NCBI GenBank assembly: GCA_938005475.1
Contig: CALLNY010000040.1
Coordinates: forward strand, 1 to 48,170
From: an uncultured Bacteroidia bacterium
GTDB lineage: Bacteria; Bacteroidota; Bacteroidia; J057; CALLMJ01
Length of the DNA: 48,170 bases
Direction: 5' to 3'
Shown: one piece after another, positions 1-48,170 of the stretch
Position numbering within the stretch: the first letter of the stretch is position 1
Layout: each line of letters starts with the position of its first letter
Position numbers and translations under genes: made by a program
The notes under the pieces: model-generated
The model's database searches: none
Told to the model about the DNA's origin: nothing
What the model saw: only the letters and a program-made list of their open reading frames with translations

Positions 1-255
1 TCAGCTTTAAAGATGGGAATTCCTGTTTTTGTTTTAAGCCCACAAGTTTTAAATCCACCGCCACAAGGCAACATTGACTTAATTAAAATGGGTGCAAGAG
101 AGTTTTCAAACGGAATGGACATTGTGAAGTTTTTTGAAGAACACTTAGAACAAGAGTTTGTAGCTTCAAAAGGACAAAGCAACCAAAAGCAAGCAGACAA
201 TAAAGAAACAACTACCAATCCGACAAAACCTTATCAGACAAGCCTATTTGACTGA
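1..255 (+). CDS. DprA/Smf-like Rossmann-fold protein, C-terminal end (5' partial)
   Basis: The reading frame is open from the first base (S-A-L-K before the first Met), so the gene starts outside the window. The visible part has the end of a Rossmann-like fold: a hydrophobic strand (IPVFVLSP), then a small-residue loop (PQGNIDLIKMGA) and a short helix (MDIVKFF). This matches the distal part of DprA/Smf proteins, where the loop reads roughly 'SxGxNxLIKxGA'. DprA loads RecA on single-stranded DNA during transformation. The last 35 residues are a polar Gln/Asn/Thr-rich tail ending in SLFD. Because only about 84 residues are visible, true DprA cannot be separated from other SLOG/lysine-decarboxylase-like proteins. 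Its stop lies about 30 bases from a rearranged gene fragment on the other strand. Confidence 0.6.
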   Translation, partial: SALKMGIPVFVLSPQVLNPPPQGNIDLIKMGAREFSNGMDIVKFFEEHLEQEFVASKGQSNQKQADNKETTTNPTKPYQTSLFD

Positions 256-1148
256 AAATGAGAGAAAAACGGCTGGTAACAGCAAATTTCTACTAATAAA
301 TTAGAGGTACCATCCCAATAAAAAGGAAGTATTCCATAAGTATTCCACCCAACTACTGGACAGACTGGTGTTGCGGAAGAATAAACTGTTGTTGTACCTC
401 CTTCGAAGGCTGATAAAGTTGCAGAAGTAGTATTTTTAAGTTTTATAGTTAAGCCACTCATACAGGGAGAGCCTGTTGCAGAAACATTTAGGTAAATAGC
501 CGTAAGGTTTCCTGGGCAGATATTCGCGGCAGTTAATTCCGAGGCAGTTATAATATATTGCCTACGTGTATCATGCCAAAAAGTAGAGAAAGGTGTTTCA
601 TTAGTGGCAGTTGTTGCAACGCCTGGGCCGCCAACAGTACGTACTTGGTTAGGTAAACAACAAGCCGAAGTATTTACTGAAATTACATTAGAAAAGTTAG
701 ATAAACCACAAGGATTTTGTGCTCTTAGTCTATAACAATAAGTAGTGCCACAAGCTAATCCTGTTACGTTATAAGCGACCACATTTCCTACATTGAGACC
801 ATTATAGCCTGGTACGAAACTACTAAAGGTTGGTGAGGTAGATACATCTAGGAGATAGTTTGTTGCAGTAGGAACGGCTGTCCAGTTTGCAGTAAATTGA
901 ACATCGGTTATACCTGATGCAGACATTCCCAAAGGGATACCTAAGGTAGTTGCAACCCAGTAAGTACCATTAAAAAAATTAATATCGTTACAAGTAGTAT
1001 TATAAATAACCAGCCCCGGAGCAGGTGATGCTATTGCATCTCTTTCGGTTGTGGTCATGCGAGGAGGTAGAAAACCACTTGTATTGGATTGTACCTCCAA
1101 TTTAGCACTTCCATGGGGGTGTTGAAGTTCCAATAAGTTATAGTGCAA
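234..1148 (-). pseudogene. Remnant of secreted fibronectin type III repeat protein, truncated at both ends
   Basis: The open frame begins at a TTG with no signal peptide and no in-frame ATG before an upstream TGA. Recognisable homology starts around 1120 with SAKLEVQSNTSGFLPPRM, which in Bacteroidota surface proteins normally follows a signal peptide and a 'GVGI..' segment. A Trp-containing 'FNGTYWV' block follows, then one fibronectin type III domain (about residues 75-160: FTANWTAV, YNVTGL, YCYRLRAQN) and a beta-rich domain ending WDGTSNLLVEIC. At about 283 homology stops and the frame runs antisense into the DprA-like gene. The C-terminal T9SS sorting domain expected for such proteins is missing. 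I read it as a gene fragment left by rearrangement. The partial gene at 47299 belongs to the same broad family. Confidence 0.65.
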
Positions 1149-1211
1149 GTAATAACGTTGATAAAGAATTTGGATGGGTAGTTGAATTATTCAATAAGAA
1201 TAAAAAAATAT

Positions 1212-1243
1212 TTTGTTTATATTAGTTTTACAACCTAACTTGC
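1212..1243 (+). promoter_or_regulatory. Weak Bacteroidota-type promoter upstream of the AtuA-like gene
   Basis: A TTTG at 1212-1215 is followed after 20 bases by TAACTTGC (1236-1243), one or two bases off the TAnnTTTG -7 consensus. The start codon is 15 bases downstream. Spacing and sequence are imperfect, so this is tentative. Confidence 0.3.
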
Positions 1244-1258
1244 GGGAAAATTTAATCA

Positions 1259-2650
1259 ATGAAAACCGTAACGATAGCAGGGGTGCAAGGTTTTTATGGG
1301 GATAGTCCGATGGCGGGAGCAATGATAGCTCAATCTGGTATAGCCCAGTATCTTGTTCATGATGCTTTATCCGAATTAACTTTGTCTATTTTGCAGAAGG
1401 ACAAATTAAAAGACCCCGAAATGGGATACGCAAGAGATATTGAAATTTTTACTAAGATGGTTTGGTCGGTGGCATTAAAAAAGGGTGCTAAAATTGTTAC
1501 CAATTCGGGAGGATTGAATCCGTTATCAGCGGCAGTAAAAATTCAAAGTATCTTAAAGCAATTAGGACTTTCAGGAATTAAAATAGCCTGTTTAACAGGA
1601 GATGACTTGATGTCAAAATTAGAAGATATTCAACAAAAAGGAGAACCTTTGAATAACCTGGACGATGGAAGACCTTTTTCTGAAAATACATTTCCAGTTA
1701 CTCACGCAAATGTGTATGTTGGAGCGAAAGAGGTAGCAGAGGCACTAAATCAAGGAGCTCAAATTGTGTTGACAGGAAGAGTAGCAGACCCTGCTTTAAC
1801 TTTAGGTATTTTGGTACATGAATTTAGTTGGAATATTGGAGGGAACCTTCTGGAAAGAGATTGGGATTTACTGGCTAGTGGAATTTTGGTGGGGCATTTA
1901 TTAGAATGTGGGGGGCAAGCTTCAGGTGGTAATTCTTATGCAGAATGGCCTATGGATTATAATATCAGTCGTTTAGGATATCCTGTGGCTACGGTCTTTG
2001 AAGATGGTTCGGCACAATTCTTTAAACCTGATTTTATGGGCGGTAAACTATCTCGCAATACGCTTCGTGAGCAGTTAGTTTACGAAGTCCATGACCCCCA
2101 AAATTATATCACTCCAGACGTGATATGTGATTTCACTAAGGTCCAAATTACTGAACTAGAAGATGGTAAGGTCCAAGTGAAAGGGGCAAAAGGGAAACCT
2201 AGACCTGATAAATTAAAACTTTGTATAGGCTTGATGGAAGGGTATCTTACCGACCAATTTTTCTTTTTTTCGTACCCTTTTGCTTATACGAAAGCTCAAA
2301 AATTCATTCAAGCTGTACAAGAGATATGGAATACGCTTCCTTTAAAAATAGAGAAAAAACGCTTTGATATCATCGGAGTGAATGGTATACACGGAGAAGC
2401 CGCTCCTATTCCTTCGGAAGAAGTATTAAACCAAATGAATGAACTTGGTGTAAGGCTTGCCATTCAACACAGTGATGCTAAAGTTGGTAAATTAGCCATG
2501 CAAGCTGTTGTTTGTTTAGGATTGAATGGACCCCCAGGTGTGGTTTCTGTTCCTGGTTGGGGAAATGATGCACGTGCTCAACTTGGTTTGTGGAGTACGC
2601 TTATCCCCCGTGATATGGTATTTATTAAAATCCATTGGATTAATGATTAA
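1259..2650 (+). CDS. Acyclic terpene utilization AtuA-like protein (DUF1446)
   Basis: This 463-residue protein matches the AtuA/DUF1446 family along its length. The N-terminus has the typical glycine-rich strand-loop (IAGVQGFYGDSP), then 'YLVHDALSE', a 'KIVTNSGGLNP' block and a 'VLTGRVADPALTLG' segment, with 'ECGGQASGGN' in the middle. AtuA is needed for growth on acyclic terpenes such as citronellol in Pseudomonas, but its own reaction is unclear, and many homologues sit outside terpene clusters. No acyl-CoA carboxylase or other terpene gene is adjacent, so the substrate is unknown. There is no signal peptide, so it is probably cytoplasmic. The ATG start fits the family N-terminus. Confidence 0.85.
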   Translation: MKTVTIAGVQGFYGDSPMAGAMIAQSGIAQYLVHDALSELTLSILQKDKLKDPEMGYARDIEIFTKMVWSVALKKGAKIVTNSGGLNPLSAAVKIQSILKQLGLSGIKIACLTGDDLMSKLEDIQQKGEPLNNLDDGRPFSENTFPVTHANVYVGAKEVAEALNQGAQIVLTGRVADPALTLGILVHEFSWNIGGNLLERDWDLLASGILVGHLLECGGQASGGNSYAEWPMDYNISRLGYPVATVFEDGSAQFFKPDFMGGKLSRNTLREQLVYEVHDPQNYITPDVICDFTKVQITELEDGKVQVKGAKGKPRPDKLKLCIGLMEGYLTDQFFFFSYPFAYTKAQKFIQAVQEIWNTLPLKIEKKRFDIIGVNGIHGEAAPIPSEEVLNQMNELGVRLAIQHSDAKVGKLAMQAVVCLGLNGPPGVVSVPGWGNDARAQLGLWSTLIPRDMVFIKIHWIND

Positions 2651-2662
2651 TTCTATTTTATT

Positions 2663-2693
2663 TTTGCATGATGAATATTCTTGTTTATCTTTG
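2663..2693 (+). promoter_or_regulatory. Consensus Bacteroidota promoter (-33 TTTG, -7 TATCTTTG)
   Basis: TTTG (2663-2666) and TATCTTTG (2686-2693) are separated by exactly 19 bases, a perfect match to the sigma-ABfr consensus TTTG-N19-TAnnTTTG. The start codon of the acidic protein follows at 2720, giving a leader of about 20 bases. Confidence 0.8.
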
Positions 2694-2719
2694 TAACGTT
2701 TATAAAAAATTAATAAATT

Positions 2720-3073
2720 ATGGATAGAACTTATGTTTTAGAATGGTTTCAAGGAATTAAGAAATTAAAAGATGAGGGTTTTCGTGCTGATGATATTTCA
2801 GAGATAAATAGTTTAATTGCAGAGCTTTTGCAAAATGTTTTAGATTATTTGCATGAAGATAATGGTTTGCAAGTGCAAGGATATTTAAAAAGTTTGATTA
2901 TAGATATTTTTGATGGGGTCATCATTCTTAAAAAATCAGGATTTGGTATGAATAGAATAACAGGAGTATTAGAAGAAATGAAATCTGCTTATCCTGTAAT
3001 TTTAAGTGAAGATGATTATGATGATAATGATGATGACGAAGATGAAGATGATGAATACGACGAGGTGGATTAG
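2720..3073 (+). CDS. Small acidic protein with Asp/Glu-rich tail, function unknown
   Basis: This is a 117-residue protein I do not recognise. Residues 1-95 are predicted mostly helical, with alternating hydrophobic and charged positions (YVLEWFQGIKKLKDEGF, LIAELLQNVLDYL). Residues 96-117 are almost entirely Asp and Glu with a few Tyr, Asn and Val. There is no signal peptide or membrane segment. Acidic tails of this kind occur in nucleic-acid mimics, chaperones and proteins that bind basic partners, but nothing here decides between these. It has its own consensus promoter and a strong downstream hairpin, so it is probably a single-gene transcript and genuinely expressed. Confidence 0.75.
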   Translation: MDRTYVLEWFQGIKKLKDEGFRADDISEINSLIAELLQNVLDYLHEDNGLQVQGYLKSLIIDIFDGVIILKKSGFGMNRITGVLEEMKSAYPVILSEDDYDDNDDDEDEDDEYDEVD

Positions 3074-3109
3074 TCTGGATCAAAGTAAGATAGAGTTAGG
3101 ATAAAGTAA

Positions 3110-3155
3110 AGACCACAGAGTTTTCAAACGAGATTTATCTGTGGTCTAATTTTTA
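3110..3155. terminator. Bidirectional hairpin terminator between the acidic-protein gene and proS
   Basis: A perfect 10-bp stem pairs AGACCACAGA (3110-3119) with TCTGTGGTCT (3138-3147) around an 18-base loop, followed by AATTTTTAA. On the reverse strand the stem is followed by TTACTTTA. It lies between two convergent genes, so it can serve both. Confidence 0.75.
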
Positions 3156-3158
3156 ATA

Positions 3159-4634
3159 TCAATAAGCTTTTGCGAACAATACTCTTTGTTGAGAGGGTTT
3201 GTTAGTTCTGACGCAATAGCCTATTTCTTTGGGGTTATTAAAAGGGATACAACGTATTGTGGCTTTTGTTTCTTCTTTGATGAGGAGTTCTGTTTCGGTG
3301 GTGCCGTCCCAATGAGCCATTACAAAGCAATCTTTTTCTATGGCTTCCTTAAATTCTTCATAATGATTGACAAAGATTGTACGCTCTTGTAAACGTTTTT
3401 GAGCTAGAACAAACAAGTTTTTTTGTATATCATTAAGAAGCATAGAAACGTAATTGGCTACAAGATTTTCTATGGGTATTATTGCTTTTTCTTGTGTATC
3501 TCTTCTAAATACTTCAATTTGGTGATTATTTAAATCTTTAGGTCCAAGTGCAAAGCGAAGAGGAATACCTTTGAGTTCCCATTCTGCGAATTTCCAACCG
3601 GGTCTTTTGCTGTCGTCATCATCAATTTTTACGCGGAAGCCATGGTTTTTGAGTTGAAGGTATAAAATTTCTAATTTAGCCATGACCTCTTGGTGTTCTT
3701 GGTCAGTTTTGTAGATAGGGATAAGAATAATTTGGATGGGGGCAAGTTGAGGGGGTAAAATTAAGCCATTGTCATCCGAGTGAGACATAATCAGTGCACC
3801 CATCAAACGAGTAGAGACTCCCCATGAGGTAGCCCACACATATTCTAATTGATTTTGTTTGTTTAAGAACTGGACGTCGAAGGCTTTGGCGAAGTTTTGC
3901 CCAAGAAAGTGAGAAGTACCTGCTTGTAAAGCTTTACCGTCTTGCATCATGGCTTCAATACAATAAGTTTCTAATGCCCCAGCAAAACGCTCATTTTGTG
4001 TTTTTGTTCCTTTAATTACGGGTATAGATAAGGTATTTTCTACGAAATCTGCGTAAATTTCTAATATTAGTTTCGCTTCAGCTATTGCTTCATCAGCGGT
4101 TGCATGAGCAGTATGCCCTTCCTGCCATAAAAATTCTGTAGTCCTTAAAAAAAGACGCGTTCTCATTTCCCAACGAACTACGTTTGCCCACTGATTGATA
4201 AGCAATGGTAAATCTCTGTAAGATTGTATCCATTTTTTAAATGTGTTCCAAATAATGGTTTCGGAGGTAGGCCTAACGATAAGTTCTTCTTCTAATTTGG
4301 CGTCAGGGTCTACGATGACACCTTTACCGTTAGGGTCATTTTTAAGGCGGTGATGCGTAACCACAGCACATTCTTTCGCAAATCCTTCTACATGTTGAGC
4401 TTCCTTACTTAAAAAAGATTTCGGAATAAACAAAGGAAAGTAAGCATTTTGATGCCCCGTTTCTTTAAATTTTTGGTCTAAAATTTGTTGCATTCGTTCC
4501 CAAATAGCATAGCCGTACGGCTTTATAACCATACAACCCCCCACTGCACTATGCTCCGCTAAATCCGATTGTATCACTAATTCCTGATACCACTCAGAAT
4601 AATTTTCATTTCTTTTAGGTAATTTTTTTGACAT
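3159..4634 (-). CDS. proS: Prolyl-tRNA synthetase, archaeal/eukaryotic type
   Basis: This 491-residue class II synthetase charges tRNA-Pro with proline. Length and sequence fit the short archaeal/eukaryote-like ProRS used by Bacteroidota, without the editing insertion of the E. coli type. Visible signatures are the N-terminal '[16 protein letters not shown]', the class II motif 2 region ([25 protein letters not shown]), the '[13 protein letters not shown]' segment near the end of the catalytic core, the anticodon-binding domain (about 285-385), and a C-terminal zinc-binding-like extension ending in Tyr, characteristic of this type. The N-terminal ATG gives the family start. It is divergent from the lipoprotein gene at 4726. 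Confidence 0.97.
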
Positions 4635-4656
4635 ATCAAATTTCTTTGTAACTTTG
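4627..4656 (+). promoter_or_regulatory. Promoter for the repeat lipoprotein gene
   Basis: TTTG (4627-4630) and TAACTTTG (4649-4656) are 18 bases apart, one short of consensus, with a perfect -7 box. The -33 element lies inside the 5' end of proS on the other strand. The leader to the ATG at 4726 would be about 63 bases. Confidence 0.6.
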
Positions 4657-4725
4657 GAATGATTTTTGCGTATAATTCAATATACGAGTTCGCAAAATTA
4701 GTAAAAACTTTAAACTTTACGACGT

Positions 4726-6000
4726 ATGAAAAATTTTAGAATATATTTCATTTTGTTGATTTTTGCATTTTGGGTCATTGCTTGTGGCACAAGTCGCCAA
4801 ATGGCTAATACAAAAGAATATGACGATACTTACGCTACTTCCAAAGATAAAGTAGCCAAACAGAATTCCGACGATAATTATCCGCAAAATAAAAATAATA
4901 ATACCAGCGCCCCTAATTCTAATATAGAACCAAACAATTATGCAGATAATTATCAGCAACAAAAAAAATTAAAAAATTTCGATGAAGATAATCCGTCCAA
5001 TCTTCAGCAGAAAAATTACGATAATGACCGCTATTACTACGATGATGATGATTACTATTATGCTCGTAGAATAAGAAGATTTCATCGTTCTTACGGGTTT
5101 ATGGGTTATTATGACCCTTGCTACATGTTTTACGGATTTGCTCCTATCAATACTTACATTTATGATCCTTGGTTTTTTACGCCTACACCTGTTCTATATC
5201 CAGTGGTAAGCATTTCTTATTCGCCTTGGGGCTGGCGAAGAACTACCACAATGATGTTTTATGACCCTTGGTGGGGCTGGACACCAGACCCTTGGGGCTG
5301 GACCTCTTGGGGATACAGTTATTGGGGCTGGAGCTATGGTTGGAACTATGGACCCGGGTGGGGAGGTGGTTGGAGCTATTGGAACGGCTACCATCAGGGT
5401 TATTGGAATGGCTACTGGTACGGCTACAACCAAGGGTACTGGAACGGTTATTGGGGCGTAGGTAGATATGTTAATCCTTACAATCAATATAGTAATGGCT
5501 TCAATAATGTAAATAGAGTCTATGGACCTCGCACCACTACTAATCCTACCTCCGGTGTAACTACTGCAAGAAATCGTAATGAAGGACTCGGTGGGGGTAG
5601 AGTAACCAATGTGAATAATAACGGAGCAGTTCAACAAGATAACGGCTTTCAAAACACTGGAAAAGCCACCAATATCAATAACAATAACATTCAGTATCAA
5701 GAGGGTGGTAATCGTAACTTAAATCGTAATTACACAAATCCCAATCCTAACAATAATCCTAACAATAACATTCAGTATCAAGAGGGTGGTAATCGTAACT
5801 TAAATCGTAATTACACAAATCCCAATCCTAACAATAACATTCAATATCAAGAGGGTGGTAATCGTAACTTAAATCGTAATTTTAATTCAGGAAATTATAA
5901 TGGTGGAGGTAACTATAACAGCGGTTCACGGGGCGGATTTAATGGGGGAGGTAGTGGTGGAAACAGAGGAGGATCTGGTGGTTCTTTAAGGTCAAGATAA
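4726..6000 (+). CDS. Trp/Tyr/Gly-rich lipoprotein with 23-residue tandem repeats
   Basis: The N-terminus is a lipoprotein signal (MKNFRIYFILLIFAFWVIAC) with the lipobox Cys at about residue 20, so the mature protein should be lipid-anchored. After an acidic Asn/Gln/Asp-rich linker comes a segment at about residues 160-245 dominated by Trp, Gly, Tyr and Pro (short units such as GYWNGYW). Then come three near-perfect copies of a 23-residue unit (NNNIQYQEGGNRNLNRN plus a Pro/Asn spacer) and a Gly/Ser/Arg tail. No enzyme domain is visible. Similar aromatic Gly-rich lipoproteins are common next to proS in Bacteroidota and have been mis-annotated as prolyl-tRNA synthetase or vitellogenin-like. The role may be structural at the cell envelope. 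It lies 27 bases upstream of the FadL-like gene and is probably co-transcribed with it. Confidence 0.8.
   Translation: MKNFRIYFILLIFAFWVIACGTSRQMANTKEYDDTYATSKDKVAKQNSDDNYPQNKNNNTSAPNSNIEPNNYADNYQQQKKLKNFDEDNPSNLQQKNYDNDRYYYDDDDYYYARRIRRFHRSYGFMGYYDPCYMFYGFAPINTYIYDPWFFTPTPVLYPVVSISYSPWGWRRTTTMMFYDPWWGWTPDPWGWTSWGYSYWGWSYGWNYGPGWGGGWSYWNGYHQGYWNGYWYGYNQGYWNGYWGVGRYVNPYNQYSNGFNNVNRVYGPRTTTNPTSGVTTARNRNEGLGGGRVTNVNNNGAVQQDNGFQNTGKATNINNNNIQYQEGGNRNLNRNYTNPNPNNNPNNNIQYQEGGNRNLNRNYTNPNPNNNIQYQEGGNRNLNRNFNSGNYNGGGNYNSGSRGGFNGGGSGGNRGGSGGSLRSR
5680..5883 (+). repeat. 69-bp in-frame tandem repeat, three copies
   Basis: Copies begin at 5680, 5761 and 5830 with AACAATAACATTCA(G/A)TATC. Copies 1 and 2 are identical over 69 bases and are separated by an extra 12-base AACAATAATCCT. 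Copy 3 has one G-to-A change and diverges after about 54 bases. The near-identity at silent positions points to recent duplication. All copies keep the reading frame. Confidence 0.95.
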
Positions 6001-6027
6001 TAAATTGCAAGACAGGAATTTAATGAA

Positions 6028-7596
6028 ATGGATAAATTAAAAGTAATTTTGTATCTGCCAGTTTTTGGGTTGGCAGGTTTTTTTTTGTATGCTCAAAACT
6101 CATTAGATATACAACGCTACTCTGGGTACAGTGTAGTAGGGACAGCAAGGACGGTAGGTTTGGGGGGTGCCGCTTCTACTTTAGGTGCAGATTTTGGTTC
6201 TGTATCCCTAAATCCTGCAAGTATAGCTTTTTATAGAAAGTCGGATTTGGGATTAAGTTCAGCTTTTCGTAATTTTAATACTCAAACTAGGTATATAGGT
6301 GAAACTACTAATGCTTCAATCAGTAATTTCGGTTTTTCTAATTTTTATTTTTTATTTGCCGATAATACTGCTACTGAAGAGGAAACTTTACAAGGATGGG
6401 CTTTTGGCGTAGGATTTAATCAATTAGATAATTATTACCGACGCACTGAGGCATCTGCTTTCAATAAGTTTAATTCTATTGGGAATTATTATGTTCTTCA
6501 AGCAGGAAGTTATGCAGTAAATCAATTAGATACGAATAGTTTACCCTTTATGGCTTATGATACCTATTATATCGATACCGTAAATGGTAAAGCTAATGAC
6601 TGGGTTCCTGTCGTAGATGGTAATATGCAACAAAATTATAGTAGAAAAGAAACGGGGAGATTGAACTCTTGGGAGTTTAATTTAGGATTTAATATCAATA
6701 ATAAATTGTATATTGGTGGTGCTTTGGGAGTATTAGATGTTCGATATACTTCTAGTGAGATATTGAAGGAAATTGATATACAAAATCGTTATGACACCTT
6801 ATACCGAAATTACGATAGAATTGATATTCAAAGTTTTGAGCAACGATATAATTTTAGTACGCGTGGAGTTGGGGTTAATGGTAAGTTAGGAATTATCTTT
6901 AGACCCTCAGACCAATTTAGGGTGGGTTTAGGTTTACAAACGCCTACGGCTTTTAATTTAAGGGATTTTTATCAAGTAGGAATGACCATGACGCAGGATA
7001 GCGGTGCTCAATATACTAAGGAAGGTGCAGAAGGTTTATATCAATATAAATTGAGAACTCCTTTTCGTGCTACCCTTGGAGCATTAGCAATTTTTGAAAA
7101 AAAAGGCTTAATCTCGGCAGATGTAGACTACATGGATTATACTCAAGCGAATTTAAGCGATAATTTTAATACATCGATTTTTGTTGCAGCGAACCGAGCA
7201 GTTTCCAAATTAGGAAATGCTAAAGCTATAAATTTTAGGGTAGGAGGTGAACTCCGAAGTAATGAGTATTATTTAAGAGCTGGTTATGCCAATTTTGCTT
7301 CTTTCTGGAATTCAGAAGGCGAAAAATATGACGATTTGTCAACTTATGAAGCCACTAATGGTACTTTTCAGGTCAAGAATTTTCGTTCTAATAGGCAATG
7401 TTTAACGCTGGGAGGAGGTTATCGAGAAGAAGAATTTTATTTAGATTTGGCTATTCTCTATCAAATGGATAACCTCAAATATAATCTCTATGAAATGCCT
7501 GTCAATGCCGCAAATCTTGGTTGGGGAGTAAGCCCCGTAATCCTCCAAAAAAGAAATCAACTAGCCATGATATTGACTTTTGGCTTTAAATTTTAA
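6028..7596 (+). CDS. Outer-membrane FadL/OmpP1-like transport barrel
   Basis: This 522-residue protein has a signal peptide (MDKLKVILYLPVFGLAGFFLYAQN) followed by the typical Bacteroidota FadL-family opening: 'RYSGYSVVGTARTVGLGGA', then 'LGADFGSVSLNPASIAFYRKS'. The rest alternates strand-like segments rich in Tyr and Asn and ends in Phe (FGFKF), as barrel proteins do. FadL-family barrels move hydrophobic molecules across the outer membrane; the substrate cannot be told here. It is longer than PorV, the FadL-like T9SS protein often next to porU, and lacks the features I would need to call it PorV. It follows the lipoprotein gene closely. Confidence 0.85.
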   Translation: MDKLKVILYLPVFGLAGFFLYAQNSLDIQRYSGYSVVGTARTVGLGGAASTLGADFGSVSLNPASIAFYRKSDLGLSSAFRNFNTQTRYIGETTNASISNFGFSNFYFLFADNTATEEETLQGWAFGVGFNQLDNYYRRTEASAFNKFNSIGNYYVLQAGSYAVNQLDTNSLPFMAYDTYYIDTVNGKANDWVPVVDGNMQQNYSRKETGRLNSWEFNLGFNINNKLYIGGALGVLDVRYTSSEILKEIDIQNRYDTLYRNYDRIDIQSFEQRYNFSTRGVGVNGKLGIIFRPSDQFRVGLGLQTPTAFNLRDFYQVGMTMTQDSGAQYTKEGAEGLYQYKLRTPFRATLGALAIFEKKGLISADVDYMDYTQANLSDNFNTSIFVAANRAVSKLGNAKAINFRVGGELRSNEYYLRAGYANFASFWNSEGEKYDDLSTYEATNGTFQVKNFRSNRQCLTLGGGYREEEFYLDLAILYQMDNLKYNLYEMPVNAANLGWGVSPVILQKRNQLAMILTFGFKF

Positions 7597-7597
7597 T

Positions 7598-7605
7598 TAC
7601 TTTTG
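7598..7605 (+). promoter_or_regulatory. Possible -7 box (TACTTTTG) for the methyltransferase gene
   Basis: TACTTTTG matches TAnnTTTG and lies just after the stop of the FadL-like gene. No well-spaced TTTG is seen upstream. Transcription would begin around 7611. Confidence 0.35.
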
Positions 7606-7667
7606 TCAACTCTTGTATATATGATTAATCACAAACTTTATCATTTTATTATATTGATAGTTGTAAC

Positions 7668-8516
7668 ATGTGTGGTTCAAAAATAAATTCTCATAGAATT
7701 CTTGGGAAACGTTTGAATTCCTCTCAAGGGAGAAACCCCACTCAAAAAATTGGAATAACTACTACTATAATGAAATGCTCTAATTGTGGCCTTATTTATT
7801 CTAATCCACAACCCAGACCTTTTAATCTTCAAGATCACTATGGAATTCCGCCTGAGAGTTATTGGAAAGATAGTTATTTTGTAATCAGTAATAATTATTT
7901 TCAAAATGAAATAAAAAGACTTAAATCATTGTTAGAATTTAAGGAAGGAATGAAATCCTTGGATGTGGGGGCGGGATTAGGTAAGCAAATGATAGCTTTG
8001 TCTAATGTAGGTTTTGATGCTTATGGATTTGAACCATCAAAACCATTTTATGAAAGAGCTATATCTAAAATGGGCATAAATCCAGAAAAACTAAAGTTAG
8101 CCGCAATTGAAGATGTTGATTATCCCGAAAATTATTTTGATTTTATTTCTTTTGGTGCAGTTTTAGAGCATTTATACAATCCATCAGAATCTATACAAAA
8201 AACAATAAAATGGCTGAAACCGGGTGGTATTATACACATAGAAGTTCCTTCATCAGATTGGTTAATAAATAAAATTATAAATTTATATTACAAATTAAAA
8301 ATGACAGATTATGTTGGAAATTTAAGTCCTATGCATACACCCTTTCATCTTTATGAATTTAGTTTAAATTCTTTTATTGAACATTCTAAAAAAAATTCTT
8401 ATAAAATAGCTTTTTATGAGTATCACGTTTGTCAAACTTTTATGCCTAAAATTCTTGATTACTTTTTGATCCCTTTCATGAAATGGACTAAGACTGGAAT
8501 GCAATTAACTATATGA
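7668..8516 (+). CDS. Class I SAM-dependent methyltransferase with N-terminal zinc ribbon
   Basis: A treble of Cys residues near the N-terminus (CGS ... CSNCGLIYSNPQP) is the usual zinc ribbon of sugar or small-molecule methyltransferases. It is followed by a SAM-binding Rossmann domain: motif I LDVGAGLGKQMIAL, 'YGFEPSK', 'FDFISFGAVLEHL' and 'LKPGGIIHIEVPS'. Substrate is unknown; relatives methylate sugars or glycan precursors. The start is odd: the first ATG lies inside the first zinc knuckle. Reading upstream in frame gives ATT-GAT-AGT-TGT-AAC-ATG-TGT, encoding D-S-C-N-M-C, so the first Cys of the CxxC pair is coded before the ATG. Initiation at ATT 7653, or a mutated start, is possible. It is an island between the FadL-like gene and porU, which has its own promoter. 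Confidence 0.8.
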   Translation: MCGSKINSHRILGKRLNSSQGRNPTQKIGITTTIMKCSNCGLIYSNPQPRPFNLQDHYGIPPESYWKDSYFVISNNYFQNEIKRLKSLLEFKEGMKSLDVGAGLGKQMIALSNVGFDAYGFEPSKPFYERAISKMGINPEKLKLAAIEDVDYPENYFDFISFGAVLEHLYNPSESIQKTIKWLKPGGIIHIEVPSSDWLINKIINLYYKLKMTDYVGNLSPMHTPFHLYEFSLNSFIEHSKKNSYKIAFYEYHVCQTFMPKILDYFLIPFMKWTKTGMQLTI

Positions 8517-8533
8517 TTAAGAAAAAAATAATT

Positions 8534-8564
8534 TTTACTAACCAAGAATATCCCTATACCTTTG
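8534..8564 (+). promoter_or_regulatory. Promoter for porU
   Basis: TTTA (8534-8537) and TACCTTTG (8557-8564) are spaced by 19 bases, one mismatch from TTTG-N19-TAnnTTTG. Transcription would start near 8570, which rules out the upstream ATG at 8513 and supports the ATG at 8600. Confidence 0.6.
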
Positions 8565-8599
8565 TATTTGTTTTTTGTTTTTTCTATAAAGTTTATAAA

Positions 8600-11500
8600 A
8601 TGAAGTTTTTTATAGGATTGATATTATTTAGTTTTTTAAGTCTAATTCATGCACAAAATAATCTTTCCTTTTCTTGGGAACCGGAATGGAAAAATCCTAT
8701 ACTTCGCAAGCTTGGTTTTGGGAAAAATCCTAACCAAAAAATCCCTTATTGTAAAGATTGTATCTATGATACGGACTTTGAGTTTTTACCCGTAAAAACT
8801 TATTTACTTCCTCTTACAAATTATAGTTACCAACTTGCAGACTTGAACGCACGATATCAGGAAAGTGAAATACGGGTAAATTTAGCTTACACTAATTTAA
8901 AACTACAAGGTAGTGATTGGTATCCCCAACAAACAATTCAAATTCAAGAAGTTGTTTATGATAAAGGAAAACCTTTTCAAACCTTTAAGGTTTACGGTGC
9001 TCAAGTTAATGCGCATGGGCAAATTCGTTTGTTACAAAATATAGATTTTCAATTAAAAGGCATCCCGCTTCCTAGTAAATCGAATAAAACACAAAGAACT
9101 TATGCTCCGAACTCGGTTTTAGCGAATGGTTTCTTTTACAAAATGGGAGTAGTAGACAATGGGGTTTACAGAATAACGCGTGCCCAAATGGCGCAAATGG
9201 GCTTTGATATCAATAATTTAGACCCCCGAAATATCAAAATATACAGCAACGGCGGAAGCATGCTACCACAACCTAATTCTTTAACTATTTACGATGACTT
9301 GTATGAGAACGCTATTTATGTAAGCGGTGAAGCAGATGGTAAATTCGATGATAATGATTTTATTCTTTTTTACGGTGAAAGTCCACACCGCATCAATTGG
9401 GATACCGCAGGTTGTGTAGAACGACATATTATCAATATTTATTCTGATTCTACCTTCTATTTTATAACCGTTGGTAATAGCCCTGGAAAAAGAGTTTCAT
9501 TACGTACTTCAGAACCTAATCAAGGGACCCTTGTCAATACTTGTAAAACGCTTCAATGGATAGAAGAAGAACAACTTAATTTACTGAACACGGGAAGACT
9601 TTGGGTTGGACCCATCTTTGATTTTGTTACTTCAAGAGATTATTCTTTTCCTATTTACAACTTAGTTTCCAACACGAATTTAACGATACGAACCCGAGTT
9701 TTTACAAGAGGTGGTTCCAATAGTACTTGGACTTTGAGCCATAATGGAAACCCTATTGCTAATATTAATGCTGCGGCTGTCAATGTTTTTAGTACGGATA
9801 TGGTTTACGCTTCCAATACTTACAACTGTACAACCATTCCGCAAAGCCAAATAGGTAATACCTTAAATCTAAATCTACGCCACAACAAAACTTTGAACTC
9901 CGTAGGATGGTTAGACTTCATAGAAATTGAATACGAACAATATCTCAAACATTTTGGTAATAGCTACGTATTCAGAATAGTACAACAAGAACCTGTTACA
10001 ATATCTTTAGAGGGCGATAACAATTTATGGATTTGGGATGTTTCTAATGGGCAAGACCCTATCCAACAACAAACTTCTTTTAATGGAAATAAGCATGAGT
10101 TTAATCTGCAAGCTAATAAAAATACTTTCGTAAGTTTCAATCCTAATCGGTTGCCCAGCCCTACCTTTATGCATCGGATTGATAACCAAAATTTACATGC
10201 ATTAGATTGGGCAGATTATCTTATTATAACACCTTTTGAATTAAGAAATCCCGCTAACCAATTAGCCAATTTCCATAGAACAAAGTACCAAAGGAAAGTT
10301 CATGTAGTAAATCTCCATGAGATATGGAACGAATTTGGTGGCGGAAGAAGAGATGTTACAGCTATTCGTAACTTCATTAAAATGTTTTATGACCGTGCCG
10401 CAGGCAATCCTGACCAAGCCCTCAAATGGGTTCTTTTATTCGGTGATGGGCATCATGACCCCAAAGACCGTGTTCAAGGTGTCAATTTTATTCCTACTTA
10501 CCAATCTCGTGAATCCTTGAACCCTCCCTTTTCATTCGTAAGTGATGATTATTTTACTTTTCTAGATGACAACGAAGGGCGCTGGAACGAACCCTCCGAA
10601 GTACATTTTTCTGATGTTGCTATTGGAAGATTGCCCGTTGAAAGCCTTGAAGATGCTCAAAACGTCGTCAATAAAATTATTCATTATGCTTCTAATAATC
10701 CACAAACCTTCGGAGAGTGGAGAAATAAAATATTATTTGTGGGAGATGTAAAACTAGGTGGGAATTTCCCTGAATGTAACCACATGAACGAAGCCGATAA
10801 TTTAAGTAAAAAAGTAGAAAGTTATGCTCCCTGCATTTATGTCGATAAAATCTACCTTGACACTTATCCTGCAGTGAATTCCCCAAATGGAATACGTTTT
10901 CCCCAAGCTAAAACACGTTTACTAGAAAAAGCTCAAGCTGGAAATCTTATTATAAACTATACAGGGCATGGGGGAGAAGATGGTTGGTCTAATGCTAAAT
11001 TGTTTGAAATACCTGATATCCAATCACTTAATAATTATAATGCTTTGCCTCTATATGTTACCGCAACCTGTGAATTCGGTAGATGGGACGAATATAACTT
11101 TCGTTGCGGTGGTGAATTACTGCTATCTAATCCTAATGGTGGTGCTATTGGTCTACTTACCTCCGTAAGAGTAGTCTTCTCTTCCGCTAACTTCGCTATC
11201 AATACGCGCTTCTATGACCACGCCTTTAAATATGATTCTACACTTAACTCCTTCTTAACTATCGGTGAAATCTACCGTTTAACGAAAAATGCTACTTTCC
11301 CCATCGCCCCCACTAATACTCGAAGTTATTCCTTACTTGCAGACCCCGCTATTATTCTAAATTACCCCGAAAAACAAATCGTTATTACTGAAATCAACCA
11401 AAACTCGCAAGGATTAAACCCAGATACCCTCAAAGCTAGACAGTTAGTAACTCTAAAAGGAGAAATTCGTAATTACGATAATTCTTTAGATGCTAACTTT

Positions 11501-12442
11501 AATGGTTCTTTATTAGCTACTATCTTCGATAAAGCCTCTATTCTTAGACCTAATAATTGTAATGCCAATTACACCTTATTTAAAAACATTTTATTTAATG
11601 GTGAAGTTACCGTACAAAATGGAAAATTCACAGTCCAATTTGTAGTACCATTAGATATTTCCTATGAAATGGGCAAAGGAAAACTTTTGTTTTATGCTAA
11701 AAGTAGTACAAACGATGCGGCAGGCTGTCGTAATGATGTAATAGTTTGTTGCACTGATATTTCAGCTCCAGAAGATAAAATACCACCAATTGTCAATCTA
11801 TTTTTAAATGATACTTGTTGTTGGATAAATGGAGGTGTAACCAGTCAGAACCCTTTACTCATTGCATTAGTGCGTGATGACCAAGGAATTAATACTACGG
11901 GGCTTGGTGTTGGCAGAGAATTAGTAGCTATCTTAGATGGCGATATCAATAATCCTATTGTCCTGAATGACCATTACCAAGCCAATAAAGACTCCTATAA
12001 TTCAGGGTCTATACAGTATAAATTACAAAATTTAAGTCCAGGTGAGCATTGTATCCAAATAAAAGTATGGGACGTAAACAATAACTCCGCAACCGATGAA
12101 ACTTGTTTTATTGTAGAGAACAACGCTAAATTAGTCATTGACAGGTTATTAAATTATCCTAATCCCTTTACAACTCATACACAATTTTTCTTTGAGCATA
12201 ATCGTGCTGGTGATGAATTGGATATAAAAATTGATATATTTACTATTTCTGGAAAATTAGTTAAAACTTTGCAAGATAAAATTTATGCTGATGGAAAAAT
12301 CTGCAATCGTATAGAATGGGACGGTTTAGATGAATTTGGTGAAAGAATTGCAAGAGGTACTTATATTTATAAGGTAACGGTACGTTCACCCAGAACAGGA
12401 GATGTTGTTTCTAAATACGAAAAATTGGTCATATTAAGATAA
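8600..12442 (+). CDS. porU: T9SS C-terminal signal peptidase/sortase PorU
   Basis: PorU is the cell-surface enzyme of the type IX secretion system that cleaves the C-terminal sorting domain of cargo proteins and links them to A-type lipopolysaccharide. This protein is about 1,280 residues from the chosen ATG, which opens a clean signal peptide (MKFFIGLILFSFLSLIHAQ). Domains are a long beta-rich N-terminal part, a gingipain-type C25 peptidase domain (about 590-930), and a C-terminal FlgD-like Ig domain (LLNYPNPF ... ISGKLVKTL ... GTYIYKV). The catalytic His is in NYTGHGGEDGW (about H790) and the catalytic Cys in YVTATCEFGRWD (about C824). No porV follows, unlike many relatives. Its 3' end overlaps the convergent flippase gene by 9 bases. 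Confidence 0.93.
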   Translation: MKFFIGLILFSFLSLIHAQNNLSFSWEPEWKNPILRKLGFGKNPNQKIPYCKDCIYDTDFEFLPVKTYLLPLTNYSYQLADLNARYQESEIRVNLAYTNLKLQGSDWYPQQTIQIQEVVYDKGKPFQTFKVYGAQVNAHGQIRLLQNIDFQLKGIPLPSKSNKTQRTYAPNSVLANGFFYKMGVVDNGVYRITRAQMAQMGFDINNLDPRNIKIYSNGGSMLPQPNSLTIYDDLYENAIYVSGEADGKFDDNDFILFYGESPHRINWDTAGCVERHIINIYSDSTFYFITVGNSPGKRVSLRTSEPNQGTLVNTCKTLQWIEEEQLNLLNTGRLWVGPIFDFVTSRDYSFPIYNLVSNTNLTIRTRVFTRGGSNSTWTLSHNGNPIANINAAAVNVFSTDMVYASNTYNCTTIPQSQIGNTLNLNLRHNKTLNSVGWLDFIEIEYEQYLKHFGNSYVFRIVQQEPVTISLEGDNNLWIWDVSNGQDPIQQQTSFNGNKHEFNLQANKNTFVSFNPNRLPSPTFMHRIDNQNLHALDWADYLIITPFELRNPANQLANFHRTKYQRKVHVVNLHEIWNEFGGGRRDVTAIRNFIKMFYDRAAGNPDQALKWVLLFGDGHHDPKDRVQGVNFIPTYQSRESLNPPFSFVSDDYFTFLDDNEGRWNEPSEVHFSDVAIGRLPVESLEDAQNVVNKIIHYASNNPQTFGEWRNKILFVGDVKLGGNFPECNHMNEADNLSKKVESYAPCIYVDKIYLDTYPAVNSPNGIRFPQAKTRLLEKAQAGNLIINYTGHGGEDGWSNAKLFEIPDIQSLNNYNALPLYVTATCEFGRWDEYNFRCGGELLLSNPNGGAIGLLTSVRVVFSSANFAINTRFYDHAFKYDSTLNSFLTIGEIYRLTKNATFPIAPTNTRSYSLLADPAIILNYPEKQIVITEINQNSQGLNPDTLKARQLVTLKGEIRNYDNSLDANFNGSLLATIFDKASILRPNNCNANYTLFKNILFNGEVTVQNGKFTVQFVVPLDISYEMGKGKLLFYAKSSTNDAAGCRNDVIVCCTDISAPEDKIPPIVNLFLNDTCCWINGGVTSQNPLLIALVRDDQGINTTGLGVGRELVAILDGDINNPIVLNDHYQANKDSYNSGSIQYKLQNLSPGEHCIQIKVWDVNNNSATDETCFIVENNAKLVIDRLLNYPNPFTTHTQFFFEHNRAGDELDIKIDIFTISGKLVKTLQDKIYADGKICNRIEWDGLDEFGERIARGTYIYKVTVRSPRTGDVVSKYEKLVILR

Positions 12443-13843
12443 AGGTTTTTTCCATTGGACTAACTTCCAAGAAAATAGTAAAATACTAATCCATAAAACA
12501 CAAAATAAGGTATTAAAAAGCCAATGCAATTGAAGCCATTTGAATAAATATAACCATAGAATGCCCGTAGAAAGAACGGTGAAGGATTTTATAAAAACTA
12601 AAATATCCAGCTTAAAGTTTTTATGTTTGAGAAAAATTATCAAAAAGCCGAACGATTGTACAACAAAAGCCGCTAACAGCGCTATTGCACTCCCTATACT
12701 ATCCCATAAAGGAATAAAAAAAAATGAAAGTACAACGTTAGTTATAATTGCAAAAATGAGAATTTTATTGGTCTGATGAACAAAACCCGAAGCCGTGAGC
12801 CAAGTAGAAAAAATATTAAAACATGCATTTAAGCCAACCGTCCATATCAAGATTTTTAATAAAAGAAACATCTTTTGAACTTCCTCGGGATTACTTTTTG
12901 TAAATTGAACAAATAAGATTTCTCCGTATAATTGTACCCAAAAAGCGACAAAAAGAATAGGTATTGCAACGATAACCCAACCTAATTGAAAAAAATCTTG
13001 TAGTTTTTTAGGTTCTTGCTGATGATTAGCAAATTTAGCAAAGAAAATAGGCAAGATAGTCCATAAATACATAGCAATAGCATTATTCCACCGGTACGCC
13101 CCAGCAAATAAACCAGACTCTTTCTCCCCGGCCATTTTTTCTATCAATACTTGATTGATTTTTTCGTTTGTTGAGAAGAGGATTGTCATTAAAGCAAAAG
13201 GTAAAAATGCTTTGGAAATTTGTTTTAGAAAAGAATAATCAAATTCAATATTGCGGATTTCTAGAGATTGTTTTAATAGAAACCATCCTAATAAAAAAGG
13301 GCAGAATGCAGAGAGTAACAAAGAATCTATAAAACGTTCAAAATTAAATTGTTGGAGGTATATCCATAACAAGCAGATAATCAACAAAAATGCTTTATCT
13401 AAATTTCCCATTAAAGTGTCTAAACGAAAAAATTGTAAGGCTTGAAGTTGAGCTCTTTGAAGTTGTATTCCAGAAATCAAAATTTGATAGATACTTATCC
13501 AAAAAAGCCACTGAAAATGCTTCCATGAATAGCCCATGAAAGTGGCAGTTAATAAACAAGTAACTAAAAACAAGAGGGATAAAATCAATTTAGAGCCCCA
13601 AATTTTACCGAGTTTTGCTTGTAATAAATCTTTTTTACCTGCAAATTCTTTGACGTTCCAAGAGCTGATGCCCAAGTCGGATAGTACAACAAAAATACTG
13701 GAAAAAGAAAAAAGAGCGGCATAGACCCCTATTATTTCATGTCCTAGTTCATCTTGAATTTTGTTTTCAGTAAAAACCCAAGCCGGTTTGATAATTAAGT
13801 TCGCTAATACAGATAAAAGAAGTGTAATAAAAAAAGAATTCAT
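12434..13843 (-). CDS. Polysaccharide/oligosaccharide flippase family membrane protein
   Basis: This 469-residue protein is almost all hydrophobic helices, with about 12-14 predicted membrane spans, and opens with the typical Wzx/MOP-family N-terminus (LLSVLANLIIKPAWVFTENKIQDELG). The pattern matches the lipopolysaccharide and oligosaccharide flippases that move lipid-linked glycans across the inner membrane. Substrate unknown. It lies 7 bases downstream of the PlsC gene on the same strand, so the two are probably one transcript. Its end overlaps porU. PorU anchors proteins to lipopolysaccharide, so an LPS-related flippase beside it is suggestive but not proof of a link. Confidence 0.8.
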   Translation of the reverse strand: MNSFFITLLLSVLANLIIKPAWVFTENKIQDELGHEIIGVYAALFSFSSIFVVLSDLGISSWNVKEFAGKKDLLQAKLGKIWGSKLILSLLFLVTCLLTATFMGYSWKHFQWLFWISIYQILISGIQLQRAQLQALQFFRLDTLMGNLDKAFLLIICLLWIYLQQFNFERFIDSLLLSAFCPFLLGWFLLKQSLEIRNIEFDYSFLKQISKAFLPFALMTILFSTNEKINQVLIEKMAGEKESGLFAGAYRWNNAIAMYLWTILPIFFAKFANHQQEPKKLQDFFQLGWVIVAIPILFVAFWVQLYGEILFVQFTKSNPEEVQKMFLLLKILIWTVGLNACFNIFSTWLTASGFVHQTNKILIFAIITNVVLSFFFIPLWDSIGSAIALLAAFVVQSFGFLIIFLKHKNFKLDILVFIKSFTVLSTGILWLYLFKWLQLHWLFNTLFCVLWISILLFSWKLVQWKKPLS

Positions 13844-13850
13844 TTAATTT

Positions 13851-14585
13851 TTAGGATAGACTTTTCATTTTATCGTGGATTAAATTCCATACTTTTTCTG
13901 TCAATACGGGCAAATCTTCTTGATTTAATTGATGGGTAGGAATAGGTTCTAGGATATGCAGATGTATTGTTTGGAAAGGGAAAAAGTAGAGTTTATCTTT
14001 ATCAGGCATAATTTGAGAGGTATTTTGTATCACGACAGGGAGTACAGGGATTTTAAGTTTGATAGCTAATAAAAAGGGACCTTCTTTGAAGGGTGCAAGG
14101 AAATGCCCTCTTTTGATACCTCCTTCAGGGAAGATAACCATAGAAATACCGGATTGTAAAATTTTTTGGCTCATGATAAAACTTCTTGCGGCTGCGGAAG
14201 GCTGGTCTCGTTGAACAGGTACATGTAATTTTTGAAACATCCAACCAAAAATAGGTAAGTCATTGAGTTCTGCTTTGCCAATAAAACGAAATTGGGAAAT
14301 TGGTAAAAAGTGACAAGCGGGAATATCTAAATAGCTTTTATGGTTAGGTGTTATAACATAAACTTGTTGTTTATCTATAAGGTGCCTATTATGTATCTTT
14401 ACTGGGATGCCTCCCCATAAAAAGATAAATCTTCCCCATAACTTATTGAGTGCATGCGAAGCATTTTTACGTTCTTTTTTTAGTAAATAATAATGAAGTG
14501 GGAAAATGATTAACATAAAAAAAATAAAACCTAAACCAAACCAAACTAAACCAATTTTCCCCCAAATTTTTTTCCAAAGTGGCAT
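13851..14585 (-). CDS. plsC: 1-acyl-sn-glycerol-3-phosphate acyltransferase (PlsC family)
   Basis: PlsC transfers an acyl chain to the sn-2 position of lysophosphatidic acid, making phosphatidic acid for membrane lipids. At 244 residues it has the usual length. Two N-terminal hydrophobic stretches are followed by the NHxxxxD motif (PNHKSYLDIPA), a 'FIGKAEL' block, the 'PVQRD' segment and the substrate-binding FPEGG motif. A -7 box TACCTTTG lies about 14 bases upstream of its ATG on the minus strand, with no clear -33. It probably heads a two-gene unit with the flippase. Other acyltransferases of the LPLAT family cannot be fully excluded. Confidence 0.88.
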   Translation of the reverse strand: MPLWKKIWGKIGLVWFGLGFIFFMLIIFPLHYYLLKKERKNASHALNKLWGRFIFLWGGIPVKIHNRHLIDKQQVYVITPNHKSYLDIPACHFLPISQFRFIGKAELNDLPIFGWMFQKLHVPVQRDQPSAAARSFIMSQKILQSGISMVIFPEGGIKRGHFLAPFKEGPFLLAIKLKIPVLPVVIQNTSQIMPDKDKLYFFPFQTIHLHILEPIPTHQLNQEDLPVLTEKVWNLIHDKMKSLS

Positions 14586-14617
14586 AGCTGTTTGTTATGC
14601 AAAGGTAAGTAGTTTTT

Positions 14618-15589
14618 TTATTTTTTTAATTTTCCTACTAAAATTTTACTATCGAAGACACAGCCAATAAGAATGGTATCTTGAAAAGGAGCGGCTACGC
14701 TCGCGGCCGAAAATGATTGTTCAAGGATTGGTATTTCAAAAATTTGCGGCTTACTACTTGGAGATGTAATTTTGTAAAGTTTGGACGGTGAATATACTGT
14801 ACTATCTTTAAAATGTTTAATAAATTTACTAAATTTTATATGTGCCGCAGTCCATAGATTATTTTCTTCATCTAATTCCAGATTGTCAGGAGCCCCTTCT
14901 AACTTGATTGTATGTATTCTTTTTCCTTCCAGATTGTAGACTTCGATCCTTCTTTTGTAAATGGAACTAATAAAAATTTGATTATCAATCTGAACGATTC
15001 CATTAGGATAATTCATTTTACAAAAAATGCGAGTTTTTCCATTTTCATATAGTATAACTTTATCGGTTTTGAGGCGAAGAAAGAAGTTAGTAAAAAAATA
15101 AAAGATAGAACGATTGTTCGGGTCATTGGTGAGATAGAAAGTATCGGGATTTATTATGTAAAGGTCATTTGGAGAGATAAAAAAAGAATTTTGAATAGTT
15201 TTGAGGTGTTTAAGTTGAGGGAGGTTAGGGTAAAATTGGAAAACTTCAATAGTATTTAATTTTTTTTGTCGGTGATTAATGACATAAAGTTGTTGATTTT
15301 GTTCGTCGAAATCTAAACCGTGAGGATGAAAAGGAAAGGGTAGTTCGTTGTGTAGATTTAGAATTTGGTTCTGATAAAAGGCTAAAATTTTTCCATTTTG
15401 TTGGTAGAGAGAGGATTTTTTGCGTCTTTCGTTGCAGGAAATAAAGGCAATAGAGTGATTTTTATTCCAGGTGATGTCTTCGGTGCCGGGGTAGGTTGTT
15501 AATATTTGCCAATGATTATTTTGGGAGAAGATGTAAAATTTGTTGAAGAAGTAAAAAAAGAAAAGCAAAATGCTATGAAAAATTCTCAT
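14618..15589 (-). CDS. Paraoxonase/SMP-30-like six-bladed beta-propeller protein
   Basis: A hydrophobic N-terminus (MRIFHSILLFFFYFFNKFYIF followed by SQ) suggests export or membrane anchoring. The body has the repeated blade motifs of the paraoxonase/arylesterase and gluconolactonase group: HPHGLDFDEQNQQLYVINH, then SPNDLYIINPDTFYLTND, which matches the calcium-binding loop of PON enzymes, then NGIVQIDNQIFIS and NLELDEENNLWTAAH. These enzymes hydrolyse lactones or esters with calcium; the substrate is not known. I chose the ATG at 15589, not the TTG three codons upstream. It overlaps the 3' end of the protease gene by 17 bases and is probably the last gene of the mpl operon. Confidence 0.75.
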   Translation of the reverse strand: MRIFHSILLFFFYFFNKFYIFSQNNHWQILTTYPGTEDITWNKNHSIAFISCNERRKKSSLYQQNGKILAFYQNQILNLHNELPFPFHPHGLDFDEQNQQLYVINHRQKKLNTIEVFQFYPNLPQLKHLKTIQNSFFISPNDLYIINPDTFYLTNDPNNRSIFYFFTNFFLRLKTDKVILYENGKTRIFCKMNYPNGIVQIDNQIFISSIYKRRIEVYNLEGKRIHTIKLEGAPDNLELDEENNLWTAAHIKFSKFIKHFKDSTVYSPSKLYKITSPSSKPQIFEIPILEQSFSAASVAAPFQDTILIGCVFDSKILVGKLKK

Positions 15590-16685
15590 TCTCTTCAAGG
15601 ATTGGGATACACTGGAATTCTTTTATTAAAATTTGGTAATAAGTATCTGATTTTTCTAAAATTTCTTTCCATCTTTGCATTGCCATTTCAGCAGTAAAAT
15701 CTTGGTCATAAATTAGATTAGAGAGAACAATTTCCTGATTATTTAAGCTGAACCAAGCAAATTGTAATTGGTTATTTTCTTTGAGAAGGAATTCGTAGAC
15801 ATTACCTAAATTTTGTTTAGGTAGGCGGCATAAGACGGCATCCATAGTAATAAAAAATGTTTGTGTGATATAATTAACAAAGATTTTGAAACCATTTTTT
15901 TTGATTTCCCAAGAGTTAATGCCTTTACGAGCAACTTTTACATTGATGTTTAGGTTTTGAAGGACTTTTTCAATTTCTAAGGCAATTCCTGAAACTTGAT
16001 AAGTTTCATTTTCTTTTAGGGGCCAGTGAATTTTAGCGCCGCAGAAAGGGCAGTATTCAGGATTTTCTTTGTCAATTTGTTTTTCTGATATTAGATTTTC
16101 ACAGCTGTGGCATTTTAAAATAAAGTTACCATAATAAGGCTGATAGTCTTTTAGGTCTTGGAGTAAATAGGATACGGGGATAGCGAAACCGAGATTATCT
16201 CCTTCTAAAATAGCGGCACAATTAACACCGATGATATTTCCCTTCCAATCGATTAAGGGACCTCCTGAATTTCCGGGGTTGATTGCGGCATCAATCTGAA
16301 TATAATAAATTTGATTTTGAAGTCTTTCGGCACGAGAAACAATCCCTTGCGTTGCAGTGTAATTTAGCCCATAGGGATGCCCAATTGCAATGACGGTTTC
16401 TCCGTTTTTCACTTTATCTTCTCTTATATTTACATCGGGAAAATCTATATTAACAGGGGGCTCAATAAAAGCTAAATCGTATTTTGGGTCCATAAATAGA
16501 ACACGGGCAGGTGTATCCTCAAATAATTTTCCATTGATTATCACTTCATTATTTCCTTCTGTAACATGATAATTGGTAACAATTAAATGATATTTTTTTA
16601 AGTAAAAACCAGTACCCGTTCCTTTTGGTGTAGAGATTTGCACTACAATAGGTTGAAGTAACTGAACAAGTTCTTGATTAGTCAT
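15573..16685 (-). CDS. Cytoplasmic HtrA-like serine protease with zinc ribbon and YbjN-like C-terminal domain
   Basis: Residues 1-190 form a trypsin-fold protease with the catalytic triad His40 (VTNYHVTEG), Asp70 (DPKYDLAFIEP) and Ser140 (INPGNSGGPL). There is no signal peptide and no PDZ domain, unlike periplasmic DegP/HtrA. Residues about 197-224 form a four-Cys zinc ribbon (CHSCE ... YCPFCG). The remaining 140 residues resemble YbjN/type III chaperone-like domains (VSGIALEIEKVLQNLNI, FVNYITQTFFITMDAVLCRLP), a fold that usually binds protein partners. The ATG overlaps the stop of the upstream gene by 4 bases (ATGA), so the two are translationally coupled. A role in cytoplasmic protein quality control or regulated proteolysis is an inference. 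Confidence 0.8.
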   Translation of the reverse strand: MTNQELVQLLQPIVVQISTPKGTGTGFYLKKYHLIVTNYHVTEGNNEVIINGKLFEDTPARVLFMDPKYDLAFIEPPVNIDFPDVNIREDKVKNGETVIAIGHPYGLNYTATQGIVSRAERLQNQIYYIQIDAAINPGNSGGPLIDWKGNIIGVNCAAILEGDNLGFAIPVSYLLQDLKDYQPYYGNFILKCHSCENLISEKQIDKENPEYCPFCGAKIHWPLKENETYQVSGIALEIEKVLQNLNINVKVARKGINSWEIKKNGFKIFVNYITQTFFITMDAVLCRLPKQNLGNVYEFLLKENNQLQFAWFSLNNQEIVLSNLIYDQDFTAEMAMQRWKEILEKSDTYYQILIKEFQCIPILEENENFS

Positions 16686-18031
16686 GATTGGGTATTATAA
16701 GTGTTAAAATCGCACTGGGATAATTCTTTCGTGAAGCTAATAGCAAAAGCAAGTAAGTTATCAAAAACTAAATTTTCAAAATGAAAATGAAATTTGGGAT
16801 AAGTAATTTTATAGTCAGAATTGATTTTTTGAATAAGATTCAGAATTTGTGATATATTAAAGTGTGAGTGAGTATTTTTACCGAATATTCCTAAAAATTT
16901 AGTTTTTTGTAAGAATTTAGGTTTTTGAGGTTCATATAATTCGTAAGGATATTTTAGGGGTAGTATTCTATGACTATTCAAAATGACTAAAAATAATTCA
17001 AACAAATCTTCGAGGATTGCGGGAATTTTATAGTTAAAAGTATTAAACAAAATACCATACTCAAAACACTCTAATGCAACATCGGGATAATTATTGTCTT
17101 GGTACCAAACATAATTTTCTAAGGATTTTTGAAAATGATTAATAATGACTTCTATTTTTGCATTGTTGGTGATAGAAAATGAATAGTAAGATTCTGTAAA
17201 TAAGTATTCTTTTGGAAAATTTTGAAGTTTATTTTGAATAAAGTTAAAGGTTTCCACCATTTTTTTATTTTTTTCTTCTGTAGTAAGATTATCCTCCATA
17301 AAAAAATCATTGTTAATTTTTTTTATGGACATTTGCAAAGGACCTGTTGGAATTAAAAAAAAATCTATACGATAAGCTAAATTGAGGAGTAAATAAGAAG
17401 CACCACCTATAATAGCTTTTGAATTAATTTCATTTACACGGTTTAGGGTTTTTGTTATCCATTCATTTAATAGGTTCCATTTTGTTTCTAGAATTTTAGG
17501 ATTAGAAAAAGTATTAAAATTTTTTAAAATTTCTACATCATCTAATTTTTCTCCTTTTGATTTATCATATAAAATTTCATTCGTCATTTTGTCTCCATGT
17601 AAAGCAATCTCTTGGATGACATTATAAATAAGATAGGGATTATATTCAATAGAAGTTAAATAACCTTTTAAAATTAGTTGGTTATTTTCTAAAACAAATC
17701 GAGCATAGTTGAGTTCGTAATTCAGAGATAAAATTTTACGTAATAGAGGGAGCGGTTTTTGATTTAAATTAGCGATGGGTAAAAATGTTTTAAGTTCATT
17801 TTCTTGAAAAATTCCTTGAATTTTTAAGTTATTGTGAAATATGGTAAAAAAAATCGTGTTATCCGTTTGATGATATACTACATTGGGTTGTTTGTCGTTT
17901 TGTATGTAATTTAATAAATGTTTAAAAGCGATCAAATAGCTCTTTTGCTCAAAATAAGAGAACGAAGCCTCCCAGTCTACGATTTGGGATTTTGATTTAT
18001 TGATATCAGAGTAACGTCCAAATTTTTTCAT
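16682..18031 (-). CDS. YbjN/type III chaperone-like protein, function unknown
   Basis: This is a 449-residue protein without signal peptide or membrane segments. Residues about 45-150 resemble the YbjN/CesT-like fold: 'IFFTIFHNNLKIQGIF', then 'PLLRKILSLNYELNYARFVLENN', 'LILKGYLTS', and a helix ending 'IALHGDKMTNEI', the usual last helix of these domains. The C-terminal 300 residues are mostly helical and I do not recognise them. It sits 6 bases after mpl and overlaps the zinc-ribbon protease by 4 bases, and that protease carries its own related domain. A functional pair, chaperone-like subunit plus protease, is plausible but inferred. Confidence 0.65.
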   Translation of the reverse strand: MKKFGRYSDINKSKSQIVDWEASFSYFEQKSYLIAFKHLLNYIQNDKQPNVVYHQTDNTIFFTIFHNNLKIQGIFQENELKTFLPIANLNQKPLPLLRKILSLNYELNYARFVLENNQLILKGYLTSIEYNPYLIYNVIQEIALHGDKMTNEILYDKSKGEKLDDVEILKNFNTFSNPKILETKWNLLNEWITKTLNRVNEINSKAIIGGASYLLLNLAYRIDFFLIPTGPLQMSIKKINNDFFMEDNLTTEEKNKKMVETFNFIQNKLQNFPKEYLFTESYYSFSITNNAKIEVIINHFQKSLENYVWYQDNNYPDVALECFEYGILFNTFNYKIPAILEDLFELFLVILNSHRILPLKYPYELYEPQKPKFLQKTKFLGIFGKNTHSHFNISQILNLIQKINSDYKITYPKFHFHFENLVFDNLLAFAISFTKELSQCDFNTYNTQS

Positions 18032-18037
18032 TGATAG

Positions 18038-19393
18038 TTATTTCACCAATTTAAGAAAATCCAATCCTCCAAAATTACCGCTACTCATAAAAAGGTAAAC
18101 ATTTTTTCCCGTCCGCCAAGCAAGAATGGCTTTTTCTAGATTTTCTTTATCATATATTACTTGAATATCTTTGTCGCCGAAAGCATCACGGACATCTACA
18201 GGAGTGGGAAGCGGCATATTTTTATTTTGTACAATATTCTGGTCAACGAAAACAATTTTTTTTGTAAATTCTTTGAAGACTCCTTTATAGTTTTTCATAA
18301 AATTTTTATTGAGCGAGGAGAAAGTATGAAGTTCTAAACAAGCAATAATGTTGGTATTTTTAGAAAAAAAATGCTTTTTAACTGCATTAAGAGAAGCTTT
18401 TACCTTGGAAGGACTATGAGCAAAATCACTGATGATGGTATTCCATTGGTCTTGATAAAGAATTTCTAGACGTTTTGCGGCACCTTTAAAAGAACTAATT
18501 GCAGTTAAAAATTCCTGCGGTGTAACAGCTAATAACTTACAAACTTCCCATGCCGCTGACGCATTAGCGTAATTATGCTCACCAAAAAATTGTATCGGAG
18601 CTAGTAAATTCTCTAATTGTAAGTAATGCCGATTTTTATCTTTTTGGGTTAAAAGGGGCTTATATGGAATAAAATATAATGATTCAATTTTCTGGTAAGG
18701 CTTAATCAAATTTTTTGTAGTTTTATCTAAATCATTATAAACGATATGGGTAGCTTTTTCTAGGCTTTTTAATAACAAATCAAATTGTTGCAGATAAATT
18801 TCTTCGGTTGGGAAGACATTGATATGATCCCATGCAATACCTGTTAAAACTAACAAATGAGGTTTATAAACCAAGAATTTTGGGCGTGGGTCAAATGGAG
18901 CGGTTAGATATTCATCACCTTCCATAATAAAAATGGGAGCATCAGAAAGTTTTACCATAGTATCAAAACCTTCCAATTGAGCTCCCACCAAATAATCCGC
19001 AGAATAATATAATTGCTTTAAAACATGTAAAATCATGGAAGTAACCGTAGTTTTTCCATGAGAACCAGCAATGACAATCCTTTGTTTTTGCGAAGCATGC
19101 TCATAAATAAATTCAGGAAAAGAGCATATTTTTAAGCCTAACACTCTCGCTTTTTGTAATTCAGGATTATCTGCTTTCGCATGATTGCCTACAATGACAA
19201 CATCAATATCTTTCGTGATTTTATCCGGGAACCAGCCCATATTTGGTGGTAGAAGATTATGCATCTTAAGCCTTGAATATGCAGGTTCTTGTATTATATC
19301 ATCAGATCCTGTTACTTCATTTCCGAGCCTCTTCAGCTCAATCGCTAAATTATGCATAATACTTCCACCCACAGCAATCAAATGATATTTCAT
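18038..19393 (-). CDS. mpl: UDP-N-acetylmuramate:L-alanyl-gamma-D-glutamyl-meso-diaminopimelate ligase
   Basis: Mpl recycles peptidoglycan by joining the tripeptide released from old wall to UDP-MurNAc. The 451-residue length is normal. The N-terminal Rossmann motif is HLIAVGGSIMHNLAIELK with 'VTGSDD'; the ATP-binding loop is IAGSHGKTTVTSMI (about residues 108-121); 'IMEGDEYLTAPFDPRPKF' and 'WDHINVFPT' follow; the C-terminal Mur domain has 'HSPSKVKASLNAVK'. The GDEY/DPRPKF signature separates Mpl from MurC. It is the first clearly recognised gene of a tight minus-strand group with the YbjN-like and protease genes. Confidence 0.93.
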   Translation of the reverse strand: MKYHLIAVGGSIMHNLAIELKRLGNEVTGSDDIIQEPAYSRLKMHNLLPPNMGWFPDKITKDIDVVIVGNHAKADNPELQKARVLGLKICSFPEFIYEHASQKQRIVIAGSHGKTTVTSMILHVLKQLYYSADYLVGAQLEGFDTMVKLSDAPIFIMEGDEYLTAPFDPRPKFLVYKPHLLVLTGIAWDHINVFPTEEIYLQQFDLLLKSLEKATHIVYNDLDKTTKNLIKPYQKIESLYFIPYKPLLTQKDKNRHYLQLENLLAPIQFFGEHNYANASAAWEVCKLLAVTPQEFLTAISSFKGAAKRLEILYQDQWNTIISDFAHSPSKVKASLNAVKKHFFSKNTNIIACLELHTFSSLNKNFMKNYKGVFKEFTKKIVFVDQNIVQNKNMPLPTPVDVRDAFGDKDIQVIYDKENLEKAILAWRTGKNVYLFMSSGNFGGLDFLKLVK

Positions 19394-19423
19394 TTGGTAC
19401 CAGAAAGCCTATGTGGCTAAATT

Positions 19424-19588
19424 TTACTGATTTTTCAAAAGGGCTTCTAATCGATCTATTACAGGTTTGTTAATCATTTGTAAGCTGCGCCCATGATTAT
19501 CAGGCTTGGGATGTACTTTTCTCCTTTTTGATTTTATTTTTCTAAGCTTGTAAATATTTAAGGTTCTTGTTAATAATTTACTTCCCAT
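19424..19588 (-). CDS. Possible small basic protein of 54 residues
   Basis: An ATG at 19588 opens a 54-codon frame ending TAA at 19424, 30 bases upstream of mpl on the same strand. The product is strongly basic (MGSKLLTRTLNIYKLRKIKS, then KRRKVHPKP) and ends with a short amphipathic helix (VIDRLEALLKN). A TATTTTTG -7 box (19603-19596, minus strand) lies 7 bases before the ATG and a second copy lies at 19617-19610, the close spacing seen for other genes here. I recognise no family. This is the only coding signal in the 294-base gap between mpl and 19688. A real gene is possible but not proved. Confidence 0.4.
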   Translation of the reverse strand: MGSKLLTRTLNIYKLRKIKSKRRKVHPKPDNHGRSLQMINKPVIDRLEALLKNQ

Positions 19589-19687
19589 TTCTATTCAAAA
19601 ATAAGACCACAAAAATAGAAATTATTTTCGGTAATTTACAATTCTAGTTTTACAAAAAATCGTAATTTCGCCTAAAATATTTTATTT

Positions 19688-20473
19688 ATGGACACTTATG
19701 TTTTGTTAGTGATTGATACCCAATACGACTTTTGCGATCCGATGGGAGCTTTATACGTACCCGGTACAGAAAAAGATATGCGCCGTTTAGCTTCTTTTAT
19801 TAAACGTAATAAACAGACCATCGGGCATATCTGCTTAACTATGGATTCGCATCCGTATCTTCATATTTCACATCCTTGTTTTTGGAAATCCCTTGAAGGA
19901 AATCATCCTGCACCCTTTACGGTCATAACTTCGCATGATGTAAAGATCGGAAAATGGATACCCCAATTTGTTCCGGATTATGCTTTGAATTACTTAGAAA
20001 AATTAGAACAACAGGAGCAGTTTCCCCATGTTATCTGGACTTATCACTACATTGCAGGAACACGTGGTTTTGCTATTGTAGAAGAACTTATGGAAGCCAT
20101 TCGTGAATGGTCTTTCTATCGAGGAAAACCCCATCAAATTGTACTGAAAGGCTGTAACCCTTACACCGAACATTTCGGTATTTTTGCCGCCAATCTACCT
20201 ATTGAAAACCAACAAGATACAATGCCTAACTATGATTTACTTCACCAACTAGATGCTTATAGTTACATAATCATTGCTGGAGAAGCTCGTTCACATTGTG
20301 TGGCTACCTCCTTAAATCAAATCCTATTCCTGAAACCAGATATGGCAAAAAAGCTATTGGTGTTGGAAGATTGCATGTCTGATATACCGGGATTTGAAGA
20401 AGATGCTAACCCTATCTATCAAAAAGCAGTGGTTAACGGTGCTCAAATCCTCTTCTCTAAAAACTTTTTATAA
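19688..20473 (+). CDS. Isochorismatase/nicotinamidase-fold cysteine hydrolase
   Basis: The 261-residue protein has the cysteine hydrolase triad region: Asp10 (VIDTQYDFCDP), a Lys in VLKGCNPYTEHF, and the nucleophile Cys204 (IIIAGEARSHCVATS). The nicotinamidase-type metal site also seems present: Asp and two His in TMDSHPYLHISHP. That favours a nicotinamidase-like amidase (nicotinamide to nicotinate, NAD salvage) over a true isochorismatase, but it is longer than PncA (about 185-215 residues) and the substrate remains open. It is the first gene of an operon: its TAA overlaps the next ATG by one base (TAATG). No signal peptide. Confidence 0.8.
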   Translation: MDTYVLLVIDTQYDFCDPMGALYVPGTEKDMRRLASFIKRNKQTIGHICLTMDSHPYLHISHPCFWKSLEGNHPAPFTVITSHDVKIGKWIPQFVPDYALNYLEKLEQQEQFPHVIWTYHYIAGTRGFAIVEELMEAIREWSFYRGKPHQIVLKGCNPYTEHFGIFAANLPIENQQDTMPNYDLLHQLDAYSYIIIAGEARSHCVATSLNQILFLKPDMAKKLLVLEDCMSDIPGFEEDANPIYQKAVVNGAQILFSKNFL

Positions 20474-21114
20474 TGAAAATCAAAATATTCACTTTGACCT
20501 TCAATCCTTTTTCTGAAAATACTTATCTCATCGCTGACGAAGATGGCAAAACCGCTATTATAGATCCTGGCTGTCTTTATCATGAAGAGCAAGAGAAACT
20601 GTTTCAAACACTCCAAAAAAATCATTTAACATTGGAACGTGTACTCTTAACACATTGCCATATTGACCACGTCATGGGCTGTAAATTTATTTATGATACT
20701 TTTGGTTTACTACCTGAACATCATGAGATAGAGAAAAGTTTACTAGCTAATGCGAGCATTCAGGGTCAATTTTTTGGAATAGATTGCCCTACACCGCCTG
20801 CTGCTCAACATTTTTTAATCCCTAATACCGCAATTTCCATTGGTAAAATCACATTTGAACTTTTTTTTACACCAGGACATTCGCCTGGTTCTATAAGTTT
20901 TTTTCATGCACCCTCCAAAACTTTATTCTCGGGGGACGTTTTATTTCAAGGTAGTATAGGTAGAACAGACTTGCCGGGAGGAAATTATGAAACGTTAATG
21001 CAAACCATCTATCAAGTGTTATTACCTCTTGGAGAGGATGTAACTGTATATCCAGGGCATGGACCTAAAACCACCATAGCAAAAGAAAAGCAGTATAATC
21101 CTTTTTTAAATTAA
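20473..21114 (+). CDS. Metallo-beta-lactamase-fold hydrolase, glyoxalase II-like
   Basis: The 213-residue protein has the complete dinuclear metal site of the MBL fold: LTHCHIDHVMGC (HxHxDH), FTPGHSPGSISFF, FSGDVLFQGSIGRTDLPGG and YPGHGPKTT. The 'GSIGRTDLPGG' stretch is typical of YcbL/GloB-like hydrolases that act on glutathione or bacillithiol thioesters. The helical C-terminal domain of classical glyoxalase II is absent, which fits the YcbL type. It is coupled to the preceding cysteine hydrolase gene by a one-base overlap and is followed 16 bases later by the alkyltransferase-like gene. Confidence 0.9.
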   Translation: MKIKIFTLTFNPFSENTYLIADEDGKTAIIDPGCLYHEEQEKLFQTLQKNHLTLERVLLTHCHIDHVMGCKFIYDTFGLLPEHHEIEKSLLANASIQGQFFGIDCPTPPAAQHFLIPNTAISIGKITFELFFTPGHSPGSISFFHAPSKTLFSGDVLFQGSIGRTDLPGGNYETLMQTIYQVLLPLGEDVTVYPGHGPKTTIAKEKQYNPFLN

Positions 21115-21130
21115 AAGTTTAAGCTATTCC

Positions 21131-21454
21131 ATGGTGAAAGACAAAGCCTATTGGGTATATGAAATTGTTAAAAGTATTCCGTATGGTAGAGTTACTACCT
21201 ATGGGGCTATTGCTAAATTTCTAGGTACGCAAGGCGGTGCACGCATTGTTGGATATATTTTAAATCTATGCCCAAAAGACCAAGATATTCCTGCACATCG
21301 TGTCGTTAATAGGAATGGAGTGCTTACTGGTAAACATCATTTTCCAACCCCAACTTATATGCAAGAACAACTAGAAAAAGAAGGTATAACCATAGTCAAG
21401 GACCGGATTGTAAACTTTGAAAAACATTTCTGGGACCCCAATCAAAGGTATTGA
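21131..21454 (+). CDS. atl: Alkyltransferase-like protein (MGMT family, no catalytic Cys)
   Basis: This 107-residue protein is the DNA-binding domain of O6-alkylguanine-DNA alkyltransferase: VYEIVKSIPYGRVTTYGAIA, GGARIVGYILNLCP and PAHRVVNRNGVLTG. In active MGMT/Ogt the motif is PCHRV; here the nucleophile Cys is Ala, as in alkyltransferase-like (Atl) proteins. Atl proteins bind O6-alkylguanine, flip it out and hand the site to nucleotide excision repair without repairing it themselves. Length agrees with Atl. The adjacent hydrolase genes suggest a damage or detoxification operon, which is inference. Its stop is 5 bases from the stop of the convergent TonB receptor. Confidence 0.88.
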   Translation: MVKDKAYWVYEIVKSIPYGRVTTYGAIAKFLGTQGGARIVGYILNLCPKDQDIPAHRVVNRNGVLTGKHHFPTPTYMQEQLEKEGITIVKDRIVNFEKHFWDPNQRY

Positions 21455-21459
21455 GAATT

Positions 21460-23934
21460 TTAGAATTTTGCTAGGAGTCTTACGTTTAATATCCTTGCGG
21501 ATAAATAATTAGGAATTGCATATTGAATACCAGCAAAATCTTGAATCCATAAATAGGAAACGGTATTAGGTCTACCGAAAAGATTAAAAATTTCCAAAGC
21601 ACCCCAGAGAGATTTCATGCCCCATTTTTTCTGTGGGTCACGTATCACTAGTAATTTACTTAATCCTAAATCTACACGATGGTAAGAAGGCATTTTAAAA
21701 ACGGATTTATTTTCGATGTTAGCAGGAGGACCGAAAGGTATGCCACTTCCATAAATATAATTTACATGTACCTTAAAAGTTGGGTTTAAAGGGAATTCGT
21801 CTTGGAAATAAAAACTTACGGTGAAGCGTTGGTCAGTGGGGCGGCGGATAAAGCCACGGTTATCGTTAGATAGATCTTCCATGGTCTTTAAGTAACTGAT
21901 ATTGATCCATGAATCAATACCACGAATAAACTCACCGCTTAATTTCATATCTAAGCCATAAGCGTAGCCGTTTGCAGAATTTTCCCCATAATAACGAATT
22001 CTGACGTTATCAATTTCATAAGGCACCAAATCTTGTAAGATTTTATAGTAGGCTTCTGTAAAGAGTTTGAAGGGTCTGCCGAAGGCTTCAAAGAGGTAGT
22101 CTCCCCCAACAATAAAATGATAGGCTTTTTGAGCTTGTACAAAAGGATTAACGACACCTTGCAAGTTACGTAGTTCTCGGTAAAAAGGGGGTTGTTGATA
22201 TAGACCAAAAGCCAAACGAAATTGCCATGGATTAAGCAGGGTATCCCATTTCAGAGACGGGTCTATCACTAATTGAAAGCGTGGGCTTATAAGAAATTGC
22301 TGGTTTAGTGTCCAAAAATGTGTACGGGCACCGAAGACGGTACGCATCATCGCACTGATTCTGAAACTACCTTGTAAATAACTCTCTATACGTTGCGATG
22401 TCAGTTGATTTTCACTATGGATAACTTCCTTAATTTTGATGTAGTCAGCGGAGTCAATTGCAGACCATTCATGAATTTTATCGTTGATATATTCTGATTT
22501 CCAACGAATTCCCCAACTTATTTGATGTTTAGTTTGGGGGGAAGTCCACCAGAAGCCTTTATGTTCAGCGGAGAAAACATTAGCGTACAGTCTATTTCTT
22601 GCGAAATGAATAAAAGAGCCGATACCACGAATTGCAATAATTTCATTGAAGCGGTCTGAACCGATATTATTGGAGACATCCGCTAGGCGGTAAGCACCTT
22701 CAACATCGATTTTCTCGGATTCATTTGTTTGAAATCCTGATAAAATGCCGACTAATTGAAAGCGGTAAGAAGGTTTATAGGTAGCTTTGAAAGCGCTAAA
22801 TTGGGTAAAGTAGCTTGTAATTTCTGCACCACCGAAGCCTACTAAAAGCCTTAAAGGAATGTTAATAGTACCTAAATTGGTTTCGCGGGTCTGCGGAGCA
22901 AAGAAATAATTGTTTTTTGCGGTATGAAAGAAAAGTTGTAACTCCCAAGGTTTATCAGGCACAAATAAGCTATCTCCATTTTTGAGGTATTTAAGACCTT
23001 TGTGTTTAGCGGTTTTAGAGAAAGTGAAGAGCCCTTGTGCATCCCAGAATAAAGGTTTATACTCACCTTGGGTATCCAAAGTTTTGAGTAAATTGGTAAT
23101 AGAGAAACGCCTTGCTCCCACAAGATAAGTAAAATTTCCAGCTTGTAAAGAATCTTCTGGGTTTTTAGTTGAGCCTTCGAGGTGTAGGTTTTGAGTTAGT
23201 AATCCCGCTTCGGCAGAGCCTTTGAATTGTTTAGGTTTGCGGTATTGAATAGCAAGGACGGAAGACATTTTATCAGCGTATTTAGGTTCAAAGCCTCCGG
23301 TGCTAAAAGCTATATCATGGACTAAAGCACTGTTGGTAAATCCTAATCCTTCTTGAAAACCAGCACGTACAAGCTGTGGTCTATAAATCTCTATATCATT
23401 GACATAAACAGCGTTTTCATCAAAATTACCTCCACGTACCCGGTATTGAGAACTAAATTCGTTATTGGTTGCTACGCCGGGCATCATCACAATTTTACTT
23501 TCTATATCCGATTTAAAAGTGGGCATAGAAGCAATATCTTTGGTTGGGAAACGTTCAAATTGCAGTTGGTCTGTTCGTTGTTTTCTATCATTTTTTGCGG
23601 TAATATTCGTTGCTTCAATTTCTATATCTTTGGAAGTCAGGATAATAGGAAGGTTCTTTTTTTCACCAATTTGTAATTTTATATCTAATTCAACGGTTTG
23701 GTAGTTTAAGTGTTTGATTTGTAGTCGGTAACGTCCAGCAATTAAAAAAAATTGAAAATTACCAAGGCTATCGGAAAGTGTTTTTTGTCCTGTTTCTAAG
23801 ATTTCTAGGATAGCATCAGCGACTGCATGGTTATTTTTGTCTTTAATTTTACCAAATAAAGAAGCATTTTGTCCCCAACTACTTGTTATACTACTAAAAA
23901 ACCAAAAGAACAAAATAAAATGTTTCTGTTTCAA
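21460..23934 (-). CDS. TonB-dependent outer-membrane receptor with carboxypeptidase-like N-terminal domain
   Basis: No in-frame ATG precedes the signal peptide. I chose the TTG at 23934, which gives a textbook signal (KQKHFILFFWFFSSITSSWGQN); a TTG eight codons upstream is the alternative. A carboxypeptidase-regulatory-like domain follows (about 20-100: LFGKIKDKNNHAVADAILEI ... GNFQFFL), then the TonB plug (KIVMMPGVATNNEFSSQYRVRG, NFDENAVYVNDIEIYRP) and a large barrel. Such receptors import siderophores, vitamin B12, glycans or other ligands with TonB energy. There is no SusD neighbour, so it is not an obvious glycan-uptake pair. A -7 box TAGTTTTG lies just upstream on the minus strand and puts the transcript start near 23955, which favours the TTG at 23934. 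Confidence 0.9.
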   Translation of the reverse strand: MKQKHFILFFWFFSSITSSWGQNASLFGKIKDKNNHAVADAILEILETGQKTLSDSLGNFQFFLIAGRYRLQIKHLNYQTVELDIKLQIGEKKNLPIILTSKDIEIEATNITAKNDRKQRTDQLQFERFPTKDIASMPTFKSDIESKIVMMPGVATNNEFSSQYRVRGGNFDENAVYVNDIEIYRPQLVRAGFQEGLGFTNSALVHDIAFSTGGFEPKYADKMSSVLAIQYRKPKQFKGSAEAGLLTQNLHLEGSTKNPEDSLQAGNFTYLVGARRFSITNLLKTLDTQGEYKPLFWDAQGLFTFSKTAKHKGLKYLKNGDSLFVPDKPWELQLFFHTAKNNYFFAPQTRETNLGTINIPLRLLVGFGGAEITSYFTQFSAFKATYKPSYRFQLVGILSGFQTNESEKIDVEGAYRLADVSNNIGSDRFNEIIAIRGIGSFIHFARNRLYANVFSAEHKGFWWTSPQTKHQISWGIRWKSEYINDKIHEWSAIDSADYIKIKEVIHSENQLTSQRIESYLQGSFRISAMMRTVFGARTHFWTLNQQFLISPRFQLVIDPSLKWDTLLNPWQFRLAFGLYQQPPFYRELRNLQGVVNPFVQAQKAYHFIVGGDYLFEAFGRPFKLFTEAYYKILQDLVPYEIDNVRIRYYGENSANGYAYGLDMKLSGEFIRGIDSWINISYLKTMEDLSNDNRGFIRRPTDQRFTVSFYFQDEFPLNPTFKVHVNYIYGSGIPFGPPANIENKSVFKMPSYHRVDLGLSKLLVIRDPQKKWGMKSLWGALEIFNLFGRPNTVSYLWIQDFAGIQYAIPNYLSARILNVRLLAKF

Positions 23935-24084
23935 TTTTGGATTGCTTTGATAACGCAAAACTACGTTATTTTTGTATAAGAAAGGTGTTCTAATGAATTT
24001 TTAGGGGAACGTGGATAGTAGTTTGTTGTAGAATATTTTTTATAAGTGATAAAAAATTCTCAAATTTGCATGAGGAAATTATCT

Positions 24085-25044
24085 ATGATTATTGTGACAG
24101 GAGCCGCAGGATTTATAGGTTCTTATATGGTTGGGAAGTTAAATCAGGAAGGATATACGGATATTGTTTTAGTAGATGATTTTTTAAGACCTAATAAGGT
24201 TAATAATTGGAAAGATAAAAAATATAAAGAAACTGTTCAAAGGAATTTATTTTTTGATTGGTTAAAGATTACGAATCCGAATTTAATTCAGGCGGTAATA
24301 CATTTGGGAGCAAGGACGGATACGACTGATTTAAACGAAAAAGTATTTTTAGAACTTAATTATTATTTTTCGGTACGGCTTTTTGAGTATTGTGCGGAGC
24401 ATCAAATTCCTTTTTTATATGCTTCTTCTGCGGCGACCTACGGAGATGGTAAACAAGGTTTTTCGGATTTAGTATATGAATTAAAACCGCTTAATCCTTA
24501 TGCCAAATCAAAACATCAATTTGATTTGTATTTACTAAAAGCGGTTAAGAGACCGTATTTTTGGGCGGGTTTCAAATTTTTTAATGTGTATGGGCCCAAC
24601 GAATATCATAAGGGGCGGATGGCTTCCGTAGTTTATCACGCATATCAACAAATACAAACCAATGGTAAATTGAAATTATTCCGCTCTCATCGCTCCGATT
24701 ATAAGGATGGCGAGCAAAAAAGAGATTTTATTTATGTAAAAGATGTAGTAGAAGTGTTGTATTATTTTCTAACAGAACGCAGGAATCCAGATATTTATAA
24801 TTTAGGTACTGGTAAATCACGAACTTTTTGGGATTTGGGCGTTGCAGTATTTCATGCATTAAAAAAGCCTGTGATTATTGAGTTCATTGATATTCCAGAA
24901 GATATACGAAATAGTTACCAATATTTTACCGAAGCTGATATGCAAAAATTAAAACATGCAGGATACACAAAGCCATTTCATTCATTAGAGGCAGGTATTC
25001 ATGATTATGTAGAAAATTATTTAGTTACAAATCAAAATTTTTAG
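24085..25044 (+). CDS. hldD: ADP-L-glycero-D-manno-heptose 6-epimerase
   Basis: HldD interconverts ADP-D- and ADP-L-glycero-manno-heptose for the lipopolysaccharide inner core. It is an extended short-chain dehydrogenase: NAD(P) loop VTGAAGFIGSYM, 'VDDF', 'HLGARTDT', the SSAATYG block and the YAKSK catalytic Tyr-Lys pair, then FKFFNVYGPNEYHKGRMASV, diagnostic for HldD. The start at MIIVTG matches the family; an ATG 15 bases upstream (24070) is the alternative. A near-consensus -7 box CAAATTTG ends at 24068, so the transcript probably starts near 24073, which favours 24085. The TetR gene begins one base after its stop codon. Confidence 0.92.
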   Translation: MIIVTGAAGFIGSYMVGKLNQEGYTDIVLVDDFLRPNKVNNWKDKKYKETVQRNLFFDWLKITNPNLIQAVIHLGARTDTTDLNEKVFLELNYYFSVRLFEYCAEHQIPFLYASSAATYGDGKQGFSDLVYELKPLNPYAKSKHQFDLYLLKAVKRPYFWAGFKFFNVYGPNEYHKGRMASVVYHAYQQIQTNGKLKLFRSHRSDYKDGEQKRDFIYVKDVVEVLYYFLTERRNPDIYNLGTGKSRTFWDLGVAVFHALKKPVIIEFIDIPEDIRNSYQYFTEADMQKLKHAGYTKPFHSLEAGIHDYVENYLVTNQNF

Positions 25045-25045
25045 T

Positions 25046-25657
25046 ATGGCAAATCAGGCTTCTCATGAAACGAAAACAAAAATTCTGGAATCAGCCCGAA
25101 AAAACTTTATTCAATATGGTTTTGATGGTGCAAGAATGCAAGTCATAGCCGATGATGCTAAGGTCAATAAAGCCATGCTTCATTACTATTTTAAGGATAA
25201 ACAACAACTTTACCAAGAGGTCTTTGAATTTGCTATGGTTCAACTTAAAGCAGGTTTTACTATCTTTCAGGACAAATCGTTAACTATTTTAGAGAAACTT
25301 CAAAAGTTTGCTTCATTTTGTTTTAATCTTTATAAGAATCATACCGATATTATGATTTTTTTGGTTTGTGAGATACAACGTTGCCCAGAGGTAATTCCGC
25401 AGTATGTATTGCAGGGAGTTCATCTAAAAGAAACTGATTTAGCCCATCAAATTCAATCTGGAATGAATTTAGGGCTGATTAAAAAAGGGGATATCTACCA
25501 AGTTTTGATGATTATCATAAGTTTAGCTTTATTTCCGATAGTTTCTTATGATTTTAATACGCGATTACTGGGTTTTCCCATTGGAGAATATCCTTTACTT
25601 TTGGAGAGTTATTATGAGCAATTACCCGAAAAAATAATGAGTTTTATAAAGTTATGA
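25046..25657 (+). CDS. TetR/AcrR family transcriptional regulator
   Basis: The N-terminal 50 residues form the TetR helix-turn-helix DNA-binding domain: KTKILESARKNFIQYGFDGA, then MQVIADDAKVNKAMLHYYF and KDKQQLYQEVF. The remaining 150 residues are the helical ligand-binding domain, which differs between members, so the inducer is not known. At 203 residues it has a normal length. It sits one base after hldD and its TGA overlaps the ATG of the ComB gene, so it is read as part of this operon. It may autoregulate; no operator palindrome was identified. Confidence 0.93.
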   Translation: MANQASHETKTKILESARKNFIQYGFDGARMQVIADDAKVNKAMLHYYFKDKQQLYQEVFEFAMVQLKAGFTIFQDKSLTILEKLQKFASFCFNLYKNHTDIMIFLVCEIQRCPEVIPQYVLQGVHLKETDLAHQIQSGMNLGLIKKGDIYQVLMIIISLALFPIVSYDFNTRLLGFPIGEYPLLLESYYEQLPEKIMSFIKL

Positions 25658-26397
25658 GTAAGCCAAGAGTGATTGTTTGCCCCAGTCCCTTATTTTTAAA
25701 GACATTGCCCGTAAAAGATTCAATAGTGGTAGTAATCGATATATTAAGAGCTACGACGAGTATATGCGTAGCATTTGGGAGCGGTGCTGCGGAGATAGTC
25801 CCATTAGATTCTATTGAAAAATGTAGAACTTACAAAGAGAAAGGTTATCTGATTGCTGGAGAACGAGATGGTAAAATGATAGAGGGTTTTGATATGGGCA
25901 ATTCCCCTTTTTCTTTCATGGGAGAGCATATTCGTAACGCCAAAATTGCAATGACTACCACTAACGGAACAAAATGTATTCATGCATCTAGACAGGCTTA
26001 CCAAATTATCATCGGCGCTTTTGTAAATATGACAGCAGTAGTCAATTATTTAAGAGCACAGGGGCGAGATGTGATTTTGTTGGCCGCAGGATGGAAAGAC
26101 AAAATGAACTTAGAAGATACTGCGTTTGGGGGGGCAGTTGCATTGGAACTAGAAAACGAGTTCCTTCCCACAGAAGATTCAACACGTATAGCCATGACAT
26201 TATACGACGCTATGCTTAAAGATAAACGCTACTTCATCAAAAATGCTACGCAGTATGAGCAAATTATTGGGCTTAACATCGTAGAAGATGTAAAATATTG
26301 CTTGAGAAGAGATTTACATGAGGTTTTACCTATCTATCAGAATAGAAAGTTAGTAGATTTGTTAGCTAAAACCAAACTTGTAAATATAAAACGCTAG
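25654..26397 (+). CDS. comB: 2-phosphosulfolactate phosphatase family protein (ComB)
   Basis: ComB removes phosphate from 2-phosphosulfolactate in the coenzyme M route of methanogens; bacterial homologues are widespread and their true role is often unclear. The 247-residue protein shows the family hallmarks: VVVIDILRATTSICVAFGSGA, AGERDGKMIEGFDMGNSPF, MTTTNGTKCIHAS, and LLAAGWKDKMNLEDTAFGGA. The Mg-binding acidic residues appear conserved. No other coenzyme M or sulfolactate gene is present here, so a sulfonate function is not supported by context. It overlaps the TetR gene by 4 bases (ATGA). Confidence 0.88.
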   Translation: MSKPRVIVCPSPLFLKTLPVKDSIVVVIDILRATTSICVAFGSGAAEIVPLDSIEKCRTYKEKGYLIAGERDGKMIEGFDMGNSPFSFMGEHIRNAKIAMTTTNGTKCIHASRQAYQIIIGAFVNMTAVVNYLRAQGRDVILLAAGWKDKMNLEDTAFGGAVALELENEFLPTEDSTRIAMTLYDAMLKDKRYFIKNATQYEQIIGLNIVEDVKYCLRRDLHEVLPIYQNRKLVDLLAKTKLVNIKR

Positions 26398-26504
26398 GAT
26401 AAACCCATCTTAATATTTAGTTAGGTTAGAAATTTAGTACTCTATTTTTTTGATTAAGTTTTGGGATAGGTAGGAGACCATCTTGGTATAAAATAAAAAA
26501 AATC

Positions 26505-26535
26505 GTTGATACTCTAATAAAAGTTACTAATTTTG
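26505..26535 (+). promoter_or_regulatory. Promoter for the fused E1 dehydrogenase gene
   Basis: GTTG (26505-26508) and TAATTTTG (26528-26535) are spaced by 19 bases, a single mismatch from the consensus. The ATG follows at 26559, giving a leader of about 20 bases. The rest of the 161-base gap after comB holds nothing else I can see. Confidence 0.65.
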
Positions 26536-26558
26536 GCAATCCAAATAAAAAAACTTAA

Positions 26559-28628
26559 ATGTTAGGAGTAGTTCAAATCAATCTAGAAGACTTACTATCT
26601 GCTTACCAGAAAATGTGTTGGGTTCACTACATGGCATGGACATACGAAAATCATCGTGATATATGTAAAATTGTGCATTCTACTTCACGTGGTCATGAAG
26701 CGATTCAATTAGCAATAGCCTTTCATTTAAAACCTGTTGATTATGTTTATCCTTATTATCGTGATGAAAGCATTTTATTGGGTATAGGAATGACTCCATA
26801 TCAAATGATGCTTCAATTATTAGCTAAAAAAGATGATCCTTTTTCAGGGGGGAGGATGTATTATGCACATCCGAGTTTACGAGATGAAGATAAACCTAAA
26901 ATTCCTTATCAATCTTCTGCGACGGGAATGCAAGCGATACCATCAACAGGAGCCGCACACGGGATAAAATATAAAGAAAAACAAAAACTTTTTGCAGAAA
27001 ATGAAGTACTTCCTATTGTAGTATGTTCATTAGGGGATGGTGCAATTACAGAGGGAGAAGTATCGGAAGCGTTTCAGGAAGCAGTGTTACACCAGTTACC
27101 AATCATTTATGTGGTACAGGATAATGGTTGGTCTATATCTGCCCGAACATCTGAATTTACGGCTATGTCTGCTGTGGAATTTGCGAAAGGATTTAAAGGC
27201 TTAGAAACGATTTCTATTGAAGGTTGGGATTTTATTGAGAGTTATGAGACGATGCGAAAAGTTGTAGAGACGGTACGTAAAGAGCGAAGGCCTTTCATGG
27301 TTCATGCGAAAGTTCCTTTGTTGCATCATCATACTTCTGGAGTACGGAAGGAATGGTACCGAAGCACACAGGAATTAGAAAATTTGTTACAAATATGCCC
27401 ACGTATCACATTGAGAAATCAGTTACTGAATATGGGCATCGAGGAGTCCATATTATTAGAGATAGAAAAAGAAGCGGAGCGTTATATATCGGAGGAGTTT
27501 CAAAAAGCAGTTCAAGCGGAGGAGCCACCTTTAGAAAGTTTATATGAGCATGTATATGCCCCTACGCCGGTAACGGAAGAGCGAGGCGAGCGAACTCCTA
27601 GAGGAGGGAAAGAAGTGGTAATGGTTGATGCGGCGTTACATGCTTTGGAAGAGTTAATGAAGGTGTATCCTGAATTAGTTTTTTATGGTCAGGATGTGGG
27701 CGGAGAATTAGGAGGCGTTTTCAGGGAAGCGGCTTTATTAGCCAAAAAATTTGGAGATAATCGTGTATTTAATACACCCATTCAAGAAGCTTACATTATA
27801 GGAAGTACAGCGGGAATGTCAGCGGTGGGATGTAAACCTGTTGTAGAAGTACAATTTGCGGATTACATATGGCCGGGCTTAAATCAGTTATTTACAGAGC
27901 TTAGTCGTTCTTATTATTTATCTAACGGCAAGTGGTCAATTCAAAGTTTGATTCGAGTTCCTATTGGTGCGTATGGTGGTGGAGGTCCTTTTCATTCTTC
28001 CAGTGTAGAATCGGTTCTTTGTAATATTCAAGGCATAAAGGTTGTTTATCCTTCAAATGCGGCGGATTTAAAAGGTTTATTCAAGGCGGCTTTTTTAGAT
28101 CCTAATCCTGTGGTGTTATTAGAGCATAAAGGATTATATTGGTCTAAGGTACCGGGAAGTAAAGCCGCAAAAGCGATTGAACCGGATGAAAATTATATTA
28201 TACCACTTGGAAAAGCGAGAATATTTTTAGAGGCTTCACAAGAAGCTATTGAAAATGGAGAATCTTGTTTAGTGATAACTTACGGAATGGGAGTTCACTG
28301 GGCTTTGAATGCCGCACAAAAATTTAATCAGCAAGTAGAAATATTAGATTTACGTACTTTAATGCCAGTAGATTGGAATTTGATTAGTGAACGTGTAAAA
28401 GTTCATAATAAAGTATTAGTAGTAACCGAAGAAACTACGGTGAATACCTATGCCGAAGCACTTGCCGGAAGAATAGGAAGGGAATTTTTTAAATTTTTAG
28501 ATGGTCCTGTTCAAGTAGTGGGTAGTGCAAATGTACCTGCAATTCCTGTCAATACTTATTTAGAAGAATTTATGCTACCGAATGCGGATAAGGTTGCAGA
28601 TGCTATTCTCGAGCTATTAAATTTTTAG
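26559..28628 (+). CDS. 2-oxoacid dehydrogenase E1, fused alpha and beta subunits
   Basis: This 689-residue protein joins the alpha and beta subunits of a thiamine-pyrophosphate-dependent E1, which decarboxylates a branched-chain 2-oxoacid or pyruvate and passes the acyl group to E2. The alpha half (1 to about 320) holds the TPP/Mg motif GDGAITEGEVSEAF ... QDNGWSIS. The beta half (about 350-689) has VFYGQDVGGELGGVF, NTPIQEAYIIGSTAGMSA, and the C-terminal transketolase-like part (LDLRTLMPVDWNLI). The linker is Glu/Arg-rich. Fused E1 genes of this kind are common in Bacteroidota and are usually called 2-oxoisovalerate dehydrogenase. E2 and E3 are not in the window, so substrate choice is not settled. 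Confidence 0.92.
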   Translation: MLGVVQINLEDLLSAYQKMCWVHYMAWTYENHRDICKIVHSTSRGHEAIQLAIAFHLKPVDYVYPYYRDESILLGIGMTPYQMMLQLLAKKDDPFSGGRMYYAHPSLRDEDKPKIPYQSSATGMQAIPSTGAAHGIKYKEKQKLFAENEVLPIVVCSLGDGAITEGEVSEAFQEAVLHQLPIIYVVQDNGWSISARTSEFTAMSAVEFAKGFKGLETISIEGWDFIESYETMRKVVETVRKERRPFMVHAKVPLLHHHTSGVRKEWYRSTQELENLLQICPRITLRNQLLNMGIEESILLEIEKEAERYISEEFQKAVQAEEPPLESLYEHVYAPTPVTEERGERTPRGGKEVVMVDAALHALEELMKVYPELVFYGQDVGGELGGVFREAALLAKKFGDNRVFNTPIQEAYIIGSTAGMSAVGCKPVVEVQFADYIWPGLNQLFTELSRSYYLSNGKWSIQSLIRVPIGAYGGGGPFHSSSVESVLCNIQGIKVVYPSNAADLKGLFKAAFLDPNPVVLLEHKGLYWSKVPGSKAAKAIEPDENYIIPLGKARIFLEASQEAIENGESCLVITYGMGVHWALNAAQKFNQQVEILDLRTLMPVDWNLISERVKVHNKVLVVTEETTVNTYAEALAGRIGREFFKFLDGPVQVVGSANVPAIPVNTYLEEFMLPNADKVADAILELLNF

Positions 28629-28629
28629 G

Positions 28630-28875
28630 TTATAAGAGTTTTAAGTGAATAATGTGGACGGGGCAATTTTTAGAGGCTTCAAGGTTGGCTTCGTATTCCA
28701 TAACGTGGGTAGTAATAGTATAAATTCCTTTTTTTTCGTTAGCTTTTAGGAGAATAGCTTTGCCATCTTTTTTGGAAATTGCCCAACGTTCTGGGGCGGC
28801 TTCAACGCAAGCATTACAACCTATGCATTTATCACGATAATGAATAATTTGTAATTTCCCTTGTTTAGGATTCAT
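28630..28875 (-). CDS. Small ferredoxin with one [4Fe-4S]-type site
   Basis: This is an 81-residue protein with the Cys pattern CIGCNACVEAAP near the N-terminus and the distal Cys in KNCPVHII, giving four ligands for one cluster of the [4Fe-4S] (or [3Fe-4S]) single-cluster ferredoxin type. The 'ERWAISKKDGKAIL' loop and helix are usual for this group in Bacteroidota. It overlaps the 3' end of mqnE by 11 bases on the same strand. Since MqnE is a radical SAM enzyme that needs reduced iron-sulfur electron donors, a role as its donor is plausible, but that link is inference. Confidence 0.88.
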   Translation of the reverse strand: MNPKQGKLQIIHYRDKCIGCNACVEAAPERWAISKKDGKAILLKANEKKGIYTITTHVMEYEANLEASKNCPVHIIHLKLL

Positions 28876-30025
28876 GAACCGTAACTTTTACCGATGAATA
28901 ATCATGGATAATGTTGTAAAGTGTGTCTCTTTCTATGGCTTGATACCCTGCAGATTGGATAAGTTCTACCAGCTCTTGGGTAGTCATTTTCGGATTTTGT
29001 TCTTCAGAGCCAGCCATAGAATAGATTTTAGTCGTATCATCAATAGTTCCATCAATATCATCTACTCCATAGTCTAACGCGATTTGGGTAGTTTCTCTAC
29101 CAATCATAGCCCAATAGGCTTTGATATGATCAAAATTATCTAAATATATTCGGGATACAGCGTAATTTTTTAGGTCTTCAATTATGGATACTTCAGGCAG
29201 ATGGCTCATTTCGTTGTCTTTATTACGGAATTTTAAGGGTATAAAAGTTTGGAAACCATGAGTTTGGTCTTGTAAATCACGTAATTGTTTGAGGTGGTCT
29301 ACACGGTGCCAATATTTTTCAATATGTCCATATAACATAGTGGCATTAGAGCGAATGCCGAGTTCATGGGCAGTTTTATGAAGTTCTAACCAATTTTCTG
29401 AATTGGCTTTATCTTTAGCTATTTGGTTACGAATTTCAGGGTGAAAAATTTCTGCTCCTCCACCAGGAATAGAATCTAAACCTGCTTCTTTCAGAATTTG
29501 TAGTCCCTGTTTATAGGAAATTTTGGCTTTTTTAAAAATATAATGAAACTCAACAGGAGTAAGCGCCTTGATATGTAATTCAGGGCGATGTTCTTTAATC
29601 TTTCTAAATAAATTAGCATAGAAATCTAAATCATATTGCGGTAATACCCCCCCTACAATATGTACTTCCGTAACAGGTTGGTTATCATAAGCTTTAACCA
29701 TTTCTAACATCTCATTTTCATTATACTCCCAGCCTTCTTCTCTCTTTTTGATTGCTCTTGAATATGAACAAAATTTACAATCATAAATACAAATATTAGT
29801 AGGCTCAATATGAAAATTTCTATTAAAAAAAGTTTTTAGTCCATGTTTACGTCTTCTTATATAATTAGCTAATTGTGCAAGGAAAGGTAAATTACGGGAT
29901 TCAAATAAAAAGAGCGCTTCCAGTTCGTCAATTCGTTGTAAATTTAGAACTTTCTCGAAGATTCTTTTTTCAGTGTTATTCAGTTTTTCATAAAAACTTT
30001 TTTCGTTTAAGAATGAGGAAATCAT
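28865..30025 (-). CDS. mqnE: Aminofutalosine synthase (radical SAM)
   Basis: MqnE makes aminofutalosine from 3-[(1-carboxyvinyl)oxy]benzoate and SAM in the futalosine route to menaquinone. The radical SAM motif CIYDCKFCSYSR (CxxxCxxC) is near residue 80, preceded by HIEPTN. Further signatures are VHIVGGVLPQYDLDFY, GLDSIPGGGAEIFHPEIR, and TMLYGHIEKYWHRVDHL followed by FQTFIPLKFRNKDNEM. The 'AEIFHPEIR' and 'FIPLKF' blocks indicate MqnE over the related MqnC. Other mqn genes are not in the window. It has a perfect promoter only 4 bases from the ATG and probably makes a leaderless mRNA. Confidence 0.9.
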   Translation of the reverse strand: MISSFLNEKSFYEKLNNTEKRIFEKVLNLQRIDELEALFLFESRNLPFLAQLANYIRRRKHGLKTFFNRNFHIEPTNICIYDCKFCSYSRAIKKREEGWEYNENEMLEMVKAYDNQPVTEVHIVGGVLPQYDLDFYANLFRKIKEHRPELHIKALTPVEFHYIFKKAKISYKQGLQILKEAGLDSIPGGGAEIFHPEIRNQIAKDKANSENWLELHKTAHELGIRSNATMLYGHIEKYWHRVDHLKQLRDLQDQTHGFQTFIPLKFRNKDNEMSHLPEVSIIEDLKNYAVSRIYLDNFDHIKAYWAMIGRETTQIALDYGVDDIDGTIDDTTKIYSMAGSEEQNPKMTTQELVELIQSAGYQAIERDTLYNIIHDYSSVKVTVHES

Positions 30026-30029
30026 AAAA

Positions 30030-30060
30030 CAAAATTAGTTTGTTCTATGGTTTTAACAAA
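30030..30060 (-). promoter_or_regulatory. Perfect Bacteroidota promoter, probably leaderless, for mqnE
   Basis: On the minus strand TTTG (30060-30057) and TAATTTTG (30037-30030) are spaced by exactly 19 bases. The ATG (30025) starts after just four more bases, so the expected transcription start falls at or next to the start codon. Confidence 0.75.
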
Positions 30061-30102
30061 ATTTTTTTAGAATTGGTTTGGGACGAATAGGATAAGAAAC
30101 GA

Positions 30103-30120
30103 AACAAGCCTTTACTTGTT
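30103..30120 (-). terminator. Possible terminator after the barrel gene at 30145
   Basis: On the minus strand AACAAG-TAAAGG-CTTGTT forms a 6-bp stem with a 6-base loop, followed by T-rich TCGTTTCTT. It lies between the 30145 gene and the mqnE promoter. Confidence 0.4.
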
Positions 30121-30144
30121 GTAGGCATAAAAAAGATTCCCTTT

Positions 30145-30726
30145 TTATTTTACAAATTTGTAATTCAGCCCAATAGCAAAAGACATTAAGTCTGGATATC
30201 CTGGAATAAAAGAAACTGCAAAATCTAGGCGGTCTGAGAGGAAGTATTTATATTCAAATTCTCCACCATACCATAAAAATAGATGTTGCCATTTATCATT
30301 TATATCTCCATTAAATTTTCCTGGATTGTTATAACCAGGAATTTCAAGCCAATTTCTTCGGAAAATTATTGTAGGTCCAATACCACCGTACAAACTATGT
30401 TTATCTTTTTTGATAATTTTTCTTCTTATTCCTACATGTACAAACCCACCTAATCTTGCCGCACAATCACTGTATAAAGATTTAACAATTTTGAATGAAA
30501 AAGCATCTTTAATAAAAAATTTTTCATACATTATCTCCAAACCAAAATTCATAACAAAGTATGCGTTTTTATCTAATTTGTTAGGCATCAAAAATGCATT
30601 ACTTTTTTCTCCTTTGGGATGAATACTAAGTCCAAAAAATTTTATTCCGATGTTATCTTGTGCTAGCCCATGACTATAAAATAAAATTCCCCAAAGACTT
30701 ATAATCGAAATTAGCACTCTCTGCAT
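30145..30726 (-). CDS. Putative outer-membrane beta-barrel protein, function unknown
   Basis: The chosen ATG opens a signal peptide (MQRVLISIISLWGILFYSHG-LAQ). The mature part has alternating hydrophobic segments with many Tyr, Phe and Gly (VMNFGLEIMYEKFF, LYGGIGPTIIFRRNW, FLWYGGEFEYKYFL) and ends with SFAIGLNYKF followed by V-K, like small outer-membrane barrels. At about 193 residues an 8-stranded barrel is possible. No family recognised. A promoter TTTG-N19-TTACTTTG (minus strand, 30781-30751; one mismatch in the -7 box) lies about 25 bases upstream of the ATG and supports this start. Confidence 0.7.
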   Translation of the reverse strand: MQRVLISIISLWGILFYSHGLAQDNIGIKFFGLSIHPKGEKSNAFLMPNKLDKNAYFVMNFGLEIMYEKFFIKDAFSFKIVKSLYSDCAARLGGFVHVGIRRKIIKKDKHSLYGGIGPTIIFRRNWLEIPGYNNPGKFNGDINDKWQHLFLWYGGEFEYKYFLSDRLDFAVSFIPGYPDLMSFAIGLNYKFVK

Positions 30727-30750
30727 ACTTATGACGGCGTCAATGAAAAA

Positions 30751-30781
30751 CAAAGTAAAAGAAAAAATTTATAATAGCAAA
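30751..30781 (-). promoter_or_regulatory. Promoter for the putative barrel gene
   Basis: On the minus strand TTTG (30781-30778) and TTACTTTG (30758-30751) are 19 bases apart; the -7 box has one mismatch (TT for TA). It sits about 25 bases before the ATG at 30726. Confidence 0.55.
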
Positions 30782-30784
30782 AGA

Positions 30785-31441
30785 TTATTGAGATAATCCA
30801 CCAATTAGAATCGGTTGTCCTAAAAATTTAGGTTGTTTTTTTAAGATATGGACATCAATTAAAGCTTTAGCTCTTGCAAAAAATTCTCGTATTTTCACAT
30901 GGTCCGTAGACATGGGGTCTTTTGCATTGAAGGCTATTGCGTTCATGTTCATGGCTTGTGCTATGTAAAGCGCTCTTTCATTATGAAATTCTTGTGAGAT
31001 AATAGTAATATCATCTTCTTGAAATACTTTTTTGCATCTTACAATAGATTCATAAGTACTGAAGCCTGCGTAATCTAAATAAATTGCTTCTTTTGGTATC
31101 CCTTTTTTGATTAAAGCTTGTTTAATCTTTACTGGTTCATTGTAATTTATATGTTGGTTATCCCCACTAGCAAGGATGTATTGAATTTTGCCTTCTTTAT
31201 ACAATTTTGCGGCGGCTTCAATACGATATTGAAAATATAAATTTTGGTTTCCATTACTCAAATAAGGGCTGGTTCCTAACAACAAACCAGTTTTTTTAAA
31301 AGGGATTTTATCAATTTGGTTATAGATAAAAGGCTCCGCATGTTTTTCTATGATGAAATTACAAACCAAAATTCCAACAAGTAAAATTACTCCACTTGTG
31401 ACTATCAATATTCCTATTTTCCTTATTAGTTGGTAACACAT
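30785..31441 (-). CDS. SanA/YdcF-like membrane-anchored DUF218 protein
   Basis: This 218-residue protein has one N-terminal membrane helix (GILIVTSGVILLVGILVCNF) followed by the DUF218/YdcF-SanA domain: 'GLLLGTSPYLSNGNQN', 'RIEAAAKLYKEGKIQYILASGDN', 'IKQALIKKGIPKEAIYLDYAGFSTYESIVR', and 'ITIISQEFHNERALYIAQAM'. SanA affects envelope permeability and vancomycin resistance in E. coli; the exact reaction is not known. The 'GDN' and 'STYES' blocks are the likely active site. It is upstream of, and on the same strand as, the barrel gene. Confidence 0.85.
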   Translation of the reverse strand: MCYQLIRKIGILIVTSGVILLVGILVCNFIIEKHAEPFIYNQIDKIPFKKTGLLLGTSPYLSNGNQNLYFQYRIEAAAKLYKEGKIQYILASGDNQHINYNEPVKIKQALIKKGIPKEAIYLDYAGFSTYESIVRCKKVFQEDDITIISQEFHNERALYIAQAMNMNAIAFNAKDPMSTDHVKIREFFARAKALIDVHILKKQPKFLGQPILIGGLSQ

Positions 31442-31562
31442 AAAAAACTAAGCGAATATACGTAAATTTTTCCACAAAAGTTATACATACTTATTCCCAT
31501 TCTAAAAAATTTTTTCTTTGCATGTTTTTTAAAACTATTTTTGTTGTATAGTTTTAGAATCG

Positions 31563-33047
31563 ATGCTAGTACTTTCGGAATACCAGCCCCTAAAAGAATG
31601 GTTTAAACTTTATCAAGAAAAAACACCTTTGCAATTAAAGGATAAGGATATTCAAAAGATAGTTCAATCTTATGAATATTTACAAAAAAAAATAAAAAGT
31701 TCAGGGGTTCCTATATATGGTATCAATACGGGTTTTGGTGCTTTATGCAATACCTTTATTCCTACCGAAGAGCTAAATACATTACAATACAATCTTATAC
31801 GCTCCCATGCGGCTGGGATAGGGGATATCGTCCCAGAGCCCATTGTCAAATGGATGTTACTTCTTAAAATCTTACATTTATCTAAAGGCTATTCTGGTGT
31901 ACAATTACAAACAGTTCAAAGGTTAATAGATTTTTATAATCAGGAGATTATTCCTGTTGTATATGAACAAGGTTCATTGGGCGCGAGTGGAGATTTGGCT
32001 CCGTTGGCTCATTTGTGTTTACCATTACTCGGAGAAGGAGAAGTCATTTATCAAAATCGAAAATATTCGGGGAAAGAGATTTTACAAAAAATGGGATGGC
32101 AACCGATTGTCTTACAGCCAAAAGAAGGGCTTGCTTTATTAAATGGGACACAGTTCATGAACGCTTATGGTTTATTTATTTTAATGGAAATTGATAAATT
32201 ATGGGAAAACTGCCTACGAACTGCCGCACTCTCTTGCGAAGCTTTTGATTGCGTTTTAACACCTTTTAAATCTCTTCTTCATACCATCCGTTTTCATAAT
32301 GGGCAAAAAATTGTAGCTAAATGGTTTCATGAGGTACTATCCCAATCGCCGAATATCCTAAAACCTAAAACACAAGTTCAAGACCCGTACTCTTTTCGTT
32401 GTATACCACAAGTTTTAGGGGCTTCTTACGATACTATCGAGTTTGTTAAAAATACATTTGAAATTGAAACGAACTCTGTGAGTGATAACCCTAGTATTTT
32501 CGTAGAAGAGGATTGTATTCTTTCTGGTGGAAATTTTCATGGGCAACCTCTCGCTCTTGGATTAGATTTCCTGGCTATAGCCTTATCAGAAATAGCAAGT
32601 ATCAGTGAAAGAAGAAGCTATTGGCTTTTATCAGGTACACGTGGGCTAAATCCTTTTCTTGCTTACCATCCGGGAACAGAATCCGGTTTGATGATAGCTC
32701 AATATACTGCGGCATCAATCGTAAACCAAAATAAACAATTGTGTTACCCAAACTCTGTTGATACAATCCCTAGCTCCAATGGGCAAGAAGACCACGTAAG
32801 CATGGGCGCTAACTCCGCAACAAAATGTTTAAAAATATTGGAAAATGTGAAGAAAGTAATCGCCATTGAATTTCTACACGCATATCGTGCAGTTCAATTA
32901 AAAAATCTTAAAGACCATATAAGCCCCGTATTGCGTGAATGGATATCGCAATATGAACTACAATATCACCTGCCACAAAATGACTTCTATATGCATCAAG
33001 CTATTCATGACACTATACATTTTATGGACAGTACAGATTGCAAATAG
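31563..33047 (+). CDS. hutH: Histidine ammonia-lyase family protein
   Basis: This family removes ammonia from histidine (giving urocanate) or from tyrosine or phenylalanine, using the MIO cofactor formed from Ala141-Ser142-Gly143 in GSLGASGDLAPLAHL. Other signatures are the catalytic Tyr in PIYGINTGFGAL, NLIRSHAAGIGD, ALLNGTQFMNAYG, SVSDNPSIF, GNFHGQPLAL and NGQEDHVSMGANSATK. The 494-residue length is typical. His in RSHAAG and Glu in GQEDH fit histidine or tyrosine as substrate, not phenylalanine. No hutU, hutI or hutG gene is nearby, so a role outside histidine breakdown, for example supplying coumarate to pigment synthesis, is possible. Confidence 0.9.
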   Translation: MLVLSEYQPLKEWFKLYQEKTPLQLKDKDIQKIVQSYEYLQKKIKSSGVPIYGINTGFGALCNTFIPTEELNTLQYNLIRSHAAGIGDIVPEPIVKWMLLLKILHLSKGYSGVQLQTVQRLIDFYNQEIIPVVYEQGSLGASGDLAPLAHLCLPLLGEGEVIYQNRKYSGKEILQKMGWQPIVLQPKEGLALLNGTQFMNAYGLFILMEIDKLWENCLRTAALSCEAFDCVLTPFKSLLHTIRFHNGQKIVAKWFHEVLSQSPNILKPKTQVQDPYSFRCIPQVLGASYDTIEFVKNTFEIETNSVSDNPSIFVEEDCILSGGNFHGQPLALGLDFLAIALSEIASISERRSYWLLSGTRGLNPFLAYHPGTESGLMIAQYTAASIVNQNKQLCYPNSVDTIPSSNGQEDHVSMGANSATKCLKILENVKKVIAIEFLHAYRAVQLKNLKDHISPVLREWISQYELQYHLPQNDFYMHQAIHDTIHFMDSTDCK

Positions 33048-33062
33048 CTCTTTCCTAATTTA

Positions 33063-33938
33063 TTAAAGCAAAAGTCCTATACTTATTCCTGAGGTAAAAC
33101 TTATAGGTATAGACCAATTTTCGGAGATAGTATGACTATGAAAATTACTGGGAATGTTGTTATCAAAATAAGAATTTGCAGGGTATATAAAATCTGTTTT
33201 ACGATTTGCGAAGCCATATCCGCCTCCAACATATATATCAAGTAAAATTATATCCGCAATAAGCCATTGTTTCCCAATAGTTAAATTGATGGCTCCACTC
33301 CAATTCCTAAATTTTGCTACCTGAACAATAGGAACGTAATTTAATGTATCATAAATAAAAATTTGTTCTTTGTTTGTGAAGTAAGAAAAAGAAATTTGGG
33401 GTTTAAAATACGCACCCGCTAACGGATGCACTAATCTTGTCCCTTTGTTATAAGTTAATTGTTGAAACATCATTTTATTACCAACCGTAACAAAGGCTCC
33501 TTGCTTTTCATCATTAAAAACATCATATTCTTTAGGTTTTAAACCGACACCAATAACTCCTACTTTCGCATCAAAAATGATTTTAGGGGCTATCCATTGT
33601 TGATAACCCATCGCAAAATGCCTTGCAATCGGTCCAAATGGAGTAATCATAATAGCCTTGCGTTTATGCGAATTCGAAGATTCCGATATGGCTAATAGGT
33701 CTTTTTCGAATTCTATTTTTTCCCCATTTTCTAATTGAATACTCACTACATCTTGCTTAGATATTACATAAATAGGTCCTTCTAAATCGTTGTAATTTCT
33801 GTATTTAATTTCATCAGAACCGATTTCAATAATTTTTACTTCTAACTTGGATTTATTCGTTTTTTGCAAAATATCTTGCCCCCAGACCGTAGAGGTTAAT
33901 AAAACCCCAAAAATTACTTTTAAAACCAACCTTTTCAT
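33063..33938 (-). CDS. Secreted/outer-membrane protein of unknown function
   Basis: The 291-residue protein starts with a signal peptide (MKRLVLKVIFGVLLTSTVWG-QD). Residues 25-75 form a small beta-domain common at the N-terminus of Bacteroidota envelope proteins (LEVKIIEIGSDEIKYRNY ... IYVISKQDVVSIQLENG). The remaining part is strand-rich with Tyr and Phe (QLTYNKGTRLVHPLAGAYF, YVGGGYGFANRKTDFIYP) and ends in ISIGLLL, consistent with a beta-barrel. No specific family recognised. It is convergent with hutH with only 15 bases between stops. Confidence 0.75.
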   Translation of the reverse strand: MKRLVLKVIFGVLLTSTVWGQDILQKTNKSKLEVKIIEIGSDEIKYRNYNDLEGPIYVISKQDVVSIQLENGEKIEFEKDLLAISESSNSHKRKAIMITPFGPIARHFAMGYQQWIAPKIIFDAKVGVIGVGLKPKEYDVFNDEKQGAFVTVGNKMMFQQLTYNKGTRLVHPLAGAYFKPQISFSYFTNKEQIFIYDTLNYVPIVQVAKFRNWSGAINLTIGKQWLIADIILLDIYVGGGYGFANRKTDFIYPANSYFDNNIPSNFHSHTISENWSIPISFTSGISIGLLL

Positions 33939-33983
33939 ATCAAAATTTTATTAGTAAAAATATAAAAAAATCACTACAAAATT

Positions 33984-34011
33984 TTTGCCAAGTCAAAAAA
34001 GGCTATATTTG
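33984..34011 (+). promoter_or_regulatory. Promoter with -7 box next to the first gene of the tiny-gene cluster
   Basis: TTTG (33984-33987) and TATATTTG (34004-34011) are spaced by 16 bases, shorter than usual, with a perfect -7 box. The ATG at 34016 is 4 bases after the box, so the transcript should be leaderless or nearly so. Confidence 0.5.
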
Positions 34012-34015
34012 CAGT

Positions 34016-34222
34016 ATGAGTGATTGGTCTGAATACTGGAAAAATCGCAATTTGATTGAAGATATTGCTGTTCAAAAAAATAGACAAAAAATGTCTTTGC
34101 AAGATTGGGAGGTATTTTTTTATATACTCAAACATTATGCTTTTCTTGCCCAAAAAGTACGTAATTGGTATGATTTCCTAATGTGGACTTTAATAGCTTT
34201 TGTTTTTTTAGTACTTTATTGA
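34016..34222 (+). CDS. Small protein with C-terminal membrane helix, unknown
   Basis: This is a 68-residue protein that I do not recognise. Residues 1-50 are charged and helical with several aromatics (SDWSEYWKNRNLIEDIA, LQDWEVFFYILKHYAFL). Residues about 52-67 form a hydrophobic helix (FLMWTLIAFVFLVLY), suggesting a tail-anchored inner-membrane protein. It is first in a cluster of four very small genes: its TGA overlaps the next ATG by one base (TGATG). Close coupling and its own -7 box suggest it is real. Confidence 0.65.
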   Translation: MSDWSEYWKNRNLIEDIAVQKNRQKMSLQDWEVFFYILKHYAFLAQKVRNWYDFLMWTLIAFVFLVLY

Positions 34223-34548
34223 TGAGCTGGCTTATTTTATCAATTAGTGTCATTCTATTGATTTTTGTAATCCTTCAAAGACAAAAAATTCATGTTTTTA
34301 CAGCCCATAAAAATATCCAAACTTTCCTATTACCTTTTATCTACTATCTCAAAAATGATGTATGGGAAGATACGCTACTACATCTTCAGATTGACATGAA
34401 CCCCAATTTCACAGCAGGTATTTTTAAAAAAGAAACTAATACTTATCATTTTGAATGGATAAAGGGGAAAACTCGCCTCATGGATGGTAGTGAAATTCAA
34501 TTTAGAATTAAAGATATACGAAAAAAATGGAATGTAACCAAACGTTGA
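34222..34548 (+). CDS. Small membrane-anchored protein, unknown
   Basis: From the ATG coupled to the preceding stop the product is 108 residues. An N-terminal membrane helix (WLILSISVILLIFVILQ) is followed by a soluble domain with beta-strand character (LLHLQIDMNPNFTAGIF, YHFEWIKGKTRLMDG, IQFRIKDIRKKW). An upstream in-frame start (34183) would overlap the preceding gene by 40 bases and is less likely. No family recognised. It overlaps the next gene by 22 bases. Confidence 0.65.
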   Translation: MSWLILSISVILLIFVILQRQKIHVFTAHKNIQTFLLPFIYYLKNDVWEDTLLHLQIDMNPNFTAGIFKKETNTYHFEWIKGKTRLMDGSEIQFRIKDIRKKWNVTKR

Positions 34549-34775
34549 ATATCAGAAAACTAAAAACCAAAACCAAATATAAAATTGTAACGCGTTATAC
34601 GGTTATGTTATCCTGGGATAAACGCTGTTATAACAAAGAATTGGGAGAGATTCCTCCTAAATTCAAATTAAAAGAAGAACAAAAAAGTAAATCTCCTTAT
34701 ACGATTTTAGACCCTGTCGCTTGTTCCGCAATTTATCAAAATGCTTACAAAATCTTATCTAAAAAAGTAGCTTAA
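34527..34775 (+). CDS. Small basic protein, unknown
   Basis: This 82-residue protein is rich in Lys and Arg (IRKLKTKTKYKIVTRYTV, FKLKEEQKSKSPYT) and ends with a short helix (CSAIYQNAYKILSKKVA). There is no membrane segment or signal peptide. It overlaps the preceding gene by 22 bases and is followed 3 bases later by the split zinc-finger gene, so the cluster is translated in tight order. No family recognised; the basic charge would suit RNA or nucleoprotein binding, which is speculative. Confidence 0.6.
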   Translation: MECNQTLNIRKLKTKTKYKIVTRYTVMLSWDKRCYNKELGEIPPKFKLKEEQKSKSPYTILDPVACSAIYQNAYKILSKKVA

Positions 34776-34777
34776 TT

Positions 34778-35100
34778 ATGGCAAGATGTTATATCAAAAG
34801 AGGGATTTGGGTAACCAAACAATGTGAGAACGCCGCTCTTACAAACTGCTCCGTTTGTAACAAACCCACTTGCACTGAACATTTATCAGTAGTCTTAACA
34901 AAAAATTTATTTGTGTGAATTGTTTAAAACCTTACATGTCAGTTGATTTAGTAGAAGATTTCAAAGAAGGTGACATAGAAAATTTTGTTTATTACATGGC
35001 TAGTCTAAAAGCACGTTTTGATTCCCTAAAAGAAAAATCTGGTTTTGACCCTATTATGATGATAACGATACCTCCGCAAACCTATACGATAGTGGAATGA
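34778..35100 (+). pseudogene. Treble-clef-like zinc-finger protein split by a -1 frameshift
   Basis: An ATG at 34778 opens 46 codons with two halves of a zinc site, CSVCNKPTCTEH, then hits TGA at 34916-34918. The adjacent frame, read continuously from the A-run near 34900 to the TGA at 35100, begins K-K-F-I-C-V-N-C-L-K-P-Y, supplying the missing CxxC. Joined at the run of six As (codons ACA-AAA-AAT, 34898-34906) the product is about 107 residues, with CxxC-x4-CxxH-x12-CxxC and then a helical C-terminus (VEDFKEGDIENFVYYM). A AAA AAT fits the X XXY YYZ slip pattern, so programmed -1 frameshifting or transcriptional slippage is possible; a real indel or assembly error is the plain alternative. 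The second frame also has a GTG at 34915 overlapping the TGA by four bases, so it could be made as a separate 61-residue protein. Confidence 0.65.
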
Positions 35101-35128
35101 ATTATATGAATTCGTTGTTAATAGCTTT

Positions 35129-36364
35129 ATGAAAGTGCATTTACCTAATTCAGAACAAAATGAATTAAGCTACGAAGAACTTATCAAGCGTTCAGAACCT
35201 AATAAAACTCAACTTTCTGAACTTCACACAAAGGAAATGGTCTTAAACATTGGACCCCAGCATCCCTCTACGCATGGTGTTTTACGATTAGAAGTTGTTA
35301 CAGATGGAGAGTTAGTTCTAAACGTTATACCGCATTTAGGATACTTACATCGTTGCTTTGAAAAACACGCAGAATCTTTGAACTACCAACAAATTATACC
35401 CTACGTGGATAGAATGGATTATCTGTCTGCTATGAACAATGAATTTGCTTATGCTATAGCCGTTGAAAAAATGCTAGGATTAACGGGACAGCTACCTAAA
35501 AGAATTGAGTACATTCGGGTCTTAGTTGCAGAGCTTAATAGGATAGCCTCTCACCTCGTTGCTATTGGTACTTACGCAATGGATATCGGGGCTATAACTC
35601 CTTTTTTATGGTGTTTCCGAGACCGTGAACACATCCTCAATTTATTAGAATGGGCTTGCGGTGCAAGAATGCTATACAATTACATTTGGATTGGGGGGCT
35701 TTTCTATGACCTACCTGTGAATTTTGAAGAACGTTGTTTAGAGTTCTGCCAATATTTCTATCCCAAAATTATTGAATTAGAACGACTTATCAGTGAAAAT
35801 CCTATTTTTATCTCCCGAACGGTAGGTATAGGTATCTTGCCTTTACCAACTGCTATTGATTTCGGTGTAACAGGTCCTATGTTACGTGCATCAGGCTTAA
35901 AATACGATATCCGTAAAGTAGATGGTTATTCTGTTTATCCTGAATTAGATTTTGAAGTCCCCTACGCCCATAAAGATGAGATTGGTAAAATTGGAGATTG
36001 CTGGATGCGTTATAAAATACGGGTGTTAGAAATGTACGAATCTTTAAAAATAGTAGAACAATGTGCTCAAAAGTTATTGAAAGACTATCCCCGAACTCCT
36101 GATTTTGACCCACGAAAATTTTGCCCCAAAAAAATACGCCCAAAAGCACAAGCCCTCTACGCTCGTGCAGAAAATCCAAGAGGAGAACTGGGTTTCTTTA
36201 TAGTTGCAGATGGAAAAAACGATATACCATATCGTTGTAAAGTCAGAGCGCCCAGCTTTTGTAATTTGTCTGTACTTCCTGAATTATGTAAAGGTATTTT
36301 ATTAGCTGATTTGGTAGCTATTTTAGGTTCAATTGATATTGTTTTAGGAGAAGTGGACAGATAA
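35129..36364 (+). CDS. nuoD: NADH-quinone oxidoreductase subunit D
   Basis: NuoD is the 49-kDa subunit of respiratory complex I, part of the peripheral arm next to the quinone site. The 411-residue protein has the family signatures: [73 protein letters not shown], and the C-terminal [17 protein letters not shown] ... [11 protein letters not shown]. An N-terminal extension of about 35 residues precedes the conserved part. Unlike the classic nuoA-N order, no nuoC or nuoE is adjacent; the preceding genes are the tiny unknown ones and nuoJ lies tail to tail on the other strand. Confidence 0.96.
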
Positions 36365-36366
36365 AA

Positions 36367-36864
36367 CTAATTATACTTTTTGGCAATCATCAAAGCACCT
36401 ATTAAAGCTACTAATAGTATGACAGAAATCATCTCAAAGGGGTATACGTACTGGGTCATCAATTGAAGACCGATTTTTTCTACTTTACCATACTCAAAAG
36501 TTTCTTTTGCAGAGCCTATCGCAGAAAAATCTTTCATAGCCACTAACATTTCCGCTAAAAAAGCTAATCCTAATAAAAAGGCAAGCCCTTTTTTAGCATC
36601 GAAAGCAGGCTCTAAGGACTTCTCGGAACCTAAATTGAGAAGCATCACCACAAACAAAAATAATACCATAATAGCCCCCGCATAAACAATAATTTGTATA
36701 ACCGCTATAAATTCCGCATTCAAAGTGAGATATAAACCTCCAATACAGAAAAAGTTTACCACCAACAAAAGTACTGAATACATAGGATTCCTGTTAGTGA
36801 TAACAGCTAATGCAGTCGCAATAGATAAAACAGCTAATACCCAAAATAGTACAGTCTCAACCAC
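36367..36864 (-). CDS. nuoJ: NADH-quinone oxidoreductase subunit J
   Basis: NuoJ is a membrane subunit of complex I with five transmembrane helices. This 165-residue protein shows them with the diagnostic loop LTLNAEFIAVIQIIVYAGA-IMVLFLFVVMLLN; the conserved 'YAGAIMVLFLFVVM' is the pi-bulge helix TMH3. It starts at a GTG. It is alone: no nuoI, nuoK or other nuo gene flanks it. Its stop codon is two bases from that of nuoD, which is on the opposite strand. A TTTG-N20-TTACTTTG promoter-like pair lies about 24 bases upstream. Confidence 0.93.
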   Translation of the reverse strand: MVETVLFWVLAVLSIATALAVITNRNPMYSVLLLVVNFFCIGGLYLTLNAEFIAVIQIIVYAGAIMVLFLFVVMLLNLGSEKSLEPAFDAKKGLAFLLGLAFLAEMLVAMKDFSAIGSAKETFEYGKVEKIGLQLMTQYVYPFEMISVILLVALIGALMIAKKYN

Positions 36865-36948
36865 GATATTGATTTTGTTGCAAAGTAATAATATTCTTTT
36901 GGATTAAACAAATTTTTTTATGACCAATTTTTCTAAAAAATTTAGGTT

Positions 36949-36956
36949 TATCTTTG
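36949..36956 (+). promoter_or_regulatory. -7 box TATCTTTG for the OmpA-like gene
   Basis: A perfect TAnnTTTG lies 22 bases before the ATG at 36979. No TTTG is found at the expected -33 spacing. Confidence 0.45.
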
Positions 36957-36978
36957 TGTTTTAAACTAATACTCTGTA

Positions 36979-37902
36979 ATGGTTAAAGTCATTTTATGGA
37001 TATTGTTATCAATGAGCGTAATTATCAGTTGTGTGAGCAAAAAAAAATTTAAAAGTTTGGACTACCAATACCAACAATTAGCTCAAAACCTACAAAATTG
37101 TAATGATAGCCTTGCGGCAAAAAATCAAACCATTGAATGGCTTCATCAAGAAATCGTTGCCCTAAAAGATTCTTTGACAACCACCCAAAAAGAGAATGAA
37201 CAAAAAGCCTATCGCATAGATAGTTTATTTTCAGAAATAGACCTGAAAACCCAAATGATTGAAACCTGCCAAGAAAATTTAGATAACCTTAAAAACAAAA
37301 GTTCCCGAGAAATCAAAAATTTAATTACTACTTTAGAACAGTTGCAAGAAGACCTCAAAATTCGTGAACAAAAATTAAAAGAATTTGAAAAAATGATTGC
37401 AGAACGGGACAATGAACTACAAACTCTAATTACAAAACTCCGTACTGCCTTAAAGCCTTACGAAGAAGCAGGGTTAGAAGTTCAGTTGAAAAATGGAGAG
37501 ATTATAGTTTCTTTGTCTAATCAGTTGTTATTTGCGTTAGGTAGTATTGAAATAGATAAAAAAGGAAAAGAAGCGCTTGCAGAGTTTGCTAAGGTTATCA
37601 ATCATTACAGTGAAGTAAATTTTTTAATTTATGTGGAAGGGCATACTGATGACATCCCCGTCACAAATTTAGGTGATATTAAAGATAATTGGGATTTAAG
37701 TGTTATGCGTTCTACTTCCGTAATTCGTTATCTCACCAAAGAATGCAAAGTAAATCCTAAAATTTTAGTAGCAAGTGGAAGAGGTCAATACGAACCGATA
37801 CGTGAAGGAAAAACCAATGAAGCACGCGCAAAAAATAGAAGAACCGAAATCCTCATTGTCCCTAAATTAGATTCTTTAATGAAGATTATAGAAAAAAATT
37901 AA
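36979..37902 (+). CDS. OmpA-family lipoprotein with coiled coil
   Basis: The N-terminus (VILWILLSMSVIISCVSKKK) is a lipoprotein signal with the lipid-bearing Cys in IISC. Residues about 35-150 are a long coiled coil rich in Gln, Glu and Lys. The C-terminal 130 residues are an OmpA/MotB peptidoglycan-binding domain: LFALGSIEIDKKGKEALAEF, LIYVEGHTDDIPV, DLSVMRSTSVIRYLTKE and RAKNRRTEILI. It should tie the membrane to the peptidoglycan layer. Its gene sits 3 bases before the start of the fused murF-alr gene, so the two are probably co-transcribed, linking wall anchoring with wall synthesis. Confidence 0.9.
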   Translation: MVKVILWILLSMSVIISCVSKKKFKSLDYQYQQLAQNLQNCNDSLAAKNQTIEWLHQEIVALKDSLTTTQKENEQKAYRIDSLFSEIDLKTQMIETCQENLDNLKNKSSREIKNLITTLEQLQEDLKIREQKLKEFEKMIAERDNELQTLITKLRTALKPYEEAGLEVQLKNGEIIVSLSNQLLFALGSIEIDKKGKEALAEFAKVINHYSEVNFLIYVEGHTDDIPVTNLGDIKDNWDLSVMRSTSVIRYLTKECKVNPKILVASGRGQYEPIREGKTNEARAKNRRTEILIVPKLDSLMKIIEKN

Positions 37903-37905
37903 ACC

Positions 37906-40290
37906 GTGAACTATTGTTTTTCGAAACTTGCCCATATCCTCAATGCTTCCTTTAAAATCCTCGTTGATAGCCCTATCCAAAAAATTTACATAGACACCCG
38001 TGAGATTTTTTATGCCCGTCAGGCTCTTTTTATCGCTTTAAAAGGTACTCGTGATGGTAACCACTTCGTCCTAGATGCCTATAACAAAGGTATACGATAT
38101 TTCCTTCTTTCTTCCTTACCCAATGATTTACCCGATGATGCCAATTACCTTCTCGTAGAAAATACCTTAATCGCATTACAAAAAATTGCTACTTTTCATA
38201 GAAATCAACACCACTTGAAGGTGATTGCTATTACAGGAAGTAACGGTAAAACTATCGTCAAAGAATGGCTAAACATTTTTTTGAGTACACAATATAAGAT
38301 CGTTAAAAGTCCGAAGAGTTTTAACTCACAAATTGGTGTTCCTCTTTCCATATTAGAAATCCATAAAGAGCATGAAGTAGGAATTTTTGAAGCAGGCATA
38401 TCACAACCTGGCGAGATGCTTACCCTAGAAGCCATTATTCAACCTCACGAAGGCATTTTAACCCACATGGGAGATGCTCACCAAGAACACTTCAATTCCT
38501 TTACACACAAATTGCTTGAAAAACTAAAACTTTTTCAACGATGTAAAAAAATTTACGCTACCATAAACGATGAAAATACCTATCATATCCTTCATAAAAA
38601 CTATCCCACCGCAACTACCATCAGCAAATCATTCCCAACTACTTACCATTATCAATACACTTATCCCCTTTTAACCCTCATACATCATGAACAACGTTAT
38701 ACTTTTCAAGTCCCTTTTCATGATAATGCACATTTAGAAAATCTTGCTTTATGCTTGATGATTTGTATTGAAAAGAATATTCCCACCGATTTACTCCAAA
38801 AACTAATTCCTACTCTTCCTACCCTTCCTATGCGTTTAGAACTAATTACCGACAATCAAGAATTCAATTTTATTATTGATACGTGGTCTTCTGATTTTGA
38901 CTCTTTGCAACAAGCTCTCTACTTACTTCAACAAACAACCTCTTTTGAAAAAAAAAAATTAGTACTAACCGATTTTGAAAACTTAAAATTAGACTCTGAA
39001 CTCTTTCAATTTGTTTTAAATCATTTTTTGCCGAAGGATTTATATTTGATTGGGCATAAATTTCAAGGTTTAAAGACCCAACATAAAGTTTATAAAAGTA
39101 TTGAAGATTTTATGGAGCGAGTTTCATGGGAGGATTTTGTCAATACAGTGATTTTATTGAAGGGTGCTCGGAAATACGAACTGGAAAAGGTATACCATTT
39201 TTTAAATTTGAAGGCTAGTACTACCTACTTGAAAATCAATTTACAACAATTAAAGAAGAACTTGGGTATATATAAAAGTTTATTAAAGCCTTCAACGAAG
39301 ATAATGGTCATGTTAAAGGCGGATTCGTATGGAAGTGGTTCTTGGGAAATTGCAAAAGCTATTGAGTCGCAAGTGGATTATATTGGAGTTGCATTTACTG
39401 TGGAAGGGATTGCCTTACGAAAAAAAGGAGTAACTATTCCCATCATGGTAATGAATCCCGATGCAAATAGCCCACACTTACTCAAACAGTACCATTTAGA
39501 ACCTGTCATTGGAACGATTGAATGGCTCAAAAATTGGGAACATGCTCCTTTAAGAAATCATAATATCCATATAGAAATTGAAACAGGGATGAACCGCCTC
39601 GGTTTCTTACTCCCTGAACTAAAAGCGTTAATGTTTTATATCCAAAAATGGAACTTGCAACCTGTATCGTTGTTTACTCATTTTGCTTCCGCAGACCAAG
39701 CTTCTGATGATAATTTTACTCGTAATCAATATGATATTTTTCAAAAAGCGATTCAATTTTTTCATGAAAATGGATATTTCCCTATTTGCCACTGTTTAAA
39801 CACTGCGGGCATAGAGCGGTTCCCTGAATTTCAAATGGATATGGTTAGATTGGGAATTGGGCTTTATGGTATCTCCGAAAATCTAATACAAGTCCAAGAA
39901 ATTGGGAAGATGTATAGTAAGATTATCAGAATTCATGAAATTTTACAAGGGCAATCTATTGGGTATAACCGTAGTTTTATTGCAAATAAAAATTTACGCA
40001 TAGCAACGGTTCCAATAGGTTATGCCGACGGGCTGAAAAGAAGTTTGAGTAATGGAAATTGGTATTTTAAAGTGCAAGATGTTTTGTGTCCTATAGTAGG
40101 AAAGATTTGTATGGATATGACAATGATTGATATAACACAAGTACCAAATGTTAAAGTTGGGGATGAAGTACTCATTTTTGGAGAGCCGCCGCTTTCTATC
40201 CATGCAATGTCCCAAAAATTAAATACTATTCCTTATGAATGTTTAGTAGGTATACCATCACGTGTCAAACGAATTTTCGTAGAAGAGTAA
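37906..40290 (+). CDS. murF-alr: Fused MurF ligase / alanine racemase
   Basis: This 794-residue bifunctional enzyme carries two steps of peptidoglycan precursor synthesis. The MurF half (1 to about 435) adds D-Ala-D-Ala to UDP-MurNAc-tripeptide; its ATP loop is ITGSNGKTIVKEW with Lys115, followed by SPKSFNSQIGVPLSIL and EAGISQPGEM. The Alr half (about 440-794) makes D-Ala from L-Ala using PLP on Lys471 (MLKADSYGSGSW), with EIETGMNRLGF, the SIGYNRSF block and VGKICMDMTMID. This fusion is known in Bacteroidota. It starts with GTG 3 bases after the OmpA-like gene. A short gap separates it from leuS. Confidence 0.95.
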   Translation: MNYCFSKLAHILNASFKILVDSPIQKIYIDTREIFYARQALFIALKGTRDGNHFVLDAYNKGIRYFLLSSLPNDLPDDANYLLVENTLIALQKIATFHRNQHHLKVIAITGSNGKTIVKEWLNIFLSTQYKIVKSPKSFNSQIGVPLSILEIHKEHEVGIFEAGISQPGEMLTLEAIIQPHEGILTHMGDAHQEHFNSFTHKLLEKLKLFQRCKKIYATINDENTYHILHKNYPTATTISKSFPTTYHYQYTYPLLTLIHHEQRYTFQVPFHDNAHLENLALCLMICIEKNIPTDLLQKLIPTLPTLPMRLELITDNQEFNFIIDTWSSDFDSLQQALYLLQQTTSFEKKKLVLTDFENLKLDSELFQFVLNHFLPKDLYLIGHKFQGLKTQHKVYKSIEDFMERVSWEDFVNTVILLKGARKYELEKVYHFLNLKASTTYLKINLQQLKKNLGIYKSLLKPSTKIMVMLKADSYGSGSWEIAKAIESQVDYIGVAFTVEGIALRKKGVTIPIMVMNPDANSPHLLKQYHLEPVIGTIEWLKNWEHAPLRNHNIHIEIETGMNRLGFLLPELKALMFYIQKWNLQPVSLFTHFASADQASDDNFTRNQYDIFQKAIQFFHENGYFPICHCLNTAGIERFPEFQMDMVRLGIGLYGISENLIQVQEIGKMYSKIIRIHEILQGQSIGYNRSFIANKNLRIATVPIGYADGLKRSLSNGNWYFKVQDVLCPIVGKICMDMTMIDITQVPNVKVGDEVLIFGEPPLSIHAMSQKLNTIPYECLVGIPSRVKRIFVEE

Positions 40291-40337
40291 AAGTAAAAAT
40301 TATAACAAACGAATAGAAATGCAACGTTAGATTTTTG

Positions 40338-40345
40338 TAATTTTG
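40338..40345 (+). promoter_or_regulatory. -7 box TAATTTTG directly upstream of leuS
   Basis: A perfect TAnnTTTG ends 8 bases before TTG 40354 and 14 bases before GTG 40360. Transcription should start near 40350, so leuS has a very short leader. No convincing -33 TTTG was found. Confidence 0.45.
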
Positions 40346-40353
40346 CAGAAATT

Positions 40354-43128
40354 TTGGGTGTGGGAAAATACGATTTTTACTTTATAGAAAGTAAATGGCA
40401 AAAAAAATGGGAAGAACAGGAAACTTACAAGACTTTTGAAGAACCTGGTAAACCTAAATGCTACGTTTTGGATATGTTTCCTTATCCTTCTGGTGCAGGA
40501 CTACATGTGGGGCATCCCTTAGGTTATATCGCTACGGATATTTATGCTCGTTACAAAAAACTTAAAGGCTTTAATGTCTTACATCCTATGGGCTTTGATG
40601 CGTTTGGACTTCCCGCAGAAACTTACGCCATAGAAACCGGTATTCCCCCTAAAATCTCTACTCAAAAAAATATTCAACGTTATAAACAACAATTAAAACG
40701 TCTAGGTATAGGGTATGACTGGTCTAGGGAGATTGTTACCTGCGACCCTAATTACTACCGCTGGACGCAATGGATTTTTTTAAAATTATTCAATAGTTGG
40801 TTTGATAATACCTTACAGAAGGCTCGTCCTATTACAGAACTCCTCTCACACTTTGAAAAAAATGGAAATATTAACCTGAACGCCGCTTGTGATGCAGATA
40901 CTCCCCAATTTTCTGATGTAGAGTGGAATAGTTTTCCTGAGACGGAGAAACAAAAAATGCTACTCAAATATCGTTTAGCGTATCTAAATGAAATGTACGT
41001 GAATTGGTGTCCTGCATTAGGATGCGTATTAGCAAATGATGAAGTTATAAATGGAGTAAGTGAGAGGGGAGGGCATCCTGTGGAAAGAAAACTTATGAAG
41101 CAATGGGCTTTACGTATTTCCGCTTACGCAGAACGCTTACTAAAAGGTTTGGAAACCCTAGATTGGTCAGAATCTATAAAAGAACAACAAAGAAATTGGA
41201 TTGGAAAGTCTATCGGGGCTGAGTTAGATTTTAACATTCAAGGTACTACTCAAAAATTAACCGTTTTTACTACTCGTCTTGATACGCTTTTTGGTGTTAC
41301 TTTTATGGCGGTAGCCCCTGAAAATCAAGAAATAATACAATTAGTACCACCTGCTTTACAGCCGCAAGTTCAAGATTTTTTACAGAAGGTAGCCCAGAAA
41401 AGTGAGAAAGAGCGATTAGCAGAAATCAAAACGATGAACGGTATATTCAGTGGTTTATATGCCCTACATCCTTTCACTCAACAAAGTATTCCCATCTGGA
41501 TAGCGGATTATGTATTAGGAGGGTATGGTACTGGGTCAGTCATGGGAGTACCTGCTTCTGATGGACGAGATTTTCGGTTTGCTAAACAATATCAATTACC
41601 TATTATTCCCATTTTTGAGGGGACACAAGATTTAGAGAATCCTACGCTTCAACCTAATGGTATTTTATGTAATTCAGATTTTTTAAATGGAAAGACAGAC
41701 ACTGAAGCCCGAAAAATTTTGTATCAAATGATTACAACAAAAGGAATAGGAAAAAAGAAAATCAACTACCGTATGCGAGACGCTGTTTTTGCGCGTCAGA
41801 GGTATTGGGGCGAGCCTATTCCTATCTATTATAAAGAAGGTTTACCTTACGCTTTGGACGTGTCAGAGTTACCACTTTTATTACCTGAGATTGATAAATA
41901 TTTACCTACGGAGAATGGAGAACCACCATTAGCGAGAGCCCAGAATTGGTGTACAAAAGAAGGTTACCCCTTAGAGACAAATACAATGCCAGGTTGGGCA
42001 GGTTCAAGTTGGTATTTTTTACGTTACATGTCTCCTAATGATAATGAACATTTTGTAAACCCCGAAGCAGAGAAATATTGGAACACGGTGGATTTGTATG
42101 TTGGGGGAACAGAGCATGCAGTAGGGCATTTGTTGTATGCACGTTTTTGGAACATGGTTCTCTTTGATTTAGGCTATATTACCACTCCCGAGCCTTTCCA
42201 AAAATTAGTTAATCAAGGAATGATACAAGGGCGTTCCGCTATTGTGTATCGTATTCCAGGAACTAATACTTTTATCAGTAAAAATTTAATTCATAATCAA
42301 GAAGTTACTCCTATACGCGTAGATGTGAATTTGGTAGAGAATGATGTTTTAGATATAACAAAATTTCGCCAATGGAGAGCTGAATACCAAGATGCAGAAT
42401 TTATATTAGAGGAAGGAAAATACATTTGTGGTTTTGAGATAGAGAAGATGTCCAAGCGTTGGCATAATGTGGTGAATCCTGATGATATGTGCGAAAAATA
42501 TGGGGCAGATACTTTCCGCATGTATGAAATGTTTTTAGGTCCTATTGAGCAACATAAGCCATGGAATACTGCGGGGATAACTGGGGTATTCGGTTTCTTG
42601 AAGAGATTGTATAATTTATTTTATAACGATAAAGAGGAATGGATAGTCAATGAGGATGAACCTAAACCAGCAGAACTTAAAATTTTACATCAGACTATCA
42701 AAAAAGTAGAAGAAGATTGTGAGAGATTGTCTTTTAATACAGCGGTTGCTCAGTTTATGATATGTGTAAACGAATTAACCAAACTAAAATGTCATAAAAA
42801 AGCGATTTTATCGGATTTATTGATTATTTTAAGCCCTTTTGCTCCGCATGTTACAGAAGAATTATGGGAAAAATTAGGGTATTCTTACAGCATCACCAAA
42901 GCAAAGTTTCCTATATTTAATCCTGATTATTTGGTGGAGGAGAGTTTTGAATATCCTATTTCCATCAATGGGAAGGTGAGGTCAAAATTAAGTATTCCAT
43001 TGAATTTAGATGTTAAAGCGACGGAGGAGATAGTATTAAAGAATGAAAAAGTAATTAACTTAATATCGGGTAATCCTGTAAAAAAAGTGATTGTGGTACA
43101 CGGTAAGATTATCAATATAGTAATATAA
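40354..43128 (+). CDS. leuS: Leucyl-tRNA synthetase
   Basis: LeuRS charges tRNA-Leu with leucine. It is a class I synthetase of about 924 residues with the HIGH-like motif in PYPSGAGLHVGHPLGY (about residue 45), the editing (CP1) domain at about 220-420 including TTRLDTLFGVTFMA and GTGSVMGVPASDGRDF, and the KMSKR motif (KMSKRWHNVVNPDDM, about residue 700). The C-terminal anticodon and tail domains follow. No ATG is available: the start is TTG 40354 or, two codons later, GTG 40360. It is followed two bases after its stop by the RsmB-like gene. Confidence 0.96.
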   Translation: MGVGKYDFYFIESKWQKKWEEQETYKTFEEPGKPKCYVLDMFPYPSGAGLHVGHPLGYIATDIYARYKKLKGFNVLHPMGFDAFGLPAETYAIETGIPPKISTQKNIQRYKQQLKRLGIGYDWSREIVTCDPNYYRWTQWIFLKLFNSWFDNTLQKARPITELLSHFEKNGNINLNAACDADTPQFSDVEWNSFPETEKQKMLLKYRLAYLNEMYVNWCPALGCVLANDEVINGVSERGGHPVERKLMKQWALRISAYAERLLKGLETLDWSESIKEQQRNWIGKSIGAELDFNIQGTTQKLTVFTTRLDTLFGVTFMAVAPENQEIIQLVPPALQPQVQDFLQKVAQKSEKERLAEIKTMNGIFSGLYALHPFTQQSIPIWIADYVLGGYGTGSVMGVPASDGRDFRFAKQYQLPIIPIFEGTQDLENPTLQPNGILCNSDFLNGKTDTEARKILYQMITTKGIGKKKINYRMRDAVFARQRYWGEPIPIYYKEGLPYALDVSELPLLLPEIDKYLPTENGEPPLARAQNWCTKEGYPLETNTMPGWAGSSWYFLRYMSPNDNEHFVNPEAEKYWNTVDLYVGGTEHAVGHLLYARFWNMVLFDLGYITTPEPFQKLVNQGMIQGRSAIVYRIPGTNTFISKNLIHNQEVTPIRVDVNLVENDVLDITKFRQWRAEYQDAEFILEEGKYICGFEIEKMSKRWHNVVNPDDMCEKYGADTFRMYEMFLGPIEQHKPWNTAGITGVFGFLKRLYNLFYNDKEEWIVNEDEPKPAELKILHQTIKKVEEDCERLSFNTAVAQFMICVNELTKLKCHKKAILSDLLIILSPFAPHVTEELWEKLGYSYSITKAKFPIFNPDYLVEESFEYPISINGKVRSKLSIPLNLDVKATEEIVLKNEKVINLISGNPVKKVIVVHGKIINIVI

Positions 43129-43129
43129 T

Positions 43130-44329
43130 TTGGGAGCTAAAACTATTAAATTATTTCCTAATTTAGCGAAAAGTATAATAGAGATTTTGATTTCAGTTTT
43201 TTCGGAAGGTAAGAAAGCGGATAAACTTATAGAGTATCAGTTCAAGAGGAATAGGCAGTGGGGTTCAAGGGATCGTGCAACGGTTGCAGAAATAAGTTAT
43301 GATATGATAAGGTATTGGCGTTGGCTATGGTACTTGAATAAGAAAGAAGTGCAATTATCGTTTAAAAATTTGTATCAATTGATAGGTACTTATTTAGACT
43401 GGAAAGGAGAGTTTATTCCGGATTGGTTAAATTATGAACCGGTTAAGCCTATTTTAAGAGAAAAAGTACCTTTAGTTATTGCAGAGTCTTATCCAGATGA
43501 TTTATTTGATCGCATGTATGAAGAAATTCAGGATCAATGGATACAAGAAGCTCATGCGTTGAATATACCTGCAAAAGTAGTTTTGAGAGTAAATACACTG
43601 AAAACTACAAGAGAGGAGTTACAACGTTATTTAAAGGATGAAAATATAGACAGTATAGCGTTAGAGGAGTACCCCGAGGCGTTAGTACTTCAGTCTAAAC
43701 TTAATATTTTTCAGAATGAATATTTTTTAAAGGGTTTTTTTGAGATACAAGATGCTAATTCTCAGAAGATTGGTGAGTTTTGTGAAGTGGAGCCGGGTAT
43801 GCGAGTTATAGATGGTTGTGCAGGGGCAGGGGGAAAAACGCTTCATTTAGCTGCGCTCATGAAAAATAAAGGAACCATCATCGCCCTGGATGTAGAAGAA
43901 TATAAATTGAAAGAGTTACGTAAGCGCAAGAAACGGGCTGGTGCTGATAACATAGAAGTAAGGATTATTCAAAAAAATACTATCAAAAATTTACGTAATT
44001 CTGCGGATAGAGTATTATTAGATGTACCTTGCAGTGGTATTGGTGTACTTAAACGAAATCCTGATGCTAAATGGAAAATCAATACCTTGTGGATAAAAGA
44101 AAACCAACAAAAACAAAGTTTTATACTTAACCACTATGCCAATATGACCAAAGTTCATGGGAAATTGATTTATTCAACTTGTAGTATTCTTCCCTCCGAA
44201 AATGAAAGGCAAATAGAAAATTTTTTAGAAAACAATCGTCATTTTGAATTAGAAGAACAAAAAACTTTGTATCCATCTAAAACTGGTTTTGATGGTTTTT
44301 TTATGGCAAAACTTACTCGAAGATATTAG
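43130..44329 (+). CDS. RsmB/NOP family RNA cytosine-C5 methyltransferase
   Basis: This 399-residue class I SAM-dependent methyltransferase resembles RsmB/Nop2, which methylates cytosine in 16S rRNA or tRNA. The N-terminal helical domain (KADKLIEYQFKRNRQWGSRD) is NusB-like in shape. The catalytic domain has the SAM loop (VIDGCAGAGGKTLHLAALM), the motif IV catalytic region with LDVPCSGIGVLKRNPDAKW and the second conserved Cys in IYSTCSILPSEN. Both Cys of the m5C mechanism are present. It starts with TTG, because no ATG fits the family N-terminus, two bases after leuS; the two genes are probably one transcript. The target base is not deducible. Confidence 0.9.
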   Translation: MGAKTIKLFPNLAKSIIEILISVFSEGKKADKLIEYQFKRNRQWGSRDRATVAEISYDMIRYWRWLWYLNKKEVQLSFKNLYQLIGTYLDWKGEFIPDWLNYEPVKPILREKVPLVIAESYPDDLFDRMYEEIQDQWIQEAHALNIPAKVVLRVNTLKTTREELQRYLKDENIDSIALEEYPEALVLQSKLNIFQNEYFLKGFFEIQDANSQKIGEFCEVEPGMRVIDGCAGAGGKTLHLAALMKNKGTIIALDVEEYKLKELRKRKKRAGADNIEVRIIQKNTIKNLRNSADRVLLDVPCSGIGVLKRNPDAKWKINTLWIKENQQKQSFILNHYANMTKVHGKLIYSTCSILPSENERQIENFLENNRHFELEEQKTLYPSKTGFDGFFMAKLTRRY

Positions 44330-44375
44330 ATTTTAGTAATCAATTTTCAAAAACATGAGATTATCGTTCTTCATT

Positions 44376-45404
44376 TTAATCCTGTTGAATGTAAATTTTA
44401 GCTATGACTTGGTTTTCTGAGTAAGGTCGGATTTCGAATTTAGCTTTTTTACCGTATAAGAGGTTTAATCTTTCTAGAGTATTACGAAGTCCGACACCTG
44501 TTTCATCATTGGAGTTATGTTTTAGGGTTCCAGAGGATATAATTTCAAGGTGCCAAGTTCCAGTATGAAGGTAAGAATGGATTGAAATTTGCCCGCCATT
44601 ACGTAATTTGGAAATACCATGCTTGATACCATTCTCTACAAGAGTTTGTAACATCATCGGCGGAAAAAGAAATTTTAAAGTTAGGGGGTCTATATTTTTT
44701 TGGTAGTGTAATCTATCTTCATAACGAATTTTTTCTAATGCGAGATATTGTTCTACTGCTTTTAGTTCTTCTTCAAAGGTTACAAATTGATTTTGAGTAA
44801 TTTTTAAAGAGCGCCTTAATAAATCTGATAATAGTGTGATAGCCTCTTTAGATTGAGTGGGATTTTCATCAATTAAAGCACGTATACTATTTAATGCATT
44901 AAACAAAAAGTGCGGATTTAGTTGGTTTTTCAGGTTATTAAACTCAATCTCTTTAAGGGCAGAGATAAGTTCTATTTTTTCTTTTAAACTTTTTTTATGG
45001 AGAATGTATAGATGATAAGTCAAGAACCAAACAGCAATATATTTAGACCAGTTAAAGAAATAACTCAAAAATACAGCTGTTTTTATGGACGTAAAGTAGT
45101 TAGCGAACATCCATTGGTCTAAAGGAATGTTAATAAAAGCCATTATCAAGGTACAACCAAGCATGGCAAGTAAGGCTCGTGGAATAAGTTGTATAAAATT
45201 AAGATTTAACCATCCTAATTTTATAGCTATACTTCTATAAAAGTGTGTTATGCCGATACCTAATCCTAAATTCAGTACAGAATTGAGAAAAATTTTAAGG
45301 TAATCCTGTGAAATGATTGTATAAGTAATAAACTCATAACTCATGAATAATGACCAAATTCCGATTTGGAAGATGATATAATAGTTTTTCGGGGAAATCT
45401 TCAT
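44376..45404 (-). CDS. LytS/YehU-type sensor histidine kinase
   Basis: The 342-residue protein has about four N-terminal membrane helices (to about residue 130), a short coiled-coil-like linker (KKSLKEKIELISALKEIEF), then the His_kinase (PF06580) domain: NQLNPHFLFNALNSIRALI with the phosphorylated His, and the ATPase region FPPMMLQTLVENGIKHGI and ETGVGLRNTLERLNLLYG. These kinases usually pair with LytTR response regulators encoded next door. None is adjacent here: the upstream glycosyltransferase overlaps it by 4 bases and the downstream gene is convergent. It is an orphan in this window, so its partner and signal are unknown. Confidence 0.9.
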   Translation of the reverse strand: MKISPKNYYIIFQIGIWSLFMSYEFITYTIISQDYLKIFLNSVLNLGLGIGITHFYRSIAIKLGWLNLNFIQLIPRALLAMLGCTLIMAFINIPLDQWMFANYFTSIKTAVFLSYFFNWSKYIAVWFLTYHLYILHKKSLKEKIELISALKEIEFNNLKNQLNPHFLFNALNSIRALIDENPTQSKEAITLLSDLLRRSLKITQNQFVTFEEELKAVEQYLALEKIRYEDRLHYQKNIDPLTLKFLFPPMMLQTLVENGIKHGISKLRNGGQISIHSYLHTGTWHLEIISSGTLKHNSNDETGVGLRNTLERLNLLYGKKAKFEIRPYSENQVIAKIYIQQD

Positions 45405-46609
45405 AGATTAGTAAAAAAAGAACTGAATTTAATTTCCAAAAATTCACTAAACTGCTTTGCATCATGTTGGATAAGTCCATGTTTTTGTATCCAATCTTGG
45501 TTAATGGGTAGAAATTGCGAGTACCAGGTATCTATGTCATCAAGAATTTTTTTTAAGGTTTTTGTTAAGTTAGAGGGGGTGAAGGGGTGAACTATTATAC
45601 CGTTTACTTCATTTTGAATAACTTCTTCATTTCCAGGTATTTTATTGACAACCGGAATAGCTCCTACGTATCTGCCTTCAGCAATAGCGGCAGAGTAACC
45701 ATCATAAATCGGGGCAGAAATGAAAACTTTTGTCTTTTTCCAAAGTACTGCCATCTCTTCACGTGGTATTTGAACCTTAATACAATGAAAATTTTTATGC
45801 TTTTGTTCTAATGAATATATAAAGGACTTCAAGGTTATCGGAATAGAATACCCCGCAGACAACATGACCCATTGATAATTTTTATATTCAGAAACTAATT
45901 TTGCAAATGCGTTTAAGATGATATCTGCTTGATAAACAGGCATTAAGCCTCGTGGGCTTAAAATAATAGGTTGCTCTGCATCTAAACCATATTTTTGTAG
46001 GACGTAAGTGTAGTCACTTTCTTCAATAAGATGGAAAATTTCTTCTTCAATTCCCCATCTTTGTAAGACTAATTTTTCTAATGGAACATGAAAATATTCA
46101 TTTAAAGCTTTGATAAGCGTTTGATTGTCTGCGGTAATATATTGGGAGTGCATTAAAACTTTTTTTACCATAGACTTATGAAAGGATTTTGTTGCCCAAT
46201 TTTTTAGGCGTGAAAAAAAATTAGGTTGAAAAGTAAGATTTTTCCAGTGACGGTAGGCAAGTTCAGGGATAGCATGATACGGTAAATATTCAAATACATC
46301 TGCTCCCATAGCGGCGGGAATCATCGGTTGAAAATCAGCCCAATAACCCCATACTCCATAAGGTGTTAAATGTAGGGGGTGTAAAACCTCTATTTTTTCA
46401 GTTTTTAAAACCTCTTTCAGTTTTTTACGTGTAAAATAAAAATCTTGATAATCCCAAGTATCTTTCTTATTCAAGTTAATACAAGGGACGTTTGGGATAG
46501 TATAAGGTTCTAAACTAATAACTGTAATGGTATGACCAGCATTTTGCAGGGCTTTTGCCCATTTTTGACAATGAAAATTAGAGGGTTGTGATAAAATTCC
46601 TAAGTGCAT
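45401..46609 (-). CDS. Glycosyltransferase, GT4-type
   Basis: The product is about 402 residues from the ATG at 46609 (MHLGILSQPSNFHCQKWAKA), which matches the usual GT-B N-terminal start; a longer frame upstream lies inside the next gene. The N-terminal Rossmann domain has VLHPLHLTPYGVWGYW and IPAAMGADVFEYLP; the C-terminal domain has ILSPRGLMPVYQADIILNAF, and the sugar-nucleotide site FISAPIYDGYSAAIAEGRYV ... PGNEEVI (the E-x7-E pattern of family 4). Donor and acceptor are unknown. It begins exactly at the end of the DinB-like gene and overlaps the LytS kinase gene by 4 bases. Confidence 0.85.
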   Translation of the reverse strand: MHLGILSQPSNFHCQKWAKALQNAGHTITVISLEPYTIPNVPCINLNKKDTWDYQDFYFTRKKLKEVLKTEKIEVLHPLHLTPYGVWGYWADFQPMIPAAMGADVFEYLPYHAIPELAYRHWKNLTFQPNFFSRLKNWATKSFHKSMVKKVLMHSQYITADNQTLIKALNEYFHVPLEKLVLQRWGIEEEIFHLIEESDYTYVLQKYGLDAEQPIILSPRGLMPVYQADIILNAFAKLVSEYKNYQWVMLSAGYSIPITLKSFIYSLEQKHKNFHCIKVQIPREEMAVLWKKTKVFISAPIYDGYSAAIAEGRYVGAIPVVNKIPGNEEVIQNEVNGIIVHPFTPSNLTKTLKKILDDIDTWYSQFLPINQDWIQKHGLIQHDAKQFSEFLEIKFSSFFTNL

Positions 46610-47175
46610 TATGGTATAGGGAATTGCGTATTTCGTTTTATTCGCACGATTTGGAGAATATGTCTTTGGTGATGATAAGTTAAAATTTGTATACAAGCAC
46701 TTAAATTGAAGCGTAGAAGCCAAAACGCAGGGGAACTTATATAAATAGCATTAAGGTCTAATCCTTGAAATTGCTCAAAATAGGATTTTAAGCGTTTCAC
46801 CCTATTAAGGTAACGGTTTAAGGTATCTTGTTTGTGGTAATTTGATAGGTTTGGGACTTGAAATTTTTTAGGGGCAGGGAGAAAAGAACGATTTTGAGGA
46901 TTTATAGCTTTTATAAGCCATTTTCCTAACCAACTAAATTTAACGGGCTTATCAGCGGATTTTCGTGGGTACTTATTCAGTATCGTTTCAAAAGTTGGTT
47001 CGTATAGACTATCAGAGAGGATTAAGTGTTCAAGACACTGCAAAATACTCCATGATTTAGAATTGAGTTTCCAATTTAATTGTTTTTCTGATAAATAACC
47101 TAGTTCTTCTTGAATAATTTCAGGGATAAGAGAAAGTTCTCGTGAACAATTTTGTAGAAGATCAGAATATTTCAT
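46609..47175 (-). CDS. DinB-family putative metal-dependent protein
   Basis: This 188-residue protein fits the DinB/YfiT-like four-helix bundle: LNWKLNSKSWSILQCLEHLI supplies the first metal-ligand His and LTYHHQRHILQIVRIKR the second and third. Members bind a divalent metal and often act as thiol-dependent S-transferases; the substrate is not known. It ends one base into the start of the glycosyltransferase gene, forming a three-gene group with the LytS kinase. A TATTTTTG -7 box sits 4 bases before the ATG. Confidence 0.78.
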   Translation of the reverse strand: MKYSDLLQNCSRELSLIPEIIQEELGYLSEKQLNWKLNSKSWSILQCLEHLILSDSLYEPTFETILNKYPRKSADKPVKFSWLGKWLIKAINPQNRSFLPAPKKFQVPNLSNYHKQDTLNRYLNRVKRLKSYFEQFQGLDLNAIYISSPAFWLLRFNLSACIQILTYHHQRHILQIVRIKRNTQFPIP

Positions 47176-47179
47176 TTCG

Positions 47180-47187
47180 CAAAAATA
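47180..47187 (-). promoter_or_regulatory. -7 box TATTTTTG abutting the DinB-family gene
   Basis: On the minus strand TATTTTTG (47187-47180) ends 4 bases before the ATG at 47175, the same geometry as at mqnE. The -33 match is poor (TTG about 17 bases upstream of the box). Confidence 0.4.
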
Positions 47188-47249
47188 AAGAAAATCAAAT
47201 TGTTCAAGTGATTTTAAAGGAATGTAATAAAAAAATTTTTTTGAAATAC

Positions 47250-47280
47250 TTGCATTATTAAAAAAACATTATAAATTGCG
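47250..47280 (+). promoter_or_regulatory. Probable promoter of the secreted repeat protein gene
   Basis: CTTG followed by 19 bases and TAAATTGC lies just upstream of the ATG at 47299; both boxes are one or two bases from consensus. The leader would be about 15 bases. Confidence 0.4.
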
Positions 47281-47298
47281 TGCATAATTTCAACTATT

Positions 47299-48170
47299 AT
47301 GAAAAAGTACATTTTATTTTTGGTGATTGTTAATTTTGGTTGGTTTGCTCTTGGTCAAGGGGTTGGGATAGGTACTACTACTCCGGACCCATCTGCTCGT
47401 TTAGATGTAGTTTCTGCAGATAGAGGAATTTTAATTCCACGAGTGAGTTTAGTAGCTACGAATAATCCTGCTCCTATTACAGCGGCACCTGCTGTGAGTT
47501 TGTTGGTTTATAATACGGCTACGATAAATGACGTAGTTCCTGGATTTTATTATTGGAATGGGACGCAATGGGTAAGCCTTGCTTCAGGTTCAAATGATGC
47601 ATGGCTTTTAAATGGTAACGCAGGTACTAATTTCAATAATAATTTTGTAGGGACAACGGATGCACAACCTCTTACTTTCAGAACCAATAATATACCGAGA
47701 TTTCGTATTGCAAACGGAAATCAAGTGTTTGGTTTGAATGGTGGTACGGCGGCGGCTCCATTCTATTCGTGGGAAAATGATGCAAATACAGGTTTATATA
47801 ATCCTGCGGCTGATGAGTTAGGAGTATCTACGAATGGAACCGAAAGAGTACGTGTAACAGCGGGAGGTAATGTAGGGATAGGAACTGTGCCTGTGGGTTC
47901 TGCGATTTTAGACATTAACGCTACTAATCGTGGGGTTCGTATTCCTAATGTTGCATTAGTGGCAAGAAATAACAATGCTCCTATTGGTGCTGGTATCGTA
48001 AATAGTTTGTTAGTTTATAATACAGCTACTGCTGGTACAGGCGTGAATGCAGTTTCTCCGGGTTATTATTATTGGAATGGTACAGAATGGGTAAGATTAA
48101 CAGATGGTGCTGGAAACGATTGGGCTTTACTGGGTAATTCAGGTACAGACGCAGCCATAAACTTTGTTGG
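47299..48170 (+). CDS. Secreted repeat protein of surface-adhesin type (3' partial)
   Basis: The gene runs off the window, so only 290 residues are seen. A signal peptide (KKYILFLVIVNFGWFALG) is followed by QGVGIGTTTPDPSARLDVV and RGILIPRVSL, the common opening of large Bacteroidota surface proteins with T9SS sorting domains or phage-tail-like repeats. A first unit (LLVYNTA ... GFYYWNGTQWV) is repeated later as NRGVRIPNVALVARNNNAPI ... LLVYNTATAG ... GYYYWNGTEWV, about 195 residues apart, with 'GNVGIGT' between. It resembles the truncated remnant at 234-1148. Function probably adhesion or cell surface structure; the missing end would decide whether PorU handles it. Confidence 0.8.
   Translation, partial: MKKYILFLVIVNFGWFALGQGVGIGTTTPDPSARLDVVSADRGILIPRVSLVATNNPAPITAAPAVSLLVYNTATINDVVPGFYYWNGTQWVSLASGSNDAWLLNGNAGTNFNNNFVGTTDAQPLTFRTNNIPRFRIANGNQVFGLNGGTAAAPFYSWENDANTGLYNPAADELGVSTNGTERVRVTAGGNVGIGTVPVGSAILDINATNRGVRIPNVALVARNNNAPIGAGIVNSLLVYNTATAGTGVNAVSPGYYYWNGTEWVRLTDGAGNDWALLGNSGTDAAINFV

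Follow-up and report, generated by a model that had tools for sequence, protein, structure and literature searches.

Described Systems and Family Searches

Gene clusters of GT4 enzymes (PF00534, PF13692, PF13439) for glycolipid or polysaccharide synthesis are the described systems among which the relatives of the present locus are found. This locus, at positions 34016 to 35100 of the window (the whole 48,170-nucleotide stretch of DNA analysed here), carries what are very probably the remains of a membrane-protein gene and a zinc-finger gene, whose relatives are flanked by two GT4 genes and adjoin a further, probable glycosyltransferase gene; however, neither of the two proteins matches a Pfam or NCBIfam family. 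The LemA family (PF04011) is also encountered in this context, with lemA adjoining the first GT4 gene in genomes G305, G506 and G519, but it is a mere neighbour in these relatives and lies outside the window remnant. The zinc-finger protein shares with the B-box, AN1 and cross-brace zinc fingers the arrangement C-x2-C-x4-C-x2-H followed by C-x2-C, whereas its acidic (Y/F)DS tail is foreign to those families and no solved structure matches it. Membership in the B-box or AN1 families was not supported, as the matches to the ANCHR-like B-box and to zf-AN1 (Pfam) reached 14.3–15.4 bits, far under the cut-offs of 27–27.9. Finally, the locus resembles ordinary bacterial pseudogenes fragmented into short ORFs, in that it is derived, carries frameshifts and a nonsense codon, has lost a stop but retained its promoter, and has functionally linked genes that were lost as well, but differs from them in that its parent family is undescribed and in that its residues are still well conserved, so that the inactivation would be recent.

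Scans of Pfam, NCBIfam, PHROGs and PADLOC with both the fragments and the intact proteins returned nothing above cut-off, in agreement with the initial annotation, which had recognised no family for the products. Sequence-profile searches of the PDB gave no credible match, and a literature search found no paper on the cluster described below. Single-sequence AlphaFold2 models were confident for the N-terminal helices alone of the membrane protein and unusable for the zinc finger (pLDDT 38); these models were too poor to back any fold or docking idea.

Two Probably Decayed Genes in the Window

The initial annotation had read the locus as four coupled small genes forming a maintained operon. A search with the second of these frames found an ortholog in G001, an uncultured Bacteroidia MAG (record CALLMJ010000100.1) and the sole other species of the same genus in the comparison. 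In G001, the first three frames of the window correspond to a single 254-aa two-helix membrane protein, and the fourth frame region to a single 132-aa Cys/His zinc-finger protein. The lesions that separate the two states were placed by DNA alignment to G001 and by frame-by-frame tblastn.

The remnant of the membrane-protein gene occupies positions 34016–34775 of the forward strand, on which all features of the locus lie, and is divided into frames 1 (34016–34222, 68 aa), 2 (34222–34548, 108 aa) and 3 (34527–34775, 82 aa). The loss of one base at a T run at 34203–34209, which reads TGTATTTTTTAG in G001, shifted the frame and created the apparent TGATG overlap. Downstream, both the alignment and tblastn placed an in-frame TGA at 34546–34548, where G001 has TCA, and the alignment revealed the loss of another base near 34562, within 34560–34567 (CTAAAAACC vs TACAAAACC in G001). 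Both overlaps, that at TGATG and that of 22 bases, were correctly observed in the initial annotation, but they are two of the lesion seams rather than signs of an operon.

The remnant of the zinc-finger gene follows at 34778–35096, after a gap of two bases and not of three as first reported. The lengths given for the first three frames stood, but the fourth, described as a frame of about 107 residues, consists of two frames, one of 46 codons ending in TGA (34778–34918) and another running to 35100, which connects to the former only through a −1 shift. In this remnant, the alignment placed the loss of one base at 34886–34887 (CATTTATCAG vs CATTTATCCATCAG in G001). At 35049–35052, residues 93–118 of the G001 protein (26 residues) are gone, with 78 nt lost and 2 nt left, a net out-of-frame deletion of 76 bases. 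The conserved C-terminal tail that follows (35052–35093), in the third frame, is identical to that of G001 at 14/14 residues, despite differences at almost all synonymous sites. The stop codon was also lost (GGA at 35094–35096 vs TAA in G001), and the frame continues into the start of nuoD. The eight Cys/His positions all remain readable, as does the YDS tail, but they are spread over three frames. Relative to G001, the 1.08 kb thus contain six lesions: three deletions of one base each, an in-frame TGA, an out-of-frame deletion of 76 bases net and a lost stop.

The intact membrane protein has a helix at its N-terminus, a membrane hairpin of two helices and a basic domain, the latter with an invariant motif, KR-x-x-SGK-x-K-x-K-x-K, common to the membrane proteins compared. 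The zinc-finger protein presents the spacing C-x11-C-x7-C-x2-C-x4-C-x2-H-...-C-x2-C, and its acidic tail terminates in (Y/F)DS, which forms the C-terminal end of every zinc-finger protein found and also of a fusion protein in G317.

A −7 promoter element, TATATTTG, is found at 34004–34011, four bases before the first ATG, as had been noted initially, and G001 carries TAAATTTG at the same distance from its ATG. The consensus and spacing followed those published for Bacteroidota (PMC6847099), in which the G of the Flavobacterium −7 element is placed at −5. By this spacing, the transcript is predicted to start at the A of the ATG, that is, to be leaderless.

Regarding the flanking genes, nuoD (35129–36364) is intact, 88% identical to its G001 counterpart, and not part of the system. 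The suggested link between the locus and the respiratory genes did not hold, as in G001 nuoD is found on a different contig (C95) and in a different context, beside a proton-pumping nuo subunit and away from the pair; the adjacency in the window is a lineage-specific rearrangement without functional meaning. On the other side, an intact 291-aa gene on the reverse strand, encoding a putative outer-membrane protein (33063–33938), is the upstream neighbour in G001 as well, and was used as a control. The genes for Complex I were also seen to be dispersed in this genus (window positions 35129–36864 and loci L001, L002 and L031): nuoD adjoins a nuoJ-like gene on the opposite strand, and other contigs of the window genome carry a second NuoD-like protein (42% identity) as well as two matches to NuoC. 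Near the intact pair, G001 encodes a 1228-aa tetratricopeptide-repeat protein (L015:4185-7871), whose C-terminal region looks CHAT-peptidase-like by eye.

Selection and Timing of the Decay

Translations of the ancestral frames are 65–68% identical to G001. The pN/pS ratios, calculated pairwise from the window and G001 sequences and therefore pooling both branches, were 0.317 (0.24–0.40) for the membrane protein and 0.327 (0.22–0.47) for the zinc finger, in comparison with 0.340 for the intact upstream neighbour and 0.126 for nuoD. Ratios of about 0.32 indicate that selection acted on the ancestral frames through most of the period after the divergence from G001; since the residues of the broken frames are as conserved as those of the intact neighbour, the inactivation would be recent, even though the two genes have accumulated six lesions. 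The initial annotation had proposed a ratio near 1 as a sign of a non-functional system. The ratio is indeed not near 1, but the selection detected acted on two ancestral frames, before their inactivation, and not on four small genes. Strong purifying selection was found for the intact pair between G305 and G506 (dN/dS of 0.089 and 0.060).

The Intact Pair and Its Glycosyltransferase Cluster

Profile searches in Bacteroidia revealed clear relatives in G009, G317, G305, G506 and G519, and none in most of the genomes searched; the distribution of the pair is patchy. The initial annotation had suggested a search of related genomes for the same gene order; the relatives carry two longer genes, and the separate frames are not conserved. 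As these longer single genes are present in G009, G305, G506 and G519 as well as in G001, the split state is derived. The partnership proposed between the membrane and zinc-finger proteins fared better, as the intact genes adjoin in several Bacteroidia. Weaker profile matches in G012, G031, G142, G226, G313 and G411 were not counted as members; the G012 locus was inspected and presented no zinc-finger partner.

The gene order in G305, G506 and G519 is lemA, GT4a, membrane protein, zinc finger, GT4b, lipoprotein and GGGxGHL transferase, and that of G009 is GT4a, membrane protein, zinc finger, GT4b and GGGxGHL transferase. The GT4 and LemA assignments were made by Pfam, whereas the GGGxGHL protein, with no Pfam match, is considered a putative transferase from its context and glycine-rich N-terminus. 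In G317, both GT4 genes, the lipoprotein and the transferase keep the order seen in G305, G506 and G519, but the membrane protein (L013:4048-5097) itself bears the acidic FDS tail and the zinc-finger core is absent. Adjacency to the glycosyltransferases is thus conserved in the distant genomes G009, G305, G506 and G519, and in G317 with a fused or truncated form. In G001, the pair is not beside glycosyltransferases and the genes are dispersed, so that there the link rests on shared presence. The lipoprotein of the cluster is also conserved (DKRKYYSNG...KLRDAxSKLLWKVK) and belongs to no Pfam family (L035:3757-4368, L045:7746-8363, L013:2347-2976).

Loss of Partner Genes

The genes for the membrane protein, zinc finger, GT4b and GGGxGHL transferase are all intact in G001 (4/4); its GT4b is 34% identical to that of G519 over the full length, and its GGGxGHL gene lies beside rpsP (L051:1231-2049). 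In the window genome, the GGGxGHL gene is found at the syntenic site beside rpsP (L047:4090-4678, contig C31, reverse strand) but is broken: it reads MKTLIYCLGGGLGHLP*TF, in which the asterisk is a TGA, followed by a frameshift, and its end is lost. The search for a GT4b ortholog in the same genome recovered only short, generic GT4 matches, and this fourth member of the set appears to be missing. Counting the broken pair of the window and the GGGxGHL gene broken elsewhere, no fewer than three members of this one set are defective, at two sites that are not linked. The best reading of these results is that an undescribed glycosyltransferase-associated system was lost in the window lineage.

Alternative Explanations

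We are confident, short of certainty, that the locus is what is left of a two-gene unit inactivated recently: the ortholog of a close relative is intact while the window copy is lesioned, each of the 36 remaining ORFs of the window is intact, and the remnant is the only stretch longer than 300 bases that is left uncovered by ORFs of at least 100 aa, which cover ~94% of the window.

Spurious pseudogenes are a known problem of draft assemblies (PMC11017572), and both genes could be intact in the living organism, the lesions being assembly or sequencing errors; part of them fall at homopolymers, and the conserved frames appear to be under selection. However, six lesions accumulated in 1.08 kb and none was recognisable in ~44 kb of other coding sequence of the window, a clustering that a uniform error rate hardly explains. 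Moreover, among the lesions are a base substitution that creates TGA, a net deletion of 76 bases and the loss of a stop codon, and errors would not selectively strike another gene of the same cluster, which is broken on a different contig. Such an artefact is improbable.

It could also be supposed that ribosomes cross the seams by programmed −1 frameshifting or slippage and still produce full-length proteins, as every seam requires a −1 shift and three of the four present an in-frame slippery heptamer (T_TTT_TTA, A_AAA_AAA and A_AAA_AAT). However, when single bases were deleted at random from intact genes of the AT-rich window, the result was such a heptamer in 26–31% of cases, by which three heptamers in four seams would arise by chance with p ~0.06–0.09 (binomial estimate), and the fourth seam, 5′ of the 14/14-conserved tail, has no heptamer. 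No relative uses a shift at these sites, as they read one frame, and the functionally linked transferase elsewhere in the genome is broken by a nonsense codon. Recoding was considered slightly less plausible still than an assembly artefact, and both are disfavoured as explanations of the window locus.

Four genuine small genes in a translationally coupled operon, the least probable reading by a small distance, would account for the tight overlaps of open frames, the promoter and the conservation of the frames at the protein level, but not for homologs that are two longer genes in G001, G009, G305, G506 and G519, nor for the opening dozen residues of ORF3, which are out of frame with the homolog, nor for a fourth frame that is split, with its best-conserved tail in a third frame.

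Proposed Function and Significance

With the decay of a two-gene unit as the preferred reading, the pair most likely no longer works in the window organism, and its function may be considered from the intact relatives. The hairpin protein would tether a complex to the inner membrane, and its basic domain would be the docking site for the acidic tail of the zinc finger, as suggested by the G317 fusion and by the opposite charges of these regions. This docking could recruit or regulate both GT4 enzymes together with the GGGxGHL transferase, and the glycosyltransferases of the complex would build a glycolipid or polysaccharide. The likeliest role of the intact pair would thus be that of an inner-membrane adaptor for glycosyltransferases, with the acidic tail on the basic domain, although we rate this mechanism as less likely than not. 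It is conceivable, at similar odds, that the KRxxSGKxKxKxK hairpin protein and the (Y/F)DS zinc finger constitute an undescribed membrane scaffold that assembles two GT4 enzymes and the GGGxGHL transferase, patchily distributed in Bacteroidia and lost as a unit.

These findings illustrate that short frames which overlap and keep conserved residues may mark the frameshift seams of a decaying gene and not a compact operon, and that the joint breakage or absence of genes at sites that are not linked flags them as partners. In this case, the joint decay points to an undescribed membrane/zinc-finger pair acting with specific glycosyltransferases in Bacteroidia.
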